A DNA stretch of 64,000 bases, taken from contig NZ_SNUE01000003.1 of the NCBI RefSeq assembly GCF_012027425.1, forward strand, positions 186,001 to 250,000. Reading direction: 5' to 3'. The notes beneath the pieces were generated by a model. It made no database searches. It was not told the origin of the DNA and worked only from the letters and a program-made list of their open reading frames with translations. The first letter of the stretch is position 1, and the number at the start of each line of letters is the position of its first letter. A program made the position numbers and the translations under genes. This document shows, one piece after another, positions 1 through 64,000 of the stretch. The DNA is from Thermococcus sp. MV5. GTDB lineage: Archaea > Methanobacteriota_B > Thermococci > Thermococcales > Thermococcaceae.

Positions 1-1405
1 CTTCATCCAAATCTGCAGACACCAAAAGAACAGCCTTATTCTCATTCCTAAGTTTTATCAAGTAATTTCTTATGTACTCTGTCGAAGCAACATCAACACC
101 CCTTGTAGGCTGAGAGGCTATAATGAATTCTGGTTGTTTGCTCACTTCTCTTGCCACGATAAGCTTTTGTTGATTTCCTCCACTCAAGCTCTTTGCTGGA
201 GATTCTATACTTGGAACCAAGACCTCAAAGTTCTCTACAAGTTTTGCTGCATGTTCTTTAGCTTTATCCCATCTTAGCATTCCCACGGGACCTCTAAATG
301 TGTCTCTCCAGTGAAGTCCAAGGATCGAGTTTTCAGCAACACTCATCTCGGTTACCAGCCCCATGTGGATCCTATCCTCTGGAATGTGGGCCACTCCAAG
401 ATCGTAGAGCTCTTTTGGTGGTCTTCCAGTGATGTCTTTTCCGTTAAGAATGACTTTACCTTTTGCAATTTTTCTTAATCCGCTTATGGCTTCTATGAGT
501 TCAGTTTGTCCGTTTCCTTCGACTCCTGCTATTCCAAAGATCTCCCCAGCTCTCACTTCAAATGTCAAACCCTTTACAGCATCTTGTCCCCTATCTCCTT
601 TTACCCACAAATCTTGCACTTGTAGCACTGGCTTACCGGCTTCTTTTGGGGGCTTTTCTATCTTGAGAACCACTTCTCTTCCTACCATCATTTTAGCTAA
701 TTCTTTGGGGGAGGTTTCGCTTGTATTTACAGTTCCTATTAGTTCTCCTTTTCTAAGGACTGTTACTCTATCTGTTATCTCCATAACTTCTTTGAGTTTG
801 TGGCTGATAAAGATGATCGTTTTACCTTGAGATTTTAGCTTTTTGAGTACCTCGAAAAGCTCTTTCACTTCTATTGGAGTAAGTACTGCAGTTGGCTCGT
901 CTAAAATAAGTACATCCACATCTCTGTAGAGAGTTTTTAAAATTTCAATTCTTTGTTGGACACCAACAGGGAGGGTTTCTACAGGAACATCAAGGGAAAC
1001 TTGAAAGTTTAAATCATCCATAAGCTTTTGCAATTTTTTCCTTGCTTTTTCAACATCTATTTTAGAGAAGAGACCATGACCCTCCATTCCCAGGATAATA
1101 TTGTGAAGCCCATCAAAAACATCTACCAGCGTGAAATGCTGGTGAACCATACCAATTCCATTTGCAAGAGCATCAGCGGGACTTTTAAATCTCACTTCTT
1201 TTCCGTTCACAAGTATTTTACCCTCTGTTGGATGAAGCATTCCAGAGAGTATCTTCATTAAAGTTGTTTTTCCAGCTCCATTCTCACCCAATAATCCATG
1301 AATCTCACCTTTTCTTACGGAAAAGTCAACACCTTTAAGAGCTTTTGTGCCATCTGGATATACTTTGACGATCCCTTTCATTTCAATAATTGGTACTTCT
1401 TCCAT
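1..1405 (-). CDS. ABC transporter ATPase, nucleoside/BMP type (C-terminus outside window)
   Basis: This is the energising ATPase of a BMP-type (nucleoside, simple-sugar class) importer. It starts at ATG 1403-1405 behind AGGAGGTG, and the reading frame runs open to the left window edge, so the C-terminus is missing. It reads MEEVPIIEMKGIVKVYPDGT at the start. Two ABC domains are visible. The first has Walker A GENGAGKTT and Walker B VLILDEPTA, the second has a degenerate Walker A GVEGNGQTE and signature LSGGNQQK. This tandem layout is typical of RbsA/YufO/NupO ATPases of about 500 residues. It lies 49 nt downstream of the BMP lipoprotein gene, so the two are one operon, with permeases expected beyond the window. 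Substrate is inferred from family only. Confidence 0.93.
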   Translation of the reverse strand, partial: MEEVPIIEMKGIVKVYPDGTKALKGVDFSVRKGEIHGLLGENGAGKTTLMKILSGMLHPTEGKILVNGKEVRFKSPADALANGIGMVHQHFTLVDVFDGLHNIILGMEGHGLFSKIDVEKARKKLQKLMDDLNFQVSLDVPVETLPVGVQQRIEILKTLYRDVDVLILDEPTAVLTPIEVKELFEVLKKLKSQGKTIIFISHKLKEVMEITDRVTVLRKGELIGTVNTSETSPKELAKMMVGREVVLKIEKPPKEAGKPVLQVQDLWVKGDRGQDAVKGLTFEVRAGEIFGIAGVEGNGQTELIEAISGLRKIAKGKVILNGKDITGRPPKELYDLGVAHIPEDRIHMGLVTEMSVAENSILGLHWRDTFRGPVGMLRWDKAKEHAAKLVENFEVLVPSIESPAKSLSGGNQQKLIVAREVSKQPEFIIASQPTRGVDVASTEYIRNYLIKLRNENKAVLLVSADLDE

Positions 1406-1454
1406 AGATGCACCTCCTAAAAGGTTATAAAAGTTAAAAACAAGAAAGGAAAGA

Positions 1455-2723
1455 TCAGCTGCTTTCCCATTGTTTTGCTAAGTCTTCCATTTCTTGCCAT
1501 GTTTTTGCTTCTCTTATAGCTTCGATTTGATCTTTGGTGGTTGCCATTGGGACCTTTATTTCTCCGCTTTTGATCTTCTCTTCAAGCTCTGCAACGGCTT
1601 GCCATATCCAGTCTGGAACTTGTTTTCTTGTCTCCTCAAGTTTAGCAAAGAGCTCGTCTTCACTAGCGAGTCCTAGTTCTTTGAGTTTTTGCTGTTTTGT
1701 GTCTTCTGGTAGTGAGTTAAACATCTCTTTGACTGCATCGATGGTACTTACTCCAACACCTTGCTCATTAAGCCCAAGCTCCATTATTCCACCTTGCCAG
1801 TTGCCTTTAATGGCCATTTCAACAGCCTTGTAGACACCGACGTCCACTCTCTTCATCATTGAGGCGATTATAACGCCTGGTTTAATCCAGTCTTGTGCTG
1901 AATCAACACCAACAGCAAATGGTGGACCCATTTCTTTTCCTTGGCTCTTGAGGTACTCATCAACGGCATCGAAGACACCAAGTCCAACAGCCCCGGCTAT
2001 TTGGTAAATTACCCAAGCTCCTTGTCCGAGTTGGGCTTGAGCTGCGGTCTTACCTTTTGCAGGGTCTGTGAATGAACCTGTATATGTGTAAAGAAGGTCT
2101 ATCTTTACATCATTCCCTGTCTTTTGCTTGTAATACTCCTCGGCCCACTTAATTCCGAATCTATAGCCACCCTCAAATTTGTAAAGTACTGGGATTTCAA
2201 TACCAAGAACAGCACCAACTTTATCTTTTCCATCGTTTGCGGCTATTAGACCAGCAAGGGCTCCTATTAAGGCTGACCCTTCATTTTCCTTAAATAGAAT
2301 GCTTACTACATTTGGTTTGTCTGGAATGAATCCATCAACAATAGCGAACTTTTGGTCTGGGAATTCATCTGCAACCTGCGTTACTGCATCAGTCATCATA
2401 AAACCAACGGCTATTATGAGGTTGTACTCTCCTGTTTGGGCGAGGCTTCTGAGGTTTGGTAAATAATCTGATTCTGTATTGCTTTGTACTTCCTTAAGCT
2501 CGAGGTTAAATTCTTTTGCTGCTTTGGATGCACCTAAGTAGGCCATATCATTGAAGCTTAAGTCACCTCTTCCACCAACATCATAAACTACTGCAATCTT
2601 CCCTGCGTATTGGGGAGTAGTTGTTTGTGTCTCTGTCTTCTCTCCTCCACCAATACATCCACTTATGGCAACGCTAAACAGCAAAACTCCTATCAAAAAT
2701 ACTGCTAATCCTCTATTCTTCAT
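1455..2723 (-). CDS. BMP-family substrate-binding lipoprotein
   Basis: The 422-residue extracellular binding protein of the importer has a hydrophobic signal followed by lipobox VAISGC (lipid-modified Cys) and then a short Gly/Thr-rich linker. The body has the BMP/Med periplasmic-binding fold features: VVYDVGGRGDLSFND near the N-terminus and AVGVDSAQDW near the middle, as in PnrA-like nucleoside receptors. The start is placed at ATG 2721-2723 because GGAGGT sits 7 nt upstream; an ATG 15 nt further up lies before this site. It is the first gene of the operon with the ATPase at 1-1405. Nucleoside specificity is a family inference; no ligand residues were checked. Confidence 0.92.
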   Translation of the reverse strand: MKNRGLAVFLIGVLLFSVAISGCIGGGEKTETQTTTPQYAGKIAVVYDVGGRGDLSFNDMAYLGASKAAKEFNLELKEVQSNTESDYLPNLRSLAQTGEYNLIIAVGFMMTDAVTQVADEFPDQKFAIVDGFIPDKPNVVSILFKENEGSALIGALAGLIAANDGKDKVGAVLGIEIPVLYKFEGGYRFGIKWAEEYYKQKTGNDVKIDLLYTYTGSFTDPAKGKTAAQAQLGQGAWVIYQIAGAVGLGVFDAVDEYLKSQGKEMGPPFAVGVDSAQDWIKPGVIIASMMKRVDVGVYKAVEMAIKGNWQGGIMELGLNEQGVGVSTIDAVKEMFNSLPEDTKQQKLKELGLASEDELFAKLEETRKQVPDWIWQAVAELEEKIKSGEIKVPMATTKDQIEAIREAKTWQEMEDLAKQWESS

Positions 2724-2849
2724 TAGGTCGACCTCCATAATGGGGGTTATCGTATGGGAGTGAGAACAATAGAATATATATTTTATGGTTTGAGTGTGCG
2801 ATTCTGCATGTTTTTAAAAGGATCACTTCTATTAACAAGGGGGAGTGTC

Positions 2850-3305
2850 ATGCTTAAGAAGATAGCAAATCTTGAAAGGGGTGTAGTTTTAGTTACGGGG
2901 GATGCAAAGAAGCTTGCGAGGATTTTTCTTAATGCTTGGCTTTCTAGAGGATATACGTTTCTTGTGGAGTATCTACCTTTTGAAGTTAATTACCCAGAAA
3001 ATGTTTTTATTGGGAATATAGAGGAGGGAGTAGAGTTTGATGGATATCTTATTTATTCTCTTCTTTCTAGATCAAAAATGGAGAGAAAAAAGTACTACTC
3101 TTTCATAACTGCTCGTAGGGATAGGCTTATCCTTATCTATGAACCGAAGTACTTCAAAGATTCCCTTTTCAAATATGATATTAAGGAGCTCATAGATTAT
3201 CTTGTCTCATATAAGCGGGAAACTATGGGTATGGACAGAGTTGATGTTTATCGACTTGAGGAGGGAAGGGTCATTGAAAAGAAAAGCTATGTTAGGAGAT
3301 TCTAA
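2850..3305 (+). CDS. Thermococcales conserved hypothetical protein
   Basis: A 151-residue soluble protein of unknown function. The start at 2850 is preferred because GGGGGAG precedes it and a TATA-like TTTTTAAAAG lies about 40 nt upstream, whereas the upstream in-frame start has neither. The sequence alternates short hydrophobic strands and charged helices (VVLVTGDAKKLARIFLNAW, FDGYLIYSLLSR), suggesting a Rossmann-like alpha/beta fold, possibly a degenerate RecA/KaiC-like domain without a Walker A. No catalytic motif is visible. It is transcribed divergently from the BMP operon and 70 nt ahead of the phosphohexomutase gene. Confidence 0.75.
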   Translation: MLKKIANLERGVVLVTGDAKKLARIFLNAWLSRGYTFLVEYLPFEVNYPENVFIGNIEEGVEFDGYLIYSLLSRSKMERKKYYSFITARRDRLILIYEPKYFKDSLFKYDIKELIDYLVSYKRETMGMDRVDVYRLEEGRVIEKKSYVRRF

Positions 3306-3376
3306 AAGAAATGGAATGAAAAATCTTTTAACTTTGCTTCGTATTTTTTAGTGTTAGCAATCACATGGTGATGATC

Positions 3377-4726
3377 ATGGGGAAGTATTTTGGCACAAGT
3401 GGAATAAGGGAAGTCGTTAATGAACAGCTAACTCCGGAACTTGCTTTAGGTGTTGGGAAGGCCTTAGGGACTTATTTGGGAGAAGGAAAGGTTGTTGTGG
3501 GAATGGATACTAGGACAAGCGGTGAAATGCTAAAAAATGCCATAATTTCAGGGTTGTTGAGTACTGGTATTGACGTGATTGATATTGGGCTCTCTCCCAC
3601 TCCATTGACTGGTTTTGCTATTCGGCTTTATGAAGCAGATGCTGGGGTCACGATTACAGCCTCACATAATCCTCCGCAATATAATGGTATTAAAGTATGG
3701 CAGCCAAATGGGATGGCCTATACAGGGGATATGGAAAATGAGCTTGAGAAGATCCTTGAAGAGAGGAGCTTTAAGAAAGCCCCTTGGAATGAGATTGGAA
3801 ACTTAACAACAGCCAACCCTGAAAGAGAATACATAAAAAAAGCTCTTGAGATGGTTAATCTTTCAAAGGGGTATACGGTTGTTGTTGATGCAGGCAATGG
3901 GGCGGGGGCGTTGATTTCTCCTTATCTCCAAAGAGAACTTAGAAATAAGGTTATCTCCCTTAACTCTCACCCAAGTGGATATTTCATAAGGGAACTTGAG
4001 CCGAATGCTAAAAGTCTTGAGGGACTTTCCAAGGCTGTTAAAGTCTTCAAGGCAGACGTCGGTATAGCTCATGATGGGGATGCGGATAGAATTGGGGTCG
4101 TTGATGACGAAGGTAACTTTGTGGAGTACGAGGTGATGCTCTCTCTTATAAGTGCATACATGCTTAGGAAGTTCGGAAAGGGCAGAATAATAACAACTGT
4201 GGATGCAGGCTTTGCTCTTGATGACTACGTTAAGCCTTTAGGTGGAGAGGTAATTAGGGTTAAAGTTGGGGATGTTGCCGTTGCGGAGGGAATAGTAAGA
4301 GAGAATGCTATCTTTGGGGGTGAGCCCTCCGGAACCTGGATAATTCCCCAGTGGAACTTAACTCCCGATGGGATATTTGCTGGAGCTTTGGTTTTGGAGA
4401 TGATTGACAAGCTGGGGCCTTTGAGCGAGCTCGCGAAGGAAGTTCCACGCTACGTGACGCTTAGGGCAAAGATACCTTGCCCAAACGAGAAGAAAGCAAA
4501 GGCGATGGAGCTCATAGAAAAAGAAGCACTCAAGAGATTCTCTTACAAAAGACTCATTGACATTGATGGAGTAAGAATTGAGAACGATGAGTGGTGGATT
4601 CTCTTCAGGCCGAGTGGAACAGAGCCAATAATGCGCATAACTCTAGAAGCTCATACAAAGGAAAAAGCGGAGGAACTCATGAAGAAGGCAAAAAGTCTTG
4701 TGAAAGAGGCAATAAAAGAAGCGTGA
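3377..4726 (+). CDS. Phosphohexomutase (phosphoglucosamine/phosphomannomutase family)
   Basis: A 449-residue alpha-D-phosphohexomutase that interconverts 1- and 6-phospho sugars. Family motifs are in order: N-terminal YFGTSGIRE, active-site [11 protein letters not shown] with the phosphoserine, metal-binding loop HDGDADR, sugar-binding loop GGEPSGTW, and C-terminal phosphate loop [10 protein letters not shown]. One oddity is GIRE where the family nearly always has GIRG. The start is ATG 3377 behind GGTGATGATC; two earlier in-frame starts at 3365 and 3371 overlap this site. GlmM versus ManB activity cannot be separated from sequence alone. A T-rich end follows at 4732-4750. Confidence 0.9.
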
Positions 4727-4760
4727 ATTGAATTTTTTGTGCTCTTTTTTCTGTATTTCT

Positions 4761-4793
4761 GACCTCTTCCCCGCATTAAAAGGCGAGGCTTGA
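4761..4793 (-). repeat. Solo IS200/IS605-type right-end hairpin (copy a)
   Basis: Read on the minus strand it begins AAGCCTCGCC and ends GGGGAAGAGGTCAG. This matches the right-end hairpin of the TnpB element at 51.2-51.9 kb. No transposase is adjacent. With copy b (5502-5535, opposite orientation) it brackets the flavodoxin gene, both outer ends facing away from it. Confidence 0.75.
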
Positions 4794-4931
4794 GAAGAAG
4801 AGGAATGTCAAAGTGTATTTGGATTTATGGCTCCTGCATATACAATAGGACTCATTGGGAAATCTCTTTTTTTATAAAAATACCATGTCACTACTCTGTT
4901 TATATTATTCTCGCAGTTTTTTCGTTGTGTT

Positions 4932-5438
4932 TCATCCAATCCATTCTTTTATTGTGTATTCAAGTTCTTCAGGACAGGAGGGATATAAATTTCTCTTCAA
5001 TCCATTGGCAAACCTCCTTGCTCTTTCCAAATCCTTCTCATCTGGATGTCCTTTGTTTATCCCTCCTATTTTTGCGAGCCATCCATTGGTGTCCCATCCT
5101 CTGCATGAGAACTCACCAACGATTTCAAAGTCTTTTTCTTCTAGTGCTCTCCTCAATTGTCTGTGATTATACCAACGGATATTCATTCCGGCGGTGGAAA
5201 ATATAAACGCCTTCTTTCCTTTGACTCTTGGAAGGCTATTCACAAGTTTGAAAAGAGTCCAATGGTGTCTCCACCAGTAAATTCCAGAGCCAAACCCTAT
5301 GAGATCGTAATTTAAAAGTTCTTTTGGTGTTATCCCCCAAGGTTTTGTGAGTTCTGCCTCAAGAGTTTTTGCCATGACTTTTGCGACTTTTTCAGTATTT
5401 CTGTGGTGGATTGAAACATAAATAATTAAAGTATTCAT
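4932..5438 (-). CDS. Flavodoxin-family protein
   Basis: A 168-residue flavodoxin-like electron-transfer or oxidoreductase protein. It starts with a beta strand and an FMN phosphate-loop-like segment, IIYVSIHHRNTEKVA, in place of the classic (S/T)xTGNT. Further flavodoxin-fold elements are DLIGFGSGIYWWRHH and KAFIFSTAGM. The start is ATG 5438 behind GGTGTGG. It is a single gene isolated between two outward-facing transposon-end hairpins, which may mean it arrived or was rearranged with them (inference). Redox partner unknown. Confidence 0.85.
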   Translation of the reverse strand: MNTLIIYVSIHHRNTEKVAKVMAKTLEAELTKPWGITPKELLNYDLIGFGSGIYWWRHHWTLFKLVNSLPRVKGKKAFIFSTAGMNIRWYNHRQLRRALEEKDFEIVGEFSCRGWDTNGWLAKIGGINKGHPDEKDLERARRFANGLKRNLYPSCPEELEYTIKEWIG

Positions 5439-5501
5439 ATTCCACACCTATTTATACTTCTTCATGAATTTTCTTATAGTTTGTTCTTACCTTTTTCTTT
5501 T

Positions 5502-5535
5502 GAAAGCCTCGCCTTCACGACGGGGAGGAGGTCGG
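5502..5535 (+). repeat. Solo IS200/IS605-type right-end hairpin (copy b)
   Basis: GAAAGCCTCGCCTTC, then a short loop and CGGGGAGGAGGTCGG. The CCTCGCC arm pairs with GGGGAGG apart from one G-G mismatch. It lies in the promoter-side region of both the flavodoxin gene (minus) and the methyltransferase gene (plus). Confidence 0.75.
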
Positions 5536-5593
5536 TCTCTTTAGATAATCCAAAAATTTTTAACTGAAAAAACGAGTTTTGTATGTGGTTACT

Positions 5594-6331
5594 ATGAAAA
5601 AGCACGAATGGGAAGAGTTTTTTGATAGGGAGGCTGACTACTATTTACAAGAACCCTTTACCAAATACACGAAAAAGGAAATTGATTTTTTACTGGAGGA
5701 ATTTAAACTTCCAGAAGGTGCAAAAATATTAGATGTGGGCTGTGGTGTTGGAAGACATTCTATAGAGCTTGCAAAGAGAGGATATCGTGTCACAGGGATT
5801 GATATTTCCCAGAAAATGCTTGAAAAAGCAAAAGAATGGGCCCAAAAAGAGGGTGTTGAAGTTGAATTGATAAAAGCAGATGCGACTAGATTTAAGCGTA
5901 ATGAAGAGTTTGACGCTGTAATATGTCTATGTGAGGGAGCCTTTTCGTTACTTGGTTCATCTGACGATCTGATAGAGCATGACTTGGCCATCTTAAGGAA
6001 TATATATAAATCACTGAAACTGGGAGGTAAGTTTATCCTAACAGCTCTAAGCGCGCTTTCAAGAATTAAAAAAGCTACAAATGAAGATATTACTAGTGGA
6101 GTATTTGACCCGAACACCATGACATTCTTTGAAGAACTCGAGGCACCAGATGGCACGAAAATTCCAATACGAGAACGAGTTTATGTCCCAACAGAGCTTT
6201 ATTTGATGTTTAAAATGGTTGGATTTGAAGTGAAAGCTATTTGGGGAGGGACTGCTGGGAGATGGGGGGAGAGAAAGGTAGATATGGATGACATTGAAAT
6301 AATGGTGGTGGCTGAGAAAGCTCAAAAATAG
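5594..6331 (+). CDS. Class I SAM-dependent methyltransferase
   Basis: A 245-residue methyltransferase with motif I ILDVGCGVGRHSIELA, an acidic post-I strand VTGIDIS, and FDAVICLCEGAFS at motif II. A C-terminal substrate cap follows (MTFFEEL, GFEVKAIWGG). This layout resembles small-molecule methyltransferases of the UbiE/Methyltransf_11 and _25 type. The ATG at 5594 is chosen, since the upstream TTG at 5579 has no ribosome site; spacing from the TATA-like stretch suggests a very short leader. Substrate unknown. Confidence 0.88.
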   Translation: MKKHEWEEFFDREADYYLQEPFTKYTKKEIDFLLEEFKLPEGAKILDVGCGVGRHSIELAKRGYRVTGIDISQKMLEKAKEWAQKEGVEVELIKADATRFKRNEEFDAVICLCEGAFSLLGSSDDLIEHDLAILRNIYKSLKLGGKFILTALSALSRIKKATNEDITSGVFDPNTMTFFEELEAPDGTKIPIRERVYVPTELYLMFKMVGFEVKAIWGGTAGRWGERKVDMDDIEIMVVAEKAQK

Positions 6332-6339
6332 TCCTATTT

Positions 6340-6915
6340 TTAGTGTTTAAAGTGTTTGTTGAGCTGTTTTAGGCTTTCTTCAATGTTATCTTTATCAAAT
6401 TCTAGGTAAATGGCCTCTGGAAACCTCTCCTTAAGAATTTGAAAAAGCACGCCTTCCCCTAGTATTACCTTGAAGTTTTGCTCTTTCATAAGTTCTTTCG
6501 ATCGTTTTATCCTTTCTCTTTTGTTTAGATAAGAGAATCCTTCGGTTACTCTATATGGAAACTTTTCTGGATCACTTGAAGTCGTATAGAATACCCCACA
6601 CGTTGGTGAACCTTTGACACCAACAAAAATTAACTTCTCGGGTTTTTCTTCCGTTAGAACTCTTTCAATAAAATCCACAATGGTTCTAGCAGTTTCGGAC
6701 ATTCCAAGTTTTTCTAAAACTTCTTTGCTCATTGGGGGCCTTGGCCATCCTATAAGTTTGTATTCGGGACAGGGATAAGTTAAGACTCTTATCTCTTCTG
6801 CATGTTTTGCAAAAAGATTTAATAGTTCTTTACTAGTTTTGTACTCCTTGTCTTTTGGGCCTCGGTAGACGTAGAAAGGGCTTAAGAGACAGGGAGCAAG
6901 GACAATTATTTTCAT
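6340..6915 (-). CDS. DUF523/TudS-like protein
   Basis: A 191-residue protein with conserved cysteines laid out as in the DUF523 family, which includes the Fe-S thiouracil desulfidase TudS. It has APCLLSPF with the family Cys near the N-terminus, TYPCPEYKLIGWPRPP with the CPE motif, and VKGSPTCGVFYT with the third Cys. The three Cys could ligate a [4Fe-4S] cluster (family inference). The start is behind GGTGAG, and the gene converges on the methyltransferase 8 nt away. The C-terminus after residue 140 looks like an added small domain. Thiouracil chemistry is not proven. Confidence 0.7.
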   Translation of the reverse strand: MKIIVLAPCLLSPFYVYRGPKDKEYKTSKELLNLFAKHAEEIRVLTYPCPEYKLIGWPRPPMSKEVLEKLGMSETARTIVDFIERVLTEEKPEKLIFVGVKGSPTCGVFYTTSSDPEKFPYRVTEGFSYLNKRERIKRSKELMKEQNFKVILGEGVLFQILKERFPEAIYLEFDKDNIEESLKQLNKHFKH

Positions 6916-6951
6916 TGAAGCTCACCAATAAAAGGAAATCTTGAAGAGCCT

Positions 6952-7533
6952 TTAAATTTTTCCAGACGTTAAGGATGTTATAATGGTCTTAACTCTCTTT
7001 TTTAGATCTTCAAGAGTGCCTTCATTCACAATCAAGAAATCAGCCAGATCTTTAAGCATGCTTGTGTGATATAATTCCTCTTCTGCTTTATCTGCGTCCA
7101 AAAAATCTTCAAAACTCTTTATTACCTTGTCTTTTCCAGCACTTCTCTTTTTCAATCGTTCATACCTTATCTCAGGTCTCGCTTCTATGTATATTATGGC
7201 TCCGCCTCGTTTCTTTATAGCATCTATTTCTCCCTTTGATCTTACTCCATCTATCACTATGTTTTTACAATGTCTTCTCTTGTCTATGGCGAGTCTTATA
7301 AGAATATCCTCTCCATAGGTCTCTTTTAAGTGTTTTCCATATTCGATGAGTCTGTCTCTTGTGGGCTCACCCTTTTCTGGGACTTCAGGAAGCCAGGAAT
7401 AATCGTTTAAATTATGGGTTAGAAGGTCAATTAGCGGGTCACTACACGAAACTCTACAAAATCCTTTCTCTTCAAAAAACTTTGCAACCGTGGTTTTTCC
7501 TGCTGCAATTTTACCTACAATGCCGACTATCAT
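6952..7533 (-). CDS. UPF0200-type P-loop kinase (dephospho-CoA kinase-like)
   Basis: A 193-residue P-loop protein with Walker A GIVGKIAAGKTT at the N-terminus, followed by CSDPLIDLL and a Walker-B-like NIVIDGVRSKGEID. The LID-like YERLKKRSAGKD and overall length fit archaeal UPF0200, related to CMP/AMP and dephospho-CoA kinases. ATG 7533 is chosen because GGTGGTAAA directly precedes it; an in-frame start 33 nt upstream would lie inside the preceding gene. It overlaps that gene's region within a three-gene minus operon (8620 to 6952). Substrate unproven. Confidence 0.85.
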   Translation of the reverse strand: MIVGIVGKIAAGKTTVAKFFEEKGFCRVSCSDPLIDLLTHNLNDYSWLPEVPEKGEPTRDRLIEYGKHLKETYGEDILIRLAIDKRRHCKNIVIDGVRSKGEIDAIKKRGGAIIYIEARPEIRYERLKKRSAGKDKVIKSFEDFLDADKAEEELYHTSMLKDLADFLIVNEGTLEDLKKRVKTIITSLTSGKI

Positions 7534-7544
7534 TTTACCACCTT

Positions 7545-8345
7545 CTATCTTTTCCATGCCCACCATATAAGGTTTGCTCCATCTGTTGATTCCATTAAGC
7601 CTTCACCAACCATTTCAACGACAAAATCTATCATTGCATTCTTATCTACCCTGACAGGTCTTTCAAATCCAAAGAAATATTTTGCCTCAAAGAATCCGAT
7701 GTGAAGGAACCTAAGGGGATTAAGGAGAGCTATATCATTAAGGAGCTTGAGACCAAAAGGAAAATCAGCAATAATTATTCCGATATTCCTTTCTTGGGCA
7801 ATCCTCCTCAACTTTTCCTCATCTGGAAAGAAGAGCTCCCTAAGAAAGCCTTCTATTGGTGTGTATTCCATTTTTGGAAAGGTGTATTTAATCCCGACTA
7901 TCTCGGCTTCTAGGCCAACTTTTTCAGCAAAACCTACCATGGCTTTTGCATTGAAGCTGAGGAACACGAGAGCTCTCCCATTATTGCTAAGAGTGGACCA
8001 TTTTCTAGGAGGGAAGTTAAACTCTGCTTCTATTATAGGAGTCAGAAAGTCGAGAAGAGTGCCTTTGATTCTCCTTAAGTTCTCTTCTAGTTTTTTTCTC
8101 TTTATGATGAGATCAAGTTTTGAGTAAACGGTAACTTGTTTTATTCCAAGCTCTTCTCTGAGTTTCCCAATTACAAAGCTGTTTCCAATGATTGCACTTT
8201 TATCACTTCTATCTTTAGCGATTATAAATAATTTATCCCCTTCTTCATCATATCTTACTTCATCTATCACAAAGGGTACTATGGGAAAACCGTTATCTTT
8301 CCTTATTCTATTAATCCTCTCTGCTATTTCTTCTTTGGTAAACAT
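7545..8345 (-). CDS. Conserved hypothetical protein
   Basis: A 266-residue soluble protein that I do not recognise. An N-terminal helix (FTKEEIAERINRIRKD) is followed by alternating beta strands (FIIAKDRSDKSAIIG) and a central part with SNNGRALVFLSFNAKAMVGFA. The C-terminal part has NIGIIIADFPFGLKLL, which resembles a PP-loop/ATP-pyrophosphatase-like or USP-like alpha/beta core, although the SGGxDS motif is absent. It starts in a TAATG overlap with the stop of the gene upstream, so translation is coupled. Its start at 8345 is preferred over an upstream ATG because GGGTGAG lies just before it. Confidence 0.75.
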   Translation of the reverse strand: MFTKEEIAERINRIRKDNGFPIVPFVIDEVRYDEEGDKLFIIAKDRSDKSAIIGNSFVIGKLREELGIKQVTVYSKLDLIIKRKKLEENLRRIKGTLLDFLTPIIEAEFNFPPRKWSTLSNNGRALVFLSFNAKAMVGFAEKVGLEAEIVGIKYTFPKMEYTPIEGFLRELFFPDEEKLRRIAQERNIGIIIADFPFGLKLLNDIALLNPLRFLHIGFFEAKYFFGFERPVRVDKNAMIDFVVEMVGEGLMESTDGANLIWWAWKR

Positions 8346-8620
8346 TAACTCACCCGATAGGCTTTTGTACACTCGTAAATTTCTTGAGCGATTTTTAAGG
8401 CTTCTTCTTTGTTGTCTGTTTCTTTTACTATTATCTTCCCACTTGGGAATATGCTGATATCATATGCTTTTCTCACAAGAGCTAGAAACCTTGTTACTCT
8501 TTTTATTTGATACCCTCTCTCAGCTAGGCATTCACACACTTCTTCTAGATCAAGATCAAATTTCTCTTGAGGTGTGATGTTTATGGCCTTCATGCTTGTG
8601 CATGGTTTTGCAACTAACAT
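8345..8620 (-). CDS. Small conserved protein, first gene of three-gene operon
   Basis: A 91-residue protein. It has an alternating helix-strand pattern: DLEEVCECLAERGYQIKRV, then DISIFPSGKIIVKETDN and a closing helix EEALKIAQEIYE. The FPSGKIIVK stretch recalls the beta-saddle of TBP-like half domains, but the match is weak and only one half would be present. The start is behind GGTGGT. A perfect 10-bp dyad (8636-8663) lies over its promoter, suggesting a regulated operon with the two downstream genes. Function unknown. Confidence 0.75.
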   Translation of the reverse strand: MLVAKPCTSMKAINITPQEKFDLDLEEVCECLAERGYQIKRVTRFLALVRKAYDISIFPSGKIIVKETDNKEEALKIAQEIYECTKAYRVS

Positions 8621-8635
8621 AGAACCACCAGTAGG

Positions 8636-8663
8636 AAATTTATGAGTGTAGGTTCATAAATTT
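8636..8663. promoter_or_regulatory. Perfect 10-bp inverted repeat over operon promoter
   Basis: AAATTTATGA and TCATAAATTT are perfect inverted copies separated by 8 nt. On the minus strand each arm also provides a TATA-like AATTTATGA, 16-43 nt upstream of ATG 8620. The position fits a repressor operator overlapping the promoter of the 8620-6952 operon; the repressor is unknown. Confidence 0.6.
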
Positions 8664-8692
8664 AATTGAAGAAAAGAAAAATCCAGAAAAAT

Positions 8693-9277
8693 TCATCTTT
8701 TCCATAGTGCGAATCCTAAAACTAAGAGCACCAAAAGAGCTCCTAGAAGAGGGATAATTTTTGTTAAATCCTTGTCTTCGTTTGTGCTAACATCTTGAAC
8801 TGTTTTCTGCTCTTCGAGGTTCTGGAGGAGGAAACTTATTTGCACTTCACCTGCGGGCATTGTTATCTTGTTTCCTTCTACTTCAAGGGGTGACTCACTC
8901 ATATCTACCAAACTTGCTCCTTCTGGCAAAATTACACTTACTGGAGTTTCTGATTTTAATGAAAGAGTCCAAACTAGGCCTTCCTTAGTCATTAGATCTG
9001 GAGTGGAGTAGGTTATTTTTACTATTTGAGAATTTTGGGTGGTTATTGTGATCTCGTTTCCCTCTATGAAGTACTGGAGGGGGTTTCCATTTGCATCAGT
9101 GACAAATACATCCTCATAGTGAGAACCTAATAAAGAAACTGTAACTTGAGTTGCATAGTCATCCACAGGTACTTCGATTTCCACAGTTGCATAGCCATCT
9201 CCATAGGGTGCAATGCTTATACTCTGGGCATTCACAAGGGGAATGAAGAGTAAAAGGGCAAGTAGAGCTTTTTTCAT
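8693..9277 (-). CDS. Secreted, C-terminally membrane-anchored protein
   Basis: A 194-residue exported protein. The signal peptide KKALLALLLFIPLVNAQS is followed by an all-beta ectodomain (ISIAPYGDGYATVEIEVPVD, EITITTQNSQIVKITYS). One C-terminal transmembrane helix, IIPLLGALLVLLVLGFALWK, carries a positive tail. The architecture repeats that of the larger protein at 44684-46117. The start at 9277 follows GGAGGTG. It is followed 30 nt upstream by another secreted protein on the same strand, so they may be co-transcribed. Function unknown. Confidence 0.8.
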   Translation of the reverse strand: MKKALLALLLFIPLVNAQSISIAPYGDGYATVEIEVPVDDYATQVTVSLLGSHYEDVFVTDANGNPLQYFIEGNEITITTQNSQIVKITYSTPDLMTKEGLVWTLSLKSETPVSVILPEGASLVDMSESPLEVEGNKITMPAGEVQISFLLQNLEEQKTVQDVSTNEDKDLTKIIPLLGALLVLLVLGFALWKR

Positions 9278-9307
9278 TTGTTTCACCTCCGCAAAAAGTT
9301 AAAGAAA

Positions 9308-10510
9308 TCAGGCATGCCTTAGGATAAACTCATCAACTTTGTGGAGCATGTCTAGGGCTATTGCGAAATGCATCTTAGCTTCTGCAGGTTTCTTGTGTTT
9401 AAGGAGTTTAATTCCAAGTCTTATCTCTTGTATGGATGTTTTGAGCTGAAGCTCTGCTCTCCTGGTATCTATCCCCCTTCTTCTAAGTTCTCTTAAGGCC
9501 TTTGAATCTTTCTGAATTCTTATTGTCATCTCTCTAAGGAATGCTCTTAAGTCTCCCAATCTCTCTTGGACTTCTCTTTCATGGAATTTCTTCTGAAGGA
9601 AGGCCATTGCCCTATGGAATTCTTTTATTGTCTCTGTATTCTCTCTCATAACTTGAAGAGCCTCATCGTATTTCCCTTCATCTGCAAGGGCCTTAACTTC
9701 ATTATAAACCTCTTTAAATGCCTCAAGTCTCTCCTGGAGTTCATGAGCGTCGTAACCCTTTTCTTCTGCCATTTCAACGACTTTCTCTGCTACTTCTATC
9801 CCTCTTGCACCTTTCTCAAGGAATTCATTTACTATTTTGTCTGCATTTGCTTCTACAAGCTCTTTTCTGATTCTTCTAAGTTCTTCATCTAAAGCAGCTT
9901 TCTTTTCTCTAGCGATTTCGAGGTCTTCCCTGGCTTTTTCAAAATCTTTGGCTTTTATGTCCTCAAGTACAGTCTTGTAAGCTTCTTTGGTTTCTATTAA
10001 AAGCTCTGGGGCATTTCCTACGTCAATTCCCTGTCTCTGGGCAATTTCTATTGTCTTTTCGGCCATTCTGAAGTAGCCTTCCATTCTTTTTATCTCTTCC
10101 GGAAGCCGCTCTCTGAGCTCCTCTTTTCCCTCTTTAAATCCTTTTAACACTTCCCTGTAGTGGTGCATTGCAGTAAGGCCGTTTATTATTGTGTTGTAAT
10201 AGTCACCGCTTTCATATGCATCCACGGCAACTTCTTTGTATTGTTCCGCTAACTGGTAGTGTCTCATAATACTTGAGTTCTCAGGAAGATTTACATTATT
10301 AATTAACTTTGTTGTTATGTTGCTCAATCTTTCAAGGGCAACGACAATGTGATTGGCTATCCTTTCCTCTTGAGTTATATTTTGGATTTCAGGAGGTAGG
10401 GGTTCTGTTTCATTTTCTATGGTGGTGTTCTCATCTGCTAGACTCAAACCTGCTGGGATTATGCTTCCCACCAAGAGGGCTATTAACAACCAGATCTTCA
10501 ACCCTTTCAT
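9308..10510 (-). CDS. Secreted alpha-helical coiled-coil protein
   Basis: A 400-residue exported protein. The signal peptide LKIWLLIALLVGSIIPAG is followed by an acidic linker and then about 350 residues of heptad-rich helices, for example ELRRIRKELVEANADKIVNE and LREMTIRIQKDSKALRELRR. It contains no transmembrane helix after the signal. Internal helices look repeated (AKDFEKAREDLEIAREKK, ADEGKYDEALQVMRE), like TPR-like or spectrin-like bundles. The start at 10510 follows GGTGATGAAC. Two AACGTTCC repeats lie upstream of its TATA. Likely a cell-surface structural protein (inference). Confidence 0.78.
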   Translation of the reverse strand: MKGLKIWLLIALLVGSIIPAGLSLADENTTIENETEPLPPEIQNITQEERIANHIVVALERLSNITTKLINNVNLPENSSIMRHYQLAEQYKEVAVDAYESGDYYNTIINGLTAMHHYREVLKGFKEGKEELRERLPEEIKRMEGYFRMAEKTIEIAQRQGIDVGNAPELLIETKEAYKTVLEDIKAKDFEKAREDLEIAREKKAALDEELRRIRKELVEANADKIVNEFLEKGARGIEVAEKVVEMAEEKGYDAHELQERLEAFKEVYNEVKALADEGKYDEALQVMRENTETIKEFHRAMAFLQKKFHEREVQERLGDLRAFLREMTIRIQKDSKALRELRRRGIDTRRAELQLKTSIQEIRLGIKLLKHKKPAEAKMHFAIALDMLHKVDEFILRHA

Positions 10511-10565
10511 GTTCATCACCATTCTTAACTTGGCGTTCTACATATTTTAGGGACTCGGTGAAAAG

Positions 10566-10583
10566 AACGTTCCGAAACGTTCC
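10566..10583. promoter_or_regulatory. Paired AACGTTCC repeats upstream of TATA
   Basis: AACGTTCC occurs at 10566-10573 and again at 10576-10583, exactly one helical turn (10 bp) apart; AACGTT itself is palindromic. On the minus strand they lie just upstream of CTAAAATATG, the likely TATA of the gene starting at 10510. This position favours an activator rather than a repressor (inference). Confidence 0.45.
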
Positions 10584-10691
10584 AAAATTAAATCTAAGCT
10601 TAAAAACAGCTGAAATCTTAAATTAAGTGAAAGAGAATTCATTATGTATCTTCTTGAACGATCAGGAACATATTTTGAGTTAAAACATCGA

Positions 10692-11330
10692 TTAAAACTT
10701 TCTTAAAATAAGCTTCATAAGGGCCCTATTCCTCTCCAGTTTGTACTCATCAAATTTGCTTCGCTCTGCAACTTTTGAAATATTTCTTGTCCACTCTTTG
10801 TATTTAAGTCCATGAAGTCTAAATGCTATTGCCCAAGGGAATTTTGGTAATTCAGCCTCCTCTAAAAATGCCCTCATATCTTTTTTTGGAACGTCTGTTA
10901 TGAAATCATAGATCCACACTTCTCCGCAGGCTTTTAAAACTCTATACATCTCATCAAATGCTTTTAATGGATTGCTAAAATGATGTAGGGCCCCAATGCT
11001 TATAACAAGATCAAAGTAGTTCTCAGGAAGCTTTAGCTCATAGACACTCATAACTTCAAATGTTACATTATTAACGCCAGCTTTTTCTGCATTTTTTCTT
11101 GCAAGTTTTATCATCGCTCTTGAAATATCAACGCCCCAAACTTCTAAATTAGGATTTTTCTTTGCCATCTCAATTGGTATGTATCCAGGCCCAGTTCCCA
11201 CATCAAGGATCTTTTCTCCCCCTCTAACTTTTGAAAGAACTTCCTTGACTATTACTCTATCAAAACTTTTTCTTCTCCTTGCCATAAAGTTGTAAATATA
11301 GGCTCCAGGTGTTGGGATTCCCTCTATCAT
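10692..11330 (-). CDS. Class I SAM-dependent methyltransferase (UbiE-like)
   Basis: A 212-residue methyltransferase with motif I ILDVGTGPGYIPIEMA, post-I VWGVDIS, and motif II FDLVISIGALHHFSNP, the HHF typical of Methyltransf_11/UbiE proteins. It starts with IEGIPTPGAYIYNFMARRRK, a basic N-terminus. The start is behind AGGGAG. It is monocistronic and terminates 181 nt before the next gene on the same strand. Substrate unknown; small molecule or lipid quinone-like by family only. Confidence 0.87.
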   Translation of the reverse strand: MIEGIPTPGAYIYNFMARRRKSFDRVIVKEVLSKVRGGEKILDVGTGPGYIPIEMAKKNPNLEVWGVDISRAMIKLARKNAEKAGVNNVTFEVMSVYELKLPENYFDLVISIGALHHFSNPLKAFDEMYRVLKACGEVWIYDFITDVPKKDMRAFLEEAELPKFPWAIAFRLHGLKYKEWTRNISKVAERSKFDEYKLERNRALMKLILRKF

Positions 11331-11424
11331 TAATATCTCCCTAAAAATTCTAAAAGACTTAAATGTATAAAAGGTTGGTGCATACTAATGAGCCACAAAA
11401 TTAGGGAAAGAAACAAAGAAAAAG

Positions 11425-12621
11425 TTAACGTAGACTCCTGACAAGCTCTTCCATAACTCCAAGGAACACTTCCACTTCTTCAAGACTATTGTATACATGG
11501 AATGATGCTCTAACAGTTCCATTTATTCCGAGCTTTTTCATTACTGGCAAGGCACAATGGTGTCCAGAGCGAACCATTATGTTGTGCTCATCTAAAATCG
11601 CTGCTACGTCGTGGGGATGCAAAGGTGGAACATTGAAGCTTACAACTCCTGCATGTTTCTTTAGGTTTCTTGGACCATACCATGGAACTTCAAGCTCTGT
11701 TAAACCCTCAGTTGTTCTTTTTACCAGCTTGTGTTCTTGTTTTTCGATTTTATCTAAGCCGATCTTTTCTATATATTTTATTCCGGCTGCAAGTCCTATT
11801 GCCCCTCCTATATTGGGAGTGCCAGCTTCATATCGTTCTGGGGGAGCTGTGAGTTTATAGTTGTGCAGATCAACATCTTCAATGGTCCCTCCACCAATGA
11901 GAGGAGGCTCGAAGACGTCAAAGAACTCCTCCCTAATGTAAAGTACACCTATACCAGTAGGTCCCATGGGTCCTTTGTGTCCTGAGAAGGCTAAGAAGTC
12001 TGCATGAAGTTTACTTACATTAACTTCCATGTGCCCAATACTTTGAGCGGCATCTACAACAAATATGGCTCCTTGCTCTTTGGCCATTTTTCCAAGTTCT
12101 TCTACTTCATGGATCGCACCCAAGGCATTGGAAACATGTTGGATTGCCACAAGTTTTGCACCGTTAATTTTCTTTTCTGCATCTGTGAGATCTAGGTTTC
12201 CTTCATTATCTCCTTCAATTATTTCCAATTTTAAATCAAACTTCTTAGCTAGGCGTTGCCATGGGAGTAAATCAGAGTGATGCTCGTAGGGGGTGGTCAC
12301 GATTTTATCGCCCTTTTTGAATATTCCTTCGAGTCCCAGAGCTGTTAGATTAAGGCTCTCACTGGTGTTTTTTGTGAAGATTATTTCTTCAAATTTCGCT
12401 CCAATGAATTTAGCTACAACTTCTCTTGATTTCTCATACTCATGGGTTGCCTTTTGTGAGAGTCTGTGAACACCGCGATGAACGTTGGCTCTATACTTTA
12501 GATAATACTCCTCCATAGCCTCAACTACAGGTTTTGGAGTTAGAGAGGTGGCAGTATTGTCAAAATATATGACCTCCTGAGTTAAAGGAATGTCTTTTCT
12601 AATATCGTCCGGTATTTTCAT
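11425..12621 (-). CDS. sufS: Cysteine desulfurase, SufS/CsdA group
   Basis: A 398-residue PLP enzyme that removes sulfur from cysteine for Fe-S cluster or thio-cofactor assembly. Group II features are present: VIYFDNTATSLTPKPV at the N-terminus, VHRGVHRLSQKATHEYE, PLP Lys in FSGHKGPMGPTGIG, and active-site Cys in VRSGHHCALP. The start is ATG 12621 behind GGTGGTTGCT; the longer in-frame extension to 12708 would run through the operator. It is divergent from the ECF gene at 12750, and the shared intergenic region carries a palindromic site. Confidence 0.93.
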   Translation of the reverse strand: MKIPDDIRKDIPLTQEVIYFDNTATSLTPKPVVEAMEEYYLKYRANVHRGVHRLSQKATHEYEKSREVVAKFIGAKFEEIIFTKNTSESLNLTALGLEGIFKKGDKIVTTPYEHHSDLLPWQRLAKKFDLKLEIIEGDNEGNLDLTDAEKKINGAKLVAIQHVSNALGAIHEVEELGKMAKEQGAIFVVDAAQSIGHMEVNVSKLHADFLAFSGHKGPMGPTGIGVLYIREEFFDVFEPPLIGGGTIEDVDLHNYKLTAPPERYEAGTPNIGGAIGLAAGIKYIEKIGLDKIEKQEHKLVKRTTEGLTELEVPWYGPRNLKKHAGVVSFNVPPLHPHDVAAILDEHNIMVRSGHHCALPVMKKLGINGTVRASFHVYNSLEEVEVFLGVMEELVRSLR

Positions 12622-12691
12622 AGCAACCACCGTATAATCTATTTTATGGGACATATAAAGGCTTTGCTTCTCAATTTTGTCCAGATAAACA

Positions 12692-12733
12692 TTCCAATAT
12701 TGGAACAAAATTTTATAAATATTGGAACAAAAT
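12692..12733. promoter_or_regulatory. Palindrome and tandem repeat around TATA of ECF gene
   Basis: TTCCAATATTGGAA (12692-12705) is a perfect 14-bp palindrome. ATATTGGAACAAAAT occurs at 12697-12711 and again at 12719-12733, 22 bp apart (two helical turns). The TATA-like TTTTATAAAT at 12711-12720 lies between the copies, so a bound protein would block the promoter of the ECF gene at 12750, and possibly that of sufS. Vitamin-responsive repression is inference. Confidence 0.6.
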
Positions 12734-12749
12734 GGTAATGGTGATGTAG

Positions 12750-13334
12750 GTGAAGGCTAAGGAAATAGGAATCATAGGATTGCTCTTAAGCTTGTCACTT
12801 GTGCTACAGATCTCCCCCTTAAAAGTTCCGACTCAATGGGGGATGAGCATAGACCTAGTGGCAGTTCCAATAGTGGTTTTGTACATCCTCACCGGGTTTT
12901 GGAGCAGCTTAACGGCCTTAGTGTTGCTCTTCTTTGGTTTGAGCTTGATTTCCTCGGCATCTTGGCTCGGGGCAAGCATGAAGTTTTTTGCAACGCTAAG
13001 TGTGATTTTAGGGTTTGAGATTGCCAGGAAACTCACTGGCTTTGACATTAGAAATTACACCGAGAAAAGGCTTTTAATATTCGTGATATTTGCTTACTTG
13101 GTAGGGATTGCAATAAGAATACCTGCCATGGTTGCAATGAACTACTACTATGCTTTGCCCTTGTGGTTGGGCATACCGAGGGAGCAGGTTATTCCAGCTA
13201 TTGAAGAGTGGTTTCACATGCCCTTTTGGCTTGTCATAGGCATCCCCAATGCCCTCCAGAGTGCAGTTGACGTTGGAATTGGAATCCTTGTTTCGTTACC
13301 TGTTATTAGGGCATTACCTCACATTCTTGAGTGA
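12750..13334 (+). CDS. ECF transporter S component (vitamin uptake)
   Basis: A 194-residue membrane protein with about five to six hydrophobic segments: IGIIGLLLSLSLVLQI, VVLYILTGFWSSLTALVLLF, LIFVIFAYLVGIAIRIPAM and the closing IGIPNALQSAVDVGIGIL. Size and topology fit substrate-capturing S components, which dock on a shared EcfA/EcfT module not seen here. The GTG start follows GGTGAT; spacing to the TATA implies a very short leader. The ligand cannot be told from sequence alone. The regulated promoter (12692-12733) fits a vitamin-uptake gene. Confidence 0.8.
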   Translation: MKAKEIGIIGLLLSLSLVLQISPLKVPTQWGMSIDLVAVPIVVLYILTGFWSSLTALVLLFFGLSLISSASWLGASMKFFATLSVILGFEIARKLTGFDIRNYTEKRLLIFVIFAYLVGIAIRIPAMVAMNYYYALPLWLGIPREQVIPAIEEWFHMPFWLVIGIPNALQSAVDVGIGILVSLPVIRALPHILE

Positions 13335-13343
13335 TTTTTTTTT
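13335..13343 (+). terminator. Oligo-T terminator after ECF gene
   Basis: Nine consecutive T follow the TGA stop directly. In Thermococcales, oligo-T runs on the coding strand are the usual intrinsic termination signal. Confidence 0.55.
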
Positions 13344-13370
13344 CATTTTTCTGCAAAAAATTAGAGAAGA

Positions 13371-13402
13371 TGAACTACCCCGCCCTTACGGAAGGGATCT
13401 TC
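13371..13402 (-). repeat. Solo IS200/IS605-type right-end hairpin (copy c, variant)
   Basis: On the minus strand it reads GAAGATCCCTTCC, GTAAGG, GCGGGGTAGTTCA. The spacing and fold are the same as for the other copies, but with the GGGGTAGTTCA end seen in some IS200/IS605 elements. It lies between the convergent 3' ends of the ECF gene and the C5-epimerase-like gene and could also act as a hairpin terminator. Confidence 0.6.
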
Positions 13403-13416
13403 CTACCCGATAAAAT

Positions 13417-14955
13417 TCATTTAAGCTCTTCTGGTGGCAAACCTCTATAAATTAAATAATTATTCCACTTTTCAGCATAGTGGAGGAAGTATTCGTCGTT
13501 GGTTACATTGTAGAGCCACTTCAAGAGTCTTATATGTAGCCGATGGTAAAACTCGCTTGCATCTCCATGGATGTTTGAATACTTGCTCCAAGACCCTGTG
13601 TCAAAAAGTTGAAGTCCTTTCTTGGTACTTTCAACGCCCTCTTGAAAGAGTTTCCATGCTTTCTCCTCTTTAGTAACCTCCCAGTAATAATAAAGGCCTT
13701 GAAGTGCTATTATATGTCCATTTAATACGAGCTCGTTTGAGTTGTAATTATACTCAAGGTACCACGCTCCGTACTTTGTGTTTGCTACAACCCCGTTCAT
13801 GTCTAAAGGTAGGTCAAATGAGTTTAGGAGGAGTTTTGCGGTTTTTAGGTATTCTTTTTTGCCTGTGAGTTGGTATGCTTTTGCGTAGAGGCCTGCTCCC
13901 ATTCCTTGAGCGTAGCCTGAAACCCATGGGATGGAAGAATTCTCAAAATGAAAATAATTAAGGAAAAGAGCGTATTCTTCTCCGTTGTATTCTCCATAGT
14001 ATACAAACCCGTGTAGGTCGTTTAGGATTCTTAATGCCTTTTCATAAATCCCTCTTTGAAAATATATCTCAGCCCAGTGAAGGGCACTTACTGGATAGTA
14101 GCTTAAGCCTCTTCCCTTATAATATAGGAAGGGTAGGGATATGTTTAGGGAACCCTCGATTCTTATGGGGGAATAGTAGGGAGTATCCTTGGAGAATATT
14201 ACCACAGAGAAATCCCTTTGAGGAGAAGGATGTAGAGAGTAATACTCGTTGTTAGCCTTTAAAGTTACATTAAATGCTTTCACATCAAGGTCACTGAATT
14301 CTTTCCATTTTGCCATCTCACCAAACACTCTTATTACATAGAAGGAGTCCCTATATGACCGGAGATAAGTTATGTTGCCTGTATTTGTATACTCTTCCAG
14401 AAACTTTTCTCGTATTTCTCTGTTTCTCTGCATCTCATCAAAAATCTTAGGTGGAATTTTTCCATAGATTTCTTGGATTCTTTCCACCAGCGCTTCTTCG
14501 GGAGACATAAAAATTTCTTCTGGTATAGTTTTACCAATTATTCCAGATTTGTATGGGTTGACTTTAATCATAAGTGTCTCATCTTCATAGTAGAGTTCTA
14601 ATGTAACAAGTGCTCTCTCTCCAGCGGGTAGCTTAAGAGCTATTAACTTTTTAGAAGTGATTTTTTTGCCATACCAGTCAGTTGCTTTAACGTTCGCTAC
14701 AAAAATTATCTCGGTTTCATTACCTTTTTTCTGAACGTATCCTACAAAAACTGGCTTATTTAACTCGCTTATAGTTTTGTTTCCTATCTCTACTTGGAAA
14801 CTGGAGAATTCAAAAATTGCACTCTTCTCTTCTACTTGGATATAAACTTCCACCTTCTCATTGGGAGGGGAATGGGAAATATTATCTTCTACTGTTATAC
14901 AACCGAGTGAAAGCATTATTATGGCAATAAAAGTTATTATTTTAACTTCTTTCAT
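13417..14955 (-). CDS. Lipoprotein with D-glucuronyl C5-epimerase-like C-terminal domain
   Basis: A 512-residue surface lipoprotein with signal ending in lipobox MLSLGC. An N-terminal beta region of about 130 residues follows (EVYIQVEEKSAIFEFSSFQ). The second half is an alpha/alpha-barrel whose motifs match the heparosan C5-epimerase C-terminal family: IPWVSGYAQGMGAGLYAKAY near 340, and VLNGHIIALQGLYYYWE near 420. In the eukaryotic family this domain epimerises glucuronate in heparan precursors. An archaeal surface role on exopolysaccharide or N-glycan uronates is inference. The start at 14955 follows GAGGG. Catalytic Tyr positions cannot be confirmed by eye. Confidence 0.78.
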   Translation of the reverse strand: MKEVKIITFIAIIMLSLGCITVEDNISHSPPNEKVEVYIQVEEKSAIFEFSSFQVEIGNKTISELNKPVFVGYVQKKGNETEIIFVANVKATDWYGKKITSKKLIALKLPAGERALVTLELYYEDETLMIKVNPYKSGIIGKTIPEEIFMSPEEALVERIQEIYGKIPPKIFDEMQRNREIREKFLEEYTNTGNITYLRSYRDSFYVIRVFGEMAKWKEFSDLDVKAFNVTLKANNEYYSLHPSPQRDFSVVIFSKDTPYYSPIRIEGSLNISLPFLYYKGRGLSYYPVSALHWAEIYFQRGIYEKALRILNDLHGFVYYGEYNGEEYALFLNYFHFENSSIPWVSGYAQGMGAGLYAKAYQLTGKKEYLKTAKLLLNSFDLPLDMNGVVANTKYGAWYLEYNYNSNELVLNGHIIALQGLYYYWEVTKEEKAWKLFQEGVESTKKGLQLFDTGSWSKYSNIHGDASEFYHRLHIRLLKWLYNVTNDEYFLHYAEKWNNYLIYRGLPPEELK

Positions 14956-15053
14956 AGTACCCTCACTATTATTGAAACGTAGAGTGGGAATATTAAGCTT
15001 TTTGGCAAAAGTTTATAACTGGGTTTTTAAAAAGTAAATGTTTGGTGGAAACT

Positions 15054-15950
15054 GTGAAGACTCCATGTGAGTTCTGGGCCGAGGAGGTTATGCCAAATAT
15101 AAGAGCCAAAGTAGCTGGCATCTTGTATTCTAAAGGATTTACTCAGGCCAGAATAGCTGAGCATCTGGGTATAACTCAAGCAATGGTGAGTAAATACTTG
15201 GCTGGAAAATATAAAGAGCTTGGTGGAGAACTCGCTAAAGAAATAGAGGCAATGTCTGAAGAAATTGCTGCCCTGATCATTTATGGTGCACGAAAAGAAG
15301 ACGTGATACGATTTTTAAATCGAGCTTTTTTCAAGATGTTTAGGAGTGGGATTCTCTGTAAAGGGTATTTGGAATATATTGGGAGTGATGACGAGTCTCT
15401 GTGTGAGGATATATTTAGTGAAGAACCTTCTAGAACTCAGGTTTTGGAAGAACTTAATTTGGCCCTTAATGGACTTTTGCAGGATATAAAGTTCTTAAAA
15501 CTAATACCTGAAATCAGAAGTAACTTTGCTTATTCTGTCTCAAATCCGAAGGAGAAGAATGATGTTGCTGCAATTCCAGGAAGAATAACTGTTGTGAAGG
15601 ATAAGCTGTATGCCCTGCCTCCCGAATTTGGGGCAAGTGAGCATATGGCGAAGGTTTTAATTGCTATTTCAGAGATGTTTCCTGAAGTGAGGGCTGTGCT
15701 TAATATAAAATATGATGAACACATTTATGACGCTCTTAAGAATGCAGAGTTTGCAATAGGGTTTGTAGAAAAAGAAGAGCGTGAGGAAGACGAGACCATT
15801 CAACTAATAGCTCAGGAATTTAAGAAAAGAGGCAAGTTAGATGCTGTTGTGGACAAAGGAGGTTTTGGAATAGAGCCCTGTGTTTATGTCTTTGGAGAGG
15901 ATCCTATAGAGGTCGTGGAAAAGGTCAAAAGACTGGAGAGCTTTTTATGA
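15054..15950 (+). CDS. HTH-ThiN transcriptional regulator (ThiR-like)
   Basis: A 298-residue regulator. The N-terminal helix-turn-helix (ILYSKGFTQARIAEHLGITQ, then AMVSKYLAGK) is followed by a linker and a C-terminal ThiN domain (about residues 165-298: AIPGRITVVKDKLYALPPEF, GGFGIEPCVYVFGEDP). ThiN is the archaeal thiamine-phosphate synthase fold, and HTH-ThiN fusions are known archaeal thiamine regulators that sense thiamine phosphates. GTG 15054 is preferred because GGTGG lies 5 nt upstream; TTG 15042 and GTG 15045 are possible. It overlaps the next gene by ATGA, forming a three-gene operon that ends in a YjbQ-type gene. Confidence 0.88.
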   Translation: MKTPCEFWAEEVMPNIRAKVAGILYSKGFTQARIAEHLGITQAMVSKYLAGKYKELGGELAKEIEAMSEEIAALIIYGARKEDVIRFLNRAFFKMFRSGILCKGYLEYIGSDDESLCEDIFSEEPSRTQVLEELNLALNGLLQDIKFLKLIPEIRSNFAYSVSNPKEKNDVAAIPGRITVVKDKLYALPPEFGASEHMAKVLIAISEMFPEVRAVLNIKYDEHIYDALKNAEFAIGFVEKEEREEDETIQLIAQEFKKRGKLDAVVDKGGFGIEPCVYVFGEDPIEVVEKVKRLESFL

Positions 15951-16249
15951 GACAAAAATTTGCTTATCTCTATCTTCTCGTTTTGAGTTATGCAAATCTT
16001 TCTCCTAAAGTGCCTTCCTCAGGAATAGCAGGAGGAGACAAAATAATTCACTTTTTGGAGTTCTTTATATTGGGCATCTTAAGTACAAACAAAGCTTTTC
16101 TTGTCTTTCCAGTAATATTTGAGTTCCTACAACTTTTTGTACCGGGAAGAGGTTTTTCCTTTCTAGATATGAGCGCAAATCTAATAGGATTCACCACCGG
16201 ATACCTTGTTTGGAGGTGGTGGAATGAAAGCAGTGATAGAGGAACTTAA
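15947..16249 (+). CDS. VanZ-like small membrane protein
   Basis: A 100-residue protein with three or four hydrophobic segments and the VanZ-family signature: an N-terminal helix with NLSPKVPSS, then GGDKIIHFLEFFILGIL, FPVIFEFLQLFVPGRGF and DMSANLIGFTTGYLVW. Length is that of minimal VanZ proteins. The ATG overlaps the stop of the HTH-ThiN gene (ATGA), and its 3' end overlaps the next gene by 26 nt, so the three are translationally coupled. Function in a thiamine operon is not established. Confidence 0.85.
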   Translation: MRQKFAYLYLLVLSYANLSPKVPSSGIAGGDKIIHFLEFFILGILSTNKAFLVFPVIFEFLQLFVPGRGFSFLDMSANLIGFTTGYLVWRWWNESSDRGT

Positions 16250-16637
16250 ATTCTCGACCAATGGTGAAATTGACCTTATTGATCTAACCTACAACATTGA
16301 GGAAATTGTTGAAAGAAGTGGAATTAAAAACGGCCAAGTTTTAGTGTTTGTTCCAGGAGCAACTGGAGCAATTGTGACAATAGAACATGAAAGAGGTCTT
16401 CTTGAAGATTTTAAGAAACTCTTAAGGGAGTTAGTTCCAAGAGGGGCCGGTTATAGGCATGATCTCATAGACAACAATGCCCATTCACATCTCCGAGCCA
16501 CTTTATTGGGTCCGTCCTTAGTGTTGCCTGTTGTTGAGGGGAGGGTAATTAGGGGGACATGGCAACAGATATTTTTTGTCGAACTTGATGTGAGACCAAG
16601 AAGGAGAAAAGTAGTAGTACAGGTTATAGGTAGCTAA
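16224..16637 (+). CDS. YjbQ/UPF0047 family protein (secondary thiamine-phosphate synthase)
   Basis: A 137-residue YjbQ-fold protein with conserved GQVLVFVPGATGAIVTIE, GYRHDLIDNNAHSHLRATLLG and the C-terminal RGTWQQIFFVELDVRPRRR. The His/Asn cluster (HD, NNAHSH) is the family's presumed metal and active site. E. coli YjbQ has weak thiamine-phosphate synthase activity, and the pairing here with a thiamine-sensing HTH-ThiN regulator independently supports a thiamine role. The start at 16224 follows GGAGGTGGTGG. It converges on the PhnP-like gene with a 4-nt overlap. Confidence 0.9.
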   Translation: MKAVIEELKFSTNGEIDLIDLTYNIEEIVERSGIKNGQVLVFVPGATGAIVTIEHERGLLEDFKKLLRELVPRGAGYRHDLIDNNAHSHLRATLLGPSLVLPVVEGRVIRGTWQQIFFVELDVRPRRRKVVVQVIGS

Positions 16638-17389
16638 ATCCTTAGAATCATGAAATCTCTTCCTACAATCCCGATATCTTTTACTTTTTCTTCAAGTTCC
16701 TCATGGGTGTAGTTTGAGTGACTTATGTGAGCAAATATTGTTTTTTCTGCATCTATTTTTTGGGCCAGATTAATGGTGTCTTCAACTCCTAAATGAGTTT
16801 TTGGTATTGAGTGCTTATGTGTCATCTCAGCGACAAGCAGATCAACTCTATGAAGCTCGTTTAAAATTTCCTTATCCTTTAAAATCTCCGGTCCAGTGTC
16901 CCCAGTTATACCGATCCTCTTTTCTCCGATCTCAATGATAAATCCGCCGGAGACTTCTCCAGGTTGATGAGGGGTAGGAAAGTGTTTTATTCTAAATTTT
17001 CCAAAGTCATACCATCTGTTGAATTCGAGGTGGATGTATTTCCACTCTCTGTCGCCTAAAAACGTTTCTTGCAAGAGTTTTGCCATCTTAAGAGTTTTTT
17101 CGTGAGAATAAAAGCTTACTCTCCTAAGAATCTGTAGTTCTGGGAGACCAGCTATATGATCAAAATGGGGGTGAGTTATGAAGATCCTCTCGATTTTTTC
17201 ATTCAAGTGTTCCAGGTGGTAGTGCAGATCTGGAGAAGGGTCTATAAGAGCATTTATTTTGGAGATATACATAGAAAATCTTGTTCGTTTATACTCAGGA
17301 AATCTCCTCGCCCTGGTGCAATTTTCACAACTGCAAAAGAGTTTGGGAGTGCCACTATAAGAACCAGATCCGAGGAGAATGATCCTCAT
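16634..17389 (-). CDS. Metallo-beta-lactamase-fold hydrolase, PhnP/RNase Z-like group
   Basis: A 251-residue metallohydrolase. It opens with ILLGSGSYSGTPKLFCSCENC, a Cys-rich element as in PhnP-type cyclic phosphodiesterases, then shows the metal motif FITHPHFDHIAG, later ITGDTGPE (Asp ligand), and FAHISH near the C-terminus. PhnP acts on cyclic ribose phosphates; the archaeal substrate is unknown. The start overlaps the stop of the YgjP-like gene (ATGA), so they are an operon. It is complete in length. Confidence 0.88.
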   Translation of the reverse strand: MRIILLGSGSYSGTPKLFCSCENCTRARRFPEYKRTRFSMYISKINALIDPSPDLHYHLEHLNEKIERIFITHPHFDHIAGLPELQILRRVSFYSHEKTLKMAKLLQETFLGDREWKYIHLEFNRWYDFGKFRIKHFPTPHQPGEVSGGFIIEIGEKRIGITGDTGPEILKDKEILNELHRVDLLVAEMTHKHSIPKTHLGVEDTINLAQKIDAEKTIFAHISHSNYTHEELEEKVKDIGIVGRDFMILRI

Positions 17390-18048
17390 CTTTCTCCCTC
17401 CAGAATTTGTTTCCAGATTGGATTGTTATGAATTATTATCCACCAATTCTTAAGTTCTTTTCTTTTTCTTCTCCAATCTGGATGGAACTGGCTAACTAAC
17501 TTCCAAAATCTCTTTGAGTGGTTCATCTCTATCAAATGAGCGACTTCATGAGTTACAAGGTAATCTATAAGTTCCATGGGTAAAGCGAGCATGGCTAGAT
17601 TAAAGTTCAGATTCCCTTTTGGGGAGCAGCTCCCCCATCTTGTCTTTTGTTTACGGATGAATATCTTTTTTGGCCTGACTTTCATATATTCTGCTTTTTC
17701 ATGAATTATTGGGACTATTAGGCTCTTAAGCTCTTTTCTCAACATGCTCTCGAGGTTTTTCCCTTTGGGGAGGCTGATGATCTCATCAAAAATCTCGAAT
17801 TTTTCTCCCATTCTAATTTGATACAATTTTCCAAGATAAGGAAAACCTGAAAGTTGTTTTGCCTCTTCAATCTTTTGAAGTTTCGAGAGAATCCAGTTTT
17901 CTTTTTCTTTTAAAAATTGTTCAACTTTTTTCGTAGGAGACACTATCCAAAGTTTTCCTTCTGGAGTCACGTAAATTCTCACGTATCGTACCCTTCTCAC
18001 GTTAACTTCATATTGTATTCTCTTTCCATTAAGATTTATTTCTGGCAT
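17386..18048 (-). CDS. YgjP/DUF45-type zinc-peptidase-like protein
   Basis: A 220-residue protein. The N-terminal beta domain (VRRVRYVRIYVTPEGKLWIV) is followed by the diagnostic RQKTRWGSCSPKGNLNFN and the zinc site YLVTHEVAHLIEMNHSKRFW, in which HEVAH plus a downstream His would bind metal. This is the YgjP (M48-like, WLM/SprT-related) family; E. coli YgjP is reported as a UTP pyrophosphatase. No clear ribosome site precedes ATG 18048, so it may be leaderless. It is first in a two-gene operon with the PhnP-like hydrolase. Confidence 0.9.
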   Translation of the reverse strand: MPEINLNGKRIQYEVNVRRVRYVRIYVTPEGKLWIVSPTKKVEQFLKEKENWILSKLQKIEEAKQLSGFPYLGKLYQIRMGEKFEIFDEIISLPKGKNLESMLRKELKSLIVPIIHEKAEYMKVRPKKIFIRKQKTRWGSCSPKGNLNFNLAMLALPMELIDYLVTHEVAHLIEMNHSKRFWKLVSQFHPDWRRKRKELKNWWIIIHNNPIWKQILEGER

Positions 18049-18167
18049 GTTTCATTCTTACGTTTCTTAGGATTTAAGTGTTTATAACCTGAGAACATCC
18101 TCCTCAAGCAGAAGGTGCTAAAACATAAGGTTTAATACTTCGAGAGCGAAGTTTATTGGGAGGGAAT

Positions 18168-19271
18168 ATGAAGAAGGCACTTTATGTAATCTTAATTGCA
18201 GGATTTTTTGCCATACTTGGCTCAACCATGAGTAAATCCCCTACGTTACCTCTGTATGCTCAGAGTTTGGGGTTGAGTAAAGGGGAAATTGGAATTATTG
18301 CAGCTGCATCTACAATAACGGGTATTTTTGTAAACTTTGCTTCTGGTCTTCTAAGTGACATCTATGGAAGAAAAAGATTGCTTAAAATAAGTGGTTTTGT
18401 CTTCTTCTCAGCCCCGCTTTTGTATTTTCTTGCAGATGATGCTGTAACCCTAGCTCTGGTAAGAGCATACTATGGGATAGCAACTGCAATTTTTGTCCCG
18501 GTTTCTCTTGCATTAATAAGTGATATCTATCCTGAGAGGAAAGGCACTTTTATGGGGATTTTGAGCTCTGCGACGCTAGTGGGAAGAGCTATAGCCCCTC
18601 TACTAGCGGGAACTTTGATATACCTTGCTGGCTTTTGGATTGTCTTTATTTCATGCTCCATTTTTGGTCTCATAACATTCTCACTGACCTTTGGACTTCC
18701 TAAAGCTGAAGGAAGAATGAGAAAGTTTGAGTTTTCATTCAGCTCTGCTCTGCTATTTCTAGGTTTACTGGATGCAGCAGTCTACATGGCTTACCAAAGT
18801 ATTGAAACCTTTTTGCCACTATTTTACTTCTTGGAAGACAAAGCTTGGCTCTCTGGATTGATTCTTACAATTGAAATCTCTATAATGGCCATTGTGAAAC
18901 CTTATGCAGGATATTTGAGTGACAAAATTGGGAGAATAAAACCAATAATTGTAGGAATGGGAATGGTGAGCGTTGCAATGTTGATATTTGCTTTTTCAGG
19001 CTCTTTACCATTAATAATTGGGGGGGCTATTTTATTCTCTCTTGGAGCTTCGGTGAGTGAAGCCTCTACAAAACCCTTAGCAACTGAGATTTCAAAACTT
19101 AGAGGCACAGCCTTAGGTTTTTTGGAGAGTATAAAGGATATAGGGCAGGCATTGGGCCCTATAATAGTAGGATTTCTTGGTTTTAAAGTGGGGTTTGCTT
19201 TTGTTGGTATTTTTGGAATAGCGGCATTAGTGGTATTTATAACAGCTTTCAAGGGCATGAAGTGGGGATGA
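18168..19271 (+). CDS. MFS transporter (drug/sugar exporter type)
   Basis: A 367-residue major facilitator protein with about 12 hydrophobic helices. The loop 2-3 signature SGLLSDIYGRKRLLK and its second-half copy AGYLSDKIGRIKPI show the duplicated six-helix halves. Motif C-like GRAIAPLLAGTLIYLAG suggests drug:H+ antiporter relatives. The start at 18168 follows GGGAGGG. It overlaps the UPF0282 gene, with the next start 3 nt beyond its stop, indicating an operon. Substrate unknown. Confidence 0.9.
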   Translation: MKKALYVILIAGFFAILGSTMSKSPTLPLYAQSLGLSKGEIGIIAAASTITGIFVNFASGLLSDIYGRKRLLKISGFVFFSAPLLYFLADDAVTLALVRAYYGIATAIFVPVSLALISDIYPERKGTFMGILSSATLVGRAIAPLLAGTLIYLAGFWIVFISCSIFGLITFSLTFGLPKAEGRMRKFEFSFSSALLFLGLLDAAVYMAYQSIETFLPLFYFLEDKAWLSGLILTIEISIMAIVKPYAGYLSDKIGRIKPIIVGMGMVSVAMLIFAFSGSLPLIIGGAILFSLGASVSEASTKPLATEISKLRGTALGFLESIKDIGQALGPIIVGFLGFKVGFAFVGIFGIAALVVFITAFKGMKWG

Positions 19272-19273
19272 GC

Positions 19274-20323
19274 ATGGCGCTCTCATTTGAACCCATTTGG
19301 TTTGATTCATTAGGTGCTAAAAGCTCGTGTGTCTTGGTTAGAACTTCTGATGTATCGATCTTAATAGATCCTGGAATTGCTATTATGCAACCGAGTTTTC
19401 CAGCGAGTGAAGAAGAGAAAATCGAATGGCTTATTGAGGGTGAGAAGGCAATAAAGAGAGCCAGTGAAAGGGCTGATGTTGTTGTTATCACACACTATCA
19501 CTATGATCACTACTTTCCAAATGATTTAGACGTGTATAAAGACAAACTTCTCCTAGTTAAGGATCCAAATGAATATATAAACGATTCCCAGAGAGAACGG
19601 GCTGAGTATTTCTATTCTAATCTCTACAGGTATTTTGGAGATCTAAAATTAGAGGATATTTGGAGAAAATCGGAATCAAAGGAGTACCCAAATCCGTTAG
19701 AAGAGTTACCAATTGCATTTTCTAAAGACTTTGGTGATTACAATACGCGGAGGAAACAACTCCTTGAAAAAGGTCTCAAATGGTTCAAAAATAGGGTTAA
19801 TAAGTGGAACCAGAATCCTAGGATTCCTGAGATGAGTTTTGAGAATCTCAAAGTCATATTTGCTGATGGAGAAACATTTCAATTTGGAGACACGAAAATT
19901 AGATTTACAAGGCCCCTCTTTCATGGAATAGAGTTTTCAAGAGTGGGGTGGGTGATTTCAGTGGTGATTGAATGCAAAGAAGAAAAATTCATCCATTCAA
20001 GCGATTTGAATGGGCCAATAATAGAGGATTATGCAGATTGGATAACCAAGGAAAATCCAGATATTCTTGTTTTGGATGGTCCCATGACATACATGCTCGG
20101 TTATCTCCTTAATAAAATCAACTTAAGAAGAACAATTGAAAATGCAGTAAAAATTGTAAAGGAAATAGATGCGGAAGTCATTATCTATGATCACCACCTA
20201 CCAAGAGAGCGCCACTTTAGGGAACACACAAAAGAAGTGTGGGAAGCGGCGGAAAGACTTGATAAAAACCTTCTAACTGCTGCCGAATTTTTGGGAATGA
20301 GACCAAAGGTTTTGGGAGTTTAA
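19274..20323 (+). CDS. UPF0282-type metallo-beta-lactamase-fold protein
   Basis: A 349-residue metallohydrolase of the archaeal UPF0282 group, with ILIDPGIAIMQPS, metal motif VVITHYHYDHYFPND, later IHSSDLNGPI (Asp ligand), DILVLDGPMTYMLGY and C-terminal IIYDHHLPRERHFREH with further histidines. The start at 19274 gives the usual short N-terminus; GTG 19262 and ATG 19268 are alternatives overlapping the MFS stop. It is coupled to the MFS gene. Substrate unknown. Confidence 0.88.
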   Translation: MALSFEPIWFDSLGAKSSCVLVRTSDVSILIDPGIAIMQPSFPASEEEKIEWLIEGEKAIKRASERADVVVITHYHYDHYFPNDLDVYKDKLLLVKDPNEYINDSQRERAEYFYSNLYRYFGDLKLEDIWRKSESKEYPNPLEELPIAFSKDFGDYNTRRKQLLEKGLKWFKNRVNKWNQNPRIPEMSFENLKVIFADGETFQFGDTKIRFTRPLFHGIEFSRVGWVISVVIECKEEKFIHSSDLNGPIIEDYADWITKENPDILVLDGPMTYMLGYLLNKINLRRTIENAVKIVKEIDAEVIIYDHHLPRERHFREHTKEVWEAAERLDKNLLTAAEFLGMRPKVLGV

Positions 20324-20376
20324 TATTTGGGATATCGTTTTAACTCTTTAATTAAATTTATTTTAAGGGTGATAAA

Positions 20377-20550
20377 ATGAACATTGGGAAAGCCGACAAG
20401 CTTAGGATATACTTTAGCTGAAGACTATGCCGGCTACAACAGTCCGTTTTTGGCCCAACATGGGATCTTCTTCCCAGTAGAGGTAGAGTTTGATGGGAAT
20501 AAACGAAGAGTACTCTTTGATACAGCATCCCACGCTGACATTTTCTTTTT
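20377..20550 (+). pseudogene. Truncated, frameshifted metallo-beta-lactamase-type gene
   Basis: ATG 20377 has a good site (GGTGATAAA) and reads MNIGKADKLRIYFS before a stop. About 2 nt are missing near 20410: the next frame continues TLAEDYAGYNSPFLAQHGIF and then RRVLFDTASHADIFFF, the N-terminal region of a metallo-beta-lactamase-fold hydrolase related to YtnP/PqsE-like thiol or lactone hydrolases. The HxHxDH metal motif and everything after it are missing, because the gene runs into hairpin copy d. It is a dead N-terminal remnant of about 55 codons. Confidence 0.72.
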
Positions 20551-20580
20551 CAAGCCTCGTCCTCACGGCAGGGTAGGTCA
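20551..20580 (+). repeat. Solo IS200/IS605-type right-end hairpin (copy d)
   Basis: CAAGCCTCGTCC, TCACGG, CAGGGTAGGTCA. It sits exactly at the junction of two gene remnants, and its terminal GTCA supplies the TGA stop (20578-20580) of the minus-strand aminotransferase fragment. Confidence 0.72.
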
Positions 20581-20751
20581 TAGCTGTTTTATGAACAGTT
20601 CTGCTTTCTCTGGGATTCTTATCCTGACATATGATGAATCCAGTCCCAAGAACTCTGCCCCATTTACCACTAAAATTCCTTTTTGAAGCAAATAGTTGTA
20701 AGTGTTGAATCCTCTTTTACCAGTGAGCAGGATTTCCCTCTGAAAGTTCAT
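20578..20751 (-). pseudogene. C-terminal fragment of a class I/II aminotransferase-type protein
   Basis: About 57 codons that look like the last part of a histidinol-phosphate or CobD-like aminotransferase. NYLLQKGILVVNGAEFLGL is followed by SSYVRIRIPEKAELFIKQL, matching the common C-terminal pattern (helix, GILVRD, GxxGYVRI, ExxxxxxAL). The PLP Lys and all upstream domains are absent. GGTGATTGTT precedes ATG 20751, so a short peptide could still be made. The stop is formed by hairpin d. Family assignment is tentative. Confidence 0.55.
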
Positions 20752-20941
20752 AACAATCACCAATCAATCAAAAAGACTTAAGTACTTATAATTCTAACGA
20801 CCCGATGGGAACTAGGGTTAAGTAATTTGTTTCTACTATCGTATTTACTATTAAAAAATCAATAATACTTAGAATAATAGAAAAATCTATAAGATTTGAT
20901 ATTGTATTTAGAAATGTAAAAGCTCCATTAGGTGATACAAT

Positions 20942-21459
20942 ATGCAGTGGAAGAAACAGCTTTGTTTGATGTTGGGGTTGTTGGTGTTAAGCACTAGTTC
21001 AGCAGTAGCAAAATACATAGAGACACCAATAACTCTCCTAGGAGTATATGAAAAAGGTGGATACCTGCCTGACACAGGAGATGTCTGGATAGATGAGACT
21101 GGAGTCATAGTTTCCTCATTTAGATGGGTAAATCCCCAATTTGGTAATTACTTCCCAGGAACTTACTATGAACACGAGTTTAGAGTTGAAAATGATCCAA
21201 ACAAAGACAAAATTTCATATGGAGGGCAATATATAACAAATCTGCCAGATGGTTACGTTGACCCAGATGATCTAGTGTTGGTGGCAATGTAGAAAAGATT
21301 GTAGATGGAAAGTGGTATTATTCCTATGTGTGGATTTCTGGACCTTCTGGAGTGTATCATACAAACTGTTACTTGGAGGGGGAAGAAGGTGTTTATTTTC
21401 CATGGGCTCCTAGTCAAGGATACCCCAAGAGATACTATACACTAGTTAGGAAATATTGA
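20942..21459 (+). pseudogene. Secreted protein gene with a frameshift
   Basis: The first frame (20942-21292) gives a signal peptide (KKQLCLMLGLLVLSTSSAVA) and an aromatic-rich ectodomain with SFRWVNPQFGNYFPGTYYEH. It stops at TAG 21290. From 21271 another frame is open and continues the same style, KIVDGKWYYSYVWISGPSG and ending PKRYYTLVRKY at TGA 21457-21459. Joining the frames at about 21271-21289 gives one protein of about 172 residues. It may be a real pseudogene or a sequencing error. No family recognised. First of three genes in an accessory island. Confidence 0.6.
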
Positions 21460-21466
21460 ATTTTAT

Positions 21467-22000
21467 ATGGGATCAGATAGTCAGGTTTATACATGGAACG
21501 AGAATTTTGAAGAAAGTTTTGTTTCATCTAGTGCGGGATATCCAAAAGATGTTTCTTCTAAAAGACTATATGCACTATTGCTGAAAGAAGAAGCAACACT
21601 AAAAGATGTTGAACAGCTTTTAAGTGTTATACCAAAAAGCAAAGTTGATCGTGTTGAGACTATCATCAACACTAACGATCCTAAAATAGGAACAATAACA
21701 GTAGGCTTCAAAGTTGAGGAGAGTGCGAAAGGTTCATATTTAGACATGATAAGCAAAATATCCTCTTTACTAACATCTCTCGAGTCGAAGTTCATGGCAG
21801 ATGGGCATTTAGACGAGAATGAAAAGACTCACTTGGAGTTCTTAAGAACTACAAAAGAGAAAATGTTAGAAAAATTGAAGAATCCAAAAGTTACATGCAT
21901 AAGGTTTAAAATAATCGTAAGAAACATTGAATACACAGAATTACAAAAGCTGAAGAATACAAATGAAGTCATAGAATATATTGGAGGCACTTGGCAATGA
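21467..22000 (+). CDS. Hypothetical protein, accessory island
   Basis: A 177-residue protein with no signal peptide and no recognised family. The N-terminus is Ser/Tyr-rich (QVYTWNENFEESFVSSS). The middle is helical (KEEATLKDVEQLLSVIP, then a coiled region ISSLLTSLESKFMADGHLDE with an EF-hand-like DGHLDENEKTHLE), and the C-terminus is beta (CIRFKIIVRNIEYTELQKL). The ribosome site is weak. It begins 8 nt after the frameshifted secreted gene and overlaps the next gene by 4 nt, so the three form one transcription unit. The early residues could be the end of a longer ancestral protein. Confidence 0.6.
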   Translation: MGSDSQVYTWNENFEESFVSSSAGYPKDVSSKRLYALLLKEEATLKDVEQLLSVIPKSKVDRVETIINTNDPKIGTITVGFKVEESAKGSYLDMISKISSLLTSLESKFMADGHLDENEKTHLEFLRTTKEKMLEKLKNPKVTCIRFKIIVRNIEYTELQKLKNTNEVIEYIGGTWQ

Positions 22001-22560
22001 GAAGGAAACTAAAAGCTCTGTTGCTCTTATTTTTTCTTTTACTAATTTTGCCTCTGGGAGTAAGCTACTTAAGGCTTGCATATTACGATTACAAATACAG
22101 CAAACCAATTCAAGGGGGTAGACTGCCTAACGAAGTACTTAACAGTTCAATAAAGGGAGACGCGGATTACTCTGTTGAGGTAAGAAATGGTGTCATAATG
22201 TTGATGGAAAATAATAAGGTCGTTAAGAGTATTCAGGTTAATGTGAGCAGGGACTTCAGTGGCTATGGTCAGTATTTAATCTACAATGACACTCTTTATG
22301 TAGTAGCAGTTGTCGAGATTGGAATAGTTGGGATTGAAGGGCTTTACAGAGACATTGACATAGTTTACCATTTACAAAACCGCTATGTGTGGACATTCGA
22401 CTTAGGGAGCGGAAAGTTGAAGTGGTATTACCATGAAATCAAAGGCTGTAAGACGGGGGGCGGCTGTTATCCCTTCGACCCACAGCTAAAGCTTCAAGAC
22501 GGAAAGCTATATGTGAACTTCACACCATACGAAGACAGAACTCTGGTATTTAGTTTATAA
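21997..22560 (+). CDS. Hypothetical membrane-anchored protein, accessory island
   Basis: A 187-residue protein. An N-terminal anchor (LKALLLLFFLLLILPLGVSYL) is followed by an extracytoplasmic all-beta domain. Blade-like repeats (YSVEVRNGVIMLMENNKVVK, WTFDLGSGKLKWYYHE, LKLQDGKLYVNFTPYE) resemble PQQ-type beta-propeller blades, but only three or so are present. GCKTGGGC holds two Cys that could form a disulfide. The start at 21997 overlaps the upstream stop (ATGA). Function unknown. Confidence 0.65.
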   Translation: MRRKLKALLLLFFLLLILPLGVSYLRLAYYDYKYSKPIQGGRLPNEVLNSSIKGDADYSVEVRNGVIMLMENNKVVKSIQVNVSRDFSGYGQYLIYNDTLYVVAVVEIGIVGIEGLYRDIDIVYHLQNRYVWTFDLGSGKLKWYYHEIKGCKTGGGCYPFDPQLKLQDGKLYVNFTPYEDRTLVFSL

Positions 22561-22641
22561 CTCAGAAAGAAAACAAAAAGAAGCAAGGTCAAGCACACCT
22601 CTCCTTGTATCCGCTGCTTATCTCTGGTTTTTCTCCTCGGG

Positions 22642-23349
22642 CTACTTCAAGATAATCCTTGCATCGACTATGACCACACCTTCTCCTTCAGGGTAAACAA
22701 AGATTGGGTTAAGATCCATTTCCTTGATGTAGTCCTTAAGATCGTCAACAAGCTCTGAGACTTTTAGCATCATGTCAACAATTGCCTTCATGTCAGCTGG
22801 TGGCTCTCCTCTTGTACCTGCTAGAATTGGGTATCCGTTAATACTTTTTATCATTGTCCAGGCGTCTTTTTCTTCAATTGGAATTATCCTAAATGTGACA
22901 TCCTTGAGAATTTCTACGAAAATTCCACCAAGCCCGAACATTATCGCATGTCCAAACTGTGGGTCTTCAGTAACACCAATGATAATCTCTCTTCCGGGTT
23001 TGAGCATTGGGGCTATTAAGACACCGAGAATTTCTGCATCTGGTCTGTATTTCCTAGCGTTCTCATGGATTTCCTCCCACTTTTGTCTAAGTTCTTCATC
23101 GTTCTTTATTTTGAGCATAACGACTTTTGCATCACTTTTGTGAAGGATTTGGGGTGACATTAGCTTCATAACTATTGGATAGCCAATTTCGTTAGCATAT
23201 TTTATGGCCTCATCCACAGTTTTTGCTAGTTTCTCTTCTGGAAGGGGTAAACCATAAGCCTTCAAAACCTGTTTTGCTTCGTATTCAACTAAAGATTTCC
23301 TACCTTGAGCCAAAACTTCTTTAATCATCTTTAATGCTTCTTCTTTCAT
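22642..23349 (-). CDS. acdB: ADP-forming acetyl-CoA synthetase, beta subunit
   Basis: A 235-residue ATP-grasp subunit of acetyl-CoA synthetase (ADP-forming), which makes ATP from acyl-CoA, ADP and Pi at the end of peptide and sugar fermentation. Markers: LKAYGLPLPEEKLAKTVDEA, YPIVMKLMSPQILHKSDAKV, FGHAIMFGLGGIFVEILKDV and DLNPIFVYPEGEGVVIVDAR. Length fits the separate beta subunit. The start at 23349 follows GGAGGG. It lies 35 nt downstream of the alpha subunit gene on the same strand, so the two subunits are co-transcribed. Confidence 0.92.
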   Translation of the reverse strand: MKEEALKMIKEVLAQGRKSLVEYEAKQVLKAYGLPLPEEKLAKTVDEAIKYANEIGYPIVMKLMSPQILHKSDAKVVMLKIKNDEELRQKWEEIHENARKYRPDAEILGVLIAPMLKPGREIIIGVTEDPQFGHAIMFGLGGIFVEILKDVTFRIIPIEEKDAWTMIKSINGYPILAGTRGEPPADMKAIVDMMLKVSELVDDLKDYIKEMDLNPIFVYPEGEGVVIVDARIILK

Positions 23350-23384
23350 ATCATTCCCTCCATAATAAGGAAATAAGGGGCGGA

Positions 23385-24806
23385 TCACTCCTCATTTAAT
23401 TTTTCCAAGTATTTTGCATATTGGACGAGTCCGGCTATTGCCCTAACTCCTCTCTCGGGTGTAGGATATACTGGCACCCCTTTATCTTCGAGTATCTTTG
23501 CATAGTACTCTGTCTTTTTACCACCCATTGCAACTGCCACTATTGGTTTCTCACTCTTCTTGGCGTAGTCTGCAAGAATTTCTATAATCTCTTCTTCATT
23601 TAACAATGGTACTTGGAAGAGCACTATTATAACTATTGCGTCTACATTGGGGTCGTTTACAAAGGCCTCAATAGCGTATTTGTATCTCTGAGCATCAGTA
23701 TCGCCTACTACGTCAGTTGGATTGCCAGCTACGGCGTGTGGTGGGAAGTGCTCTTTTAGGTATTTGATGGTTTCTTCACTAAGCTCGGCCATTTTGAGTC
23801 CAAATTTTGCAACAGCATCACTTGCCATGACTCCTGCTCCGCCGCCATCAGTAATGATCCCAATTCTGTCTCCTTTTGGAAGTTTGCACTTTGCGAAGGC
23901 CTTTGCGACGTCGAACATGTGCTCAAAGTCTTCTGCCCTCAGAATTCCAGTTTGCTTAAACACAGCATCGTATATTGTATCTGCCCCAGCTAGTGATCCA
24001 GTGTGGGATGAAGCTGCTTTGGCACCGTATTCGGTTCTTCCGCTCTTGAGGGCTATCACTGGTTTTACTTTTGTTATTCTCTTTGCTGCTTCAATGAATT
24101 TTCTTCCTTCTTGTACACCTTCTATGTAAAAAGTAACAACCTTTATGCTTTCATCGTGTATGAAGTAATCCATCAAATCAGCATCGTCAACATCAAGTTT
24201 GTTACCATAGCTTACCATTTTTCCAATTCCTATATCTGCTAAGGCTGCCCAGTCGAGCATTGCTGCAGCAAAGGCCCCACTTTGGGAAACAAATGCAATT
24301 GAACCGCTTTTTGGTCTATCCATTTTTTGCTCTGGGAGAAAAACTGTGTCAACTCCAGTATCTGGGACGTACACACCAACACAATTGGGTCCTATAACTC
24401 TTATGCCATTTTCTCTTGCTATCTGGAGGATTTCTTCTTCCATTTTCTTTCCTTCTTCTCCAAGTTCCCCAAAGCCGCCCGTAATGATTATTACGGACTT
24501 TATTCCCTTTTCGGCAATTTCTCTCATGGTTTGTGGGACAAATGGGGCTGGTATGGATATTACTGCTAAATCTGTATCTTCTGGGAGTTCTTTCACACCT
24601 TTGTAAACCTTGTACCCCTCGATCTCGTCTAGCTTGGGGTTCACTGGATATATGTTTCCTTTAAAAATCCCTTGTTCTTTGTTTTTCTTAAAGTTTTCAA
24701 AAATGACGTTTCCAACCTTTCCTTTTTTATCTGTTGCTCCTATGATAGCAACAGCATTGGGTTCGAAGAAGGGTTTAAGTTCTTCGATGATTTTTGGGCT
24801 TTTCAT
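23385..24806 (-). CDS. acdA: ADP-forming acetyl-CoA synthetase, alpha subunit
   Basis: A 473-residue subunit with CoA-binding Rossmann domain at the N-terminus (AVAIIGATDKKGKVGNVIFE), succinyl-CoA-synthetase-like core (GPNCVGVYVPDTGVDTVFLP, SGAFAAAMLDWA) and the phosphorylated histidine in KAASSHTGSLAGAD. The C-terminal domain includes GNPTDVVGDTDAQRY. The start follows GGTGATACC, and the TATA CTTTTATA lies about 50 nt upstream. Acetate versus branched or aryl acid preference cannot be told from sequence alone. Confidence 0.93.
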   Translation of the reverse strand: MKSPKIIEELKPFFEPNAVAIIGATDKKGKVGNVIFENFKKNKEQGIFKGNIYPVNPKLDEIEGYKVYKGVKELPEDTDLAVISIPAPFVPQTMREIAEKGIKSVIIITGGFGELGEEGKKMEEEILQIARENGIRVIGPNCVGVYVPDTGVDTVFLPEQKMDRPKSGSIAFVSQSGAFAAAMLDWAALADIGIGKMVSYGNKLDVDDADLMDYFIHDESIKVVTFYIEGVQEGRKFIEAAKRITKVKPVIALKSGRTEYGAKAASSHTGSLAGADTIYDAVFKQTGILRAEDFEHMFDVAKAFAKCKLPKGDRIGIITDGGGAGVMASDAVAKFGLKMAELSEETIKYLKEHFPPHAVAGNPTDVVGDTDAQRYKYAIEAFVNDPNVDAIVIIVLFQVPLLNEEEIIEILADYAKKSEKPIVAVAMGGKKTEYYAKILEDKGVPVYPTPERGVRAIAGLVQYAKYLEKLNEE

Positions 24807-24939
24807 GGTATCACCTCAAAATTTCTATGAATAATCTTCCACTTGAACTTTATCTTCTTCTGTATAAAAGTTTTATGTGGGTAAAATAAGCTCTTTGATG
24901 AATTAATAAGGGCATCACTGCCCGAAAATTGAAGGAACA

Positions 24940-25707
24940 TCAAACAGCGTTTATCATAACATCCAAAAATTCAAGGCTTTTAAGAACTCCGTCAAAGCTT
25001 TTCACTTCTAGTGACATTGGAACATTGGGAGTCTGTCTGATCACGTCTTTCCAGGGCACATTGCCTTCTCCAAGGGCTAGATGGGAGTCATATGTTCCGT
25101 CATTGTCACTTAAATGAGCATAGATAATTCTGTCCTTTAAAAGTTTGATAAACTCCGTGAACTCTCCATTCACTGTATTTAAGTGGCCGATATCAAAAGT
25201 GACAAATATTTCGGTTCCTTCTACCAGTTCTTTAATGCGTTCTGGAGTTTGACCATCTAGAATCCAAAAAGAGGGCATATTTTCTAGGGCCACTTTTACC
25301 CCTATTTTTTGAGCTGCTTTGTCAATTTCCTCTAGTGAGCGTTTCTGGATCTTTTCATAAGCTTTTGGAAAGCGACCACTCAGAGGAGAACGATGTGCGG
25401 GGTGAATCACGACTAGCATGGATCCCATATATTGTGCAATTTCAAGAGTTTCAAAGAGAAGTTCTAGCGATGCTCTTCTTATCTTTTCATTTAATGATCC
25501 AATGTTTATGTCACTAAACGGTGCATGAATCACGCTTTTTAATTTGGCCTCTTCTAAGAACTCTACATGAGTTTTGTAATTATACTTATTTAGTGCATGA
25601 TATCCTTCATTCACTATTTCAACAAAGTTGACTTTAAGTTGTCTTATCTTGTAAAGAGCTAGACTAAGGCTTTTGTCGTATAATGCTTGTGTTGATACTC
25701 CTATCAC
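24940..25707 (-). CDS. Sugar phosphate isomerase/epimerase-type TIM barrel
   Basis: A 255-residue AP-endonuclease-2-like TIM barrel. Metal ligands appear at the usual strand ends: VEIVNEGYHA, SVIHAPFSD, VVIHPAHRSP, VALENMPSF, VTFDIGHLNTVN, YAHLSDNDGTYDSHLALG and SLEVKSFDG. This set fits a divalent-metal isomerase or epimerase; endonuclease IV is less likely because of length and the absence of the full Zn cluster. GTG 25707 is chosen behind AGGTGG; GTG 25716 lies within the site. Substrate unknown. Confidence 0.83.
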   Translation of the reverse strand: MIGVSTQALYDKSLSLALYKIRQLKVNFVEIVNEGYHALNKYNYKTHVEFLEEAKLKSVIHAPFSDINIGSLNEKIRRASLELLFETLEIAQYMGSMLVVIHPAHRSPLSGRFPKAYEKIQKRSLEEIDKAAQKIGVKVALENMPSFWILDGQTPERIKELVEGTEIFVTFDIGHLNTVNGEFTEFIKLLKDRIIYAHLSDNDGTYDSHLALGEGNVPWKDVIRQTPNVPMSLEVKSFDGVLKSLEFLDVMINAV

Positions 25708-25750
25708 TTTTTCCACCTGAAAATCATAAAGAAGAGGGTATAAAAAGATA

Positions 25751-26419
25751 TCACTCTCTAGCTCTTGGCAAAAATGGTATCAACCAGTCTAAAAAGCTGT
25801 CTATGCTCCTTGTTTGTATGTACAAAGTACCGGTGCCATAAAATTCAGCAACAAGGCCTTCTCCACCAAAAATTGTACTTTTAATTCCTCCAACTCGTCT
25901 TACTCTAAAGTCAAGACCTTCCGTAAATGCCACTAAATGTCCAGTGTCTATAATGAAACTCTCGTTTCTGAGTTCTTTTTTATAGATCCCTCCAAAACTG
26001 GAGAGAAATACTGGTCCTTCTCCGCTTAGTTTTAACAAGAATAGGCCTTCTCTTGAGAAGAATGTCTTTGCACCACCAAACTTAGTGTCTATTTCTATGG
26101 TTTCGGAACTTGCTAAAAACGCTCCACTTTGAGCGTACATTGTTCCTCTGATCTCTAGTGCCTCAATATCACCCATATATGGTGGAGCAAGGCCTATACT
26201 GCCTTTCTCTCCTTCTGCCCTAAAAGTGTTTATGAATATACTTTCTCCTCCTAGCATCGAGCGCTTTAAGGCCTTAAAGATGCCTCCAGTTTTTGTTTCT
26301 ATTTTTATACTTGGGCTCATGTGGACCATTGCACCGGGTTCGGCTTTTATGGCCTCTCCATCTTCAAGTTCTATTTCGACCAAGCTAAAGCTTGGTCTTT
26401 GAATAATTTCATATCTCAT
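25751..26419 (-). CDS. TIGR00266/AIM24 family protein
   Basis: A 222-residue all-beta protein of the AIM24/TIGR00266 family with typical GEAIKAEPGAMVHMSPSIKI, GGIFKALKRSMLGGESIF, GSIGLAPPYMGDI and ESFIIDTGHLVAFTEGLDFR. Glycines are spread at beta turns, as expected for a beta-sandwich or barrel. The start is ATG 26419 after GGTGTC. Molecular function of this family in archaea is not known. It lies alone between the TIM-barrel gene and endonuclease III on the same strand. Confidence 0.88.
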   Translation of the reverse strand: MRYEIIQRPSFSLVEIELEDGEAIKAEPGAMVHMSPSIKIETKTGGIFKALKRSMLGGESIFINTFRAEGEKGSIGLAPPYMGDIEALEIRGTMYAQSGAFLASSETIEIDTKFGGAKTFFSREGLFLLKLSGEGPVFLSSFGGIYKKELRNESFIIDTGHLVAFTEGLDFRVRRVGGIKSTIFGGEGLVAEFYGTGTLYIQTRSIDSFLDWLIPFLPRARE

Positions 26420-26470
26420 TTGTGACACCAAAAATACTGAGATTTTAGGATATATAAACCTTTTTTTGGC

Positions 26471-27172
26471 TTATTTTATATCTTCTTTTTTTATGAGTAC
26501 CTTATTGTATGGACAAAGATCTTGTAAAAAGCATTCACTGCATTTAGGTTTTATGGGCCTACAAATACTTTTTCCATGGTCTACCATCGCGTGGTTTACA
26601 TATATCCATAATCTCTCGGGGATTAATTCTTTTAAATATTCTTCGACCTTCTCAGGTGCGATTTTTGGAGGTGCGAGGCCTAGACGTTTGCTTATTCTGT
26701 TCACATGGGTATCAACAGGGATTGTCTGTTGCCCGAATCCATATGCTAGAACTATGTTTGCACATTTTCTTCCAATTCCAGGGAGCTTCATAAGTTCTTC
26801 AATTTTATCGGGAACTTTACCTCCATATTTCTCTAGGATTATCTGAGAACTTTTAACTATCCACTTTCCCTTGGCTTTCCAAAGTCCCACTCCATTTTTT
26901 CGCAAGAAATCTTGCATTTCCTCAGGAGGTGTTTTGGCAATGATTTTAATGTTTTTGTATTTTTCAAATAACATTTTCCACACTTTATATGTTACTTCGT
27001 CTCTCATTCTTTGAGAGATTATACAATGGACAAGGGTTTTATAAGGATCTCCAATTAGAAGTTTTTCTTTTTGGTAATGGTTCATCAATCGTTTTACAAT
27101 TTCATGAGCTCTTCTTTTCTTTTCATCCCAATTTTCTTTAAATGTGAATGATTGTAAGTTTTTTACCGTCAT
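26471..27172 (-). CDS. nth: Endonuclease III (DNA glycosylase/AP lyase)
   Basis: A 233-residue base-excision repair enzyme for oxidised pyrimidines. The helix-hairpin-helix LPGIGRKCANIVLAYGFG is followed by VDTHVNRISKRLGLAPP with the catalytic Asp. The catalytic Lys is expected in the segment around VLAYG/HHH, and the C-terminal [4Fe-4S] ligands are CRPIKPKCSECFLQDLC (C-x6-C-x2-C-x5-C). The start at 27172 follows GGTGATCC; the N-terminus overlaps the 3' end of the upstream gene by 35 nt, indicating coupling. Confidence 0.94.
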   Translation of the reverse strand: MTVKNLQSFTFKENWDEKKRRAHEIVKRLMNHYQKEKLLIGDPYKTLVHCIISQRMRDEVTYKVWKMLFEKYKNIKIIAKTPPEEMQDFLRKNGVGLWKAKGKWIVKSSQIILEKYGGKVPDKIEELMKLPGIGRKCANIVLAYGFGQQTIPVDTHVNRISKRLGLAPPKIAPEKVEEYLKELIPERLWIYVNHAMVDHGKSICRPIKPKCSECFLQDLCPYNKVLIKKEDIK

Positions 27173-27572
27173 CATGGATCACCACTATAGTTTCATCGGA
27201 TATTTTAACTTCTCTGAGATTGTCGAACCGTTGGTTAAAAATCTTGTGCCCTTTTTGGTTTAAAATTAGAACTTTATTTTCAAAGAGTGCTATGATCCAT
27301 TTTTTAGAGAGAAACACGTCTTTAATCTCTTCATCAAAATCCAACGTTAGGCTAAATATCTCCTCCTCAGTAAGCTCTATTTTTGTGTTTTTGTTTACCC
27401 TTATGAGTTTTGGTTCACTGTACATTACCTTGAATTGAAGGACCTTTCCCAAAAGTTCTATCTCTACAGTATCCCCTTCTTTAATTTCTTTTCCTACAAG
27501 TTTTGCTTTTATGACCTCTATAAAATCAGGTGTTAAAGGAGCATCAAAAAGCGGCTTTAATACAACTTTCAT
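27138..27572 (-). CDS. Conserved small beta protein, CDC48-N-like
   Basis: A 144-residue protein. The N-terminal half, VLKPLFDAPLTPDFIEVIKA then GKEIKEGDTVEIELLGKVLQ, resembles the CDC48 domain-2/VAT-N beta barrel. The C-terminal half, VFLSKKWIIALFENKVLILN then REVKISDETIVVIHDDGKKL, looks like paired propeller or WD-like beta hairpins. No ATPase is attached. The start at 27572 is supported by GGGTGG. It overlaps nth by 35 nt. Role unknown; possibly a stand-alone adaptor domain (inference). Confidence 0.7.
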   Translation of the reverse strand: MKVVLKPLFDAPLTPDFIEVIKAKLVGKEIKEGDTVEIELLGKVLQFKVMYSEPKLIRVNKNTKIELTEEEIFSLTLDFDEEIKDVFLSKKWIIALFENKVLILNQKGHKIFNQRFDNLREVKISDETIVVIHDDGKKLTIIHI

Positions 27573-27629
27573 GAATTTCCACCCACTCAATATACTCATA
27601 AATTATAATAAGGGTTTTGAACCACAAAC

Positions 27630-27658
27630 TTTATAATTGATATATCGTTTGATATATC
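27630..27658 (+). promoter_or_regulatory. TATA and duplicated GATATATC operator, padR promoter
   Basis: TTTATAATT (27630-27638) is followed by palindromic GATATATC at 27639-27646 and 27651-27658, 12 bp apart and just before the ribosome site of the PadR gene. The position is right for autorepression of the PadR-ABC operon. Confidence 0.5.
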
Positions 27659-27669
27659 TGGTGAGCTAT

Positions 27670-28125
27670 ATGGAAAGACCAAAATATAAAGGCCATCTTA
27701 AGCTCCTTATCCTTTATATGCTAAAGGAGAAGCCACAACATGGATATGGGATAATGTCCGAACTTGAAAATAGATATGGGATTCCAAGTCCAAGTGCGGG
27801 GGCTATATATCCTATTCTATCAAGTTTAAAAAGAAATGGTCTGATTGAAGTGGTTAGGGAAGGTAAAAGAGAGAAGAAACTATATCAAATAACAGAGAGT
27901 GGGAGAAAATATCTCGATGAACATAAAGATGAACTCTTTGAAGTTATTAGAATGATAGAGTCCTTTAAGGAATTTAGAAGTCTTGGGGGAAATGAACTCA
28001 AAGAGGTAATTAAAGAAGTTCTAAAGGTTCTCCCATCGCTCACCAGAGAGCAAAAAATAGCGCTTTCAAAGGAGATCATAGAGTTTACGAGGAGAATTAG
28101 GTTAATAATTTTGGGAGGAAACTAG
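27670..28125 (+). CDS. PadR-family transcriptional regulator
   Basis: A 151-residue winged-helix regulator: KGHLKLLILYMLKEKPQHGY, GIMSELENRYGIPSPSAGAI, YPILSSLKRNGLIEVVREGK and REKKLYQITESGRKYL are the PadR helices and wing in order, followed by a C-terminal dimerisation helix region. The start at 27670 follows GGTGAG. It is one nucleotide from the ABC ATPase start, so it is the first gene of a regulator-exporter operon. Such PadR proteins usually repress multidrug pumps until a ligand binds (family knowledge). Confidence 0.92.
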   Translation: MERPKYKGHLKLLILYMLKEKPQHGYGIMSELENRYGIPSPSAGAIYPILSSLKRNGLIEVVREGKREKKLYQITESGRKYLDEHKDELFEVIRMIESFKEFRSLGGNELKEVIKEVLKVLPSLTREQKIALSKEIIEFTRRIRLIILGGN

Positions 28126-28126
28126 C

Positions 28127-29107
28127 ATGCATGCAATTGAAGTTGAAAACTTAGTTAAACGATATGGTGATTTTGAGGCCGTTAGAGGAATCTCTTTCAA
28201 AGTAAAAAGAGGGGAAATATTTGCATTTCTAGGTCCTAATGGAGCTGGTAAAACCACTACTGTTCACGTGCTTACAACACTTCTTAAGTTAACTTCGGGA
28301 AAGGCTATTGTGGCTGGTCATGATGTTGTTAAGGAGCCAATAGAAGTAAGAAAAAAGATAGGAATAGTTTTTCAGGATCCTAGCTTGGATAGAGAGCTGA
28401 CAGCTTATGAGAACATGTACATTCATGGAAGAATTTATGGACTTAATGGAAATGAATTAAAAGAAAAAATAAAACGGCTTCTAAGATTTGTAGAGCTCTG
28501 GGATTTCAAGGATAAGCCTGTGAAAACATTCAGTGGTGGTATGCAGAGAAGACTCGAAATTGCACGCTCGCTTCTTCATGAACCAGAAATTCTATTCTTA
28601 GATGAACCTACAATAGGTCTTGACCCTCAGACAAGGGCTCATATATGGGAATACATTAAAGCAATGAAAGAAGAGCATAACATGACTATTTTCTTGACAA
28701 CACATTATATGGACGAAGCTGAACAACTTGCTGATAGAATTGCGATAATTGATCATGGGAAAATAATTGCAGAAGGAACAGCTGAAGGGTTGAAAAAGCT
28801 AGTGGGCAATGATGTAATATCTCTCAAACTTGAGGCCCCAGAAAAACTCAAGTGTCTCAAATCTGACTTCATTAAAGGTTGTAAGCTTCTCAGCGATAAT
28901 AGAGTTCATTTAGAGGTTGAAAATGCTGCAGAGGCACTCCCAAAACTCTTTACTCTTGCCCAGAAAGAGGGGGTTAATATATTGGAGGTTACCTATCACC
29001 GGCCTACACTCAATGATGTTTTCTTGCACTTAACAGGGAGGGAAATAAGAGAGGAGAGTGGGGAGAGTACACTCAAAATGATAGCTCGTATGAGGCTGAG
29101 GAGGTGA
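28127..29107 (+). CDS. ABC exporter ATPase (DrrA/CcmA type)
   Basis: A 326-residue ATPase: Walker A FLGPNGAGKTTTVHVL, Q-loop VFQDPSLDREL, signature TFSGGMQRRLEIARSLL, Walker B ILFLDEPTIGLD and H-loop FLTTHYMDEAEQLA. A C-terminal extension ends THRPTLNDVFLHLTG-like (YHRPTLNDVFLHLTGRE), the DrrA signature of drug/daunorubicin-type exporters. GGGAGG lies 9-10 nt before ATG 28127. It sits between the PadR gene and the permease gene. Confidence 0.93.
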   Translation: MHAIEVENLVKRYGDFEAVRGISFKVKRGEIFAFLGPNGAGKTTTVHVLTTLLKLTSGKAIVAGHDVVKEPIEVRKKIGIVFQDPSLDRELTAYENMYIHGRIYGLNGNELKEKIKRLLRFVELWDFKDKPVKTFSGGMQRRLEIARSLLHEPEILFLDEPTIGLDPQTRAHIWEYIKAMKEEHNMTIFLTTHYMDEAEQLADRIAIIDHGKIIAEGTAEGLKKLVGNDVISLKLEAPEKLKCLKSDFIKGCKLLSDNRVHLEVENAAEALPKLFTLAQKEGVNILEVTYHRPTLNDVFLHLTGREIREESGESTLKMIARMRLRR

Positions 29108-29111
29108 TAAA

Positions 29112-29882
29112 ATGAGGGCATTTATTACTATGATATATAGGCAGGCAAAGCGCTTCTTTAGGGCGAGATCTAGAGTCATAGGGATGATAATCAATCCTCT
29201 TATATGGTTGATTTTCTTCGGTCTTGGTTGGAGCAAGGTTTTCGACAATCCTATGGCTAGGACAATATTTGGAGGCGTGGATTACTTAACTTTCCTGGCT
29301 CCGGGCATATTTGCTATGACTATATTTAATCAGAGTTTTGTAAGTGGGGTTAGTGTTATATGGGACAAGCAGTTTGGTTTTCTTAAGGAAATTTTGGTAG
29401 CACCAGCATCAAGAAAAGAGGCTATTGTTGGGAGAGTGACTGGAGACTCTCTCCTTACGACAGTTCAGGGCCTCATAATACTCCTCTTAACATTTCTTTT
29501 AGCAGAAAATCTTAAACTTTCTGGGATTTTGCCTGCTCTTGTAATGGGATTTCTCCTAGCAATAGCATTCTCGGGCTTTGGAACAACTCTAGCACTTAAA
29601 ATGGAGAGTCTGGAAGGATTTCAGATGATAATGATGGTTCTCATGATGCCACTCACTTTCCTTAGTGGTGCAATATATCCCATAGAGGCCATGCCTGGCT
29701 GGATGAAAGCTTTGGCATATATAAATCCACTAACTTATGCGGTTGATGGGGCCCGCTATTATCTGGTAGGATCTAATGTTACGAGATTCTCTATAACGAC
29801 TGATTGGATAGTTTTGGGATTACTTGCGTTGGTATTCCTTAGTTTTGCGATGTTAGAGTTTGAAAAGGCGACTATTGATTGA
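29112..29882 (+). CDS. ABC-2 type permease
   Basis: A 256-residue integral membrane protein with six hydrophobic segments (VIGMIINPLIWLIFFGLGW, YLTFLAPGIFAMTIF, LTTVQGLIILLLTFLLA, ILPALVMGFLLAIAFS, MVLMMPLTFLSGAIYPIEAM, TDWIVLGLLALVFLSFAML). FLSGAIYPIEAMPGWMKAL is the ABC-2 signature. GAGGAGGTGATAA precedes the ATG, 4 nt after the ATPase stop. It pairs with the DrrA-like ATPase; drug or lipid export is a family inference. The 3' end overlaps pgk by 11 nt on the other strand. Confidence 0.93.
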   Translation: MRAFITMIYRQAKRFFRARSRVIGMIINPLIWLIFFGLGWSKVFDNPMARTIFGGVDYLTFLAPGIFAMTIFNQSFVSGVSVIWDKQFGFLKEILVAPASRKEAIVGRVTGDSLLTTVQGLIILLLTFLLAENLKLSGILPALVMGFLLAIAFSGFGTTLALKMESLEGFQMIMMVLMMPLTFLSGAIYPIEAMPGWMKALAYINPLTYAVDGARYYLVGSNVTRFSITTDWIVLGLLALVFLSFAMLEFEKATID

Positions 29883-31113
29883 AATCTTTTTTATTTTTAA
29901 ATTTCTCATAACTTATTCTAAGAGCTTCTAAAACCGGGAGAGTCTTTCCTGCAAAGAACGTCAGCATTGCTCCCCCACCTGTGCTTATGTGAGAAATTCC
30001 TTTTATATTATATTGATATATACTGGCTATACTGTGCCCACCGCCCACTATAGAAAATGCGTTGCTTTTTCCTATTGCTTTAAAGACCTCAATAGTGCCT
30101 TTGGCAAATTCCTCAATCTCAAATACTCCCATTGGACCATTAGCTACTATTATGGCGGCTTCTTTTAAGATTTCACTGTATTTTTCTATTGTTCTGCTTC
30201 CAATATCCATAATGGGTCTTTCATCGAATACCCATTTTTTGTCACTTAAAAGATCTATCTCAACTCTCTCTCCTTTGTATTCTACTGCAAAATCTACAGG
30301 AGTTCGGATGTAGGGATAAAACTCATTTAAAATTTTTTCAGCTCGATCTACGAGGTTGATTAGTCCTTTCCGCTCCAAGAGACTTATGTTTGCATCTCCC
30401 AGGTCAAAGCCTTTAGCGAGAGTGAATATGTGTCCCACCAAACCTCCAGTTAAAATTAAGTCTGCCTTTCCATTTTTTAAAGCGTTTTCTGCGACATTTA
30501 ATGAATCTTCAACTTTAGCTCCACCAAGTACGTACACTTTAGGCACTTCTTCACTTTCGTAGGCTTTTGTTAGGGCTTTTATCTCTTTCTCCATTAAAAA
30601 ACCAGGTATCATGGGTTTTATCTTTGCAAAACCGACTAGTGAAGGTTGAGATCGATGAGCGGCGGCAAATGCTTCAGTTACAACATAGTCAACTAAGGGA
30701 GACAGTTTTTTAACAAAATATGTCTTTTCACATTCTTCTAATGGTCGTTGTTTGGTCTCCTCAGCTGCAAATCTGAGATTCTCAAGAATTAAAATCTCAC
30801 TTGGCTTTAGAGAGTTTATAGCATCTCTCGCACATTTTCCAAAAATGTCTTCCACATATCCCACATCCACTCCTAGAAGGGAACTCAAAATCTCAGCATG
30901 CTGTTCTGTGGTCAGGTAATCATCTTCATAGGGCTTGCTTTGATGTGTCCCTATCACTATTTTTGCTTTATGCTCTAAGAGGTAGCGTATAGTGGGCAGT
31001 ACGGCCCTAAATCTCGCGTCACTAATAATTTTTCCATCTTTTACAGGTGAGTTGAGATCCGCCCTGAGAAAAATGACCTTGTTATGATAATTGAACCCTG
31101 GTAATCTAAACAT
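29872..31113 (-). CDS. pgk: Phosphoglycerate kinase
   Basis: A 413-residue archaeal PGK that transfers phosphate between 1,3-bisphosphoglycerate and ADP/ATP; in Thermococcales it serves mainly gluconeogenesis. Markers: VIFLRADLNSPVKDGKI, KIVIGTHQSKP, LILENLRFAAEE, VLGGAKVEDSLNVAENALKN, VANGPMGVFEIEEFAKGT and the C-terminal SIVGGGHSIAS with HISTGGGAMLTFFAGK. ATG 31113 is chosen behind GGTGAGAGC; the 54-nt longer frame lacks a site. No clear TGM motif was found upstream. Confidence 0.95.
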   Translation of the reverse strand: MFRLPGFNYHNKVIFLRADLNSPVKDGKIISDARFRAVLPTIRYLLEHKAKIVIGTHQSKPYEDDYLTTEQHAEILSSLLGVDVGYVEDIFGKCARDAINSLKPSEILILENLRFAAEETKQRPLEECEKTYFVKKLSPLVDYVVTEAFAAAHRSQPSLVGFAKIKPMIPGFLMEKEIKALTKAYESEEVPKVYVLGGAKVEDSLNVAENALKNGKADLILTGGLVGHIFTLAKGFDLGDANISLLERKGLINLVDRAEKILNEFYPYIRTPVDFAVEYKGERVEIDLLSDKKWVFDERPIMDIGSRTIEKYSEILKEAAIIVANGPMGVFEIEEFAKGTIEVFKAIGKSNAFSIVGGGHSIASIYQYNIKGISHISTGGGAMLTFFAGKTLPVLEALRISYEKFKNKKDFNQ

Positions 31114-31302
31114 GCTCTCACCTGATTCTTGTAACTTTTGGGGAGTTAAAAAGGTTATTTTAAACACTTATAGTGGTGATGTATGAGGTATTTGGTTCTT
31201 TAATTTTAGATGAAAACATGAGAGGTTGGAAAATGGCAAAAGGGATTTATATTATAATTACTCTATTATTTTTAGGTATGCGAGTTAATTGGATGTGATA
31301 TT

Positions 31303-33453
31303 ATGAAGTGGAATTTAGAGATCTTACAAGAGGCGCCTCATGAAACGCTTATCAAAACTCTGGTAAACTTGCTAGAACTGATGGGGTTTAGGAATGTGGA
31401 AATGGTGGATAGCCCAGAAGAGTGGGGAATAGATATTCTCGCTCTTAGGGATGATCCTATCGCGGGATTTGAAAAATATGTAATAAAAGTAAAATCAGGA
31501 GCTTTAACGTCTTCTCAAGATATTGAGAATTTTAATGAAGCCATAGAGAGAGCAAAGGCCGATAAGGGAATTTTCGTCTCAATAAATGGATATACTAAAG
31601 ATGCCAAACTTGTGGTTGGGAAGGAATACAAAGGAAGGATAATCATATGGGATGGCGAAAAGCTTGTTGAAGATTTAAACGACAAAAAAGTACCAGTGAG
31701 TGAAGACCTACTCAAAAAAATCAAGAGAAAAAAAGAAGAGGAAAAATTGGAAGAGAAGCGAAAAGGTGTTCTAAAGGTAATACGACTAGATACTCCACTT
31801 TTGTACTCTTTCTCTCCAGATAAAGTTTTTGAACAATTATCCTCATTACTTGAGAAAAAGTATAAAATAAAGAGAGAAGATATTATTCTAAAGACCTTGA
31901 TTTTAGAAGCTTCAACGGCTTATATCTTCTCTTGGTCAGCTCTGGTGGAGGATACAAAAGACAAGGCTGTAATATTTTCTAAGGATGAAATACTGACCTT
32001 TGTGAGTAAAGACGATGAATTAGACAAGAAAGTATCTAGGGCCCTTTTAGAGAGTGGATCTGTTATTAAGGCGACAGAGATAAGGATAATTGAGCCATTA
32101 AGCCCAAATGAGGCGGTTTTATTGGTTAAGTCCAGACTTGCAGAGGATCTAAAAGTCTCTCAAAGTAGTGTTATTTTACATTCTAGGAAGAAAGTGTATA
32201 TTCCTAAAAGAGTATTACTGGAATTGCAAGTTGGAGTAAATTCCGCAAGGGGGGAAGTTGACCTTAAAAGCAAAGAGGCTAGGGTTGAAATAGAACCTCT
32301 TCCAAAGGAGAAGTTAATTGAAATTGCCAAGGAGGAGTGCATGAATTTACTTGGGGAAGAACTTAAGGAGATTTCATTTGAACCAAAAGAGAATGTGGCT
32401 ATAATAAATGGTCAAGTTAGCAGGTTCCTTTTTGGTGCAGCTGTTCATATATATAGTGGAAGGGTTTTAAAGAGAAAATCGAAGATAAAGAGAGATGCAA
32501 TTCTCTCTGAAGTCTCAAAGAAATATCCCGGAGGGAAAATTATTTTTTTTACTGAAAAAGAGGATAAAGCAATTATTGATGTGCTAGCACCTGAGGGTAT
32601 TGTAGTTTTGGAATTTAACTTGGAAACGGGAGCCTATGTGGTCAAAGAAAAGCTTGTCCATCCATATAGTCTGGCGAAAATAGCGAAAGATCTTATTGAA
32701 GCCAATTTTGATATAAAAGACCTAGAACTTAGTGATTTCAAGGTTCGCGATCATAAGAACCTAGAACTACTCCTTAAAAGTGAAGATGGAAAAGTTTTGG
32801 TAAAGGTCGATGGAAAGACAGGAGATATAATGGATTACTTTGTGGAAATTACTCCTGAAAAAGCTGAAAGAATAATCTCGAAAAAATATCCTGACTGGCG
32901 AATAAAGAAAATAGAAGAATTAAAAGATAGCTATAAGATAGAACTCGAAAATGACAGACTTTTACTAAAACTCTCTCTTGGTAAAGATGGGAAACTACTA
33001 ACAGAAGTCGATAAATATTTGAAAGAAGATGTTGTGAAGAAAATCGTGGAGGAGTTCTTAGAGGAGAAAGGAATCACTGCAGATATTAAAGAGTTAGAGC
33101 TTGATGAAAATTGGAAGGTCAAATTTGCGGGTAAAGAACGGGTGGGGGAGATTCTCATAGAACGAGTTTCAGGGAGAGTCTTAAAGAGTGATATTTTCCT
33201 AACAGAATTTATAATTGAAGAAACTTATCAGGCCCATGTTTCAGAGAAGTTCGCTGAGAAAAATCCGAAAACAGAAACAATAATAGTTCACAAGGAAAGA
33301 GGGTATGCAATTATAAGGCTTTCTGGAGATAATGGGTTTTATTATGCAAAAGTTGATCTTCGTACAGGTAAAATCTTAAAAGAGGACATGGTATCAAAGA
33401 AAGGGTTAAAGGCAAAAATAAAGAAACTCCAGCTGGATGCAAAGTACAAGTGA
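31303..33453 (+). CDS. Mrr-like nuclease domain fused to tandem PepSY-like repeats
   Basis: A 716-residue protein. Residues 1-130 resemble the Mrr restriction-endonuclease fold: helix PHETLIKTLVNLLELMGF, then WGIDILALRDD with Asp44, and VIKVKSG with Lys64. The usual Gln/Glu of the catalytic (E/Q)xK is Lys62 here, so nuclease activity is doubtful. A charged linker (150-156) follows. From about 160 to the end come some seven units of 60-75 residues with the pattern helix + KKYP + beta + (V)D..TG.I, e.g. ISKKYPDWRIKKIEELKDSY, VKVDGKTGDIMDYFVEITPE and AKVDLRTGKILKEDMV, which look like PepSY domains. No signal peptide. Divergent from pgk; monocistronic. Function unknown. Confidence 0.8.
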   Translation: MKWNLEILQEAPHETLIKTLVNLLELMGFRNVEMVDSPEEWGIDILALRDDPIAGFEKYVIKVKSGALTSSQDIENFNEAIERAKADKGIFVSINGYTKDAKLVVGKEYKGRIIIWDGEKLVEDLNDKKVPVSEDLLKKIKRKKEEEKLEEKRKGVLKVIRLDTPLLYSFSPDKVFEQLSSLLEKKYKIKREDIILKTLILEASTAYIFSWSALVEDTKDKAVIFSKDEILTFVSKDDELDKKVSRALLESGSVIKATEIRIIEPLSPNEAVLLVKSRLAEDLKVSQSSVILHSRKKVYIPKRVLLELQVGVNSARGEVDLKSKEARVEIEPLPKEKLIEIAKEECMNLLGEELKEISFEPKENVAIINGQVSRFLFGAAVHIYSGRVLKRKSKIKRDAILSEVSKKYPGGKIIFFTEKEDKAIIDVLAPEGIVVLEFNLETGAYVVKEKLVHPYSLAKIAKDLIEANFDIKDLELSDFKVRDHKNLELLLKSEDGKVLVKVDGKTGDIMDYFVEITPEKAERIISKKYPDWRIKKIEELKDSYKIELENDRLLLKLSLGKDGKLLTEVDKYLKEDVVKKIVEEFLEEKGITADIKELELDENWKVKFAGKERVGEILIERVSGRVLKSDIFLTEFIIEETYQAHVSEKFAEKNPKTETIIVHKERGYAIIRLSGDNGFYYAKVDLRTGKILKEDMVSKKGLKAKIKKLQLDAKYK

Positions 33454-34065
33454 TTAGGTCATTAAGAGGCTTTCGATGAGCTTTATAGCTTCTACTATTT
33501 TTGTTTCTGGTACATCTTCTTCGGGTAACTCTAAATTTATTACAAGCCGTTCTTCTTGCCCTTCTTCGTCTAGTCCATAGACTTCGAGCTCTTCAATGTC
33601 TACATCTTCAAAGAAGTTTTCTATTTCAGGCCCAATGACCTTTTTGTCGTTTCCATAGACTTCCACTCTAATAACGTCATCCTTTGAGGATGCCATAACT
33701 GCTATTTCATAACCTCCAACTTTTTTTGTGAACTTTATCATATTTCCGTATCCTAAAACCTCTTCACTAAACCCAAGTTTCTTCATAACACTTCTCATTC
33801 TCTCAATTTTTGCTTTCATCCTATTCAACAAGCGGTCTCTCAACTTATAACTCTCTTCTAGGGCTTTTTTCATACCCTCACCAGCGTTTTCAATCTCGCC
33901 TTCCCATATTCCAATAAGCTTTATGCCAGAAGAGGCTGGTCTAAGCTCAATTTTTAAACTCTCTATGTCAAAATCCTTCAAATCCTCAATCCTAAGCTCA
34001 CTTAGGTTTAGTATATCAAATTCGATTCTAACTAGATTTCCAAAAGCTTTCCCTTTAAATTTCAA
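33454..34065 (-). CDS. Thermococcales conserved hypothetical protein
   Basis: A 203-residue acidic soluble protein with alternating beta and helices: RIEFDILNLSELRIEDLKDF, a central basic helix RDRLLNRMKAKIERMRSVMK, then GYEIAVMASSKDDVIRVEVY and an acidic C-terminus. No motif recognised. The start is TTG 34065 behind GGTGATGCCCT. Its stop adjoins the stop of the Mrr-PepSY gene (convergent, no gap). TATA-like TTTTTAAAC lies upstream. Function unknown. Confidence 0.72.
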   Translation of the reverse strand: MKFKGKAFGNLVRIEFDILNLSELRIEDLKDFDIESLKIELRPASSGIKLIGIWEGEIENAGEGMKKALEESYKLRDRLLNRMKAKIERMRSVMKKLGFSEEVLGYGNMIKFTKKVGGYEIAVMASSKDDVIRVEVYGNDKKVIGPEIENFFEDVDIEELEVYGLDEEGQEERLVINLELPEEDVPETKIVEAIKLIESLLMT

Positions 34066-34146
34066 AGGGCATCACCTAGAGAGGGGAGGATGGGTAGGTT
34101 TAAAAACTCTTCTATATGAGAAAAAGAAGAATTAAAAAAGGAAATA

Positions 34147-36198
34147 TTATTTTTTCTTTTTAGCAGCAAGTAATGGCAATAAGGCGAGAGCTACAATTGT
34201 TGCAGGGCCACATACTCCGCCCGCTTCTGTCGTTGTGGGAGATGATGAAGAAGTAGTTTCTGTTGGAGAACTAGTTGTTGGAGTGGTTGGGGATGTGGTC
34301 GTTTCGGAGGGTGTAGTTTGAGTGGGAGTTGAAGTTGTGCTTGTCTCTATTTCTCCCATGGTTTTTTCCACGGTGGCCTTGTTCCCGTAGAAGTCTATTG
34401 CTACAACTCTTATTACATATCCGTCTGCATCTACTCCTGGGATCTCGGCCATAAAGTACTCTGCTCGTCCTCCACTGGTTTGAATTGCTGGATATTTCGT
34501 AACAACTCCATTTGCTTCAATTTCCACATATATATCTCTGATCCCTAAGTTATCTTTTACGCTGATATAAACTTTAAATGGCTTCCCCCTCATGGGTTTA
34601 GATGGGGTAAAATACGAGATGTCTATTTGGGGATCCTCTGTGTCTTTTCCCTTGCTTATAACGAGTTGAGATATGCCTTTAGGCACAGTGATTTCAAAGA
34701 GTTCATATGTTTTGTCTCCTATTTTTCTCTCTCCAAGAAGCTTGTATGTGACATTTGTTACACTAGTGTCAACTTGGGCCCCATCTGGGATTTCAATGGC
34801 AAATTTTCCACTTTCTTCTCCTAGTAAGTTTATGAATTTTACAGCGCTTCCAAATTCTGTTGTCCACCTAATCGTAATAAACTTCTGTGGAACTGGTAAA
34901 GAGATGAAGTCGTTGAAGAGACTTCCAAACATTTCTTCAATTTCAGGAAGTCTAATGTTTCCATTTTCGTCTATTTCTATGATTTTTGATCCATACCATG
35001 TTGGGCTTCTGCCGGGTCTAGGTGGGTTGGTTTCTTTATCTGGGGCTCCTGTAGCTGTTGATGTTACAAACCAGTGCTCATTACCGTTCTTATCTACGTA
35101 AATATGGAGCTTGTCATGGTGTATATGACCACTCATAATAAGTTTAATGTTGTACTTCTCAACATCTTGGAGGAAACGCCTTGCTATGTCAAGATGCTCT
35201 TGATTTCTCCCAAACCAATAATAGCTACCATATTGTATCATTTCTTGCCAATCTTCGTCATCAAACGCTGAGACCCCCTCGATTCTACCTCCGATCCATC
35301 CTTGTGGGGCGGAATACCAATATGGGTGGTGGACAATTACTATTGGTATTTTATCTGGGTGGTCTTCAAGCACTTTTTCCATCCATTCTAGCTGGTTCAT
35401 GTAGGGATGAGCTTCATCTCCATGAGAATCGAGGGCTATGATGATGAACTTTCCAATAACTATATAGTAGTCCGTAGGCCCTATAAGTCGGGGATAGTAA
35501 TTAGGTGGATCATCATGATTTCCTTTGACAATTATTGTAGGTCTTCCAGCTGCAGTTGCATGGGAGATTATATCGAGCATTAGTTTGTACCCTTTGCCAT
35601 CTCCGGCAGTGTCTACCACATCACCTGTGTTTATTGTAACATCGACTCTATCATCCATGGCCCAGTATGTGTAAGCACTATCTGTTGCAACATAGCTGTG
35701 TAACGGGACTATTATGCCTCCATCGCATAGTTCTTGGATTTTTTTCATGTCTCTCTGGAAGTATTCTCCGCAGACATAACCAAACTTAGTACCACTTGTA
35801 ATATGGGTGTCACTAACATGTGCTATCCTAAGAACTTTAGGATACTCTTTGAGAATCCAAACTGCACCTGGAATTGTTACTTCTCCTTTGCTTGATTTAA
35901 TTTGAAGGAAATAAACATCTGGAACAACGTTCTCTGGAATTTTTATCTTTAGTGTAGTATCTTTCTCAATGATCTCTAACTCATAAGGACCGTTCAACAC
36001 AGAGACTATTGAGAGAGAGGTTATATCTACTCCATCTTGTGGCCGTATCTCCACAACTTCCCCTGGAAGTGCCACCACAGGGGCCCCGGGCATTGGATAT
36101 TTTAAGACATCTCCCGGAAAGGCTTCTGCACTTGCTTGGTTTACATTAATTAAAGAGAGAGTTAAAAGAACTAACAAAAAAGCAACTATTCTTCTCAT
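34147..36198 (-). CDS. Secreted metallophosphoesterase with CGP-CTERM anchor
   Basis: A 683-residue surface phosphoesterase. An N-terminal signal (IVAFLLVLLTLSLINVNQAS) and a beta domain precede the calcineurin-like core with all metal motifs: AHVSDTHITSG, TINTGDVVDTAGD, VKGNHDDPP, IVHHPYWYS and IMSGHIHHDKLH. Fibronectin-like C-terminal beta domains follow (ITVPKGISQLVISKGK, FKVYISVKDNLGIRD). A Thr/Ser/Pro stalk precedes GGVCGPATIVALALLPLLAA plus Lys tail. That tail is the CGP-CTERM sorting signal of Thermococcales, implying cleavage near Cys and lipid anchoring. Substrate unknown. Confidence 0.93.
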   Translation of the reverse strand: MRRIVAFLLVLLTLSLINVNQASAEAFPGDVLKYPMPGAPVVALPGEVVEIRPQDGVDITSLSIVSVLNGPYELEIIEKDTTLKIKIPENVVPDVYFLQIKSSKGEVTIPGAVWILKEYPKVLRIAHVSDTHITSGTKFGYVCGEYFQRDMKKIQELCDGGIIVPLHSYVATDSAYTYWAMDDRVDVTINTGDVVDTAGDGKGYKLMLDIISHATAAGRPTIIVKGNHDDPPNYYPRLIGPTDYYIVIGKFIIIALDSHGDEAHPYMNQLEWMEKVLEDHPDKIPIVIVHHPYWYSAPQGWIGGRIEGVSAFDDEDWQEMIQYGSYYWFGRNQEHLDIARRFLQDVEKYNIKLIMSGHIHHDKLHIYVDKNGNEHWFVTSTATGAPDKETNPPRPGRSPTWYGSKIIEIDENGNIRLPEIEEMFGSLFNDFISLPVPQKFITIRWTTEFGSAVKFINLLGEESGKFAIEIPDGAQVDTSVTNVTYKLLGERKIGDKTYELFEITVPKGISQLVISKGKDTEDPQIDISYFTPSKPMRGKPFKVYISVKDNLGIRDIYVEIEANGVVTKYPAIQTSGGRAEYFMAEIPGVDADGYVIRVVAIDFYGNKATVEKTMGEIETSTTSTPTQTTPSETTTSPTTPTTSSPTETTSSSSPTTTEAGGVCGPATIVALALLPLLAAKKKK

Positions 36199-36255
36199 AG
36201 CACCACCAAAATAATAGCGATTTCAAACATTAAAAAAATTGTTGTTTGAAATACT

Positions 36256-36858
36256 TCAAGGATTCCATCTTAAAGCAGCTGTAGCGAACCCCATAATCTT
36301 TTCTGCGAGTTTATTCTTGCCTCCAAGTCGTTTGTAGGTTCTATATTCAACCCATATCTTTGAATATATATTTTGGGCTTCTCTCACGTTTAGTTTTCTT
36401 GTTGCTACGTACAGTCTAGTGAGGTTTATTGCCATCTCAAGAAGGTAAAAATCTGCCCTGCTAAGAGGAGGAGTGGAAACTGTAAACACCTCGATTCTTG
36501 AAGGGATTAGTGAGCATCTTAAGATTTGAGCTTCTCCAAGACTGTCTTTTATTGAGTCTTCTTGGAATTCTATTTTTCCTTCTATGTTAGGCAGGTTTTT
36601 TATTTTCTTTAAAGGGATAGTTTTGGAATCTTCCCATTCTAATTTGCAGGGTAGGTTAAGAGCAGTTCTTACTAATATATCCACATCCCAGGTTATATGC
36701 AGGACGCCATAAGGGTGTTCTCTTATATCGTTGGCACTTTTTCCTTCAAATAGCTTAAAATGGAATTTCTCCCCTTTTTTAACAACACCCACTGGGGTTA
36801 CATTGGATTTTGTGACTAAAAGAAGTTCATACACTTTGCCTTCTTCAAACATTTCCAT
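36256..36858 (-). CDS. DUF447 family protein (flavin reductase-like fold)
   Basis: A 200-residue DUF447-type protein. The split beta-barrel N-terminal half (KVYELLLVTKSNVTPVGVVK, GEKFHFKLFEGKSANDIREH, ITWDVDILVRTAL) resembles flavin-reductase/PNPOx folds. The helical C-terminal half (RADFYLLEMAINLTRLYVAT) is followed by a basic tail. GGAGGTCTTAGA supports ATG 36858. It lies 28 nt downstream of the ABC ATPase gene on the same strand, so it may be last in the ABC operon. Function unknown. Confidence 0.83.
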   Translation of the reverse strand: MEMFEEGKVYELLLVTKSNVTPVGVVKKGEKFHFKLFEGKSANDIREHPYGVLHITWDVDILVRTALNLPCKLEWEDSKTIPLKKIKNLPNIEGKIEFQEDSIKDSLGEAQILRCSLIPSRIEVFTVSTPPLSRADFYLLEMAINLTRLYVATRKLNVREAQNIYSKIWVEYRTYKRLGGKNKLAEKIMGFATAALRWNP

Positions 36859-36886
36859 TCTAAGACCTCCAATAAAAGGAGAAAAA

Positions 36887-37948
36887 CTAGAGAGTCTTGG
36901 GAAGTACAAGGATGTCTTCTCTCTCTATGTAGAAGGTGACATCCCCCTGAGGTCTCAGGCCTATAACGTCCCTATCATTTATTGTTCTAGCTATTATCCT
37001 CCTCTCTCCAAATAGGCCAACAACCTCAATGAAAAAGCCATAGTACTCTATTAGATCCACTTTTCCAGTTATTGAAACAGCGTTTTCGATGGGGTGTAGG
37101 CTAATACGCTCAGGTCTTATGACCACTACAACTTTATCGTTCTCTCCGGTATAAGTTAGACCATCGAGCCTAAACCCTTCAAACTCTACTGTTACTTTGT
37201 CCTCATTTCTTTCTACGACTTCCGCTGGGATTACGTTGGTTTTACCCATAAAAGAAGCAACAAATTCCGTTTTAGGCTGTTCGTATATCTCTTTTGGAGT
37301 TCCTACTTGCTCTATTTGACCTATATTCATTACCGCGATTCTATCACTTATTGCCATAGCCTCTTCTTGATCATGGGTAACATAAATAACTGTGATTCCG
37401 AGTTCTCTTTGAATTCTCCTTATTTCAGACCTCATTTCAAGTCTAAGCTTTGCATCCAAGTTTGAAAGAGGTTCATCTAGGAGTAAAAGCTTGGGTTCAA
37501 CTACGAGGGCCCTTGCTATTGCTACTCTTTGTTGTTGGCCTCCACTCAGCTGGGTTGGATATCTATCTTCATAACCTTGGAGTTTAACCAGTTCAAGCGC
37601 CCATTTTACCTTTTTTTCGATTTCTTGTTTGGGAAGCTTTTTTACCTTGAGTCCATATGCCACGTTGTCATATACTGTCATATGGGGCCATAAGGCGTAG
37701 TTTTGGAAGACCAAAACGGCACCTCTTTCACTTGAACTTTTGTAGGTGACATCCTCGTTATCGAAATGTAATTGTCCACTGTCAGGAAAATCCAAACCCG
37801 CTATTATTCTCAAGGTGGTTGATTTTCCACAACCACTTGGTCCGAGGAGAGTAAATAACTCTCCGTGTTTTATATGGAGATCAATACCCTTTAGTGCAAC
37901 GGTTTCACCAAATGTTTTCACTATGTTCTCAAGTTTAACCTCGACCAT
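36887..37948 (-). CDS. ABC importer ATPase, FbpC/PotA type
   Basis: A 353-residue ATPase: Walker A LLGPSGCGKSTTLRIIAGL, Q-loop VLVFQNYALWPHM, signature LSGGQQQRVAIARALV, Walker B LLLLDEPLSNLDAKLR, H-loop VIYVTHDQEEAMA, plus a C-terminal TOBE-like regulatory domain (VIRPERISLHPIENAV, ITGKVDLIEYYGFFIEVVGL). It belongs to the iron(III)/thiamine/polyamine importer group. It is third in the operon SBP-permease-ATPase, 9 nt after the permease stop. Start after GGTGAGAAA. Confidence 0.92.
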   Translation of the reverse strand: MVEVKLENIVKTFGETVALKGIDLHIKHGELFTLLGPSGCGKSTTLRIIAGLDFPDSGQLHFDNEDVTYKSSSERGAVLVFQNYALWPHMTVYDNVAYGLKVKKLPKQEIEKKVKWALELVKLQGYEDRYPTQLSGGQQQRVAIARALVVEPKLLLLDEPLSNLDAKLRLEMRSEIRRIQRELGITVIYVTHDQEEAMAISDRIAVMNIGQIEQVGTPKEIYEQPKTEFVASFMGKTNVIPAEVVERNEDKVTVEFEGFRLDGLTYTGENDKVVVVIRPERISLHPIENAVSITGKVDLIEYYGFFIEVVGLFGERRIIARTINDRDVIGLRPQGDVTFYIEREDILVLPKTL

Positions 37949-37957
37949 TTTCTCACC

Positions 37958-39802
37958 TCATGTTAATCCGATAAATGAATATCTTTGCTTTGTGATAATA
38001 TTCACAACAACAATTGCTGTGATTTGGACAACTATTAATAATACACCTAATGCCGCCGCTATGTTGATACTACCTGCAGCTGACATTAATACCTCTTTCA
38101 TGAATGCAGTTATTGGGGCTTGGTCTATGTTGATTGAACCGAGGGTTATTCCCACGCTTGTTTCGCTCATAGAGTAAACAAAGCTAAGCATTGCTCCACC
38201 AAAGACATTTAACGAAATTAATGGCATCAATATTCCTGTGACAGTCTTCCATCTTGAGGCTCCGAGGTTTATTGAGGACTCTTCGAGGGACATATGTACT
38301 TGTTGTAATCCGGCGTAAACTGATCTGGCAGCAAAGGGAAGTCTTCGTATAGAATAAGCTAGTATCAGGACGAGAGCAGGATTAAATCCATAGAGGGATG
38401 TTGGATTTAAGGGGGAGTTTTCTGGTGTCACTGCTGAGAAGAAGTAAAAGTATCCCATTGCCACGACTATTCCAGGAACCGCAATTGGGAGTATCACTAT
38501 GCTTTCTAATATTGGACTTAAGATCCCCTTGAACCTGCTTGTTGCATAAGAAGAGGTTATTGAGAGGAGGATTATAAGGACAACAGCTGCTCCAGAATAA
38601 CTTAGGCTGTTTACAATGAATCTTCTCACATCTGGGTTTAGGAGCATCTCCTTTATGTAATCGATAGTAAATCCTTGGGGAAGGACTGTGGTGGTCCACC
38701 TCTCAGAAAAAGCGAGCATTATAACACCTACTTGGGGAAATATTGTAAGCAGTAACACTGGGAGGAGAACTAAGTAGATTAAGAGAGCTTGCCATGGTTT
38801 TGGTTTGCTTATCCTTGGTTTCCATCTTCCACCTTTGCTTAGCATTGCATATTGTCTTAAACTTACATATTTTCTAATTCCGAGGAAGGCTATCACTGCT
38901 AAAATGAGCATTATTATTGATAGGGCTGCTATTTCTGGGCTTCTTTCTCCTAGGCCATATATGAATTTACTGAATATCTGGTATGACATTAATTTTTTAG
39001 CCAGTGGGTCACCGTGGAATACGATGGGAGCTGCTAAATCCTCGAGACTGAATATGAATACCAAAGTAGCACCTGCAGCAATTCCGGGAAGTGCTAGGGG
39101 AAAAGTGACAGTTCTGAAAAGTCGGAACCCTTTGCTTCCAAGGTTCTCAGCTTGTTCTTCTAGAGTAGGATCAATATTAATAAAGCTCGCATATGCATTT
39201 AAATAGACTATTGGATAATATGCCATTGATTGGGCTAAAATAACTCCTGCTAGCCCATCTATTTTGATTCTAAAGGGGAGTACATGAAGGATTTCATGAA
39301 AGATGTAATTTATTAACCCAAATTCACTGAACATTTGTTTTATAACATAAGCGTTTACAAAGGGAGTTACTAGGAGCGGGATAAAGAGGGCGATTCTAAA
39401 GAGATTTTTCCCCTTAAAATTATATCTTGCCATTACAAAGGCAAAAACTGTCCCTAAAATCGCGGTAAAGAGAGTCACTAAACCGGCAACAACAAGGGAG
39501 TTAAGGACAACACCAAAATCTACACCCCTGATTAAATACAAACTCTCACCAGTTGAAGTTGTTAATTTTTGGGCAAAATCCCCATGTGGAGGGATCTGAA
39601 GATAATAGGAATCCATTAATATGCTCTTAAACCAATGAAGTGAGATATTTCCATCATAAGTGAATGCAATTAGCAGCATAGAGAGTACGGGAACTATTAA
39701 AAAGACCATCAGATAAAGCAATGGAAAAATATAGGAAAAGGCAACGAGGGGCTCAAATAGGGGAGTCCCAAAAAATCTTTCAGTCCATTTATTCACTTTC
39801 AT
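37958..39802 (-). CDS. ABC importer permease, two fused permease halves (FbpB/ThiP type)
   Basis: A 614-residue permease with about twelve membrane segments. It carries two EAA loops, ENLGSKGFRLFRTVTFPLAL in the first half and SINLGASRWKTVTGILMPL in the second, so both channel subunits are fused in one chain. This fusion is typical of FbpB and ThiP permeases for iron(III) and thiamine. The start at 39802 follows GGAGGTGCAAGG and overlaps the binding-protein stop by ATGA. Substrate undetermined. Confidence 0.92.
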   Translation of the reverse strand: MKVNKWTERFFGTPLFEPLVAFSYIFPLLYLMVFLIVPVLSMLLIAFTYDGNISLHWFKSILMDSYYLQIPPHGDFAQKLTTSTGESLYLIRGVDFGVVLNSLVVAGLVTLFTAILGTVFAFVMARYNFKGKNLFRIALFIPLLVTPFVNAYVIKQMFSEFGLINYIFHEILHVLPFRIKIDGLAGVILAQSMAYYPIVYLNAYASFINIDPTLEEQAENLGSKGFRLFRTVTFPLALPGIAAGATLVFIFSLEDLAAPIVFHGDPLAKKLMSYQIFSKFIYGLGERSPEIAALSIIMLILAVIAFLGIRKYVSLRQYAMLSKGGRWKPRISKPKPWQALLIYLVLLPVLLLTIFPQVGVIMLAFSERWTTTVLPQGFTIDYIKEMLLNPDVRRFIVNSLSYSGAAVVLIILLSITSSYATSRFKGILSPILESIVILPIAVPGIVVAMGYFYFFSAVTPENSPLNPTSLYGFNPALVLILAYSIRRLPFAARSVYAGLQQVHMSLEESSINLGASRWKTVTGILMPLISLNVFGGAMLSFVYSMSETSVGITLGSINIDQAPITAFMKEVLMSAAGSINIAAALGVLLIVVQITAIVVVNIITKQRYSFIGLT

Positions 39803-41262
39803 CCTTGCACCTCCGAAAGAACGCTTTGGTATTTTTGTCTTGCGGCATCTCTCCACTCTTGCATTAGAGTGTCTCTAAAGGATGAGTCTTTTGCAAGTCT
39901 GTCATTTATCTTTTCTGCATATTCCTCAGTTAGGGTTACCATTTTCCCTGTATCGGGATCTTTGAATTCTATAGGTTCTAAAAGTCTTGCCTTGAGTTCA
40001 TTGTATCTCTCTTCGCTTATTTTTCCTTCTTTGTATGCTTTTACAAGAGCCACCCAGGCTCTGTGAAGCTCTTGGTTTGCATCTACGAGGGTTGCTTTGA
40101 AGTAAAGCTGCATTGAAGTTACAGTGGCTAAGGCAGCATTGTCATCAAACACGATACCTTGGGTCTTAAGTGCGCTTTCATACGCTCTCTTCAGATCGGG
40201 TCTCTTTTGTCCCTCAGGTGTATTAAATACATCTGGATTAACTGGAAGCCTGTTTATTTTTTCATCAAGCCATATCTTTTGCCCTTCAGTGAGAACCCAA
40301 TAAATAAATGCTTGAGCAGCTTCTTTGTTTTGGGAGTTTGCGAGAAGGGCTATTGGATCTCCATTTATTATGCTTTGTCCTTTTGGAATAATATATTCAC
40401 AAGATGGATTGAGCTTCATTGCAGTGTATCCATAGAAGTCAATGGTGTTTCCAACGGCTATGTCTCCAGCTATTACAGCCTCTCTAACAGCATCACTTGC
40501 GTCGTAGATCTTTGAATTTGCAGCAATGAGTCTAAGAATCTTCCATCCTTCGTCCCAACCAAATGCTTGGAGAATTATTTGGTAAATTCTTGTGTTCGAA
40601 GTGCTTCTTGTTGGATCTGCTATTCCCATTTGGGGTGGATCCATTGCAAAAGTCTCACTTGCAATTTCTTCCCACTTTTGAGGAACTGGGAGGTTCCACC
40701 TCTTGAGGACATCATGGTTTACAGTGAATCCAAAGGATGACAATGCAGCGGCTATCCAGTAGATCTTTCCATCATCTCCTTTCCTTATCATTGGCATTCC
40801 AGCGAGTGTTTCTTGAATCTGATTTCCAACAAGCCCTAAAATCTTTTGGTCCTCGATGGGGGCTAAATAATTGTTCTTGAAGAGATCATCAAAGAGTGTT
40901 GGACCTCCACCCCATCCGACGTCGGCTCCCTTTTCTATATATGTGGGCCATAAGGACTCTGGAGCTTTTATGAATTTTACATCTTTAATGTTGTATTGCT
41001 TAGCTATGTCGCTTTGGAGAAACATTTTCTTTGCCATCACTTGAATAGTAACATCATGTCTTGTAAGGACAACTAGAGTTATTGGACCAGTAGGCGTTGG
41101 AGAAGAAGTTGGAGAGGTGGTTTGAGTAGGAGATTCTGTAGGAGATTCTGTCTCAGTAGGTTGGGTCGTGGTTGAGGGAGTTGTCTCGCCACCAATACAT
41201 CCAGCAGCTATTACGCTTGCAATTAAAATAAAAAGCATCACAAAACCAATCCTCTTTTTCAC
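39799..41262 (-). CDS. ABC importer substrate-binding lipoprotein (iron/thiamine class)
   Basis: A 487-residue binding protein. Lipobox IAAGCIGG is followed by a Thr/Pro/Ser stalk of about 30 residues (TPSTTTQPTETESPT) and a class-2 binding fold starting ITLVVLTRHDVTIQVMA. Further markers are VGWGGGPTLFDDLF, ALSSFGFTVNHDVL, IADPTRSTSNTRIYQII and SIINGDPIALLANSQNKEAA, as in FbpA/ThiB-like SBPs. A C-terminal region beyond residue 400 is extra-long and helical. GTG start behind GGTGAGGCAAC. It leads the operon with the fused permease and ATPase. Confidence 0.9.
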   Translation of the reverse strand: MKKRIGFVMLFILIASVIAAGCIGGETTPSTTTQPTETESPTESPTQTTSPTSSPTPTGPITLVVLTRHDVTIQVMAKKMFLQSDIAKQYNIKDVKFIKAPESLWPTYIEKGADVGWGGGPTLFDDLFKNNYLAPIEDQKILGLVGNQIQETLAGMPMIRKGDDGKIYWIAAALSSFGFTVNHDVLKRWNLPVPQKWEEIASETFAMDPPQMGIADPTRSTSNTRIYQIILQAFGWDEGWKILRLIAANSKIYDASDAVREAVIAGDIAVGNTIDFYGYTAMKLNPSCEYIIPKGQSIINGDPIALLANSQNKEAAQAFIYWVLTEGQKIWLDEKINRLPVNPDVFNTPEGQKRPDLKRAYESALKTQGIVFDDNAALATVTSMQLYFKATLVDANQELHRAWVALVKAYKEGKISEERYNELKARLLEPIEFKDPDTGKMVTLTEEYAEKINDRLAKDSSFRDTLMQEWRDAARQKYQSVLSEVQG

Positions 41263-41350
41263 GTTGCCTCACCTGTTTAATGCTCTCAACTTCGTTTTTA
41301 AAATTTACCACAAAAATGGCAAAATTGGAAAAAGAAAGAAGTCTTTGGAG

Positions 41351-42487
41351 TCATCTTCTTCTCTTGAGTAGTAATGGGATTAGAATCAAACCTACTAGGG
41401 CTGCTGGACCACAGATTCCTCCTTGGACAGTCTCTGTAACAGTTTCAGTTGTTGTTTCTGTAACTGTCTCTGTTTTGGTTTCTGTTTTGGTAACTGTTTC
41501 GGTAACTGTGATAGTCTCTTTTGATGCTTGTTTTAATGCCCAGTGTACCATGTTTGTTACGAAAGCTGGTCCGTCTAAGTCGACTCCATGATATTTTGCT
41601 TCCCAAGTTGGAGTGTAATCACCGTATGGGCTCTCACCGCTCACGATGAGAACGCTTTGCTTTCCATTCTCAAATTTGATTATCTCCGCTGCCAGGAGAG
41701 TGAATACGCCGATATCTCCAGCGCTGTATGCATAAGCTGGAGGATCGTTATTTTCTACAATAGTTCCATCTGAAGAAGTTTTAACAATTCTGTAGACGTT
41801 TTCTGGGATGTTTCCATCTATAAGCTGTTGCCAGTTTCCATTGTCGTCAACCCAACCAACAACGGCTGGTCCGTGGTAGAGGACTTTTCCATCATATTGG
41901 AAGTTTCTGGTTATCATATCTTTGTCAGGGGTTCCCTCATCTGGTTGAACAAGACCCACAACTCTGTAAGAGGCTCCAGCATTGCTTGTTGGGTCTTCAA
42001 TTGAAGCTAAGTCAATTCTTAAATGTCCAACACCCAATTGTTCAAGAACAGCATTTGCGATATCTTGGGCTTGGGGACCGCTACCATAGTCGCTATCTGC
42101 GGCAACCCACAAAACTTTTCCACCCTGTTTGAACCATTCCGCTATTGCTTGGATCTCATCTGGTTGGAATGGGCTTGTGGGCTGACCAAGAATGAGCATA
42201 TCAACGTTTGCAAGAGCATCAGCGGTTATTTTCTCCCCAAGGTGCTTTATTCCAAGAGTGTCTGCTGCTAGGGGGTCTCCAAAATAAGCCCACTCGACAT
42301 CTATAATGGTCTTGACGATTCCATGTGCAAGTGTCCTATTGGTCCCATATTCTAGGACATCTTCTGCAAGATATTTTTCGTTTTCGCCATGGGCTAAATC
42401 GACTGCGACTGTTGTTGCACTAGCAAAAGCCATGCCAAAAAGACCAAACAATACAAAAACCGAAATTAGTATTGAAAGCTTTCTCAT
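41351..42487 (-). CDS. CGP-CTERM surface protein with GldG-like/class I glutamine amidotransferase-like domain
   Basis: A 378-residue surface protein. The signal ISVFVLFGLFGMAFASATTV is followed by a Rossmann-like domain (TVAVDLAHGENEKYLAEDV, NVDMLILGQPTSPFQPDEI, FKQGGKVLWVAADSDYGSG) similar to GldG/DUF4350-type domains. A stalk of repeated T-E-T-V units precedes GGICGPAALVGLILIPLLLK plus Arg tail, the CGP-CTERM signal. ATG 42487 follows GGTGAACACC. It lies just upstream of the ABC importer genes on the same strand and is likely its cell-surface partner (inference). Confidence 0.85.
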   Translation of the reverse strand: MRKLSILISVFVLFGLFGMAFASATTVAVDLAHGENEKYLAEDVLEYGTNRTLAHGIVKTIIDVEWAYFGDPLAADTLGIKHLGEKITADALANVDMLILGQPTSPFQPDEIQAIAEWFKQGGKVLWVAADSDYGSGPQAQDIANAVLEQLGVGHLRIDLASIEDPTSNAGASYRVVGLVQPDEGTPDKDMITRNFQYDGKVLYHGPAVVGWVDDNGNWQQLIDGNIPENVYRIVKTSSDGTIVENNDPPAYAYSAGDIGVFTLLAAEIIKFENGKQSVLIVSGESPYGDYTPTWEAKYHGVDLDGPAFVTNMVHWALKQASKETITVTETVTKTETKTETVTETTTETVTETVQGGICGPAALVGLILIPLLLKRRR

Positions 42488-42628
42488 GGTGTTCACCAGA
42501 GTATTTTATAAAACTTGAAAGTTATAAAATTTTTGACCATTCCACATTTTTGTTCATTGATGCTGAAGATTTCTTAATGGGAAAAATACTTAAAAGATTC
42601 GTGGTATAGTGGGTAAAGGTGGTGTGTG

Positions 42629-43756
42629 ATGGATATTGAAAAAAAGATAGACCTTATCACAAGAAAACCTACAGAAGAAATTCTAACCGTGAATAATTTG
42701 AAGCATCTTCTAGAAATAGGGATGCCTCTACAACATTACATAGGTTTTGAGATAAGTGGTTACATTCATCTTGGAACTGGATTAATGGCGGGAGCTAAAA
42801 TCGCAGATTTCCAAAAAGCTGGAATTAAAACAAGAATATTTTTGGCTGACTGGCATTCGTGGATAAACGATAAGCTTGGTGGCGATTTAGAAGTTATTCA
42901 AAAAGTTGCGTTGGGTTATTTCAAAGAGGGAATGAAACAGAGTATTAAAGTTATGGGCGGGGATCCAGACAAAGTCGAATTTGTCCTAGCAAGTGAGATT
43001 TTAGAGAAAGGCGATTACTGGAGAACAGTGATAGACATCTCAAAAAATGTTACACTGGCGAGAATGATGCGCTCAATAACCATTATGGGAAGACAAATGG
43101 GTGAAGCAATAGACTTTGCTAAACTCATTTATCCAGCTATGCAAGTAGCAGATATATTCTACCAGGGAGTTAATATAGCACATGCGGGAATGGATCAAAG
43201 AAAAGCTCATGTTATCGCCAGAGAAGTTGCGGAGAAGTTGAAGTACCATCCACTTGGGTGGGATGGAAAAAAAGTTAAACCTGTTGCTGTGCATCATCAC
43301 CTTCTTTTGGGCCTTCAGGAACCTCCAAAGTGGCCAATTGAAAGTGATGAAGAGTTCAAAGAGATTAAAACAGCAATGAAAATGAGTAAGAGCAAGCCAT
43401 ATTCGGCAGTGTTTATCCATGATACTCCAGAGGAGATAAAGCAAAAACTTAGAAAGGCCTTCTGCCCAGCTAAGGAGGTTAACTACAATCCTGTGTTGGA
43501 TTGGGCCGAACACATAATCTTTAGGGAGGAACCCACTGAGTTTACAATCTATAGACCAGCTAAATTTGGAGGAGATGTGACTTACACAACCTTTGAAGAG
43601 CTTAAGAGGGACTTTGCAGAAGGGAAGCTTCACCCACTTGATCTAAAGAATGCAGTTGCAGAATATCTAATAGATCTCCTCAAGCCTGTTAGGGAGTATT
43701 TCGAAAAGCATCCAGAGCCCTTGGAGCTCATGAGGGAGATACAGATTACAAGATGA
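42629..43756 (+). CDS. tyrS: Tyrosyl-tRNA synthetase, archaeal type
   Basis: A 375-residue class Ic synthetase. The HIGH-like motif is GYIHLGTGLMAGAKIADFQK, the second is KMSKSKPYSAVFIHD. Tyrosine-pocket segments are IGFEISG, MQVADIFYQGVNIAHAGMDQ and ADWHSWIND. Archaeal TyrRS lacks the bacterial C-terminal S4 domain, and this chain ends accordingly after ELMREIQITR. ATG 42629 follows GGTGGTGTGTG. It is convergent with the tRNA-Leu gene. Confidence 0.95.
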   Translation: MDIEKKIDLITRKPTEEILTVNNLKHLLEIGMPLQHYIGFEISGYIHLGTGLMAGAKIADFQKAGIKTRIFLADWHSWINDKLGGDLEVIQKVALGYFKEGMKQSIKVMGGDPDKVEFVLASEILEKGDYWRTVIDISKNVTLARMMRSITIMGRQMGEAIDFAKLIYPAMQVADIFYQGVNIAHAGMDQRKAHVIAREVAEKLKYHPLGWDGKKVKPVAVHHHLLLGLQEPPKWPIESDEEFKEIKTAMKMSKSKPYSAVFIHDTPEEIKQKLRKAFCPAKEVNYNPVLDWAEHIIFREEPTEFTIYRPAKFGGDVTYTTFEELKRDFAEGKLHPLDLKNAVAEYLIDLLKPVREYFEKHPEPLELMREIQITR

Positions 43757-43838
43757 AATCTTTCTTTTTATCATCGCTAATTTTCGCTATCTCTTCACTC
43801 CTTACTCTTTAGAACGAGGAGAAAATCTTCTAAAGTTT

Positions 43839-43926
43839 TGGTGCGGGGGACGGGATTTGAACCCGCGAACCCCTACGGGACGGGACCCTGAATCCCGCGC
43901 CTTTGGCCAGGCTCGGCAACCCCCGC
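43839..43926 (-). tRNA. tRNA-Leu (anticodon CAG)
   Basis: Read on the minus strand the gene begins GCGGGGGTTGCCGAGCC and ends with CCCCCGCA plus an encoded CCA (43839-43841). The acceptor stem GCGGGGG/CCCCCGC is perfect. The anticodon stem CGGGA/TCCCG frames loop TTCAGGG, so the anticodon is CAG (codon CTG). A long variable arm (TCCCGTAGGGG) marks a class II tRNA, and the T-loop is TTCAAAT. No intron is seen. It lies between convergent tyrS and alaX. Confidence 0.97.
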
Positions 43927-43992
43927 GCGTTATTAGGTGAATCTGATAGAGCTTTTAAACCTTTCTCCTTTTCATGAATAAAAAGAGAAAAG

Positions 43993-44634
43993 TCATTCGA
44001 GCCAAATCTCTACTCTTTGAACGCCTTTGCCTATGCTAGAACGTTTGAGCTTCTTTAGATGGCCGATCTCCTTAATGTCTCTTACATGAGTCCCGCCACA
44101 GGGGAGGATCTCAAAGTCTCTTATTTGGGTTAGTCTCTTCTCTCCTTCCCACCAAGTTTTTACTTCCCCACCTTCATCTACGTAGTGATTGAATAGTTCG
44201 ATTATGTTTTCTTTGTATTGGTTGATGTTTTCTGGATATCTTACGTCATAGCGGCCTTTTTCAGGGTTCATTCCACTACCATGTATTTGCCAGTTTTCTT
44301 TCCCAAGGATCTCATTAAAAACATGATCCAGAAGATGTAATGCTGTATGGATTCTCATTAGCTTGTACCTTCTTTCCCAATTAAGTTTGAGCTCTACTTC
44401 CCCACCTACACTAAATGCATTTGGATCTTCGACCACATGCCAGATGTTCCCGTCGTCGTCTTTATACACGTCTAAAACTTCCACATCGTTTATATTCCCT
44501 GTATCATGGGGCTGTCCACCCCCGGTTGGATAAAAGATTGTCTGGTCCAAAAGAAGTGCATTGTCTTTTATCTGGAGAACCTTTGCAGTGGCTTCTTTAA
44601 GATAGGGATCTTCATAATAAAGCTTCCTTGTCAC
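43993..44634 (-). CDS. alaX: Alanyl-tRNA editing protein AlaX
   Basis: A 213-residue free-standing editing protein that hydrolyses mischarged Ser-tRNA(Ala). The four zinc ligands are present: RIHTALHLLDHVF (HxxxH) and ILPCGGTHVRDI (CxxxH). An N-terminal domain with LLLDQTIFYPTGGGQPHDTG matches AlaX-M, which carries the Gly-rich motif missing in AlaX-S. GTG 44634 is chosen behind GGTGGTGCTT; GTG 44643 lies within the site. Length fits AlaX-M (about 215 residues). Confidence 0.94.
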   Translation of the reverse strand: MTRKLYYEDPYLKEATAKVLQIKDNALLLDQTIFYPTGGGQPHDTGNINDVEVLDVYKDDDGNIWHVVEDPNAFSVGGEVELKLNWERRYKLMRIHTALHLLDHVFNEILGKENWQIHGSGMNPEKGRYDVRYPENINQYKENIIELFNHYVDEGGEVKTWWEGEKRLTQIRDFEILPCGGTHVRDIKEIGHLKKLKRSSIGKGVQRVEIWLE

Positions 44635-44683
44635 AAGCACCACCTAACAACAAATAGAAAAAAGAGGTTAAAAATCTGCCTCT

Positions 44684-46117
44684 CTATTTTTTCTTCAACA
44701 TAAAGAGGGCAATTCCAATTAGAACCAATGCTCCAGCCAGCCCTGCTATCTGTGTAGTTGTGAGGTTAATACCTCCGTTGTTTTCTGGCATAGTATAACG
44801 AATGTAAGCTCTTGTTACATTTCCAAGGAGTGATTGAATATCCTCAAAAGGTGCCCCATACCTTACAAAGACATTTGCGGTAATTACTATTTTGTTTTTC
44901 TCTACGGTTGTTATGAGGGCGTATTTGTTTCCGTTTATCTCTTTACTCATGTTTTTGGGAACTTCCACTATAGTGGCCGTTGGCGGTAGAATAAACTCTA
45001 TTTTCAAGCTTTGGTTAATTTCATTTTGGGCTCTATACCCTAACTGGGAAGGGTTCAGGAGAGTTGGATCAAATGAGTATTCGTAGGTTCCATTTACCAT
45101 TTTTGTGAAGTTTTTCAAGACATAATTGGCTTCTATTGTTAGAGGTCCTTCTTTTTCCATCCCTAAAATCGTTGCATTGGCGTCTTCAACTTGAATTCCC
45201 TGCATAATCATACCTTGTAGGTAGTTCTGGAGTAGCATGTTTGTTACATTTTGTACTCCCAAGAGGTTTATTTGTAGTTTCATGAGTTCTATCTGATCTT
45301 TTGGCTCAAGGTATGTTTCCCTAACTAAAAGATTTGTAGTGCCGTCTTCCTTAATTTCTGCCCGTATGTACTGTTCTGTTTTCACTGGTTGGTATGTTTC
45401 TTCCCCTTTGTATGGGGTTTTATAACGGATGTAAAATGCATTGTAATTGGCGAAAAGTGCTCTAAATCCATCTGGAGAAAGATTCTCTTCCAGATATAAG
45501 TCAGAAACAACGATTATTTTGTTTCCTTCGACTTTTGAACGCACATAGAACTTGCTCTGGTTAAATTCTTGGGTATATGCTTGAGGATATTCAACGAGTT
45601 CTGCTCCTTCTGGTAGTTCTATTATGAACATGTTGTGGAGCTCTATTCTTTGTGGTAATCCTGTATCTGGGATTGGCATTGTGGCGTATCCTCTTGTTGG
45701 ATCAACTATTATCTCCCAGTAGTCATCATATGAATAATACTTAGCAAAATCCTCAGCATAGGCAGTGAAAACCACGGTGAAGTTATCTTCTTTAATGCTT
45801 ACCAATTCGAAGGTCTGGTTTTTTGTTCTAACCCCTGCATTGGCTAGACTTGCAATGTAATAATCAAGTTGCTCTTTTTCAAATTTCGCTATTGCTTCTT
45901 CTTCGCTCATATTTGTTTGATTAAGTATACTGGTTATCTCTTCATTTATTCTATCTTGGGGTCCTAATATTGAAGTTATTACGGTGATTTGAGCATCTCC
46001 GTTTTGTAACATTTTGATCTTAAGAGTGAACTCTTCTTTATAATAATCCACGGCCTCTGCATGAACGAAAGAGAGGCTCAGAAGCAGGATTATTAAAATA
46101 CTTCCTAACTTTTTCAT
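44684..46117 (-). CDS. Secreted protein with C-terminal membrane anchor
   Basis: A 477-residue exported protein. The signal ILIILLLSLSFVHAEAVDYY is followed by a mainly beta ectodomain in which two halves look alike (EFTLKIKMLQNGDAQITVIT near 30; EQYIRAEIKEDGTTNLLVRE near 250), pointing to an internal duplication. C-terminal helix IAGLAGALVLIGIALFMLKK. This layout matches the smaller protein at 8693-9277. The start follows GGGGGATAG. Function unknown; a Thermococcales surface protein family is likely. Confidence 0.8.
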   Translation of the reverse strand: MKKLGSILIILLLSLSFVHAEAVDYYKEEFTLKIKMLQNGDAQITVITSILGPQDRINEEITSILNQTNMSEEEAIAKFEKEQLDYYIASLANAGVRTKNQTFELVSIKEDNFTVVFTAYAEDFAKYYSYDDYWEIIVDPTRGYATMPIPDTGLPQRIELHNMFIIELPEGAELVEYPQAYTQEFNQSKFYVRSKVEGNKIIVVSDLYLEENLSPDGFRALFANYNAFYIRYKTPYKGEETYQPVKTEQYIRAEIKEDGTTNLLVRETYLEPKDQIELMKLQINLLGVQNVTNMLLQNYLQGMIMQGIQVEDANATILGMEKEGPLTIEANYVLKNFTKMVNGTYEYSFDPTLLNPSQLGYRAQNEINQSLKIEFILPPTATIVEVPKNMSKEINGNKYALITTVEKNKIVITANVFVRYGAPFEDIQSLLGNVTRAYIRYTMPENNGGINLTTTQIAGLAGALVLIGIALFMLKKK

Positions 46118-46208
46118 CTCTATCCCCCAAATATTCTTGTTCTAAGAATCAGATGGTAAGTGAGTATTTAACTCTATCTATTCCATAAAGAAAAAGGGAG
46201 AAAAAAGA

Positions 46209-47471
46209 TCACCACTTGCTTTCGTCGAGCTCCCCTTCAGTTTTTGCAACGATTGTGGTTCCAGCTAAATCACCAGTAACGTTTACCATTGTTCTTCCCA
46301 TGTCCAATATGGCGTCAATTCCAAGGATCATTGCATACGCCAATGCCACCGCACTTCCAGGCTCTAAAGATAATCCAACGCTTTCAAGCACCATTGCAAG
46401 CATTATTGCTCCAGCTCCGGGAACACCAGCGGTTCCAATTGAAGCCAAGACTGCTGTAAGAACTATTACTAACTGTTGGCTGAACGGAAGGGATTGTCCA
46501 ATTGCAAAAGCTATGAACATTGCACACACACCTTGGTATAAGGCAGTTCCATCCATGTTAATCGTTGCACCTAGGGGGAGGGTAAATGAATAAATGCTTC
46601 TTGGGACACCCATATTTTCGTCAGCAACACGCATGGTTACTGGTAAGGTACCACTTGAGCTTCTTGTGACGAATGCTGTAATCATAGCGTCTTTGGCTTT
46701 ATTGAGGAACTTAATTAGGTCCAGACCAAAGACCTTCAGGAGAATTCCATATACTAGTACAATCTGGATTATAAGACCCAAATAAACTGCTAATGTTACT
46801 TTGGCTAAAGGTCCAACGACTTTGGTCCCCTGGGTTCCCATAACGTAAGCTATTAATGCAAATACACCGATTGGGGCATACTGCATAACTCCCCAAACTA
46901 TTTTGTACATTGCTTCAGCAAGTCCATCGAAGGCATTAAAGAGGGTCGTGGCGGAGTTTCTTATTCTTTCATTTTCACTGTTCATAAGATAGCTTAAGGC
47001 AATTCCTAAAACAATGGCGAAGAATATTGTTGGTAAAACCTGACCGTTTGCTAATGCGGAAAATGGGTTCTTAGGTACGATATTTAGAAGAGTGTCCACT
47101 AGTGATGGTTTAGTAGCTTCAATGACTTTCCCTTCCCCAACTCCAAGTTCTAACCCTAGACCTGGCTTGAAAATATTGGCCATCAAAAGGCCAAGGAACA
47201 CTGCAAAAGCTGAAGTTATTAAGTAATAGATCACTATTTTTACACCGACCCTTCCAAGTCTCGCGGGGCTTATGCTGGCTGCACCAACAACTAGAGAAGC
47301 TAGGATTATTGGCATTACTAGCATTTTTAAAAGTCTGATGAATAAGTCTCCAAGCGGCTTTATGGTTGCTGCTTTATCCCCTATTACTAATCCAACTATT
47401 GCACCGAGAATCAAACCTATCAAGATTTTTCTCAAAACAGGGTATTCAAGATAGCTCTTAAGGAGCCCCAT
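46209..47471 (-). CDS. Sodium-coupled aspartate/glutamate symporter (GltPh type)
   Basis: A 420-residue DAACS transporter. The two re-entrant hairpins and substrate motifs are evident: HP1 [14 protein letters not shown]7 [17 protein letters not shown]2 [18 protein letters not shown], and TM8 [20 protein letters not shown] with the Asp, Arg, Thr and Asn ligands that bind aspartate in GltPh. The N-terminus [20 protein letters not shown] is typical. It is likely aspartate-selective, since the TM8 Arg (MGRTM) is the GltPh residue. Start after GGAGGTGGGAG. Monocistronic. Confidence 0.95.
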
Positions 47472-47574
47472 TGGCTCCCACCTCCGGACATTGGTGTTAT
47501 ATTTATGGAATATAGCGGGAGAAAATTGGTCATCAAGATATATAAATATTTTCTAAAAGATAAAGAATAGAGAA

Positions 47575-48321
47575 TCACTTAAGCCTTAATGACACATCTC
47601 CATAGAGGATTCTTTTCTTTCTTCCATCCTCAAGCTCGAGGATCAAAGCACCGAATTCATCAATGTCTAATGCCTTTCCACTTAAGGTTTTGTCTTCCGT
47701 TATTATCTTTACCTCCCTTCTTAAAATGGCATTTTCTCTCCACTTCTGAAGGATAAGAGTATCTTTCGCGGCCAAAAACTCTCTATACCAATGTTCTAGC
47801 CGTTCTACAAGAATCTTAAAAACTTCTATAATGGGTATTTTCACTCCCAATACCTCTCTTAATGAGGTAGAACTATTCACAAGCTCTTGGGGTAAGGGAT
47901 TGTTAACATTCATACCTATACCTAAAACAATGTAGTAGACATCCTTCTCAGAGAAGCTTCCTTCTACTAGGATTCCACATATTTTCTTTTCGTTAACAAG
48001 TACATCATTAGGCCATTTTATTTTTCCTTCAATTCCAAGCCGTTCAAGGGTTTCAACTACTGCTAAAGCTCCAAGAAAAACAAGCTTTATTATATGCTCT
48101 GGGGTTGTATTCGGCTTTAGAATAGTACTCATCCAAAGTCCCCCTTGAGGGGAGGCCCACGTTCTAAATTTTCTTCCATACCCTGTCTCTTGAACATCTG
48201 CCACTATTATTGTACCTTCTTCCTCATGAGCAGCAATTCTCTTTGCGTATTCGTTAGTTGAGTCTATTTTCTTAAAGTAAATAATCTTTTTGCCTATCAA
48301 CTGTGTGTTGAGTTCCAACAT
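47575..48321 (-). CDS. birA: Biotin-protein ligase (monofunctional)
   Basis: A 248-residue ligase that adenylates biotin and attaches it to a lysine of carboxylase subunits. Core motifs: KIDSTNEYAKRIA, QETGYGRKFRTWASPQGGLW, IEGKIKWPNDVLVNEKKICG, IVLGIGMNVNNPLP. There is no N-terminal HTH, so it is not a repressor. A small C-terminal domain (LSGKALDIDEFGALILELED) is present. ATG 48321 is chosen behind GGTGAAAACC. Its natural target, a biotin carrier with EAMKMEN, is encoded 2.7 kb away (49409-51181). Confidence 0.95.
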   Translation of the reverse strand: MLELNTQLIGKKIIYFKKIDSTNEYAKRIAAHEEEGTIIVADVQETGYGRKFRTWASPQGGLWMSTILKPNTTPEHIIKLVFLGALAVVETLERLGIEGKIKWPNDVLVNEKKICGILVEGSFSEKDVYYIVLGIGMNVNNPLPQELVNSSTSLREVLGVKIPIIEVFKILVERLEHWYREFLAAKDTLILQKWRENAILRREVKIITEDKTLSGKALDIDEFGALILELEDGRKKRILYGDVSLRLK

Positions 48322-48396
48322 GGTTTTCACCAGAACTATTTGATGTTAAAGAGTTATTTAAGTTAACGATAAGGTTTAAATTCTAAAAATGCAATG

Positions 48397-48413
48397 TATC
48401 ACTAGAGGTGATT
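48397..48413 (+). promoter_or_regulatory. TGM-like site (TrmBL1/Tgr) at the aldolase start
   Basis: TATCAC-TAGAG-GTGATT, against the Thermococcales glycolytic motif TATCAC-N5-GTGATA: 11 of 12 defined bases match. It lies downstream of the promoter region and overlaps the ribosome site of the fba gene, the position used for repression of glycolytic genes. Confidence 0.7.
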
Positions 48414-48416
48414 AGC

Positions 48417-49265
48417 ATGGAAGCTTACAACAATATTGGTATAAAGAGGAGACTAAGGAGATTCTTTAGAAGGGATGGAAGAGCCTTGATTTTTGCGATG
48501 GACCATGGATTTGAGCATGGTCCAACAGATTTTGAAGAAACTTGGGAGCACATTAATCCAAGGGTTATTATTAGAAAGGTCGTAAGGGCAGGGATTGATG
48601 GCGTTATGATGCTTCCAGGAATAGCTAGGATTGCTGGAGACGATCTCATTGGGAAAGATGTAGGTTTAATGGTGAAGCTTACTAGCAAGACTGAACTTAG
48701 GCCAAAAGAGGAGTGGCTCATGCAAGACCAACTTGGTTTTGTTGAGGATGCAATTAAGCTTGGTGCTGATGCTGTGGCGGCAACAGTTTATTGGGGAAGT
48801 CCATATGAGGGAGCTATGATGAGGCAGTTTGCAGAGATAGCTAGTTATGCTCATGATTTAGGATACCCTGTTGTTCAATTTGCATATCCAAGAGGGCCCT
48901 ACATTAATGAAAAGTATGGAAAAAAGGAAGATTATCGAGTGGTAATGTATGGAGCAAGGGCGGCTGCAGAGATGGGAGCAGACATGATTAAAACTTACTG
49001 GACAGGTTCGAGGGAAACATTTGCTAAGGTTGTGGAGGCAGCTTCAGGAGTTCCAGTTCTTCTAAGTGGAGGTGCGAAGGCAAGTAACCCACTTGATTTC
49101 TTAAACCTTGTGTGGGAGGTAATTGAGGCTGGAGGAAGTGGAGCTGTTGTTGGTAGAAATATTTTCCAAAGAGAGAACCCAGAGACTCTTATAAGGGCTC
49201 TTTTGAGGGTGATACACAGGAATGAAGAGCCTGAAGAGGCAGCTAAAGCTGAAGGCCTAGTTTGA
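48417..49265 (+). CDS. fba: Fructose-bisphosphate aldolase, archaeal class I (FBA)
   Basis: A 282-residue DhnA-type class I aldolase that cleaves fructose-1,6-bisphosphate through a Schiff base. Markers: [17 protein letters not shown] at the N-terminus, [28 protein letters not shown] with the Schiff-base Lys, and phosphate-binding [10 protein letters not shown] and [14 protein letters not shown] 48417 follows GAGGTGATT, which is also the right half of the TGM-like site. Monocistronic and divergent from birA. Confidence 0.95.
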
Positions 49266-49408
49266 TACCCATATTTCTTTTTCTTGGCTGCAATGTATAA
49301 TCACGTTCATAATTTTTCTTTTTTGGACCTTGATGGCCAATAAAATCTTAATTTGCTGAAGACAAGGGTTATAAAGACTAATTTTAAATGGAGCTTGAGG
49401 TGAGGAGG

Positions 49409-51181
49409 ATGGTTAGGATAATAGATACAACCTTTAGGGATGCTCACCAATCATTAATAGCAACGAGAATGAGCACGAAAGATATGCTCCCAATAGCCGA
49501 GAAGATGGACAAGATAGGGTTTTACTCAATGGAAGTCTGGGGAGGAGCAACTTTCGATGCTGCCCTGAGGTTTCTGAGGGAAGATCCTTGGGAAAGACTG
49601 AGACTCTTAAGAGAGCATATAAAGAAAACAAAACTTCAGATGCTTCTAAGGGGCCAAAATGTTGTTGGATACAAGCATTATCCCGACGATGTTGTGGAAA
49701 AGTTTGTTGAGCTTGCCCACAAAAATGGAATTGATATTTTCAGAGTTTTTGATGCTCTTAATGATGTCAGAAACATGAAAACTGCAATTAAAAAAGCCAA
49801 AGAAGTTGGGGCAGAGGTTCAAGGAGCGATAAGCTATACTACCGGAAAAGTCTTTACTCTAGAGTACTACATGAAGAAAGTTGATGAGTTAATGGAGTTG
49901 GATGTGGATTATATCACAATCAAAGACATGGCTGCTCTTTTAGATCCCCAGACAGCTTATGATCTTGTGAGAGAGATTAAAGAACGTTATGGGATAAAAG
50001 TTAATGTTCATACTCACGCAACCAGTAGCCTAGCTTCGGCTACCTATTTGAAAGCAGTGGAAGCTGGGGCTGACTTCATAGACACTGCTATTTACCCATT
50101 GGCAAATGGAACTGCTCAACCAGCAATTCAAAGTATCTATTACTCATTAAGAAATGGGGACAAACCCAAGCTTGACATGAAGCTTATCTTCCAAATTTCT
50201 CGCTATTTGAGGAAAATGCTTGATGAGAAGTATGAACATTTAATGAACAAAAGAGCACTTCATGGCGATCCAAATGTTTTGATTCATCAAATCCCAGGAG
50301 GAATGTATTCAAACTTAATTTCACAGCTTAGAGAAATGAAGGCTCTTGATAAGTTAGAAACTGTTCTTGAAGAAGTTCCAAAGGTTAGAGAGGAACTTGG
50401 CTATCCTCCTTTGGTAACTCCAACTTCTCAGATAGTGGGGACTCAAGCTGTGTTTAATGTCCTCTTTGGAAGGTACAAAATGATCACAGAAGAAACTAAA
50501 AATTATGTTAAGGGGCTCTATGGCCTGCCACCGGCTCAGATAAAAGAAGAAATTAAGCAGCTTATTATTGGAGATGAGGAACCTATAGCCGTTAGACCTG
50601 CAGACCTGCTTGAGCCTATGCTTGAGAAAGCAAGAAGAGAGCTTGAAGAAAAGGGTTATTTAGAAAAAGAGGAAGACATACTAACATATGCATTATTCCC
50701 ACAGGTAGCATTAGAATTCTTTGAATTAAGAAAACAAGGAAAGCTCAAACCTGTTGAGGAAAAGCCCAAGGGCAAAGTAATAAGGGTCTACGTGGCTGGT
50801 AGGGAATACAAAGTTGGGATAGAAGGAGTTAGCCTTGAAGGTCTAGTTATGCCGTTTTATACTTCATCAGAAATTTCTATGCAAGCAGCATCACAAACTC
50901 CTGTAATACAACCACCTGCTCCGTCTGTTCCAGGGGAGATATCCTTGGCCCAAGCTACAATGATGGGAGAGGACGTAATTTCAGCACCGATGCCGGGTAA
51001 GATTTTGCGTGTTTTAGTTAGTGAAGGGGATGAAGTTATGGTTGGTCAGGGGTTACTAGTGCTAGAAGCAATGAAAATGGAGAATGAGATTCCTTCACAT
51101 AAGAGTGGTGTTGTTAAGAGAATCCTTGTTAAGGAGGGCGACACAGTCGATACAGGTCAACCACTAATAGAACTGGGGTAA
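49409..51181 (+). CDS. Biotin carboxylase partner, PycB/oxaloacetate decarboxylase alpha type
   Basis: A 590-residue carboxyltransferase plus biotin carrier. The TIM-barrel carboxyltransferase comprises IIDTTFRDAHQSLIATRM, SMEVWGGATFDAALRFL, DITIKDMAALL-like VDYITIKDMAALLDP and VNVHTHATSSLASATY. A conserved PycB/OadA middle domain and a short linker (PPAPSVPGEISLAQ) follow. The C-terminal biotinyl domain has the target Lys in VLEAMKMENEIPS. This may be pyruvate carboxylase subunit B or an oxaloacetate/glutaconyl-type decarboxylase alpha subunit; no BirA-independent clue decides. ATG 49409 after GGTGAGG. Confidence 0.9.
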   Translation: MVRIIDTTFRDAHQSLIATRMSTKDMLPIAEKMDKIGFYSMEVWGGATFDAALRFLREDPWERLRLLREHIKKTKLQMLLRGQNVVGYKHYPDDVVEKFVELAHKNGIDIFRVFDALNDVRNMKTAIKKAKEVGAEVQGAISYTTGKVFTLEYYMKKVDELMELDVDYITIKDMAALLDPQTAYDLVREIKERYGIKVNVHTHATSSLASATYLKAVEAGADFIDTAIYPLANGTAQPAIQSIYYSLRNGDKPKLDMKLIFQISRYLRKMLDEKYEHLMNKRALHGDPNVLIHQIPGGMYSNLISQLREMKALDKLETVLEEVPKVREELGYPPLVTPTSQIVGTQAVFNVLFGRYKMITEETKNYVKGLYGLPPAQIKEEIKQLIIGDEEPIAVRPADLLEPMLEKARRELEEKGYLEKEEDILTYALFPQVALEFFELRKQGKLKPVEEKPKGKVIRVYVAGREYKVGIEGVSLEGLVMPFYTSSEISMQAASQTPVIQPPAPSVPGEISLAQATMMGEDVISAPMPGKILRVLVSEGDEVMVGQGLLVLEAMKMENEIPSHKSGVVKRILVKEGDTVDTGQPLIELG

Positions 51182-51236
51182 GTTTTACCGTTTCTTTATG
51201 TTGGGTCCTTTTCTTTGTTTTTGACTTTTCTCCTTT

Positions 51237-51266
51237 TCAAGCCTCGACCTTTAGGATGAGGTGTAG
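51237..51266 (+). repeat. Right-end-like hairpin at left edge of TnpB element (copy e1)
   Basis: TCAAGCCTCGACC, TTTAGG, ATGAGGTGTAG. Same layout as the other copies with a weaker 3' arm. It precedes the TnpB remnant and may be the end of an older insertion or part of the element's left end; the two cannot be separated by eye. Confidence 0.55.
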
Positions 51267-51337
51267 TGTTCGAAGGATTAACCCTTCAGCGGAAGGTAAT
51301 GCTTTTTTAAAGCTTAAAATTCATACCATTTTCTGAG

Positions 51338-51894
51338 ATGAAGCGTTGGGTAACAGTTAAACTTCAACCCTCAAAAGAGCATGAAAAAGCCTTATTCGAG
51401 TTAGCTCAAGCAACGGCGATAATCTGGAACAGACTCAACTACGAGAGGCTTAAACAATTCAAAGAATTTGGAAAAATAGACTTTGGAACAACGGAAAAAG
51501 AAGCTTATTATTCTTTCAAAAACTGGGTTGGCGGTTTAATTACGTCATTAAACGCTTGAAGGAAGTCTCGGAGGAGCATGGTATTAGAGTTTTGGTTGTT
51601 GATGAGTTTTTCACTTCTAAGCTTTGTCCTCTCTGTGGCCAGCGTCATTCTGATGGAAGAATCTTTAGGGGTTTGTTTGAGTGCCACGGGGAGGGCGTTG
51701 TTATGAATTCTGACTTGGTTGGTGCTTTCAACATTTTGAAGAAGGTTGTGAGAATGATAACCCCAAGTCTGAGCGGGCTTTACGCTCAGAGGAGGGGTAA
51801 TGGGGGGAAGGCCCTCCCCGAGGGGCTGAAAACCCTCTTTGAATTGGGCTTTAATGAAGCCCCTCAAACCTCCCCATCACTAGTGAAGGGTTAA
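51338..51894 (+). pseudogene. tnpB: TnpB (RNA-guided nuclease) remnant with central deletion and frameshift
   Basis: The first 66 codons give a TnpB N-terminus (MKRWVTVKLQPSKEHEKALF, then FKNWVGG). After about 51540 another frame carries a TnpB C-terminus: NYVIKRLKEVSEEHGIRVLV, VDEFFTSKLCPLCGQRHSDG, zinc-ribbon Cys, and RuvC-III-like MNSDLVGAFNILKK with its Asp. About 200 residues, including the RuvC-I Asp region, are missing compared with the usual ~400. The second zinc-ribbon CxxC is reduced to CHGEG. It is therefore not a functional nuclease. Confidence 0.8.
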
Positions 51895-51955
51895 CTCGCT
51901 GAAACCCTCACCCTTCAAGACGGGGAGGAGGTCAGTCAACCTGTGGATTAAATAC
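51780..51955 (+). ncRNA. Candidate omega-RNA (reRNA) at the 3' end of the TnpB element
   Basis: In IS200/IS605 elements the omega-RNA overlaps the 3' end of tnpB, includes the right-end hairpin and carries a guide read from flanking DNA. The same arrangement is here: the tnpB tail, arms ACCCTTCA and hairpin CCCTCACCCTTCAAGACGGG, end at GTCAG near 51937. The guide would start just after, in TCAACCTGTGGATTAA. Transcription is not visible; ends are approximate. Confidence 0.35.
51901..51937 (+). repeat. Right-end hairpin of the TnpB element (copy e2, reference copy)
   Basis: GAAACCCTCACCC, TTCAAG, ACGGGGAGGAGGTCAG. It directly follows the TnpB remnant, which identifies this hairpin family as IS200/IS605-type right ends and links the solo copies to transposon activity. 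Confidence 0.8.
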
Positions 51956-51980
51956 TTTATTTTTACTTCTATATGGTACA

Positions 51981-52036
51981 GTTCTCGAAATTTATTCATG
52001 AGAACGCCTGAATTTCCGAAAGGCATATATATTTTA
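51981..52036 (+). promoter_or_regulatory. cstA promoter: inverted repeat plus TATA
   Basis: GTTCTC (51981-51986) and GAGAAC (52000-52005) are perfect inverted arms 13 nt apart. The TATA-like CATATATATTTTA is at 52024-52036, about 46 nt before the cstA ATG. The dyad sits upstream of the TATA, a position seen for activators (inference). Confidence 0.45.
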
Positions 52037-52081
52037 CCATAGAATAAATTCATGATGGATTTTCCGTTGGGGGTGTTTTAG

Positions 52082-53815
52082 ATGAACTCTGCAGTGATTA
52101 TATTGGCTGCTGTAATAATATATGTAGCTATGTATTTTACTTATGGAAAGAGTCTTCAAAACAAAGTAGTCAAAGCAGATGCAAACAGACCAACACCAGC
52201 CCACAAGCTTTATGATGGTGTGGACTACGTCCCTGCACATCCAGTTGTTCTCTATGGACACCATTTTGCTAGTATTGCAGGAGCTGGGCCAATAGTAGGT
52301 CCAGCAGTGGCAATGGCGTGGGGATGGGTACCCTCATTGCTGTGGGTATGGTTTGGTAACGTCTTTATTGGGGCAGTACATGACTATTTGGCGTTGATGG
52401 CTTCAGTTAGATACGATGGAAAATCTGTACAGTGGATTGCTGGAAAGATAATGAGCAGAAGGACAGGCATTTCATTTGAGGTGTATATATGGTTTACTTT
52501 GCTATTGGTTGTTGCAGCATTCGTGGCTGTTACCGCAAGACTGCTCGTTTTAACGCCACAAGCAGCAACAGCGACATTATTGTTCCTTCTAGTGGCAATA
52601 CTCCTAGGATGGATGATGTACAAGATGAACGTTAACTTTTACGTTGCAACAGCAATAGGATTGATACTTCTTGTGATAGCAGTGTGGATTGGGTTTAAGA
52701 ACCCCTTAATATTTGTCCCAGGGCAAACAGATGCTACAAGTGCTGCTTATACTCAAGCATACCACTACTGGAATATTATATTGATGGTTTATATTATCAT
52801 TGCATCATCATTACCAGTGTGGGTGCTTCTCCAACCCAGAGATTACTTAAACGCTTACATTCTGTGGTTTGGTCTCCTCATTGGAGGTATTGCATTTATA
52901 GCCCTTGCGAAGCCTTTTGAAGTTCCAGGATTTACAATGTGGTCAGCAAATGTTGTTGGAAAACAACCCTCACCCTTCTGGCCAACAGTACCGTTGGTAA
53001 TTGCATGTGGTGCCTTAAGCGGTTTCCACTCCATAGTTGGTTCTGGAACTTCATCAAAGCAACTTGACAAAGAAATTCACGGATTACTTGTTGGCTATGG
53101 TGGAATGTTTACTGAAGGATTCCTTTCTACAATCGTTATCACTGCTATAGCAGTTTATGGTGTCAAATTGACTGGACTTAACGTTGCTGAATGGGGAACC
53201 CAGTATATTACCAAGGGTGGGCTTGGAACATTTATCGGTGGTTATGCCCAAGGATTGGCTGATTTCTATGGAATAGACATTACACTAGGTAAGACATTTG
53301 CAACTCTTTGGATTGCAGCATTCACATTGACTTCACTTGACACCGCTACAAGGCTTGGAAGATTTGCATGGCAGGAGTTATTTGGAATGGTAACTGATAC
53401 CAGCCAAGGAATCTGGAATACTATCACAAACAAGTGGGTTGCTTCTATAATAATTGCAGGCATCGGAACTTGGATGGCATGGGGTGCTGGATATAAGGTA
53501 TTGTGGCCAGCATTTGCAGGTATGAACCAGTTGTTGGCTTCAATTGCTATGATGACAGCAGCTTTGTGGGCATACAAGATACAGAATGCTGGGAAGTGGA
53601 GTTATGCAGTCTTGATTCCTGCACTCTTCTTATGGATTACAGTTACGGTAGCTATTGTCTGGTATATCATAGTAATTCCATTACCCAACATGAGTACAAC
53701 TATAGCAGTAAAAGGTGCCCTCTCAGTAGGTCTATTACTTAACTTCCTACTTGGATACGACTTCTATCTTGCATGGAAGAGACCGACAGAAGAGTATGGG
53801 GCCGCTCCAGCGTAA
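52082..53815 (+). CDS. cstA: CstA-type carbon-starvation/peptide or pyruvate transporter
   Basis: A 577-residue integral membrane protein with about sixteen helices. CstA signatures: NRPTPAHKLYDGVDYVPAHP, VVLYGHHFASIAGAGPIVGP, WGWVPSLLWVWFGNVFIGAV, CGALSGFHSIVGSGTSSKQL and TSLDTATRLGRFAWQEL. Family members take up peptides or pyruvate. The C-terminus ends in LAWKRPTEEYGAAPA. GGGGGTG precedes the ATG. The compact operon 53873-56366 follows 57 nt downstream and may be co-transcribed. Confidence 0.93.
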   Translation: MNSAVIILAAVIIYVAMYFTYGKSLQNKVVKADANRPTPAHKLYDGVDYVPAHPVVLYGHHFASIAGAGPIVGPAVAMAWGWVPSLLWVWFGNVFIGAVHDYLALMASVRYDGKSVQWIAGKIMSRRTGISFEVYIWFTLLLVVAAFVAVTARLLVLTPQAATATLLFLLVAILLGWMMYKMNVNFYVATAIGLILLVIAVWIGFKNPLIFVPGQTDATSAAYTQAYHYWNIILMVYIIIASSLPVWVLLQPRDYLNAYILWFGLLIGGIAFIALAKPFEVPGFTMWSANVVGKQPSPFWPTVPLVIACGALSGFHSIVGSGTSSKQLDKEIHGLLVGYGGMFTEGFLSTIVITAIAVYGVKLTGLNVAEWGTQYITKGGLGTFIGGYAQGLADFYGIDITLGKTFATLWIAAFTLTSLDTATRLGRFAWQELFGMVTDTSQGIWNTITNKWVASIIIAGIGTWMAWGAGYKVLWPAFAGMNQLLASIAMMTAALWAYKIQNAGKWSYAVLIPALFLWITVTVAIVWYIIVIPLPNMSTTIAVKGALSVGLLLNFLLGYDFYLAWKRPTEEYGAAPA

Positions 53816-53872
53816 GCCTTCTTTCTTTATTTTTAAATTTTCCGTATTTTAAATAATTCTTGAGGTGGTGGT

Positions 53873-54163
53873 ATGGTGAAAAAACTTTTAAAAAAGATTT
53901 TATATTGGGTTTCAATGCCTGCTCGTGTTCTTTGGAAGTTTAATAAAGGGTTCAAGCTTTATTATCTTAGGGGGATTCAGTGGGGACTTGAAGAGTTAGA
54001 GAATGTTTTTGCTCTTCTTTTGTTGGGTAGTTATGTGGGAGTCCCAAACCCTCCGATAGATATTAGCTACCAGTTTCTTCCCCATATGGTTAGGGAAATA
54101 TATATTGTGCAGGAGAAGTCTGTTAATTCATTAACTATAAAGACGGGGTGGTTAAATGTTTGA
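53873..54163 (+). CDS. Small protein, first of a tandem paralog pair
   Basis: A 96-residue protein with basic N-terminus (KKLLKKILYWVSMPARVLWK) followed by a conserved core: ELENVFALLLLGSYVGVPNP, then HMVREIYIVQEKS. The core is shared with the next gene (ELENVFALVLMGSFVGIPSP, HMVREIYVMQ), so the two arose by duplication. One hydrophobic segment could be a membrane-inserted hairpin interrupted by PNPP. The start follows GAGGTGGTGG; the 3' end overlaps the next gene by 8 nt. Function unknown. Confidence 0.82.
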   Translation: MVKKLLKKILYWVSMPARVLWKFNKGFKLYYLRGIQWGLEELENVFALLLLGSYVGVPNPPIDISYQFLPHMVREIYIVQEKSVNSLTIKTGWLNV

Positions 54164-54425
54164 GAATATAAAAGCATTTTTTAAAGGTTTTTTTAGGTCA
54201 TTCAAAGCACGCTCAACAGAATATATTGAATTTGAGGAGAGAGAACTTGAAAATGTCTTTGCCCTGGTACTTATGGGATCATTCGTGGGGATCCCATCAC
54301 CTCCAACGACACTTGTTATGAGATTAATGCCTCATATGGTTAGGGAAATTTATGTTATGCAAAGGAGAGCCGGTGAGATGGATGATATATTTGGAGAAAT
54401 TGCCGCGATGTTTGAGATTACTTGA
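54156..54425 (+). CDS. Small protein, second of a tandem paralog pair
   Basis: An 89-residue paralog of the preceding gene. Amphipathic N-terminus (FENIKAFFKGFFRSFKARS), conserved ELENVFALVLMGSFVGIPSP and PHMVREIYVMQ, and an acidic, helical tail DDIFGEIAAMFEIT absent from the first copy. It overlaps the first gene by 8 nt and lies 9 nt ahead of the ArsA-like ATPase. Tight packing suggests the pair works with the ATPase, perhaps as membrane clients or an adaptor (inference). Confidence 0.83.
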   Translation: MFENIKAFFKGFFRSFKARSTEYIEFEERELENVFALVLMGSFVGIPSPPTTLVMRLMPHMVREIYVMQRRAGEMDDIFGEIAAMFEIT

Positions 54426-54434
54426 GGTGATAAA

Positions 54435-55439
54435 ATGAAGGAGTATTTATTTCCACGAGAAGGTTTTAGAGTTTTATTTTTCATAGGAAAAGGTGGGGTT
54501 GGTAAAACGACTACTTCGGCAGCAGTTTCAGTTGCTTTAGCTAGGAAGGGTTATAAAACTCTGATAGTGTCAATAGATCCTGCTCATAATCTCGGTGATG
54601 TATTTGAAGTTAAACTAGAGGATAAGCCTAAGCAGATAACCGAAAACCTTTATGCGATGGAACTTGATATGGAGAAGCTAATCAAGAGTTATTTGAGACA
54701 TTTAGAGGAGAATCTAAAGCATATGTACCGTTACCTTACAGTGATAAATCTAGAGAAATACTTTGAAGTTCTCAGCTTTTCTCCGGGTATAGAGGAGTAT
54801 GCTACACTTGAAGCGATTAGAGAAATATTGCAAGAGGGGGATAAATGGGAGATCATAATCTTCGACACTCCACCTACGGGGTTAACCCTTAGGGTGTTAG
54901 CTCTTCCAGAAATTGCGCTTATATGGACAAAAAAGCTCATAGAAATTAGGAAAAAGATTTTAGAAAAGAGAAGAGCTATAGAAAATATACAAGGAGAAAG
55001 AAAGTTTGTAATTGAAGGTGAAGAGTATAAGCTTCCGAGTATGGAGGAAGAGGATCCTGTTATGAGGGAACTAAGAGGTTATGAAGAAGAAATAAAATTC
55101 GTTCGTGAGACTATCACTAATTCTAAAAAAAGCAGTGTAATTGCAGTGATGAATCCAGAAATGCTTCCTCTATATGAGACGGAAAGGGCTCATGAAGCAT
55201 TAAGAAAGTTTAAGATTCCTTTTAATTTGGTAGTCATAAATAAGGTCATTGAACTGCAGGGGGATATTCCGAGGATAAGAGTAAAAATAGAGGCCCAGAA
55301 AAAAGTGTTAAGAGAAATAGACGGAATATTCAGGGGAATTGATATTGTAACGATACCCATGTTTGAGGAGGAGCCAAGAGGTATGAAATGGTTGGAAAAA
55401 ATTGGAGGGTTAATAGTTGGAGATTCGGGAAATCTATGA
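54435..55439 (+). CDS. ArsA/Get3-family ATPase
   Basis: A 334-residue single-domain ArsA/Get3-type ATPase: deviant Walker A FIGKGGVGKTTTSAAV, switch I VSIDPAHNLGDVFEV (Get3 DPAHS), switch II FDTPPTGLTLRVLALP (Get3 DTAPTGHTLRFL), and nucleotide-specificity loop VINKVI. The central insert is charged (RRAIENIQGERKFVIEGEEY) and lacks the zinc CxxC dimer motif and the arsenite Cys triad. So arsenite pumping is unlikely; protein or membrane-protein handling is more likely (inference). Start after GAGGTGATAAA. Confidence 0.9.
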   Translation: MKEYLFPREGFRVLFFIGKGGVGKTTTSAAVSVALARKGYKTLIVSIDPAHNLGDVFEVKLEDKPKQITENLYAMELDMEKLIKSYLRHLEENLKHMYRYLTVINLEKYFEVLSFSPGIEEYATLEAIREILQEGDKWEIIIFDTPPTGLTLRVLALPEIALIWTKKLIEIRKKILEKRRAIENIQGERKFVIEGEEYKLPSMEEEDPVMRELRGYEEEIKFVRETITNSKKSSVIAVMNPEMLPLYETERAHEALRKFKIPFNLVVINKVIELQGDIPRIRVKIEAQKKVLREIDGIFRGIDIVTIPMFEEEPRGMKWLEKIGGLIVGDSGNL

Positions 55440-55707
55440 AGAACTCAAAAAAGTTAGAGAGCCAATAAGTGGGGAGGATATAGTGAGTCTTGGTATTGTG
55501 AGTTTGATAAGAAAGGAGGATGATAAAGTAGTTATCTTTTTGGGTCTTGCTCGTAGAACTCCTAGACACCCTTTTGAAATGGCTCTTAACTGGGCAGTGC
55601 ATGCACGGATTGTTAAGGATATAGTAAAGGTTTTAGAGGGCAAAGTTAACTTTGAGATAATTGATGATATGACATTTCAAAGATATTATCCAATAGAGGA
55701 GGTTTAA
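55417..55707 (+). CDS. MIP18/DUF59 family protein
   Basis: A 96-residue MIP18-like protein. Family pattern: IYEELKKVREPISGEDIVSL, GIVSLIRKEDDKVVIFLGLA, PFEMALNWAVHARIVKDIVK. MIP18/SufT proteins act in Fe-S cluster maturation, but the usual (T/S)xxxC cysteine region is here ARRTPRHPFE without a Cys. TTG start behind GGAGGG, overlapping the ArsA gene by 23 nt. Placed between the ATPase and an anchored protein. Confidence 0.78.
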   Translation: MEIREIYEELKKVREPISGEDIVSLGIVSLIRKEDDKVVIFLGLARRTPRHPFEMALNWAVHARIVKDIVKVLEGKVNFEIIDDMTFQRYYPIEEV

Positions 55708-55709
55708 TA

Positions 55710-56366
55710 ATGAAGGTTACTCCTGAGATGTTGCTTTTGATAATGGTCTTAGGTGCAGTGGCGGCTTTACAGTTCTATAAAGGTAGAAGACTGAACTTAA
55801 GCATAATGGAATACTACCTACGGACAATAGAAAGTATAGTAAAACCAAAGGACAAAGAATATGTGTGGATAGGAGGATATGTAGGATTTAGAGCATTTTA
55901 TAAGGTTAATGAGGCCAATTTGGATAAGTTTGAGTATACCTTAACACTTCTACCAAGACAAAGCATCCTCTATTTCCCAGTTTCAAAGATAATTAATAGG
56001 CATGACAAGATATACTTTGTTATAAAGCCCTACACCACAATTAGACGTGAAGTACACTTGATTCAGAAGGGTTATTATAGGTTTAAACCGAAGATTGAAG
56101 ATGAAGAACTTCTTCAGAGGGAAGTAATTGAAGTGAATGGAAAGCAGTACGAGGTGCTCTTTGAGAAAAGACGCGATGTAGAGCTACTTAGAGACTTCAT
56201 TCAAGGATTTTCCAAGGCGGAAAATGTTAAGCATATATCACTTACACCAAAAACTAACGTACTATATGTCTTCATGAAGCCAGAGATTGAAACCATAGAG
56301 CAGGATGTGAGACACATAATCCGTTTTGTTAATGAAAGTTTAAAAGAGGGTCTCTTTGATAGATGA
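55710..56366 (+). CDS. Membrane-anchored conserved hypothetical protein
   Basis: A 218-residue protein with an N-terminal anchor (EMLLLIMVLGAVAALQFYKG) and a cytosolic domain of mixed alpha/beta: EYVWIGGYVGFRAFYKVNEA, FEYTLTLLPRQSILYFPVSK, IYFVIKPYTTIRREVHLIQK, and a helical tail. By the positive-inside rule (KGRR after the helix) the bulk faces the cytosol. GAGGAGGTTTAATA precedes ATG; 2 nt from the DUF59 stop. Last gene of the operon. Function unknown. Confidence 0.8.
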   Translation: MKVTPEMLLLIMVLGAVAALQFYKGRRLNLSIMEYYLRTIESIVKPKDKEYVWIGGYVGFRAFYKVNEANLDKFEYTLTLLPRQSILYFPVSKIINRHDKIYFVIKPYTTIRREVHLIQKGYYRFKPKIEDEELLQREVIEVNGKQYEVLFEKRRDVELLRDFIQGFSKAENVKHISLTPKTNVLYVFMKPEIETIEQDVRHIIRFVNESLKEGLFDR

Positions 56367-56409
56367 AGACAAAAACCTAATAAATTTCTTTTTAAATTTT
56401 TACCCACTC

Positions 56410-56447
56410 GAAAGCCTTGCCTTTTAGGGCGGGGGAGGAGGTCAGTC
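56410..56447 (+). repeat. Solo right-end hairpin that carries the ribosome site of the next gene (copy f)
   Basis: GAAAGCCTTGCC, TTTTAGGG, CGGGGGAGGAGGTCAGTC, then ATG 56448. The stem pairs CCTTGCC with GGGCGGGG (with G-U pairs). GGAGGAGGT, 4-6 nt ahead of the ATG, is the only ribosome site for the methyltransferase gene and adjoins the 3' arm. Confidence 0.78.
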
Positions 56448-57380
56448 ATGATAGGAAGACTTTTTGCCCTTGGCTATTCAAAAGAGTTTGCAGAGCGTTA
56501 TTACCAACTTTGGGGTGAGAGAGCTTTAAGGATAGCTGAGGCAATGGAAAAACCTCTTCCAAGATGTTTTCGAGTCAATACTCTTCGTGCTGATGTATCG
56601 AAACTTACCAAGATGTTAAACAAAAAAGGATTTCAATTCAAGCGCGTTCCTTGGGCGAGAGAAGGTTTTTGTTTGACTAGAGAGCCTTTTTCAATTACCT
56701 CAACTCCAGAATATCTAGGAGGATTAGTTTATATCCAAGAGGCCTCCTCAATGTATCCACCAGTAGTCCTTGGACCAAGGCCTGGAGAAATTGTAGCGGA
56801 TATGGCTGCGGCTCCAGGAGGGAAGACATCTTATATGGCCCAACTGATGGAAAACAAAGGAGTAATATATGCTTTTGATGTGGGAGGAGATAGACTAAAG
56901 GAGACCAGACTTAATCTTTCAAGACTTGGAGTGACAAATACTATCCTTGTTCATAAAAGTTCTCTGTACATGGGAGAACTTGACATGGAGTTTGATAAAA
57001 TTCTTTTGGACGCCCCCTGTACTGGTAGTGGCACAATCCATAAAAATCCAGAGAGAAAAGCAAATAGGACAATTAAAGATGTTAAATTCTGTCAGAATTT
57101 ACAAATACAGATGATAAAGGTTGCATTAGAGAATCTAAAGGTTGGGGGAGTATTAGTATATTCTACATGTTCATTGGAACCAGAGGAGAATGAATTTGTA
57201 ATCCAATGGGCGCTCGATAACTTTGATGTTATCCTTTTACCTCTTCGATTTGGCGAGCCAGCCTTAACCTCCCCATTTGACATAGAGCTTAGTTCTGAAC
57301 TCTCTAAGGCAAGACGATTCTATCCGGATGAGCATAATACTAGTGGGTTTTTTGTGGCTAAGATTCAGAAAAAATTCTAA
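56448..57380 (+). CDS. RNA m5C methyltransferase, NSUN/Trm4 type
   Basis: A 310-residue RNA cytosine-C5 methyltransferase of the RsmB/NSUN family. Motif I is VADMAAAPGGKTSYMAQL, and acidic II is YAFDVGG. Motif IV DAPCTGSGTIHKNP and motif VI YSTCSLEPEENEF hold the two catalytic Cys. The N-terminal RRM-like part, RCFRVNTLRADVSKL, is shortened relative to bacterial RsmB/F. The size is like the archaeal tRNA Trm4 enzymes; tRNA specificity is inferred. Its translation start depends on hairpin f. Confidence 0.92.
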   Translation: MIGRLFALGYSKEFAERYYQLWGERALRIAEAMEKPLPRCFRVNTLRADVSKLTKMLNKKGFQFKRVPWAREGFCLTREPFSITSTPEYLGGLVYIQEASSMYPPVVLGPRPGEIVADMAAAPGGKTSYMAQLMENKGVIYAFDVGGDRLKETRLNLSRLGVTNTILVHKSSLYMGELDMEFDKILLDAPCTGSGTIHKNPERKANRTIKDVKFCQNLQIQMIKVALENLKVGGVLVYSTCSLEPEENEFVIQWALDNFDVILLPLRFGEPALTSPFDIELSSELSKARRFYPDEHNTSGFFVAKIQKKF

Positions 57381-57441
57381 AATAGAAAGAAAAACATTTA
57401 ATAATATGTAAACATACAGTAATTTTAGGTGAATTCCAGTG

Positions 57442-58077
57442 ATGTTGCAACTAAGGGATTTTTTAAATGATATCCATGAGGGGGAGAGAGTATTCATTGA
57501 GTATGAGTCCACGTCTCATCCAGAACTTTTTCTTGATGGGTTGGTGAAATGGAGCAATGAAGAGAGGGTACCACTCTTAATCGTTGACATGCTAGATACA
57601 TTTCATCTATTTGTACAGCAGCTTAGATTTTTAGGGTATAATACTCATCATTTGGAAAATCTTTGTGTTATCAAAGGAGGGGGTAAAGTTGAACTTGGGA
57701 GGGTAATTGGAAGGGTTAGAATAATGGAAGAGTTCTATGTGCAACTTAAAGAGTATAATGATGCAATAAGGTTATTTTTTGAGAAAGTCAAATCTGATAG
57801 GGCCGTTATTGTGTTTTTGGGCATGGAAAAGTTCATGTACTCCTTCCAAGAATCTTCCTATAGGGTCGAAGAGTATTTTGATAAGGTTGTAAGAAGACCA
57901 TTATTTAAGGGAAACATAATCTTTGTTTTTGCTCTGAAGGGTATCATGAGTGCTCAAGTCGAGGCACTATGGCATGAGAGTTCCACAAGAGTTCTTGAGA
58001 TCAATGGTAGAGGAGATAGATTTTTCATTAAAAAAGCACCCAAACTTGATCATTTGGATGGGGTGATAGAATTATGA
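57442..58077 (+). CDS. DUF257 family protein (copy 1)
   Basis: A 211-residue Thermococcales-specific DUF257 protein. Pattern: GERVFIEYESTSHPELFLDG, VPLLIVDMLDTFHLFVQQLR, VELGRVIGRVRIMEE, and a final ARVLEINGRGDRFFIK-type strand (TRVLEINGRGDRF). The core looks like a RecA/KaiC-like domain without Walker A: the GEx start and IVDMLD strand echo Walker B. Start ATG 57442 or GTG 57439, site GGTGAATT. Overlaps copy 2 by ATGA. Function unknown. Confidence 0.83.
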   Translation: MLQLRDFLNDIHEGERVFIEYESTSHPELFLDGLVKWSNEERVPLLIVDMLDTFHLFVQQLRFLGYNTHHLENLCVIKGGGKVELGRVIGRVRIMEEFYVQLKEYNDAIRLFFEKVKSDRAVIVFLGMEKFMYSFQESSYRVEEYFDKVVRRPLFKGNIIFVFALKGIMSAQVEALWHESSTRVLEINGRGDRFFIKKAPKLDHLDGVIEL

Positions 58078-58751
58078 GTTCCACAGTGGAGGAAATCTTA
58101 GAATATATAAAGTCAGTGATGTGGAGAGAAGGGATTGTGGTAGAATATTCTTCTAGTGAGCCCATTCATTTAATTTTTAAATGGTTGGTGGGAATCTCTA
58201 AGAAAATTACTGATAATATACTTGTCCTAGATGTTTTAGATGTTTTATCAATGTTAAAATTAAATCTTGATGTTGCTGGGAAGGATACATCTTTCATACA
58301 TGAGCTTGATGTAATAAAAATAGGAGGGAACATAAAGCTTGGTAAGATAATAGGTTATGTGGATCCCCACCAAGATATTACAGTATATGCATCTAAGTAT
58401 TCCAAAATTCTTCGGGAATATTACGAAACCCACAAAAATATAGTCTACTTCCTCTTTGGAATGGAAAAGCTTGTGCATCTGCAAGAAAGGAAAAGGGCAT
58501 TTGAATTATACGCTACAAATTATACACGGTATGTTTTTGGTGATGAAGAGAGAGTGGGAATTTATTTCATAAATAGGGACATAGCGACAAGGCCATTGCT
58601 CTTACAGTTGGAAGAGGCAGCTTCTAGAGTTGTGGAGGTTATTCATGAAGAAGGAACATTAAAAATTAAAATTAGAAAGTCTCCACGCTTGGATGATTAT
58701 GGAAAGGAATTTAAGATCCCTCTTGAAGATCTTCGTCATTTAAAATTTTAG
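58074..58751 (+). CDS. DUF257 family protein (copy 2)
   Basis: A 225-residue second DUF257 protein, homologous end-to-end with copy 1: GIVVEYSSSEPIHLIFKWLV, NILVLDVLDVLSMLKLNL, IKLGKIIGYVDPHQDITV, FLFGMEKLVHLQERKRAFE and SRVVEVIHEEGTLKIKIRK. Start overlaps the copy 1 stop (ATGA). Its 3' end overlaps the convergent gene by 41 nt. The tandem pair suggests heterodimer formation (inference). Function unknown. Confidence 0.83.
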   Translation: MSSTVEEILEYIKSVMWREGIVVEYSSSEPIHLIFKWLVGISKKITDNILVLDVLDVLSMLKLNLDVAGKDTSFIHELDVIKIGGNIKLGKIIGYVDPHQDITVYASKYSKILREYYETHKNIVYFLFGMEKLVHLQERKRAFELYATNYTRYVFGDEERVGIYFINRDIATRPLLLQLEEAASRVVEVIHEEGTLKIKIRKSPRLDDYGKEFKIPLEDLRHLKF

Positions 58752-59709
58752 TTTCAATTTCGTGGAGTACCTTTCTAGTTTCTTCACTTAACAAACTTTC
58801 AAGCTCATCTCGTGCTGCCTTGGCCACATCAAATTTTGAGGAATATTCTCTGGAAACATCTATCCAAGGAATTTTCTTCTTTTCCACAAACACATCGATA
58901 TCTGCAAATCGTTGATATCCTCTATATTCCAGTCCTTTGAGAAGGAATTTTATCCTGAGGGGATCTTCCCAAGTCATGAGTTTTATCTTGTAAACTCTAA
59001 TCCTCATAAAAGGCCTTGGATAGTCCCAGTCCCATCCTTCACTTACAACGTATCCTAGATCGAGATCTTCAAGAACTAAAAGTACACGCTCAATATTTTC
59101 TTCATATCTCTTTTTTGTGTCATAGATTCTTATGGTTATTTCTCGCCATCCCTCTGGAAGTAGCTTAAAAAGCAGGATTGGTAAGTCTATTCTGAGGGCC
59201 CTATACACATCTATGAAGTTTTTCTTGATTAAAAAGGCTCCTTTTAAATCCCCTACACTGAGATGTTTGACAAGTTTTTTGTCCGTTACTAAAAGAAGAG
59301 TGTCTTTCTCTTCTCCTTCATTTACTCCTCGGGCAAAGCTAGTCTCAATTGCATTATATCTTTGGGGGATGATTTCCGAGACCTTTTCTGCTTCTTTAGG
59401 AACTCTCAACAATATTATTTGTGGTCCGAGATTTGCCCTGTCAAAGGGGGCTTTTGCATTCAAAAGTTCCTTTAATACGCTATCGCTTCTCATCTTTATC
59501 AAAAAGGCTCCTCTTGTTAGGTCAAGTATAGTTTTCCATTCTTCGGCAGGTGTTACAAAAACAATAGTATCAAGTTCGCCACTTTGGTTCCATGCTTCCT
59601 CAACAGATGTCTTTGGAACTCCAAAAAGGTTGGTGATGAAATTCTCCCCAACTCCAACGTTGGAGGTTCTTAAAAATAACATTGAAGGTCCAAAACGCAT
59701 TAGTCTCAT
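58711..59709 (-). CDS. Thermococcales conserved hypothetical protein
   Basis: A 332-residue protein with no recognised motif. The N-terminal half has two similar units (GELDTIVFVTPAEEWKTILD, then LTRGAFLIKMRSDSV; EKDTLLLVTDKKLVKHLSVG, then LKGAFLIKKNFIDV), so there is an internal duplication with the repeated phrase GAFLIK. The C-terminal region is strand- and helix-rich (REITIRIYDTKKRYEENIER). Start overlaps the phosphoesterase stop (TAATG), so both are one operon. Function unknown. Confidence 0.75.
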   Translation of the reverse strand: MRLMRFGPSMLFLRTSNVGVGENFITNLFGVPKTSVEEAWNQSGELDTIVFVTPAEEWKTILDLTRGAFLIKMRSDSVLKELLNAKAPFDRANLGPQIILLRVPKEAEKVSEIIPQRYNAIETSFARGVNEGEEKDTLLLVTDKKLVKHLSVGDLKGAFLIKKNFIDVYRALRIDLPILLFKLLPEGWREITIRIYDTKKRYEENIERVLLVLEDLDLGYVVSEGWDWDYPRPFMRIRVYKIKLMTWEDPLRIKFLLKGLEYRGYQRFADIDVFVEKKKIPWIDVSREYSSKFDVAKAARDELESLLSEETRKVLHEIETKILNDEDLQEGS

Positions 59710-60299
59710 TATAATCCCCTCATCACTTTATAACCTCTTTCAAAATTTGTTCCATCTGGGTATTTGACCTTAATAACACGTTTGCTTTGTGGGAGAATGA
59801 AGTTAATGTTTAGGATCCCATTTAATCCTTTCTCGATAACTTTAAAGTTATGGCCATATAATGCAAAATCAATAGGTTTGTTGTTTTTCAGCTCACGAGG
59901 TTCGTGAGCCAAAGCCAGTCTAATTCCCTCTATTTCTATGATGTCACCGGGCTTTAGTATTTTTGCTCGTCTAGAAAATTTTCTGAGTATTTCTGGATCA
60001 TCTTCATTTCCGGGCACTATATATACTCTGGCATTAGAGTTTTCAAGAATATCCAAAAGTTCTTGAACTCTCTTTTTATATCTATCTTTAAGTTCGGGTC
60101 GTCTCTCGAGTTTTATATTGTCTACGAGATCTCCGGTATGAATTATGTACTCTGGCCTACTCTTTTCTATTAAGTTGAGGATGAATGGGTATATGTTATC
60201 TGGTGTATCACTTATGTGCATGATCTTTGGTTCTGAAGTCTCGAGTAATACCTTTGGGAGTCCTCTCCTCCTTAGAAAACTTGGAAGGTTAAATCTCAT
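59709..60299 (-). CDS. Metallophosphoesterase, YfcE/MJ0936-like
   Basis: A 196-residue calcineurin-like phosphodiesterase: IMHISDTPDNIYPFI (first Asp motif, Pro-Asp instead of the usual His after DT), YIIHTGDLVDNIKLE, VYIVPGNEDDPE, LALAHEPRE and FALYGHNFKV (GHxH reduced to GHNF). The last motif lacks one metal His, so activity may be altered. Length fits the small archaeal YfcE class. Leaderless-looking start with TATA-like TTATATAAAA shortly upstream. First gene of a two-gene operon. Confidence 0.85.
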   Translation of the reverse strand: MRFNLPSFLRRRGLPKVLLETSEPKIMHISDTPDNIYPFILNLIEKSRPEYIIHTGDLVDNIKLERRPELKDRYKKRVQELLDILENSNARVYIVPGNEDDPEILRKFSRRAKILKPGDIIEIEGIRLALAHEPRELKNNKPIDFALYGHNFKVIEKGLNGILNINFILPQSKRVIKVKYPDGTNFERGYKVMRGL

Positions 60300-60362
60300 C
60301 TTGAATATTTTTTCGATAGCATTTTATATAACTTTGGTCCAAGACAGAAGAGGTGGTTTATA

Positions 60363-62088
<1,726 letters not shown>

Positions 62089-62091
<3 letters not shown>

Positions 62092-62122
62092 CCTCCTCCC
62101 GCCTTGAAGGGCAAGACCTCCA
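62089..62122 (-). repeat. Solo right-end hairpin at the nep1 stop (copy g)
   Basis: On the minus strand: GGAGGTCTTGCC, CTTCAA, GGCGGGAGGAGGTCA. The stem TCTTGCC/GGCGGGA is complete with G-U pairs. The outer GTCA end, read on the plus strand, is the TGA stop of nep1. Confidence 0.78.
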
Positions 62123-62204
62123 AAAGAAAAAGTAAATTCTCTTCAAAAATTTTTTAAATGAGTAGAATAAACCACATCAAGAACGTTTGTGGGAGGTAAA
62201 GAAA

Positions 62205-62621
62205 ATGGGAGACAAAACTAGAGTTCAGGTTAGTAAGCTCAAACCCGGGAGATATATCCTTATTGATAATGAACCGTGCAGAATAGGCAACATTACAGTT
62301 TCATCCCCTGGGAAACACGGTTCAGCAAAGGCAAGAATCGAGGCAGTTGGAATCTTCGATGGAAAAGTTAGGAGCATTGTAAAGCCAACAAGTGCAGAAG
62401 TTGATGTTCCAATTATCGACAAGAGAACCGGGCAAATCATAGCCATCACCCCTGATACAATCCAACTTATGGACATGGAAACTTACGATCTCTTTGATGT
62501 TCCAATAGCTACAGGGGTTAATGAGGATATCAAAGATAAACTTAAAGAGGGAATCAACGTTGAGTACTGGGAAACCCTTGGAAGAATAAAGATCATGAAG
62601 CTTAAGGGAGAAAGCGAGTGA
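62205..62621 (+). CDS. eif5A: Translation initiation factor aIF5A
   Basis: A 138-residue IF5A, the hypusine- or deoxyhypusine-carrying factor that rescues stalled ribosomes. N-terminal [20 protein letters not shown], the modified Lys loop [20 protein letters not shown], and an OB-fold C-terminal half ([38 protein letters not shown]). ATG 62205 follows GGGAGGTAAAG. The transcript ends in a T-rich stretch. It lies after nep1 and hairpin g, so it has its own promoter (TTTTTTAAATG). Confidence 0.95.
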
Positions 62622-62622
62622 A

Positions 62623-62638
62623 CTTTTTTCTTATTTTT
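62623..62638 (+). terminator. T-rich terminator after aIF5A
   Basis: CTTTTTTCTTATTTTT on the coding strand directly after the stop; oligo-T runs serve as terminators in Thermococcales. Confidence 0.45.
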
Positions 62639-62666
62639 GTTTAAATTCTCATTGTGTTATTATCTG

Positions 62667-62699
62667 AATGTCTTGTCTTTCAGAGTGGGAAGGGAGTCA
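62667..62699 (+). repeat. Solo right-end hairpin truncating the GH130-like gene (copy h, degenerate)
   Basis: AATGTCTTGTC, TTTCAG, AGTGGGAAGGGAGTCAG. Weaker pairing than other copies but with the same spacing and GTCAG end, placed exactly where the GH130-like reading frame on the minus strand breaks off. Confidence 0.6.
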
Positions 62700-62701
62700 G
62701 T

Positions 62702-62958
62702 AGTTGCTAAGGTTGTATATGAGCTGAATTTATTATCTTGGGCCCTGTAGAATAGGTAGATGGTATCGTTAACAACGATGGCTGCGGGGTTAAATGTTGC
62801 TTTGCTTTCGAAAGGATACTCTCCTGGAGATAAAATTGGTTTGTCTGAAACTCGTGTGTATCCACTTATTGGAGGAGTACAATCATACTTGAATCCATAA
62901 ATTAGAAATAGAATTGTAAATATGGATAAAAAATAATAGCTGCATATTTCTTTTTCAA
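62702..62958 (-). pseudogene. Truncated, frameshifted GH130-like glycosidase/phosphorylase gene
   Basis: TTG 62958 lies 12 nt after the ABC ATPase stop behind GGAGGG and reads KKKYAAII. A run of six T near 62920 puts the frame out; with one more T it continues as a membrane anchor (FLSIFTILFLIYGFKYD). It then runs on as VSDKPILSPGEYPFESKATF, NPAAIVVNDTIYLFYRAQDN, the N-terminal pattern of GH130 mannosyl phosphorylases. It stops being coding at hairpin h. Two lesions together (frameshift and 3' loss) make it a clear remnant of the sugar operon. Confidence 0.7.
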
Positions 62959-62970
62959 AAAGTTCCCTCC

Positions 62971-64000
62971 CTATCCATAAATGAGTTCTCTTGTTTTAGC
63001 ATCAAATATGTATATCCTGTCTGTCCTTGGTTTCCAGTAGACCTCTTTCACACTGGTTCCCATACTTTCTGGAAGTTGAACAACTATCTCCAAGTCGCCA
63101 TAGGGGATATGGCCGTAACTTTCCACTCCTAGTTTTTCGATACCGAGGAGCGTTCCTTTAACAAACCCTTCCTTTGCGTCTTTGCTCACTTCTACATGTT
63201 GGGGCCTGAAGCCTAGAATTACTTTTTCTCTGGCTTCCATTTCTGTTGGAAGCTCTAACAAAAATTCACCGGCATTAAAGAGTGTTCTGTTGTCTTTTAC
63301 AATTATTTCTCCTTCAATTAGATTCATAGGGGGGCTTCCTACAAATGTACCGACGAAAGTGTTTGCAGGTTTGTAAAAGATTTCATTTGGAGTTCCAACT
63401 TGTTGAAGAACTCCTTTATTCATAACGGCTATTCTATCGGCCATTGTCATAGCCTCGACCTGATCGTGAGTTACGTAGATTGTTGTTATTCCTAGATCGT
63501 AGCTCAAGAGTTTTTTAAGTTCAAAACGCATTTGGGTCCTTATTTTTGCATCCAAGTTGCTTAAAGGTTCATCTAGTAGAAACACCTCTGGCTCTCTTAC
63601 AAGTGCTCTTGCAAGTGCCACTCTTTGTTGCTGTCCACCACTTAACTCGCTTGGTTTTCTATTTAATAATTCACTTATTCCTAAGAACTCTGCAACTTCT
63701 TTTACCTTTTTGGTTCGTTCTTGTTTTGGAACACCGGCCATTCTTAGAGGAAACTCAATATTTCCAAAAACACTCATATGGGGATATAAGGCATAGCTCT
63801 GAAATACCATTGCTGTGTTTCTCTTAGTGGGGTCTATTTCGTTAACTAGTTGATCACCGATCCATATTTCACCCTCTGTAGGTATTTCCAATCCAGCAAT
63901 CATTCTAAGAGTTGTTGATTTCCCACATCCACTTGGACCAAGTAGCACCATGAACTCTCCATCTTTAATTTCAAGGTTTAGCCTACTAACAGCTATTACA
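62971..64000 (-). CDS. Sugar ABC importer ATPase, MalK/MsmX type (start beyond window)
   Basis: At least 343 residues, open to the right edge, so the N-terminal start is not in the window. Markers: FMVLLGPSGCGKSTTLRMIA, VFQSYALYPHMSVFGNIEFP, LSGGQQQRVALARALV, VFLLDEPLSNLDAKIRTQM, IYVTHDQVEAMTMADRI and a MalK regulatory domain (IFYKPANTFVGTFVGSPPMN, RPQHVEVSKDAKEGF, WKPRTDRIYIFDAKTRELIY). It energises a maltose/trehalose/oligosaccharide-type importer. The GH130-like remnant follows 12 nt later in the same operon, suggesting manno-oligosaccharide use in the past (inference). Confidence 0.93.
   Translation of the reverse strand, partial: VIAVSRLNLEIKDGEFMVLLGPSGCGKSTTLRMIAGLEIPTEGEIWIGDQLVNEIDPTKRNTAMVFQSYALYPHMSVFGNIEFPLRMAGVPKQERTKKVKEVAEFLGISELLNRKPSELSGGQQQRVALARALVREPEVFLLDEPLSNLDAKIRTQMRFELKKLLSYDLGITTIYVTHDQVEAMTMADRIAVMNKGVLQQVGTPNEIFYKPANTFVGTFVGSPPMNLIEGEIIVKDNRTLFNAGEFLLELPTEMEAREKVILGFRPQHVEVSKDAKEGFVKGTLLGIEKLGVESYGHIPYGDLEIVVQLPESMGTSVKEVYWKPRTDRIYIFDAKTRELIYG

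What the first reader, a model, noticed from the sequence alone, without database searches (positions are those of the whole stretch)
31303..33453. Mrr-type nuclease fold fused to a long array of PepSY-like domains
The N-terminal Mrr-like domain keeps Asp44 and Lys64 but has Lys62 where Gln/Glu is expected, then about seven PepSY-like units fill 550 residues. PepSY domains are usually extracytoplasmic, while this protein has no signal, so the pairing is surprising. It may be a modified-DNA or stress sensor, or a defence protein in which the repeats bind a trigger.
Basis: partly seen in the sequence, partly recalled or inferred. Interest (0 to 1): 0.68.

Follow-up and report, generated by a model that had tools for sequence, protein, structure and literature searches.

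The report
Dead Mrr nuclease with PepSY array
A heat-loving archaeon and its family carry an intracellular protein in which a restriction-enzyme-like head has lost its cutting residues and is joined to a row of eight small PepSY-type domains that normally work outside cells, so it looks like a binding scaffold rather than a DNA-cutting defence enzyme.

Summary
ORF 31303-33453 (+, 716 aa) is a real gene: an Mrr_cat domain (Pfam E 1.9e-15) followed by a PepSY-like array. A confident AlphaFold2 model (mean pLDDT 89) shows eight helix-plus-sheet units (seven canonical, one diverged), not seven, plus a conserved basic C-terminal helix. A two-unit model finds PepSY/BLIP-like structures (4exr, 4k61, 4fr9, YpeB 5boi) in the PDB. 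No signal peptide or membrane segment was found.

The interpretation needs correction. In 42 orthologues the Q/E of the Mrr PD-QxK site is never present (K/A/S/L/R), the catalytic Lys is His in 27, and the motif-I Glu is hydrophobic in all. A paralogous subfamily (14 sequences) has also lost the Asp. The head is nevertheless under purifying selection (dN/dS mostly 0.02-0.24). It is best read as a pseudonuclease.

The family is confined to Thermococcaceae (64 of 94 genomes; none of 21 others; no phage, plasmid or viral relatives). It sits between pgk and a core gene, tracks pgk in divergence (r = 0.91), and is missing as a single gene in many species, without defence neighbours. Most likely role: a cytosolic scaffold/adaptor with unknown ligand. 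Interest is moderate.

The parts
31303..33453 (+). Whole gene, 716 aa: pseudo-Mrr head, helical linker, eight PepSY-like units, basic C-terminal helix
   Evidence: orthologues with the same start (invariant M1, W3)
31246..31254 (+). Possible archaeal TATA element TTTATATTA, with an A/G-rich BRE-like stretch just upstream
   Evidence: read by eye; not tested statistically
31291..31299 (+). Possible ribosome-binding site GGATGTGAT, 3 nt before the ATG
   Evidence: read by eye; not tested statistically
31303..31683 (+). Residues 1-127: Mrr_cat (PD-(D/E)xK) head with degenerate active site: I17, D44, K62, K64; D44 is the only core catalytic residue kept in nearly all orthologues
   Evidence: Pfam; model; residue tallies; contrast with QxK-bearing Mrr proteins of the same class
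31684..31770 (+). Residues 128-156: charged, poorly conserved helical linker
   Evidence: mean column conservation 0.42, the lowest of all segments
31771..32094 (+). Residues 157-264: unit R1, diverged, long strand and an extra helix (238-249); invariant L162, P165-L167, Y207, W211
32095..32301 (+). Residues 265-333: PepSY-like unit R2
   Evidence: repeat profile hit E 2.8e-8 (this unit was among the profile's rows)
32302..32487 (+). Residues 334-395: PepSY-like unit R3
32488..32658 (+). Residues 396-452: PepSY-like unit R4 (R4-R6 is the strongest unit-unit match, HHalign probability 88.5%)
32659..32850 (+). Residues 453-516: PepSY-like unit R5
32851..33021 (+). Residues 517-573: PepSY-like unit R6 (Pfam PepSY_like 515-566, E 3e-4, below cut-off)
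33022..33204 (+). Residues 574-634: PepSY-like unit R7
33205..33402 (+). Residues 635-700: PepSY-like unit R8 (Pfam PepSY 664-694, E 4.8e-4, below cut-off)
33403..33450 (+). Residues 701-716: basic C-terminal helix ending in a penultimate Tyr invariant in the main family; most conserved segment (mean column conservation 0.76, mean charge +3.5)
29872..31167 (-). pgk (phosphoglycerate kinase), divergent neighbour; the true start may lie downstream of the listed one
   Evidence: Pfam PGK 1.9e-112; synteny
33454..34065 (-). Convergent 203-aa neighbour with no Pfam match; a core gene (91 of 94 Thermococcaceae genomes), not a specific partner

Best explanation
It is a cytosolic, non-catalytic scaffold or adaptor protein of Thermococcaceae. 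SHOWN: an Mrr-type PD-(D/E)xK fold whose catalytic set has decayed but which is still under purifying selection; eight tandem PepSY/BLIP-fold units; no export or membrane signal; one dispensable gene at a core locus, inherited mainly vertically; a paralogous subfamily of the same architecture with an even more decayed head. INFERRED: the head no longer cuts but acts as a binding or assembly module (a protein partner, or a nucleic-acid feature held without cleavage); the PepSY-like units, whose relatives bind proteins (peptidases, sensor kinases) or metals, form an extended arm that holds one or more client proteins; the conserved basic C-terminal helix docks a further partner. The clients are unknown.
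For: Active-site loss: of 42 non-redundant orthologues, position 62 is K18/A20/L2/S1/R1 and never Q or E; position 64 is K15/H27; position 44 is D39/E3; position 17, where the motif-I Glu of three of four aligned class Mrr proteins lies, is always hydrophobic. Independent Mrr proteins in the same class keep D...QxK. EcoKMrr is described as PD-QxK (PMC12707154). Selection: dN/dS in the head is 0.02-0.24 in all but one of the pairs (one is 0 on few changes), the same range as the array. Paralogue heads lost D44 and the FTKDA loop yet remain homologous (HHalign 98.5%, E 3.7e-15). Fold. Cytosolic. Inheritance and locus. Known PepSY roles: DbfQ binds a sensor kinase domain; others are linked to metal binding or peptidase inhibition (PMC12714742).
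Against: No ligand, partner or phenotype is known. The 15 K64 sequences, including this window's, keep D44 (or E44) and K64, so residual or altered activity is not excluded. The near-neutral head (mean charge -0.5) weakens nucleic-acid binding specifically. pTM of the full-chain model is 0.52, so the relative placement of domains is not known.
Confidence: 0.55

Rival explanations
1. It is an anti-virus or anti-plasmid sensor: the Mrr head recognises foreign or modified DNA and the PepSY-like array binds a trigger or effector.
For: Mrr_cat homology to type IV restriction enzymes; PADLOC PDC-S02 (E 4.2e-11) and mREase_IV (E 3.4e-5) hits on the head; resemblance to NACHT-associated inactive REase, below cut-off; patchy presence (64/94) with pseudogenes.
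Against: Vertical co-divergence with pgk (r = 0.91), fixed core locus flanked by housekeeping genes, no viral, phage or plasmid homologue, no NTPase or effector domain in the chain or next to it.
Confidence: 0.15
2. It is an active nuclease with a rearranged site (D44 with K62/K64 or H64), the array giving substrate or partner specificity.
For: Position 44 is D or E in 42/42, position 33 is E or D in 42/42, position 14 is acidic in 41/42, and position 64 is always K or H.
Against: Motif-I Glu and motif-III Q/E are absent from all 42, the general-base Lys is His in 27, and the paralogues lose D44 and the Lys as well while keeping the architecture.
Confidence: 0.12
3. The PepSY-like array is an intracellular peptidase inhibitor or chaperone-like clamp, and the Mrr-like head is merely a dimerisation cap.
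For: PepSY modules are linked to peptidase propeptides and inhibition (Pfam description; Yeats et al. 2004 as cited in PMC12714742); the unit profile's weak PDB hits include an M4 peptidase PepSY and BLIP-like periplasmic proteins; the basic C-terminal helix ends in an invariant penultimate Tyr.
Against: No protease gene is linked in the neighbourhoods examined; the tail lacks the hydrophobic residue of the proteasome-docking HbYX motif (KYK/RYK in almost all); no inhibition data.
Confidence: 0.15

Closest known systems
Mrr_cat (PF04471), type IV restriction endonucleases such as EcoKMrr
   Same: Fold order, D44 and the FTkdA and WDG segments seen in other Mrr-domain proteins; Pfam E 1.9e-15
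   Different: No Q of PD-QxK, no motif-I Glu, catalytic Lys often His; no N-terminal winged helix; carries a C-terminal PepSY-like array
NACHT-associated inactive restriction endonuclease 1 (PF22722)
   Same: Degenerate REase-fold domain in a large chain; 20 of 21 family members match at E<=0.01
   Different: Score in the window protein is below the curated cut-off (23 against 27 bits); no NACHT ATPase
PepSY / PepSY_like (PF03413, PF11396), e.g. YpeB C-terminal domain (5boi), CD1622 lipoprotein (4exr), BLIP-like BF1215 (4fr9)
   Same: Helix followed by a four-stranded sheet, 'DGkTGdI'-type hairpin; top Foldseek hits
   Different: Eight units in one chain, apparently cytosolic, fused to a nuclease fold; the cited relatives are periplasmic, lipoprotein or extracytoplasmic; per-unit sequence scores in the window copy are below Pfam cut-offs

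Membership tests
Mrr-type PD-(D/E)xK nuclease (fold) | Mrr_cat sequence profile and alpha-beta core | tested here: met
   57.4 bits against cut-off 21; predicted element order H13-26, E30-34, E45-51, E55-64, H71-83, E88-93, H99-108, E113-117
Mrr-type nuclease (active enzyme) | Catalytic Asp | tested here: met
   Position 44: D39, E3 of 42 orthologues; lost in all 14 paralogues
Mrr-type nuclease (active enzyme) | Q/E-x-K motif | tested here: not met
   Position 62 never Q or E in 42; position 64 K15/H27; true Mrr of the same class keep QxK
Mrr-type nuclease (active enzyme) | Motif-I Glu in the first core helix | tested here: not met
   Position 17 I/V/A/L/M in 42/42, Glu in 3 of 4 aligned class Mrr proteins
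Mrr-type nuclease (active enzyme) | DNA cleavage in vitro | not testable with these tools
   needs biochemistry
PepSY-like domain | Helix plus four-stranded antiparallel sheet fold | tested here: met
   DSSP of models; Foldseek hits 4exr, 4k61, 4fr9, 5boi
PepSY-like domain | Sequence profile above curated cut-off | tested here: not met
   Window copy 20.8/24 and 21.5/28.3 bits; orthologues reach E 7.8e-9
PepSY-like domain | Extracytoplasmic location (usual) | tested here: not met
   No hydrophobic N-terminal or membrane segment in any relative
Anti-phage defence system | Defence-island context or mobility | tested here: not met
   Core pgk locus, vertical divergence, no viral or plasmid relatives
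NACHT-associated iREase (PF22722) | Score over cut-off and NACHT partner | tested here: not met
   23 against 27 bits and no NACHT match
Proteasome-docking HbYX C-terminus | Hydrophobic-Tyr-X at the C-terminus | tested here: not met
   Tails are KYK/RYK in nearly all; IYK only once

The most novel reading that the evidence does not exclude
An archaeal family in which a dead restriction-enzyme head was recruited as a sensor or tether and coupled to an intracellular eight-unit PepSY arm, i.e. a use of PepSY arrays as cytoplasmic client-binding scaffolds for an unknown nucleic-acid- or protein-linked process in Thermococcales.
Probability: 0.3. Interest if true: 0.6.

Novelty: new variant of a known kind. 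Interest (0 to 1): 0.43.

Why it matters
Genome annotation by Mrr_cat would call these proteins 'restriction endonuclease', yet none of the 42 orthologues examined keeps the known catalytic set. They should be re-annotated. The family also shows a PepSY array inside the cell, which would widen what PepSY modules are thought to do, and it gives a clean single-gene target in genetically tractable Thermococcus: it is dispensable in nature, with many natural gene-free relatives.

Tried and rejected
Full-chain Foldseek against the PDB gave beta-propeller peptidases at TM 0.07-0.10, an artefact of repeated beta sheets; the two-unit model was used instead. The convergent neighbour (33454-34065) was considered as a partner and rejected: it is present in 91/94 genomes, with or without this gene. 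The own-genome second PepSY hit (E 0.029) lies in a phosphatase-like ORF with HAD-type motifs and is spurious. HbYX proteasome docking: tail not hydrophobic. NCBIfam FabT match (17.6 against a cut-off of 200 bits) is chance. A weak profile match to MDY2 ubiquitin-like structures (E>0.4) was not pursued. Paralogue neighbourhoods are conserved housekeeping loci and gave no functional lead. Literature searches for Mrr+PepSY in Thermococcus found nothing.

Full report
The finding is a single gene, window 31303-33453 on the plus strand, 716 codons, in a 1.98-Mb archaeal genome. Its relatives place it among the Thermococci: the two named loci at 72% identity are titled 'Thermococci archaeon'. The start codon is supported by invariant M1 and W3 across orthologues. 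By eye there is a TATA-like TTTATATTA at 31246-31254 and a GGATGTGAT ribosome-binding-site-like stretch just before the ATG, so the gene probably has its own promoter.

N-terminal head. Pfam Mrr_cat matches residues 12-123 at E 1.9e-15, well over its cut-off, and the AlphaFold2 model gives the expected element order with high confidence. Across 42 non-redundant orthologues, position 44 is D39/E3. Position 62 is K, A, L, S or R and never Q or E. Position 64 is K in 15 and H in 27. Position 17, where three of four aligned Mrr proteins from the same class have the motif-I Glu, is hydrophobic in all 42. Those Mrr proteins keep QxK, and the literature describes EcoKMrr as PD-QxK (PMC12707154). On a tree the K64 sequences form one group and the H64 sequences surround it, needing one change between them. 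A second subfamily, found in one genus only (14 sequences aligned), also lost D44 and the FTKDA segment, but its head is still homologous (HHalign 98.5%). The head's dN/dS is as low as that of the rest (0.02-0.24 in nearly all pairs). The combination of decayed catalytic set and strong constraint is the signature of a pseudonuclease kept for another function.

Array. The full-chain model (mean pLDDT 89.4, pTM 0.52) shows a charged helical linker and then eight helix-plus-sheet units: a diverged R1 (157-264) and R2-R8 (265-700), then a C-terminal helix. A two-unit model of R5-R6 (pLDDT 89.6, pTM 0.77) has as its leading PDB matches 4exr, DUF2874 proteins, the BLIP-like 4fr9 and the YpeB C-terminal domain 5boi. 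E-values are modest (4e-4 to 1e-2), and unrelated beta-propellers appear among and below them, so the structural match is supportive rather than overwhelming. It agrees with sequence: 14 of 21 family members match Pfam PepSY at E<=0.01, best 7.8e-9, and the unit profile's best weak PDB hits include periplasmic BLIP-like and PepSY-M4 entries. Units resemble each other beyond shuffled controls in 19 of 28 comparisons. No other array was found in the window's genome or in 38 genomes without this gene; the search does find seven units of this protein, so it works. No signal peptide or membrane helix was found in any member.

Distribution and context. Orthologues or paralogues occur in 64 of 94 Thermococcaceae genomes and in none of 21 other genomes of the phylum sample. 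There are no relatives in phage, plasmid or IMG/VR collections at the sensitivity used. The usual place is between pgk and a convergent 203-aa core gene. In eleven genomes of four genera those two genes are adjacent with the gene missing, and broken copies occur in several species. Where pgk, the gene and the neighbour were all present (13 genomes), its divergence tracks pgk (r = 0.91), about three times faster. This is a dispensable, fairly fast-evolving, mostly vertically inherited gene, unlike a typical mobile defence gene. In a few species it has moved.

Mechanism. I commit to a cytosolic pseudonuclease scaffold: the head as a binding or assembly module, the array as a client-binding arm, the basic conserved C-terminal helix as a further contact. 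Shown: anatomy, active-site decay, constraint, location class, inheritance. Inferred: binding function, clients. Nucleic-acid binding by the head is possible but not favoured by its near-neutral charge. Known PepSY proteins bind a sensor kinase domain or are linked to metals and peptidase inhibition (PMC12714742), which is why a protein-client role is preferred.

Comparison and novelty. It is a member of the Mrr fold family but fails the tests for an active Mrr enzyme. It has the PepSY fold but not the usual location. Inactive REase domains are known from conflict systems (PMC10853773), but the defence context is absent here. No paper on the Mrr-PepSY pairing was found in the open-access library. 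Whether the same fusion occurs outside the groups searched was not established. I rate it a new variant of a known kind, of moderate interest.

Noticed in passing
G077:C1:101909-104019, G102:C151:3715-5429, G088:C1:511408-513010, G069:C1:842124-844255: Broken copies (stops, split frames) of the same gene or its paralogue in several Thermococcaceae, and a copy split near codon 449 in G005, suggesting ongoing gene loss.
   Followed up: partly
L045 (G013), about 236-6231: In one genome the moved copy lies near a type III CRISPR-Cas-like cluster (recognised by eye from protein starts; not tested). No other neighbourhood examined shows this.
   Followed up: no
L044 (G030), gene at 7416-8711: In one genome the gene is followed, on the same strand and overlapping by a few bases, by an HD-domain phosphohydrolase-like gene (recognised by eye).
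   Followed up: no
L042, L112-L115: The paralogous subfamily lies in a conserved gene order after an ArsA/Get3-like ATPase gene, mostly with an AbrB-VapC-like pair between, then a hydrolase gene, and next to purA (names by eye).
   Followed up: partly
window 33454-34065 (-): Universal Thermococcaceae 203-aa protein with no Pfam match and high conservation (55-77% identity between genera); function unknown.
   Followed up: partly

What the first reader, a model, noticed from the sequence alone, without database searches (positions are those of the whole stretch)
52082..56366. Candidate new system: CstA, two small paralogs, Get3/ArsA-like ATPase, MIP18 protein, membrane-anchored protein
Five genes with overlaps or 2-10 nt gaps follow a CstA transporter. 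The ATPase has Get3-like switches (DPAHN, DTPPTGLTLR) but no zinc or arsenite Cys. The two small proteins share ELENVFAL-LMGSFVGIPSP and HMVREIY cores with a Pro-broken hydrophobic segment, as expected of clients or adaptors. A Cys-less MIP18 protein and an inner-face anchored protein complete it. This looks like a membrane-insertion or complex-assembly machine distinct from the eukaryotic-type GET pathway.
Basis: partly seen in the sequence, partly recalled or inferred. Interest (0 to 1): 0.74.

Follow-up and report, generated by a model that had tools for sequence, protein, structure and literature searches.

The report
CstA transporter module with dedicated ATPase
In this heat-loving archaeon a CstA-type nutrient (probably pyruvate) transporter gene is followed by its small partner proteins and a private ATPase related to Get3/ArsA; this gene team was already noticed in 2010, but tests here show it is inherited as an almost unbreakable unit and that its small protein and E. 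coli's pyruvate-uptake protein YbdD replace each other beside CstA, so its untested role becomes easy to check.

Summary
In detail: cstA, two small paralogs, a Cys-less Get3/ArsA-family ATPase, a Cys-less MIP18-family protein and a membrane-anchored protein lie in one tight operon. It is not a new system. Castillo & Saier (2010, PMC2963123) described this cluster (cstA-cstX-arsA-cstY), including Thermococcus and the CstX duplication. The small proteins are distant relatives of NCBI's 'cory-CC-star' family. New here: (1) all 67 Thermococcales loci read keep the order, and four closed genomes lack cstA, cstX, ATPase and cstY together; (2) 79 of 80 bacterial cstX loci lie between cstA and the ATPase; (3) in 187 Gammaproteobacteria, CstX and YbdD (needed for E. 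coli CstA pyruvate uptake) occur only with CstA, never together, and follow different CstA subtypes; (4) a MIP18 gene, not mentioned in 2010, belongs to the archaeal version; (5) a pyruvate carboxylase subunit gene lies directly upstream in most Thermococcales. Best reading: a CstA transporter with a small partner (CstX) through which a dedicated ATPase controls or drives it. A Get3-like assembly role for CstX/CstA is the main rival. A general insertion machine is not supported. No function has been tested by experiment.

The parts
52082..53815 (+). cstA: CstA-family membrane transporter, 577 aa (short subtype)
   Evidence: PF02554 1.1e-129, 434 bits; the short subtype (~560-607 aa), the one found with CstX, is distinguished from the long (~700 aa) YbdD-linked subtype
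53873..54163 (+). S1: first CstX paralog, 96 aa; dispensable (seen in 30 of 67 Thermococcales loci)
   Evidence: NF041419 cory-CC-star E 6e-4, below curated cut-off; 48% identical to S2 over 61 aa
54156..54425 (+). S2: core CstX protein, 89 aa, predicted helix - GIPSPP turn - helix, no Cys-Cys tail; in all 67 Thermococcales loci read
   Evidence: NF041419 E 3e-6, below curated cut-off; bacterial vs Thermococcales CstX profile comparison 93% probability, 2.7e-7; AlphaFold2 mean pLDDT 69.5, all helical
54435..55439 (+). Get3/ArsA-family ATPase, 334 aa, no Cys, catalytic motifs intact
   Evidence: TIGR00345 246.5 bits against cut-off 135; PF02374; no second family member in the genome; tree
55417..55707 (+). 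MIP18 (FeS_assembly_P) family protein without Cys; absent in 4 of 67 Thermococcales loci
   Evidence: PF01883 24.7 bits against 23.5, 17 of 18 orthologs match; profile hits solved MIP18-fold proteins 3lno, 1uwd
55710..56366 (+). CstY: N-terminal TM anchor (about aa 3-21) plus soluble domain, 218 aa, inferred to face the cytosol (KGRR after the TM)
   Evidence: hydropathy; matches the '~210 aa, single-TMS CstY' of PMC2963123; in every Thermococcales locus read and next to CstA-CstX-ATPase in four other archaea
49388..51181 (+). conserved upstream neighbour: pyruvate carboxylase subunit B / oxaloacetate decarboxylase alpha (context, not part of the gain/loss unit)
   Evidence: NF006761 836.8 bits; directly upstream of cstA on the same strand in 51 of 67 Thermococcales loci, gap 7-227 bp in 50; kept in genomes lacking cstA
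51227..51935 (+). insertion of a degraded TnpB (IS200/IS605-type) element separating pycB from cstA in this genome
   Evidence: TnpB C-terminal fragment; alignment with the uninterrupted relative L091 places the junctions

Best explanation
A CstA-family transporter (most likely for pyruvate or a similar small carboxylate; substrate inferred) works with an obligate small partner, CstX (S2, and a spare copy S1), and a dedicated homodimeric Get3/ArsA-family ATPase. Shown by sequence evidence: the three are one evolutionary unit in archaea and bacteria, and CstX takes the place that YbdD takes beside the other CstA subtype. Inferred: the ATPase docks at the inner face on CstX, and its nucleotide-driven opening and closing is passed through CstX to CstA, controlling or energising uptake, as ArsA does for ArsB. 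CstY (membrane-anchored) and the Cys-less MIP18 protein are archaeal add-ons that would hold or tune the ATPase at the membrane; their roles are guesses. The module-level claim is much more certain (about 0.85) than this mechanism.
For: Linkage: order CstA-[S1]-S2-ATPase-[MIP18]-CstY in 67/67 Thermococcales loci. The closed genomes G006, G020, G034 and G035 lack CstX, CstA, ATPase and CstY all together. CstA upstream of and ATPase beside CstX in 79 of 80 bacterial loci; the exception, L171, is cut off at its contig end. Replacement: in 187 Gammaproteobacteria, CstA 27, YbdD 18, CstX 5, no genome with both, none without CstA; YbdD only with long CstA (18/19 vs 0/8, P 4e-6), CstX only with short CstA (0/19 vs 5/8, P 7e-4); 0 of 21 further CstX genomes hold PF04328. 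In the YbdD-CstA loci read no ArsA-type ATPase was found. YbdD is needed for CstA pyruvate uptake in E. coli (PMC5847655). Pyruvate context: pycB upstream. CstA-linked ATPases separate from ArsA and methanogen Get3 by one branch (91/69, moderate) and keep P-loop and switch motifs. In six other archaeal loci the ATPase is a tandem pair whose second copy has lost the switch-I Asp (DP to NP), suggesting a stable asymmetric complex.
Against: BtsT, of the same transporter family, is described as a H+ symporter (PMC7730263), and some CstAs (B. subtilis, L. lactis, the three lone short CstAs G382, G407, G410) have neither CstX nor YbdD detected, so ATP is not needed for the core transport step. No physical interaction is shown. 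The CstX-YbdD replacement is by occurrence only; their profiles are not detectably homologous. Related genomes are not independent samples, so the P values overstate the case. The substrate in Thermococcales is untested.
Confidence: 0.42

Rival explanations
1. Dedicated assembly factor: the Get3-like ATPase is a chaperone that captures CstX (a helix-turn-helix hairpin with a hydrophobic face) and loads it onto or into CstA at the membrane, with CstY as membrane receptor; it does not drive transport.
For: Get3/TRC40 subfamily score; best solved match is methanogen Get3-type 3zq6; GET can target monotopic hairpin proteins (PMC9123286); a membrane-anchored protein with an inferred cytosolic domain fits a receptor; CstA transport itself can run without the ATPase; AlphaFold2 gives CstX as helix-turn-helix.
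Against: CstX hydropathy is below TM level (max19 1.22-1.39 here, mean 1.14 in bacteria) and its hydrophobic part is central, not C-terminal; no CxxC zinc site; catalytically degenerate second ATPase in the tandem archaeal pairs.
Confidence: 0.35
2. General membrane-insertion or complex-assembly machine serving many clients.
For: Get3-type ATPase plus small helical proteins plus anchored protein; it is the only Get3/ArsA member in this genome.
Against: Not found without CstA in the genomes tested, and lost together with it in closed genomes; a general machine should persist without CstA; small proteins are not tail-anchored.
Confidence: 0.08
3. Metal, metalloid or cofactor delivery system: the ATPase and MIP18 protein load a metal or cluster onto CstX/CstA, as ArsA and iron-sulfur carriers do; the Thermococcales version is a derived Cys-free form.
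For: All 83 bacterial CstX proteins, and all but one of the YbdD proteins read, end in Cys-Cys; MIP18-family genes with CxxC lie next to the module in two other archaea (L320, L324); small CC-tailed proteins HcsL/HcsS sit behind Halobacterium ArsA; E. coli btsT-yjiX is followed by the P-loop GTPase yjiA.
Against: Here the small proteins, ATPase, MIP18 and CstY have no Cys at all; archaeal CstX lacks the CC tail but keeps the ATPase; no YjiA-like GTPase beside the YbdD genes read in other genomes.
Confidence: 0.12
4. Arsenite or other oxyanion export system.
For: Membership of the ATPase in the ArsA Pfam family.
Against: No arsenite Cys; no arsB, arsD, arsR or acr3 among the window neighbours; PMC2963123 found no ars genes in cstA operons.
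Confidence: 0.02

Closest known systems
cstA-cstX-arsA-cstY operons of Castillo & Saier 2010 (PMC2963123), ArsA clusters 14-18
   Same: Same genes and sizes (CstX ~90 aa, CstY ~210 aa, ATPase ~330 aa), including Thermococcus and Pyrococcus members and the CstX duplication in T. kodakarensis
   Different: That paper does not mention MIP18; the all-or-none inheritance, the alternation with YbdD and the pycB neighbour were not in the passages read; it calls CstX single-TMS, which the hydropathy here does not support
E. coli CstA-YbdD pyruvate transporter and btsT-yjiX-yjiA operon
   Same: CstA-family carrier with a small obligate partner encoded next to it; btsT-yjiX also has a P-loop NTPase gene behind it
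   Different: Long CstA subtype; YbdD not detectably homologous to CstX; no ArsA/Get3-type ATPase beside the YbdD loci read; YbdD ends in CC, S1 and S2 do not
NCBIfam NF041419 cory-CC-star protein (bacterial CstX)
   Same: Same position between cstA and the ATPase gene; aligned core LF-LL-GxPNP-P
   Different: S1 and S2 score below the curated cut-off and lack the C-terminal Cys-Cys
Get3/TRC40 (methanogen Get3-type 3zq6, 3ug6)
   Same: Fold family, P-loop and switch I/II motifs
   Different: No CxxC, no tail-anchored client in the operon, tied to CstA in the loci read; separate branch in the tree
ArsA-ArsB arsenite pump
   Same: ATPase of the same family that couples to a secondary carrier
   Different: No arsenite Cys, single-domain ATPase, no ars genes

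Membership tests
CstA transporter family (PF02554) | profile match above gathering score over the conserved carrier | tested here: met
   434 bits against 27
cstA-cstX-arsA-cstY operon (Castillo & Saier 2010) | CstA, ~90 aa CstX, ~330 aa single-domain ArsA homologue and ~210 aa single-TM CstY in one operon, no ars genes | tested here: met
cory-CC-star family NF041419 | score above curated cut-off (80 bits) | tested here: not met
   27.1 (S2) and 19.8 bits (S1); significant but distant
cory-CC-star family NF041419 | C-terminal Cys-Cys | tested here: not met
   83/83 bacterial CstX proteins end in CC, S1 and S2 have no Cys
TRC40/GET3/ArsA subfamily TIGR00345 | score above cut-off (135 bits) | tested here: met
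   246.5 bits
Get3 (tail-anchored protein targeting) | CxxC zinc-binding pair at the dimer interface | tested here: not met
   No Cys in the ATPase; no conserved Cys in CstA-linked Thermococcales or bacterial ATPases
Get3 (tail-anchored protein targeting) | client with C-terminal TM helix | tested here: not met
   Hydrophobic part of S1/S2 is central and below TM level; other clients not testable
Get3 (tail-anchored protein targeting) | ATP-dependent client binding | not testable with these tools
   needs biochemistry
ArsA (arsenite pump ATPase) | arsenite-binding Cys triad and linked arsB/arsD/arsR | tested here: not met
   no Cys; no ars genes among the window neighbours
MIP18 / FeS_assembly_P (PF01883) | profile match above gathering score | tested here: met
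   24.7 against 23.5; 17 of 18 orthologs match
MIP18 / FeS_assembly_P (PF01883) | Cys for metal or cluster binding | tested here: not met
   no Cys here; neighbouring homologues in L320 and L324 keep CxxC
YbdD/YjiX (PF04328) | profile match or profile-profile homology | tested here: not met
   no Pfam hit; hhalign probability about 2% or less
CCDC47 (PAT complex) for CstY | profile match above gathering score 27.7 | tested here: not met
   best 15.9 bits, E 0.0076, in a few orthologs only; none of five outgroup CstY proteins match; the CstY profile finds no CCDC47 chain in the PDB

The most novel reading that the evidence does not exclude
A prokaryotic GET-like pathway devoted to a single client pair: the ATPase, with CstY as receptor and MIP18 as helper, captures the hairpin protein CstX and installs it in CstA, giving a transporter whose activity depends on an ATP-dependent assembly step; CstX and YbdD would then be two independent inventions of the same transporter subunit.
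Probability: 0.22. Interest if true: 0.68.

Novelty: already known. Interest (0 to 1): 0.4.

Why it matters
Most studied ArsA/Get3 ATPases serve arsenite pumps or tail-anchored proteins; here is a widespread branch tied to a nutrient transporter, with no experiment on it found in the papers searched since its prediction in 2010. The alternation of CstX with YbdD links it to a measured phenotype (pyruvate uptake in E. coli), so the question 'what does the ATPase do for CstA?' can be tested directly in genetically tractable hosts such as Thermococcus kodakarensis, Bacillus relatives or E. coli.

Tried and rejected
1) CstX homologous to YbdD/YjiX: attractive (both end in CC beside CstA), but hhalign gave probability about 2% or less and aligned little beyond the tail; kept as replacement by occurrence, not homology. 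2) CstY as an archaeal CCDC47: 4 of 18 orthologs hit PF07946 at E 0.007 or weaker, but outgroup CstY proteins do not, and the CstY profile finds no CCDC47 chain in the PDB; rejected as probably chance. 3) CstY fold: single-sequence AlphaFold2 model pLDDT 40, matches meaningless. 4) CstX model (pLDDT 69.5) has no PDB match. 5) The client-groove region of the ATPase is no less hydrophobic than in methanogen Get3, so it does not separate the two mechanisms. 6) No solved structure of CstA, S2 or YjiX by sequence (the PRDM9 hits to YjiX are spurious). 7) pycB as part of the gain/loss unit: rejected, it persists where cstA is lost. 8) A YjiA-like GTPase as a general companion of YbdD: not found beside the YbdD loci read. 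9) A first genome-contig query with mixed archaeal and bacterial CstX had no usable conserved stretch.
Full report
What is there. The six genes are confirmed on the + strand: cstA 52082-53815, S1 53873-54163, S2 54156-54425, ATPase 54435-55439, MIP18-like 55417-55707 (TTG start) and a TM-anchored protein 55710-56366. CstA is a clear PF02554 member; the ATPase is PF02374/TIGR00345 (246.5 bits against a cut-off of 135); the MIP18 protein passes the PF01883 gathering score narrowly (24.7 against 23.5), and 17 of 18 orthologs match. S1 and S2 have no Pfam match but hit NCBIfam NF041419 'cory-CC-star' significantly though below cut-off (E 6e-4 and 3e-6); S2 orthologs ring for it across Thermococcales. 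S1, S2, ATPase, MIP18 and the anchored protein contain no Cys.

Prior art. Castillo & Saier 2010 (PMC2963123) describe this: archaeal ArsA homologues of ~327 aa in operons with CstA, a ~90 aa CstX and a ~210 aa CstY, listing Thermococcus and Pyrococcus members, and noting the CstX duplication in T. kodakarensis. They proposed that the ATPase energises CstA and that CstX links the two. S1/S2 are CstX and the anchored protein is CstY. MIP18 is not mentioned there (0 occurrences). No experimental follow-up was found in the papers searched.

Linkage tests. In 94 Thermococcaceae genomes S2 is found in 82. In 67 loci read in full, the order CstA-[S1]-S2-ATPase-[MIP18]-CstY holds in every one; S1 is detected in 30, MIP18 is lost in 4 (L132, L134, L138, L154). 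The four closed genomes without S2 (G006, G020, G034, G035) also lack CstA, the ATPase and CstY; the other S2-negative genomes are fragmented, and three of them carry CstY or a CstA or CstY piece (G082, G049, G050). The module is thus gained or lost whole. The ATPase is the only Get3/ArsA-type protein found in this genome (the next hits are short matches at E 6e-10 or weaker).

Beyond Thermococcales. Plasmid records showed cstA - cory-CC-star - 'ArsA family ATPase' in Paracoccus, Pseudochrobactrum and Cytobacillus. A scan of one genome per species found 331 bacterial CstX matches; of the 80 kept, 79 have CstA upstream and the ATPase beside them (one ATPase hit is on the other strand, L191), and the exception, L171, is cut by the contig end. 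Six other archaeal loci have CstA-CstX with two tandem ATPases (L083-L088; L088 is a short contig without cstA); these form two old sister clades, and the second copy has lost the switch-I Asp and shows no intact switch-II motif, so an asymmetric heterodimer is likely (inference). CstY sits with CstA-CstX-ATPase in four further archaea; MIP18-family genes carrying CxxC lie beside two of these (L320, L324). The Cys-free state of the Thermococcales MIP18 is therefore probably derived.

CstX versus YbdD. In E. coli, YbdD is needed for CstA pyruvate uptake (PMC5847655), and BtsT, of the same family, is described as a H+ symporter (PMC7730263). In 187 Gammaproteobacteria: CstA in 27, YbdD (PF04328) in 18, CstX in 5; no genome has both, none has either without CstA; YbdD goes with the long (~700 aa) CstA and CstX with the short (~560-607 aa) one (P values, not corrected for relatedness). 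In one genome (G424) YbdD and CstA are about 860 kb apart yet co-occur. None of 21 further CstX genomes has PF04328. All 83 bacterial CstX proteins end in Cys-Cys, as do all but one of the YbdD proteins read (L255 ends CPC); archaeal CstX does not. Sequence profiles do not show homology between the two. They therefore look like two solutions to the same job: a small partner of CstA. No ArsA-type ATPase was found beside the YbdD-CstA loci read, so the ATPase belongs to the CstX solution.

Physiological hint. A pyruvate carboxylase subunit B / oxaloacetate decarboxylase alpha gene (836.8 bits) is directly upstream of cstA on the same strand in 51 of 67 loci, 7-227 bp away in 50. In this window the two are split by a degraded TnpB element whose insertion points are clear against the uninterrupted relative L091 (51227-51935). 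The pyruvate enzyme stays in genomes that lack cstA, so this is context, not membership.

Structure and mechanism. CstX is predicted all-helical with a GxPxP turn (pLDDT 69.5) and matches nothing solved. Its hydrophobic stretch is central and below the usual TM level, so it is not a tail-anchored client; a peripheral or monotopic hairpin is possible, and GET handles such hairpins in yeast (PMC9123286). The ATPase keeps its catalytic motifs but has no CxxC and no arsenite Cys. CstA-linked ATPases are set apart from ArsA and methanogen Get3 by one branch with moderate support (91/69). What is shown: one unit; CstX and YbdD alternate; the ATPase is tied to CstX and CstA. What is inferred: the ATPase acts on CstA through CstX. 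Whether it drives or gates transport (0.42) or assembles the CstX-CstA complex (0.35) cannot be decided from sequence; I rank control or energising slightly higher because the ATPase is tied to the transporter everywhere looked, has an asymmetric stable-looking pair in some archaea, and has the ArsA-ArsB precedent (established knowledge), while the lack of need for ATP in YbdD-type and lone CstAs argues the other way.

Verdict. The added evidence makes its role testable.

Noticed in passing
window 51227-51935: Degraded TnpB element (two ORF pieces, 51338-51559 and 51556-51894) inserted between pycB and cstA; the uninterrupted site is seen in relative L091.
   Followed up: yes
window about 56400-56447: A stretch ending GGGCGGGGGAGGAGGTCAGTCA downstream of cstY closely resembles the right end of the TnpB element (GACGGGGAGGAGGTCAGTCA at about 51918-51937): a possible solitary element end or guide-RNA remnant.
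   Followed up: no
L328:2436-2983 (Halobacterium pNRC100): Two small proteins ending in Cys-Cys (HcsL, HcsS) directly behind a two-domain arsA: CC-tailed small partners of ArsA-type ATPases may be a wider theme.
   Followed up: partly
L083-L088 (archaeal cstA loci): Tandem ATPases in which one copy has lost the switch-I Asp (DP to NP) and shows no intact switch-II motif: a likely half-dead heterodimer beside CstA.
   Followed up: partly
L321 (G139), L325 (G289): CstY homologues without a detectable CstA, CstX or ATPase nearby; a possible function of CstY on its own.
   Followed up: no
window 57439-58751: Two adjacent DUF257 proteins (Pyrococcus-type family of unknown function) downstream of the module.
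   Followed up: no
G328, G382, G407, G410: CstA genes with neither CstX nor YbdD detected in the genome (in G328 the CstA gene is split at contig ends), so the small partner is not universally required.
   Followed up: partly

Follow-up and report, generated by a model that had tools for sequence, protein, structure and literature searches.

Does a transposon supply the ribosome-binding site of an RNA methyltransferase gene in Thermococcus sp. MV5, and if so, how was the gene translated before the insertion? The sequence-only reading of a 64,000-nt stretch of this genome (the window) had proposed that a transposon end provides the only Shine-Dalgarno (SD) sequence ahead of the gene, and that the adjoining hairpin could control translation through its fold or through temperature. 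The gene (56448-57380, + strand) is intact and encodes a 310-aa protein of the NOL1/NOP2/sun family of RNA m5C methyltransferases, a class assigned by passing the TIGR00446 cut-off (293.6 against 210.45 bits), with a match to PDB entry 1ixk (E 1.2e-166). The score against the NCBIfam equivalog for tRNA (cytosine(49)-C5) methyltransferase was 238.6 bits, below its cut-off of 550. Six matches to the protein were found in the MV5 genome. Against the two closest relatives (genomes G008 and G009), dN/dS was 0.062 and 0.045, values that span the time both before and after the insertion.

A 42-nt insert occupies positions 56404-56445, directly 3' of the host tetranucleotide TTAC (56400-56403), and terminates in GGAGGAGGTCAG two bases 5' of the ATG at 56448, with TC (56446-56447) in between; all of these features are on the + strand. 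From its left side, the insert holds the tetranucleotide AAAG (56411-56414) at the foot of a hairpin (56415-56434) whose arms were placed by folding at 56415-56422 and 56427-56434. The tail that follows carries the SD sequence GGAGGAGGT (56434-56442, core AGGAGGT at 56436-56442), 5 nt from the ATG, and ends in TCAG (56442-56445), the right cleavage-site sequence. All SD motifs in the last 25 nt before the start codon fall within the GGAGGAGGT run. The SD sequence had been described as adjoining or overlapping the stem, which agrees with this layout, as AGGAGGT lies just 3' of the stem and only G56434 of the longer run is inside it.

The insert was then compared with orthologous loci. A protein search found the methyltransferase in 56 of 61 genomes, and the region before the ATG was examined at 30 loci, of which only that of MV5 contains the hairpin insert. 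In G008 and G009, whose proteins are 96% identical to that of MV5, the site is exactly empty: TTTTTAC, with the same TTAC, is joined directly to TCATG and the 42 nt are cleanly absent. The idea that transposon sequence is the sole supplier of the SD is thus borne out, the insert being absent from an exactly preserved empty site in each of these relatives. A comparative check for orthologues that share the leader without the transposon found the leader at none of the 29 other loci. The element tail was likewise absent from all 20 usable 5' regions in a further contig scan (L220-L236 and L239-L241), several of which overlap the first set and one of which (L232) is only 29 nt long. Judged from these loci, the 42-nt insert is a species-specific, derived state.

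The identity of the element was established from five letter-identical 1,891-bp IS200/IS605 copies in genome G002 (L210-L214). Each copy contains a Y1 transposase domain, and the one copy whose ORFs were listed has a tnpB-like gene too. All five copies have TTAC on their 5' side and end in TCAG, and the element is likely to be active. Its left end consists of TTAC followed by TTTTTCTTCTGAAAG, the hairpin and ATGCAG, and its right end of GGAAC, nearly the same hairpin and AGGAGGTCAG. The MV5 unit corresponds to the left end of the full element as far as the hairpin, continued by the hairpin and tail of the right end, a structure expected after recombination between the two similar hairpins. The 3' portion of the unit is an IS200/IS605 right end, and the unit matches the covariance model of its family with 53.2 bits. 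The description as a transposon end therefore stands as far as derivation from the element is concerned and needs correction in its form, which is not a plain end but a left-end/right-end fusion with a single hairpin.

The insert belongs to a family of such units, 36 to 47 nt in length. The tail GGAGGAGGTCAG occurs 30 times in the MV5 genome (0 for the reversed control), a transposon homology that greatly exceeds chance; some copies are the right ends of tnpB elements and many are short units after TTAC or TGAC. A covariance model built from 22 units gave at least 70 matches in MV5, at least 54 in G009 and at least 21 in G008 (E up to 0.01, right ends included), lower bounds since 150 of 1,383-1,595 first-look candidates were scored per genome. 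Within the window, the 16-mer of the hairpin core (up to 3 mismatches) has two matches, one exact and one with 2 mismatches, where 0.31 are expected; 3 of 100 shuffles reach two. The window also holds a decayed tnpB element (51226-51935, +), with its left end after TGAC and GGAGGAGGTCAG as its right end, and family matches at 4759-4808 (-), 5487-5535 (+) and 62088-62136 (-), the last at a site that is also filled in G008 and G009. No description of the family was found among the matches listed in a search of the literature on IS605 miniature elements in Thermococcales and Pyrococcus.

Joined-flank tests on 16 units revealed seven exact empty joins after TTAC or TGAC (L033, L041, L044, L047, L051, L052 and L060), that of the methyltransferase unit among them, and insertion, which duplicates no target sequence, is on the 3' side of a fixed tetranucleotide. 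The other outcomes were varied. The L054 site is empty but has a different target in the relatives, the L048 site is filled in G008 as well as G009 and the L045 site seemingly in G008, L038 aligned poorly, and L032, L040 and L053 gave partial matches only. At L034 and L058 the relatives carry extra DNA. Where MV5 has one unit at L034 (G000:C1:161702), about 3.56 kb lie between the flanks in G008 and G009 (L199/L200), with TTAC at both breakpoints in G008 and ORFs that by eye resemble a glycosidase-type gene, a transporter and a beta-glycosidase; the MV5 state is what a recombination event joining two units would produce. At L058 (G000:C5:238143), G008 is longer by about 0.6 kb (L201) with TTAC at one breakpoint, a possible second unit-to-unit deletion.

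The units also follow the target rule of their relatives. According to the available part of the IS608 paper (PMC5934647), each hairpin has a guide on its 5' side, and crosswise pairing joins the first two bases of the guide to those of the target; AAAG of the methyltransferase unit corresponds to that guide in letters and position. We counted guides and targets in 66 of 70 covariance-model rows, having dropped two rows of L031, one of L032 and a weak second match of L052. The dropped L031 and L032 rows cover two places; the count omits one of these, a partial right end, and retains the other through the second row of L032. Of 28 rows with guide AAAG, 18 follow TTAC, none TGAC and 10 neither, and of 16 rows with CAAG the corresponding numbers are 1, 9 and 6, so that guide and target covary among the decided rows (18:0 versus 1:9, Fisher p 1.4e-6 in this model-aligned count). 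The remaining 22 of the 66 rows have other guides, among them GAAC, the right-end type, for which all seven rows end in TCAG, in agreement with the same rule.

Whether such units move by themselves is a separate question. By the guide rule, units without GAAC cannot choose the right cut, which favours the view that they are scars. Both end hairpins, as found in mobilisable derivatives, were looked for in the methyltransferase unit, which has one. The Y1 transposase domain (PF01797), present in 25 of 94 family genomes, has no match in the MV5 draft genome, which is 95.9% complete. An observation that argues against a pure scar view is that four units at unrelated sites (L216-L219; G000:C3:191508, C5:43703, C5:55178 and C5:215637) have a common derived 18-nt hairpin sequence, for which no exact match was found in 12 other genomes of the genus. 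Copying from unit to unit could account for this, as could gene conversion or a full-length parent that has since been lost. We regard as tentative, and on balance doubtful, the proposal that the 36-47-nt units, far from being dead scars, are minimal mobile DNA spreading in its own right, helped in trans by Y1 transposases of other elements, and portable ribosome-binding sites; it draws on their right edge being a built-in SD sequence and on the L216-L219 hairpin, which is as unit-to-unit copying would give. If true, archaeal genes could pass from leaderless to SD-led translation by acquiring a unit. A role of the unit as guide RNA of a TnpB nuclease was considered and set aside, as just one hairpin of the right end, the last, is present in the 42 nt.

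What the insertion would have changed depends on the promoter. The TATA-like 8-mer TAATAAAT lies 20 to 21 nt before the ATG in all ten genus relatives examined (L002-L011) and 62 nt before it in MV5 (56378-56385, +), where we infer that it is used. SD motifs in the last 25 nt were present at 2 of the 29 other orthologue loci, each a lone GAGGT and neither within the genus. In a T. onnurineus study, as far as its text was available to us (PMC5316973), archaeal TATA boxes are placed about 27 nt before the start and were found from -30 to -20, the median leader is 12 nt and leaderless messages make up 12.4% of primary starts. Since the box of the genus relatives stands 20 to 21 nt from the ATG and no SD accompanies it, the ancestral methyltransferase mRNA is predicted, as the most likely case, to have been leaderless. 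In MV5, A56406 is preceded by a pyrimidine and lies some 25 nt from the box centre, the position taken by the A of the ATG in the empty site, and by this promoter spacing the leader is predicted to cover 56406-56447 (+). A second AT-rich box, TTTAAATT (56391-56398), outscores TAATAAAT in an untrained and unvalidated matrix, and by the same matrix the nearer box also scores higher in several orthologue loci. If TTTAAATT were used, the MV5 leader would begin inside the hairpin and the transcript of the relatives inside the gene. A plain count of TAATAAAT replaces the matrix here.

The SD sequence of the insert is strong. Its duplex with the anti-SD was calculated at -11.3 kcal/mol for the filled site versus +1.8 kcal/mol for the empty one, using the general archaeal anti-SD sequence, because an exact 19-nt pattern for the archaeal 16S 3' end had no match in the MV5 draft genome. 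A duplex of -11.3 kcal/mol or lower was also calculated for 6 of 14 further starts that were tested in the window. According to the accessible part of a review (PMC7531240), leadered mRNAs that lacked an SD went untranslated in a Sulfolobus extract. An insert that supplies an SD together with the leader would therefore be of a kind that a leaderless gene could survive.

These observations lead to the following account. Inserted at TTAC, a 42-nt IS200/IS605 derivative has come to separate the promoter of the methyltransferase gene from its start codon. The promoter has stayed in place while the ATG was shifted 42 nt downstream, which would give the mRNA a leader of about 42 nt, and the element tail happens to carry a strong SD at a suitable 5 nt from the ATG, which would make translation by the SD route possible. 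The analysis shows the insertion, its empty sites, the identity of the element, the SD match and the intact gene, while we infer where the transcript starts, that the ancestor was leaderless and that the SD is used. To the whole account, in which the insertion turned a leaderless message into an SD-led one, we assign a probability of about 0.72. Within it, the most likely present state is an SD-bearing leader of about 42 nt created by the insert, and a transcription start at or beyond 56440 is unlikely, as the promoter position argues against it.

The gain looks like a lucky accident rather than the product of a dedicated system. Our own estimate, which takes about 2,000 genes with 7 positions each on one strand and about 58 units (66 rows less 8 right ends), is that chance alone would yield 0.2 sense placements at such a short distance from a start; a single case is therefore no sign of targeting. 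In the family at large, GGAGGAGGTCAG with an ATG 0 to 8 nt after it occurs in 51 of 94 genomes (5 of 94 for the reversed control), and no other SD donor was proved among the 30 such loci examined (L069-L098). The longest ORF of these, 258 aa at L098, appears by eye to belong to a serpin-like gene that the element has interrupted, L092 and L096 seem to lie inside coding sequence, and the remaining loci head short or unproven ORFs. In MV5, a start codon 0 to 15 nt past the tail with an ORF of at least 40 codons, or one open at the locus end, was found for 5 of the 66 rows, and only the methyltransferase unit heads a 310-aa gene.

Control of translation by the fold, the other part of the sequence-only reading, did not find support. 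The hairpin has 8 bp, including three G-U pairs, and a TTTA loop, with -12.1 kcal/mol for a 38-mer at 37 C, and is no more stable than dinucleotide shuffles (z -0.67). None of the leader folds was better than its shuffles (z -1.11, -0.77, -0.67 and +0.71), and at the gathering thresholds of Rfam the sole match in the window was tRNA. When the leader was folded at nine temperatures, the SD had an unpaired fraction of 84-91% over the range 37 to 80 C in the model with the stem alone. The longer models do open with heat: the unpaired fraction of AGGAGGU rises from 0.30 at 37 C to 0.63 at 80 C for the whole leader with 17 nt of the gene, and from 0.01 to 0.55 with 57 nt. This is what a translational switch or RNA thermometer would do, hiding the SD when cool and exposing it at growth temperature, but a G-rich SD paired to ordinary partners would be expected to open in this way, and in the 57-nt model it pairs at long range mainly with gene sequence common to the closest relatives, which have no insert. 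With fold energies that shuffles equal and a stem that leaves the SD free, we consider a thermometer very unlikely.

Other explanations bear on what the insertion did to the message. It may have lowered expression, as a mildly harmful recent event whose damage the SD merely softens. The insertion is species-specific, nothing shows a benefit, and the placement is near the 0.2 expected from random insertion of about 58 units; against this, the gene is intact with low dN/dS and its SD equals those of several neighbouring genes in strength, which makes harm an unlikely explanation, if the least unlikely of the four rivals. Less probable again is tolerated noise, with transcription restarting near the ATG, the message still leaderless and the SD unused. 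The share of leaderless primary starts in T. onnurineus, about 12% in the available text (PMC5316973), would allow this and the gene is intact whatever its leader does, but the 35 nt before the ATG are mostly GC-rich hairpin and SD, and the best AT-rich boxes listed for the MV5 leader end at least 49 nt before the ATG. That the hairpin is an ancestral leader structure merely resembling a transposon end has a negligible probability, given its absence from every other orthologue locus, two of them exact empty sites, and its many copies elsewhere in the MV5 genome.

The unit combines traits of several known systems. A solo LTR is the one-copy remnant of recombination between two like ends, and the MV5 unit is similar, with the difference that it derives from the ends of a DNA transposon and not from a retroelement repeat. 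Compared with full IS200/IS605 elements, it is reduced to one hairpin, without genes and without the right guide GAAC. As described in the accessible part of the IS608 literature (PMC5934647), insertion takes place 3' of TTAC, the TTAC is kept on the left flank and a tetranucleotide guide, AAAG for TTAC, stands at the 5' foot of the hairpin, all as in MV5. REP sequences and their TnpA-REP are also short single hairpins after a guide-like tetranucleotide, with many per genome, and are tied in the available text to a Y1-type transposase (PMC8266576), whereas PF01797 was not found in the MV5 draft. MITEs, archaeal ones included, are short gene-less derivatives of insertion sequences too; those of Sulfolobus in the accessible text are 164 and 320 bp long, and MITEs are described there with terminal inverted and direct repeats (PMC3718332), unlike the single hairpin without target duplication in MV5. 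A parallel in kind is Borrelia, where free-standing IS605 stem-loops without transposase occur, some adjoining host genes (PMC2775950), so this kind of unit is already known. In the part of that paper available to us, the gene-linked loops stand at the 3' ends of genes, whereas in MV5 just 2 nt separate the unit, with its SD, from a start codon. The new part is probably the gift of an SD to a gene that was probably leaderless; no paper on an IS605-type unit doing so was found among the matches listed by a search outside which most subscription journals lie.

The locus provides a natural before/after experiment, in which the same gene with the same promoter box is found in one sister species with a 42-nt leader and an SD, and in two without. 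Leaderless versus SD-led initiation in Thermococcales thereby becomes testable on one gene, and the locus illustrates one way in which a gene can acquire a leader. More generally, a family of very short IS200/IS605 relics marks the genomes of MV5 and its relatives.
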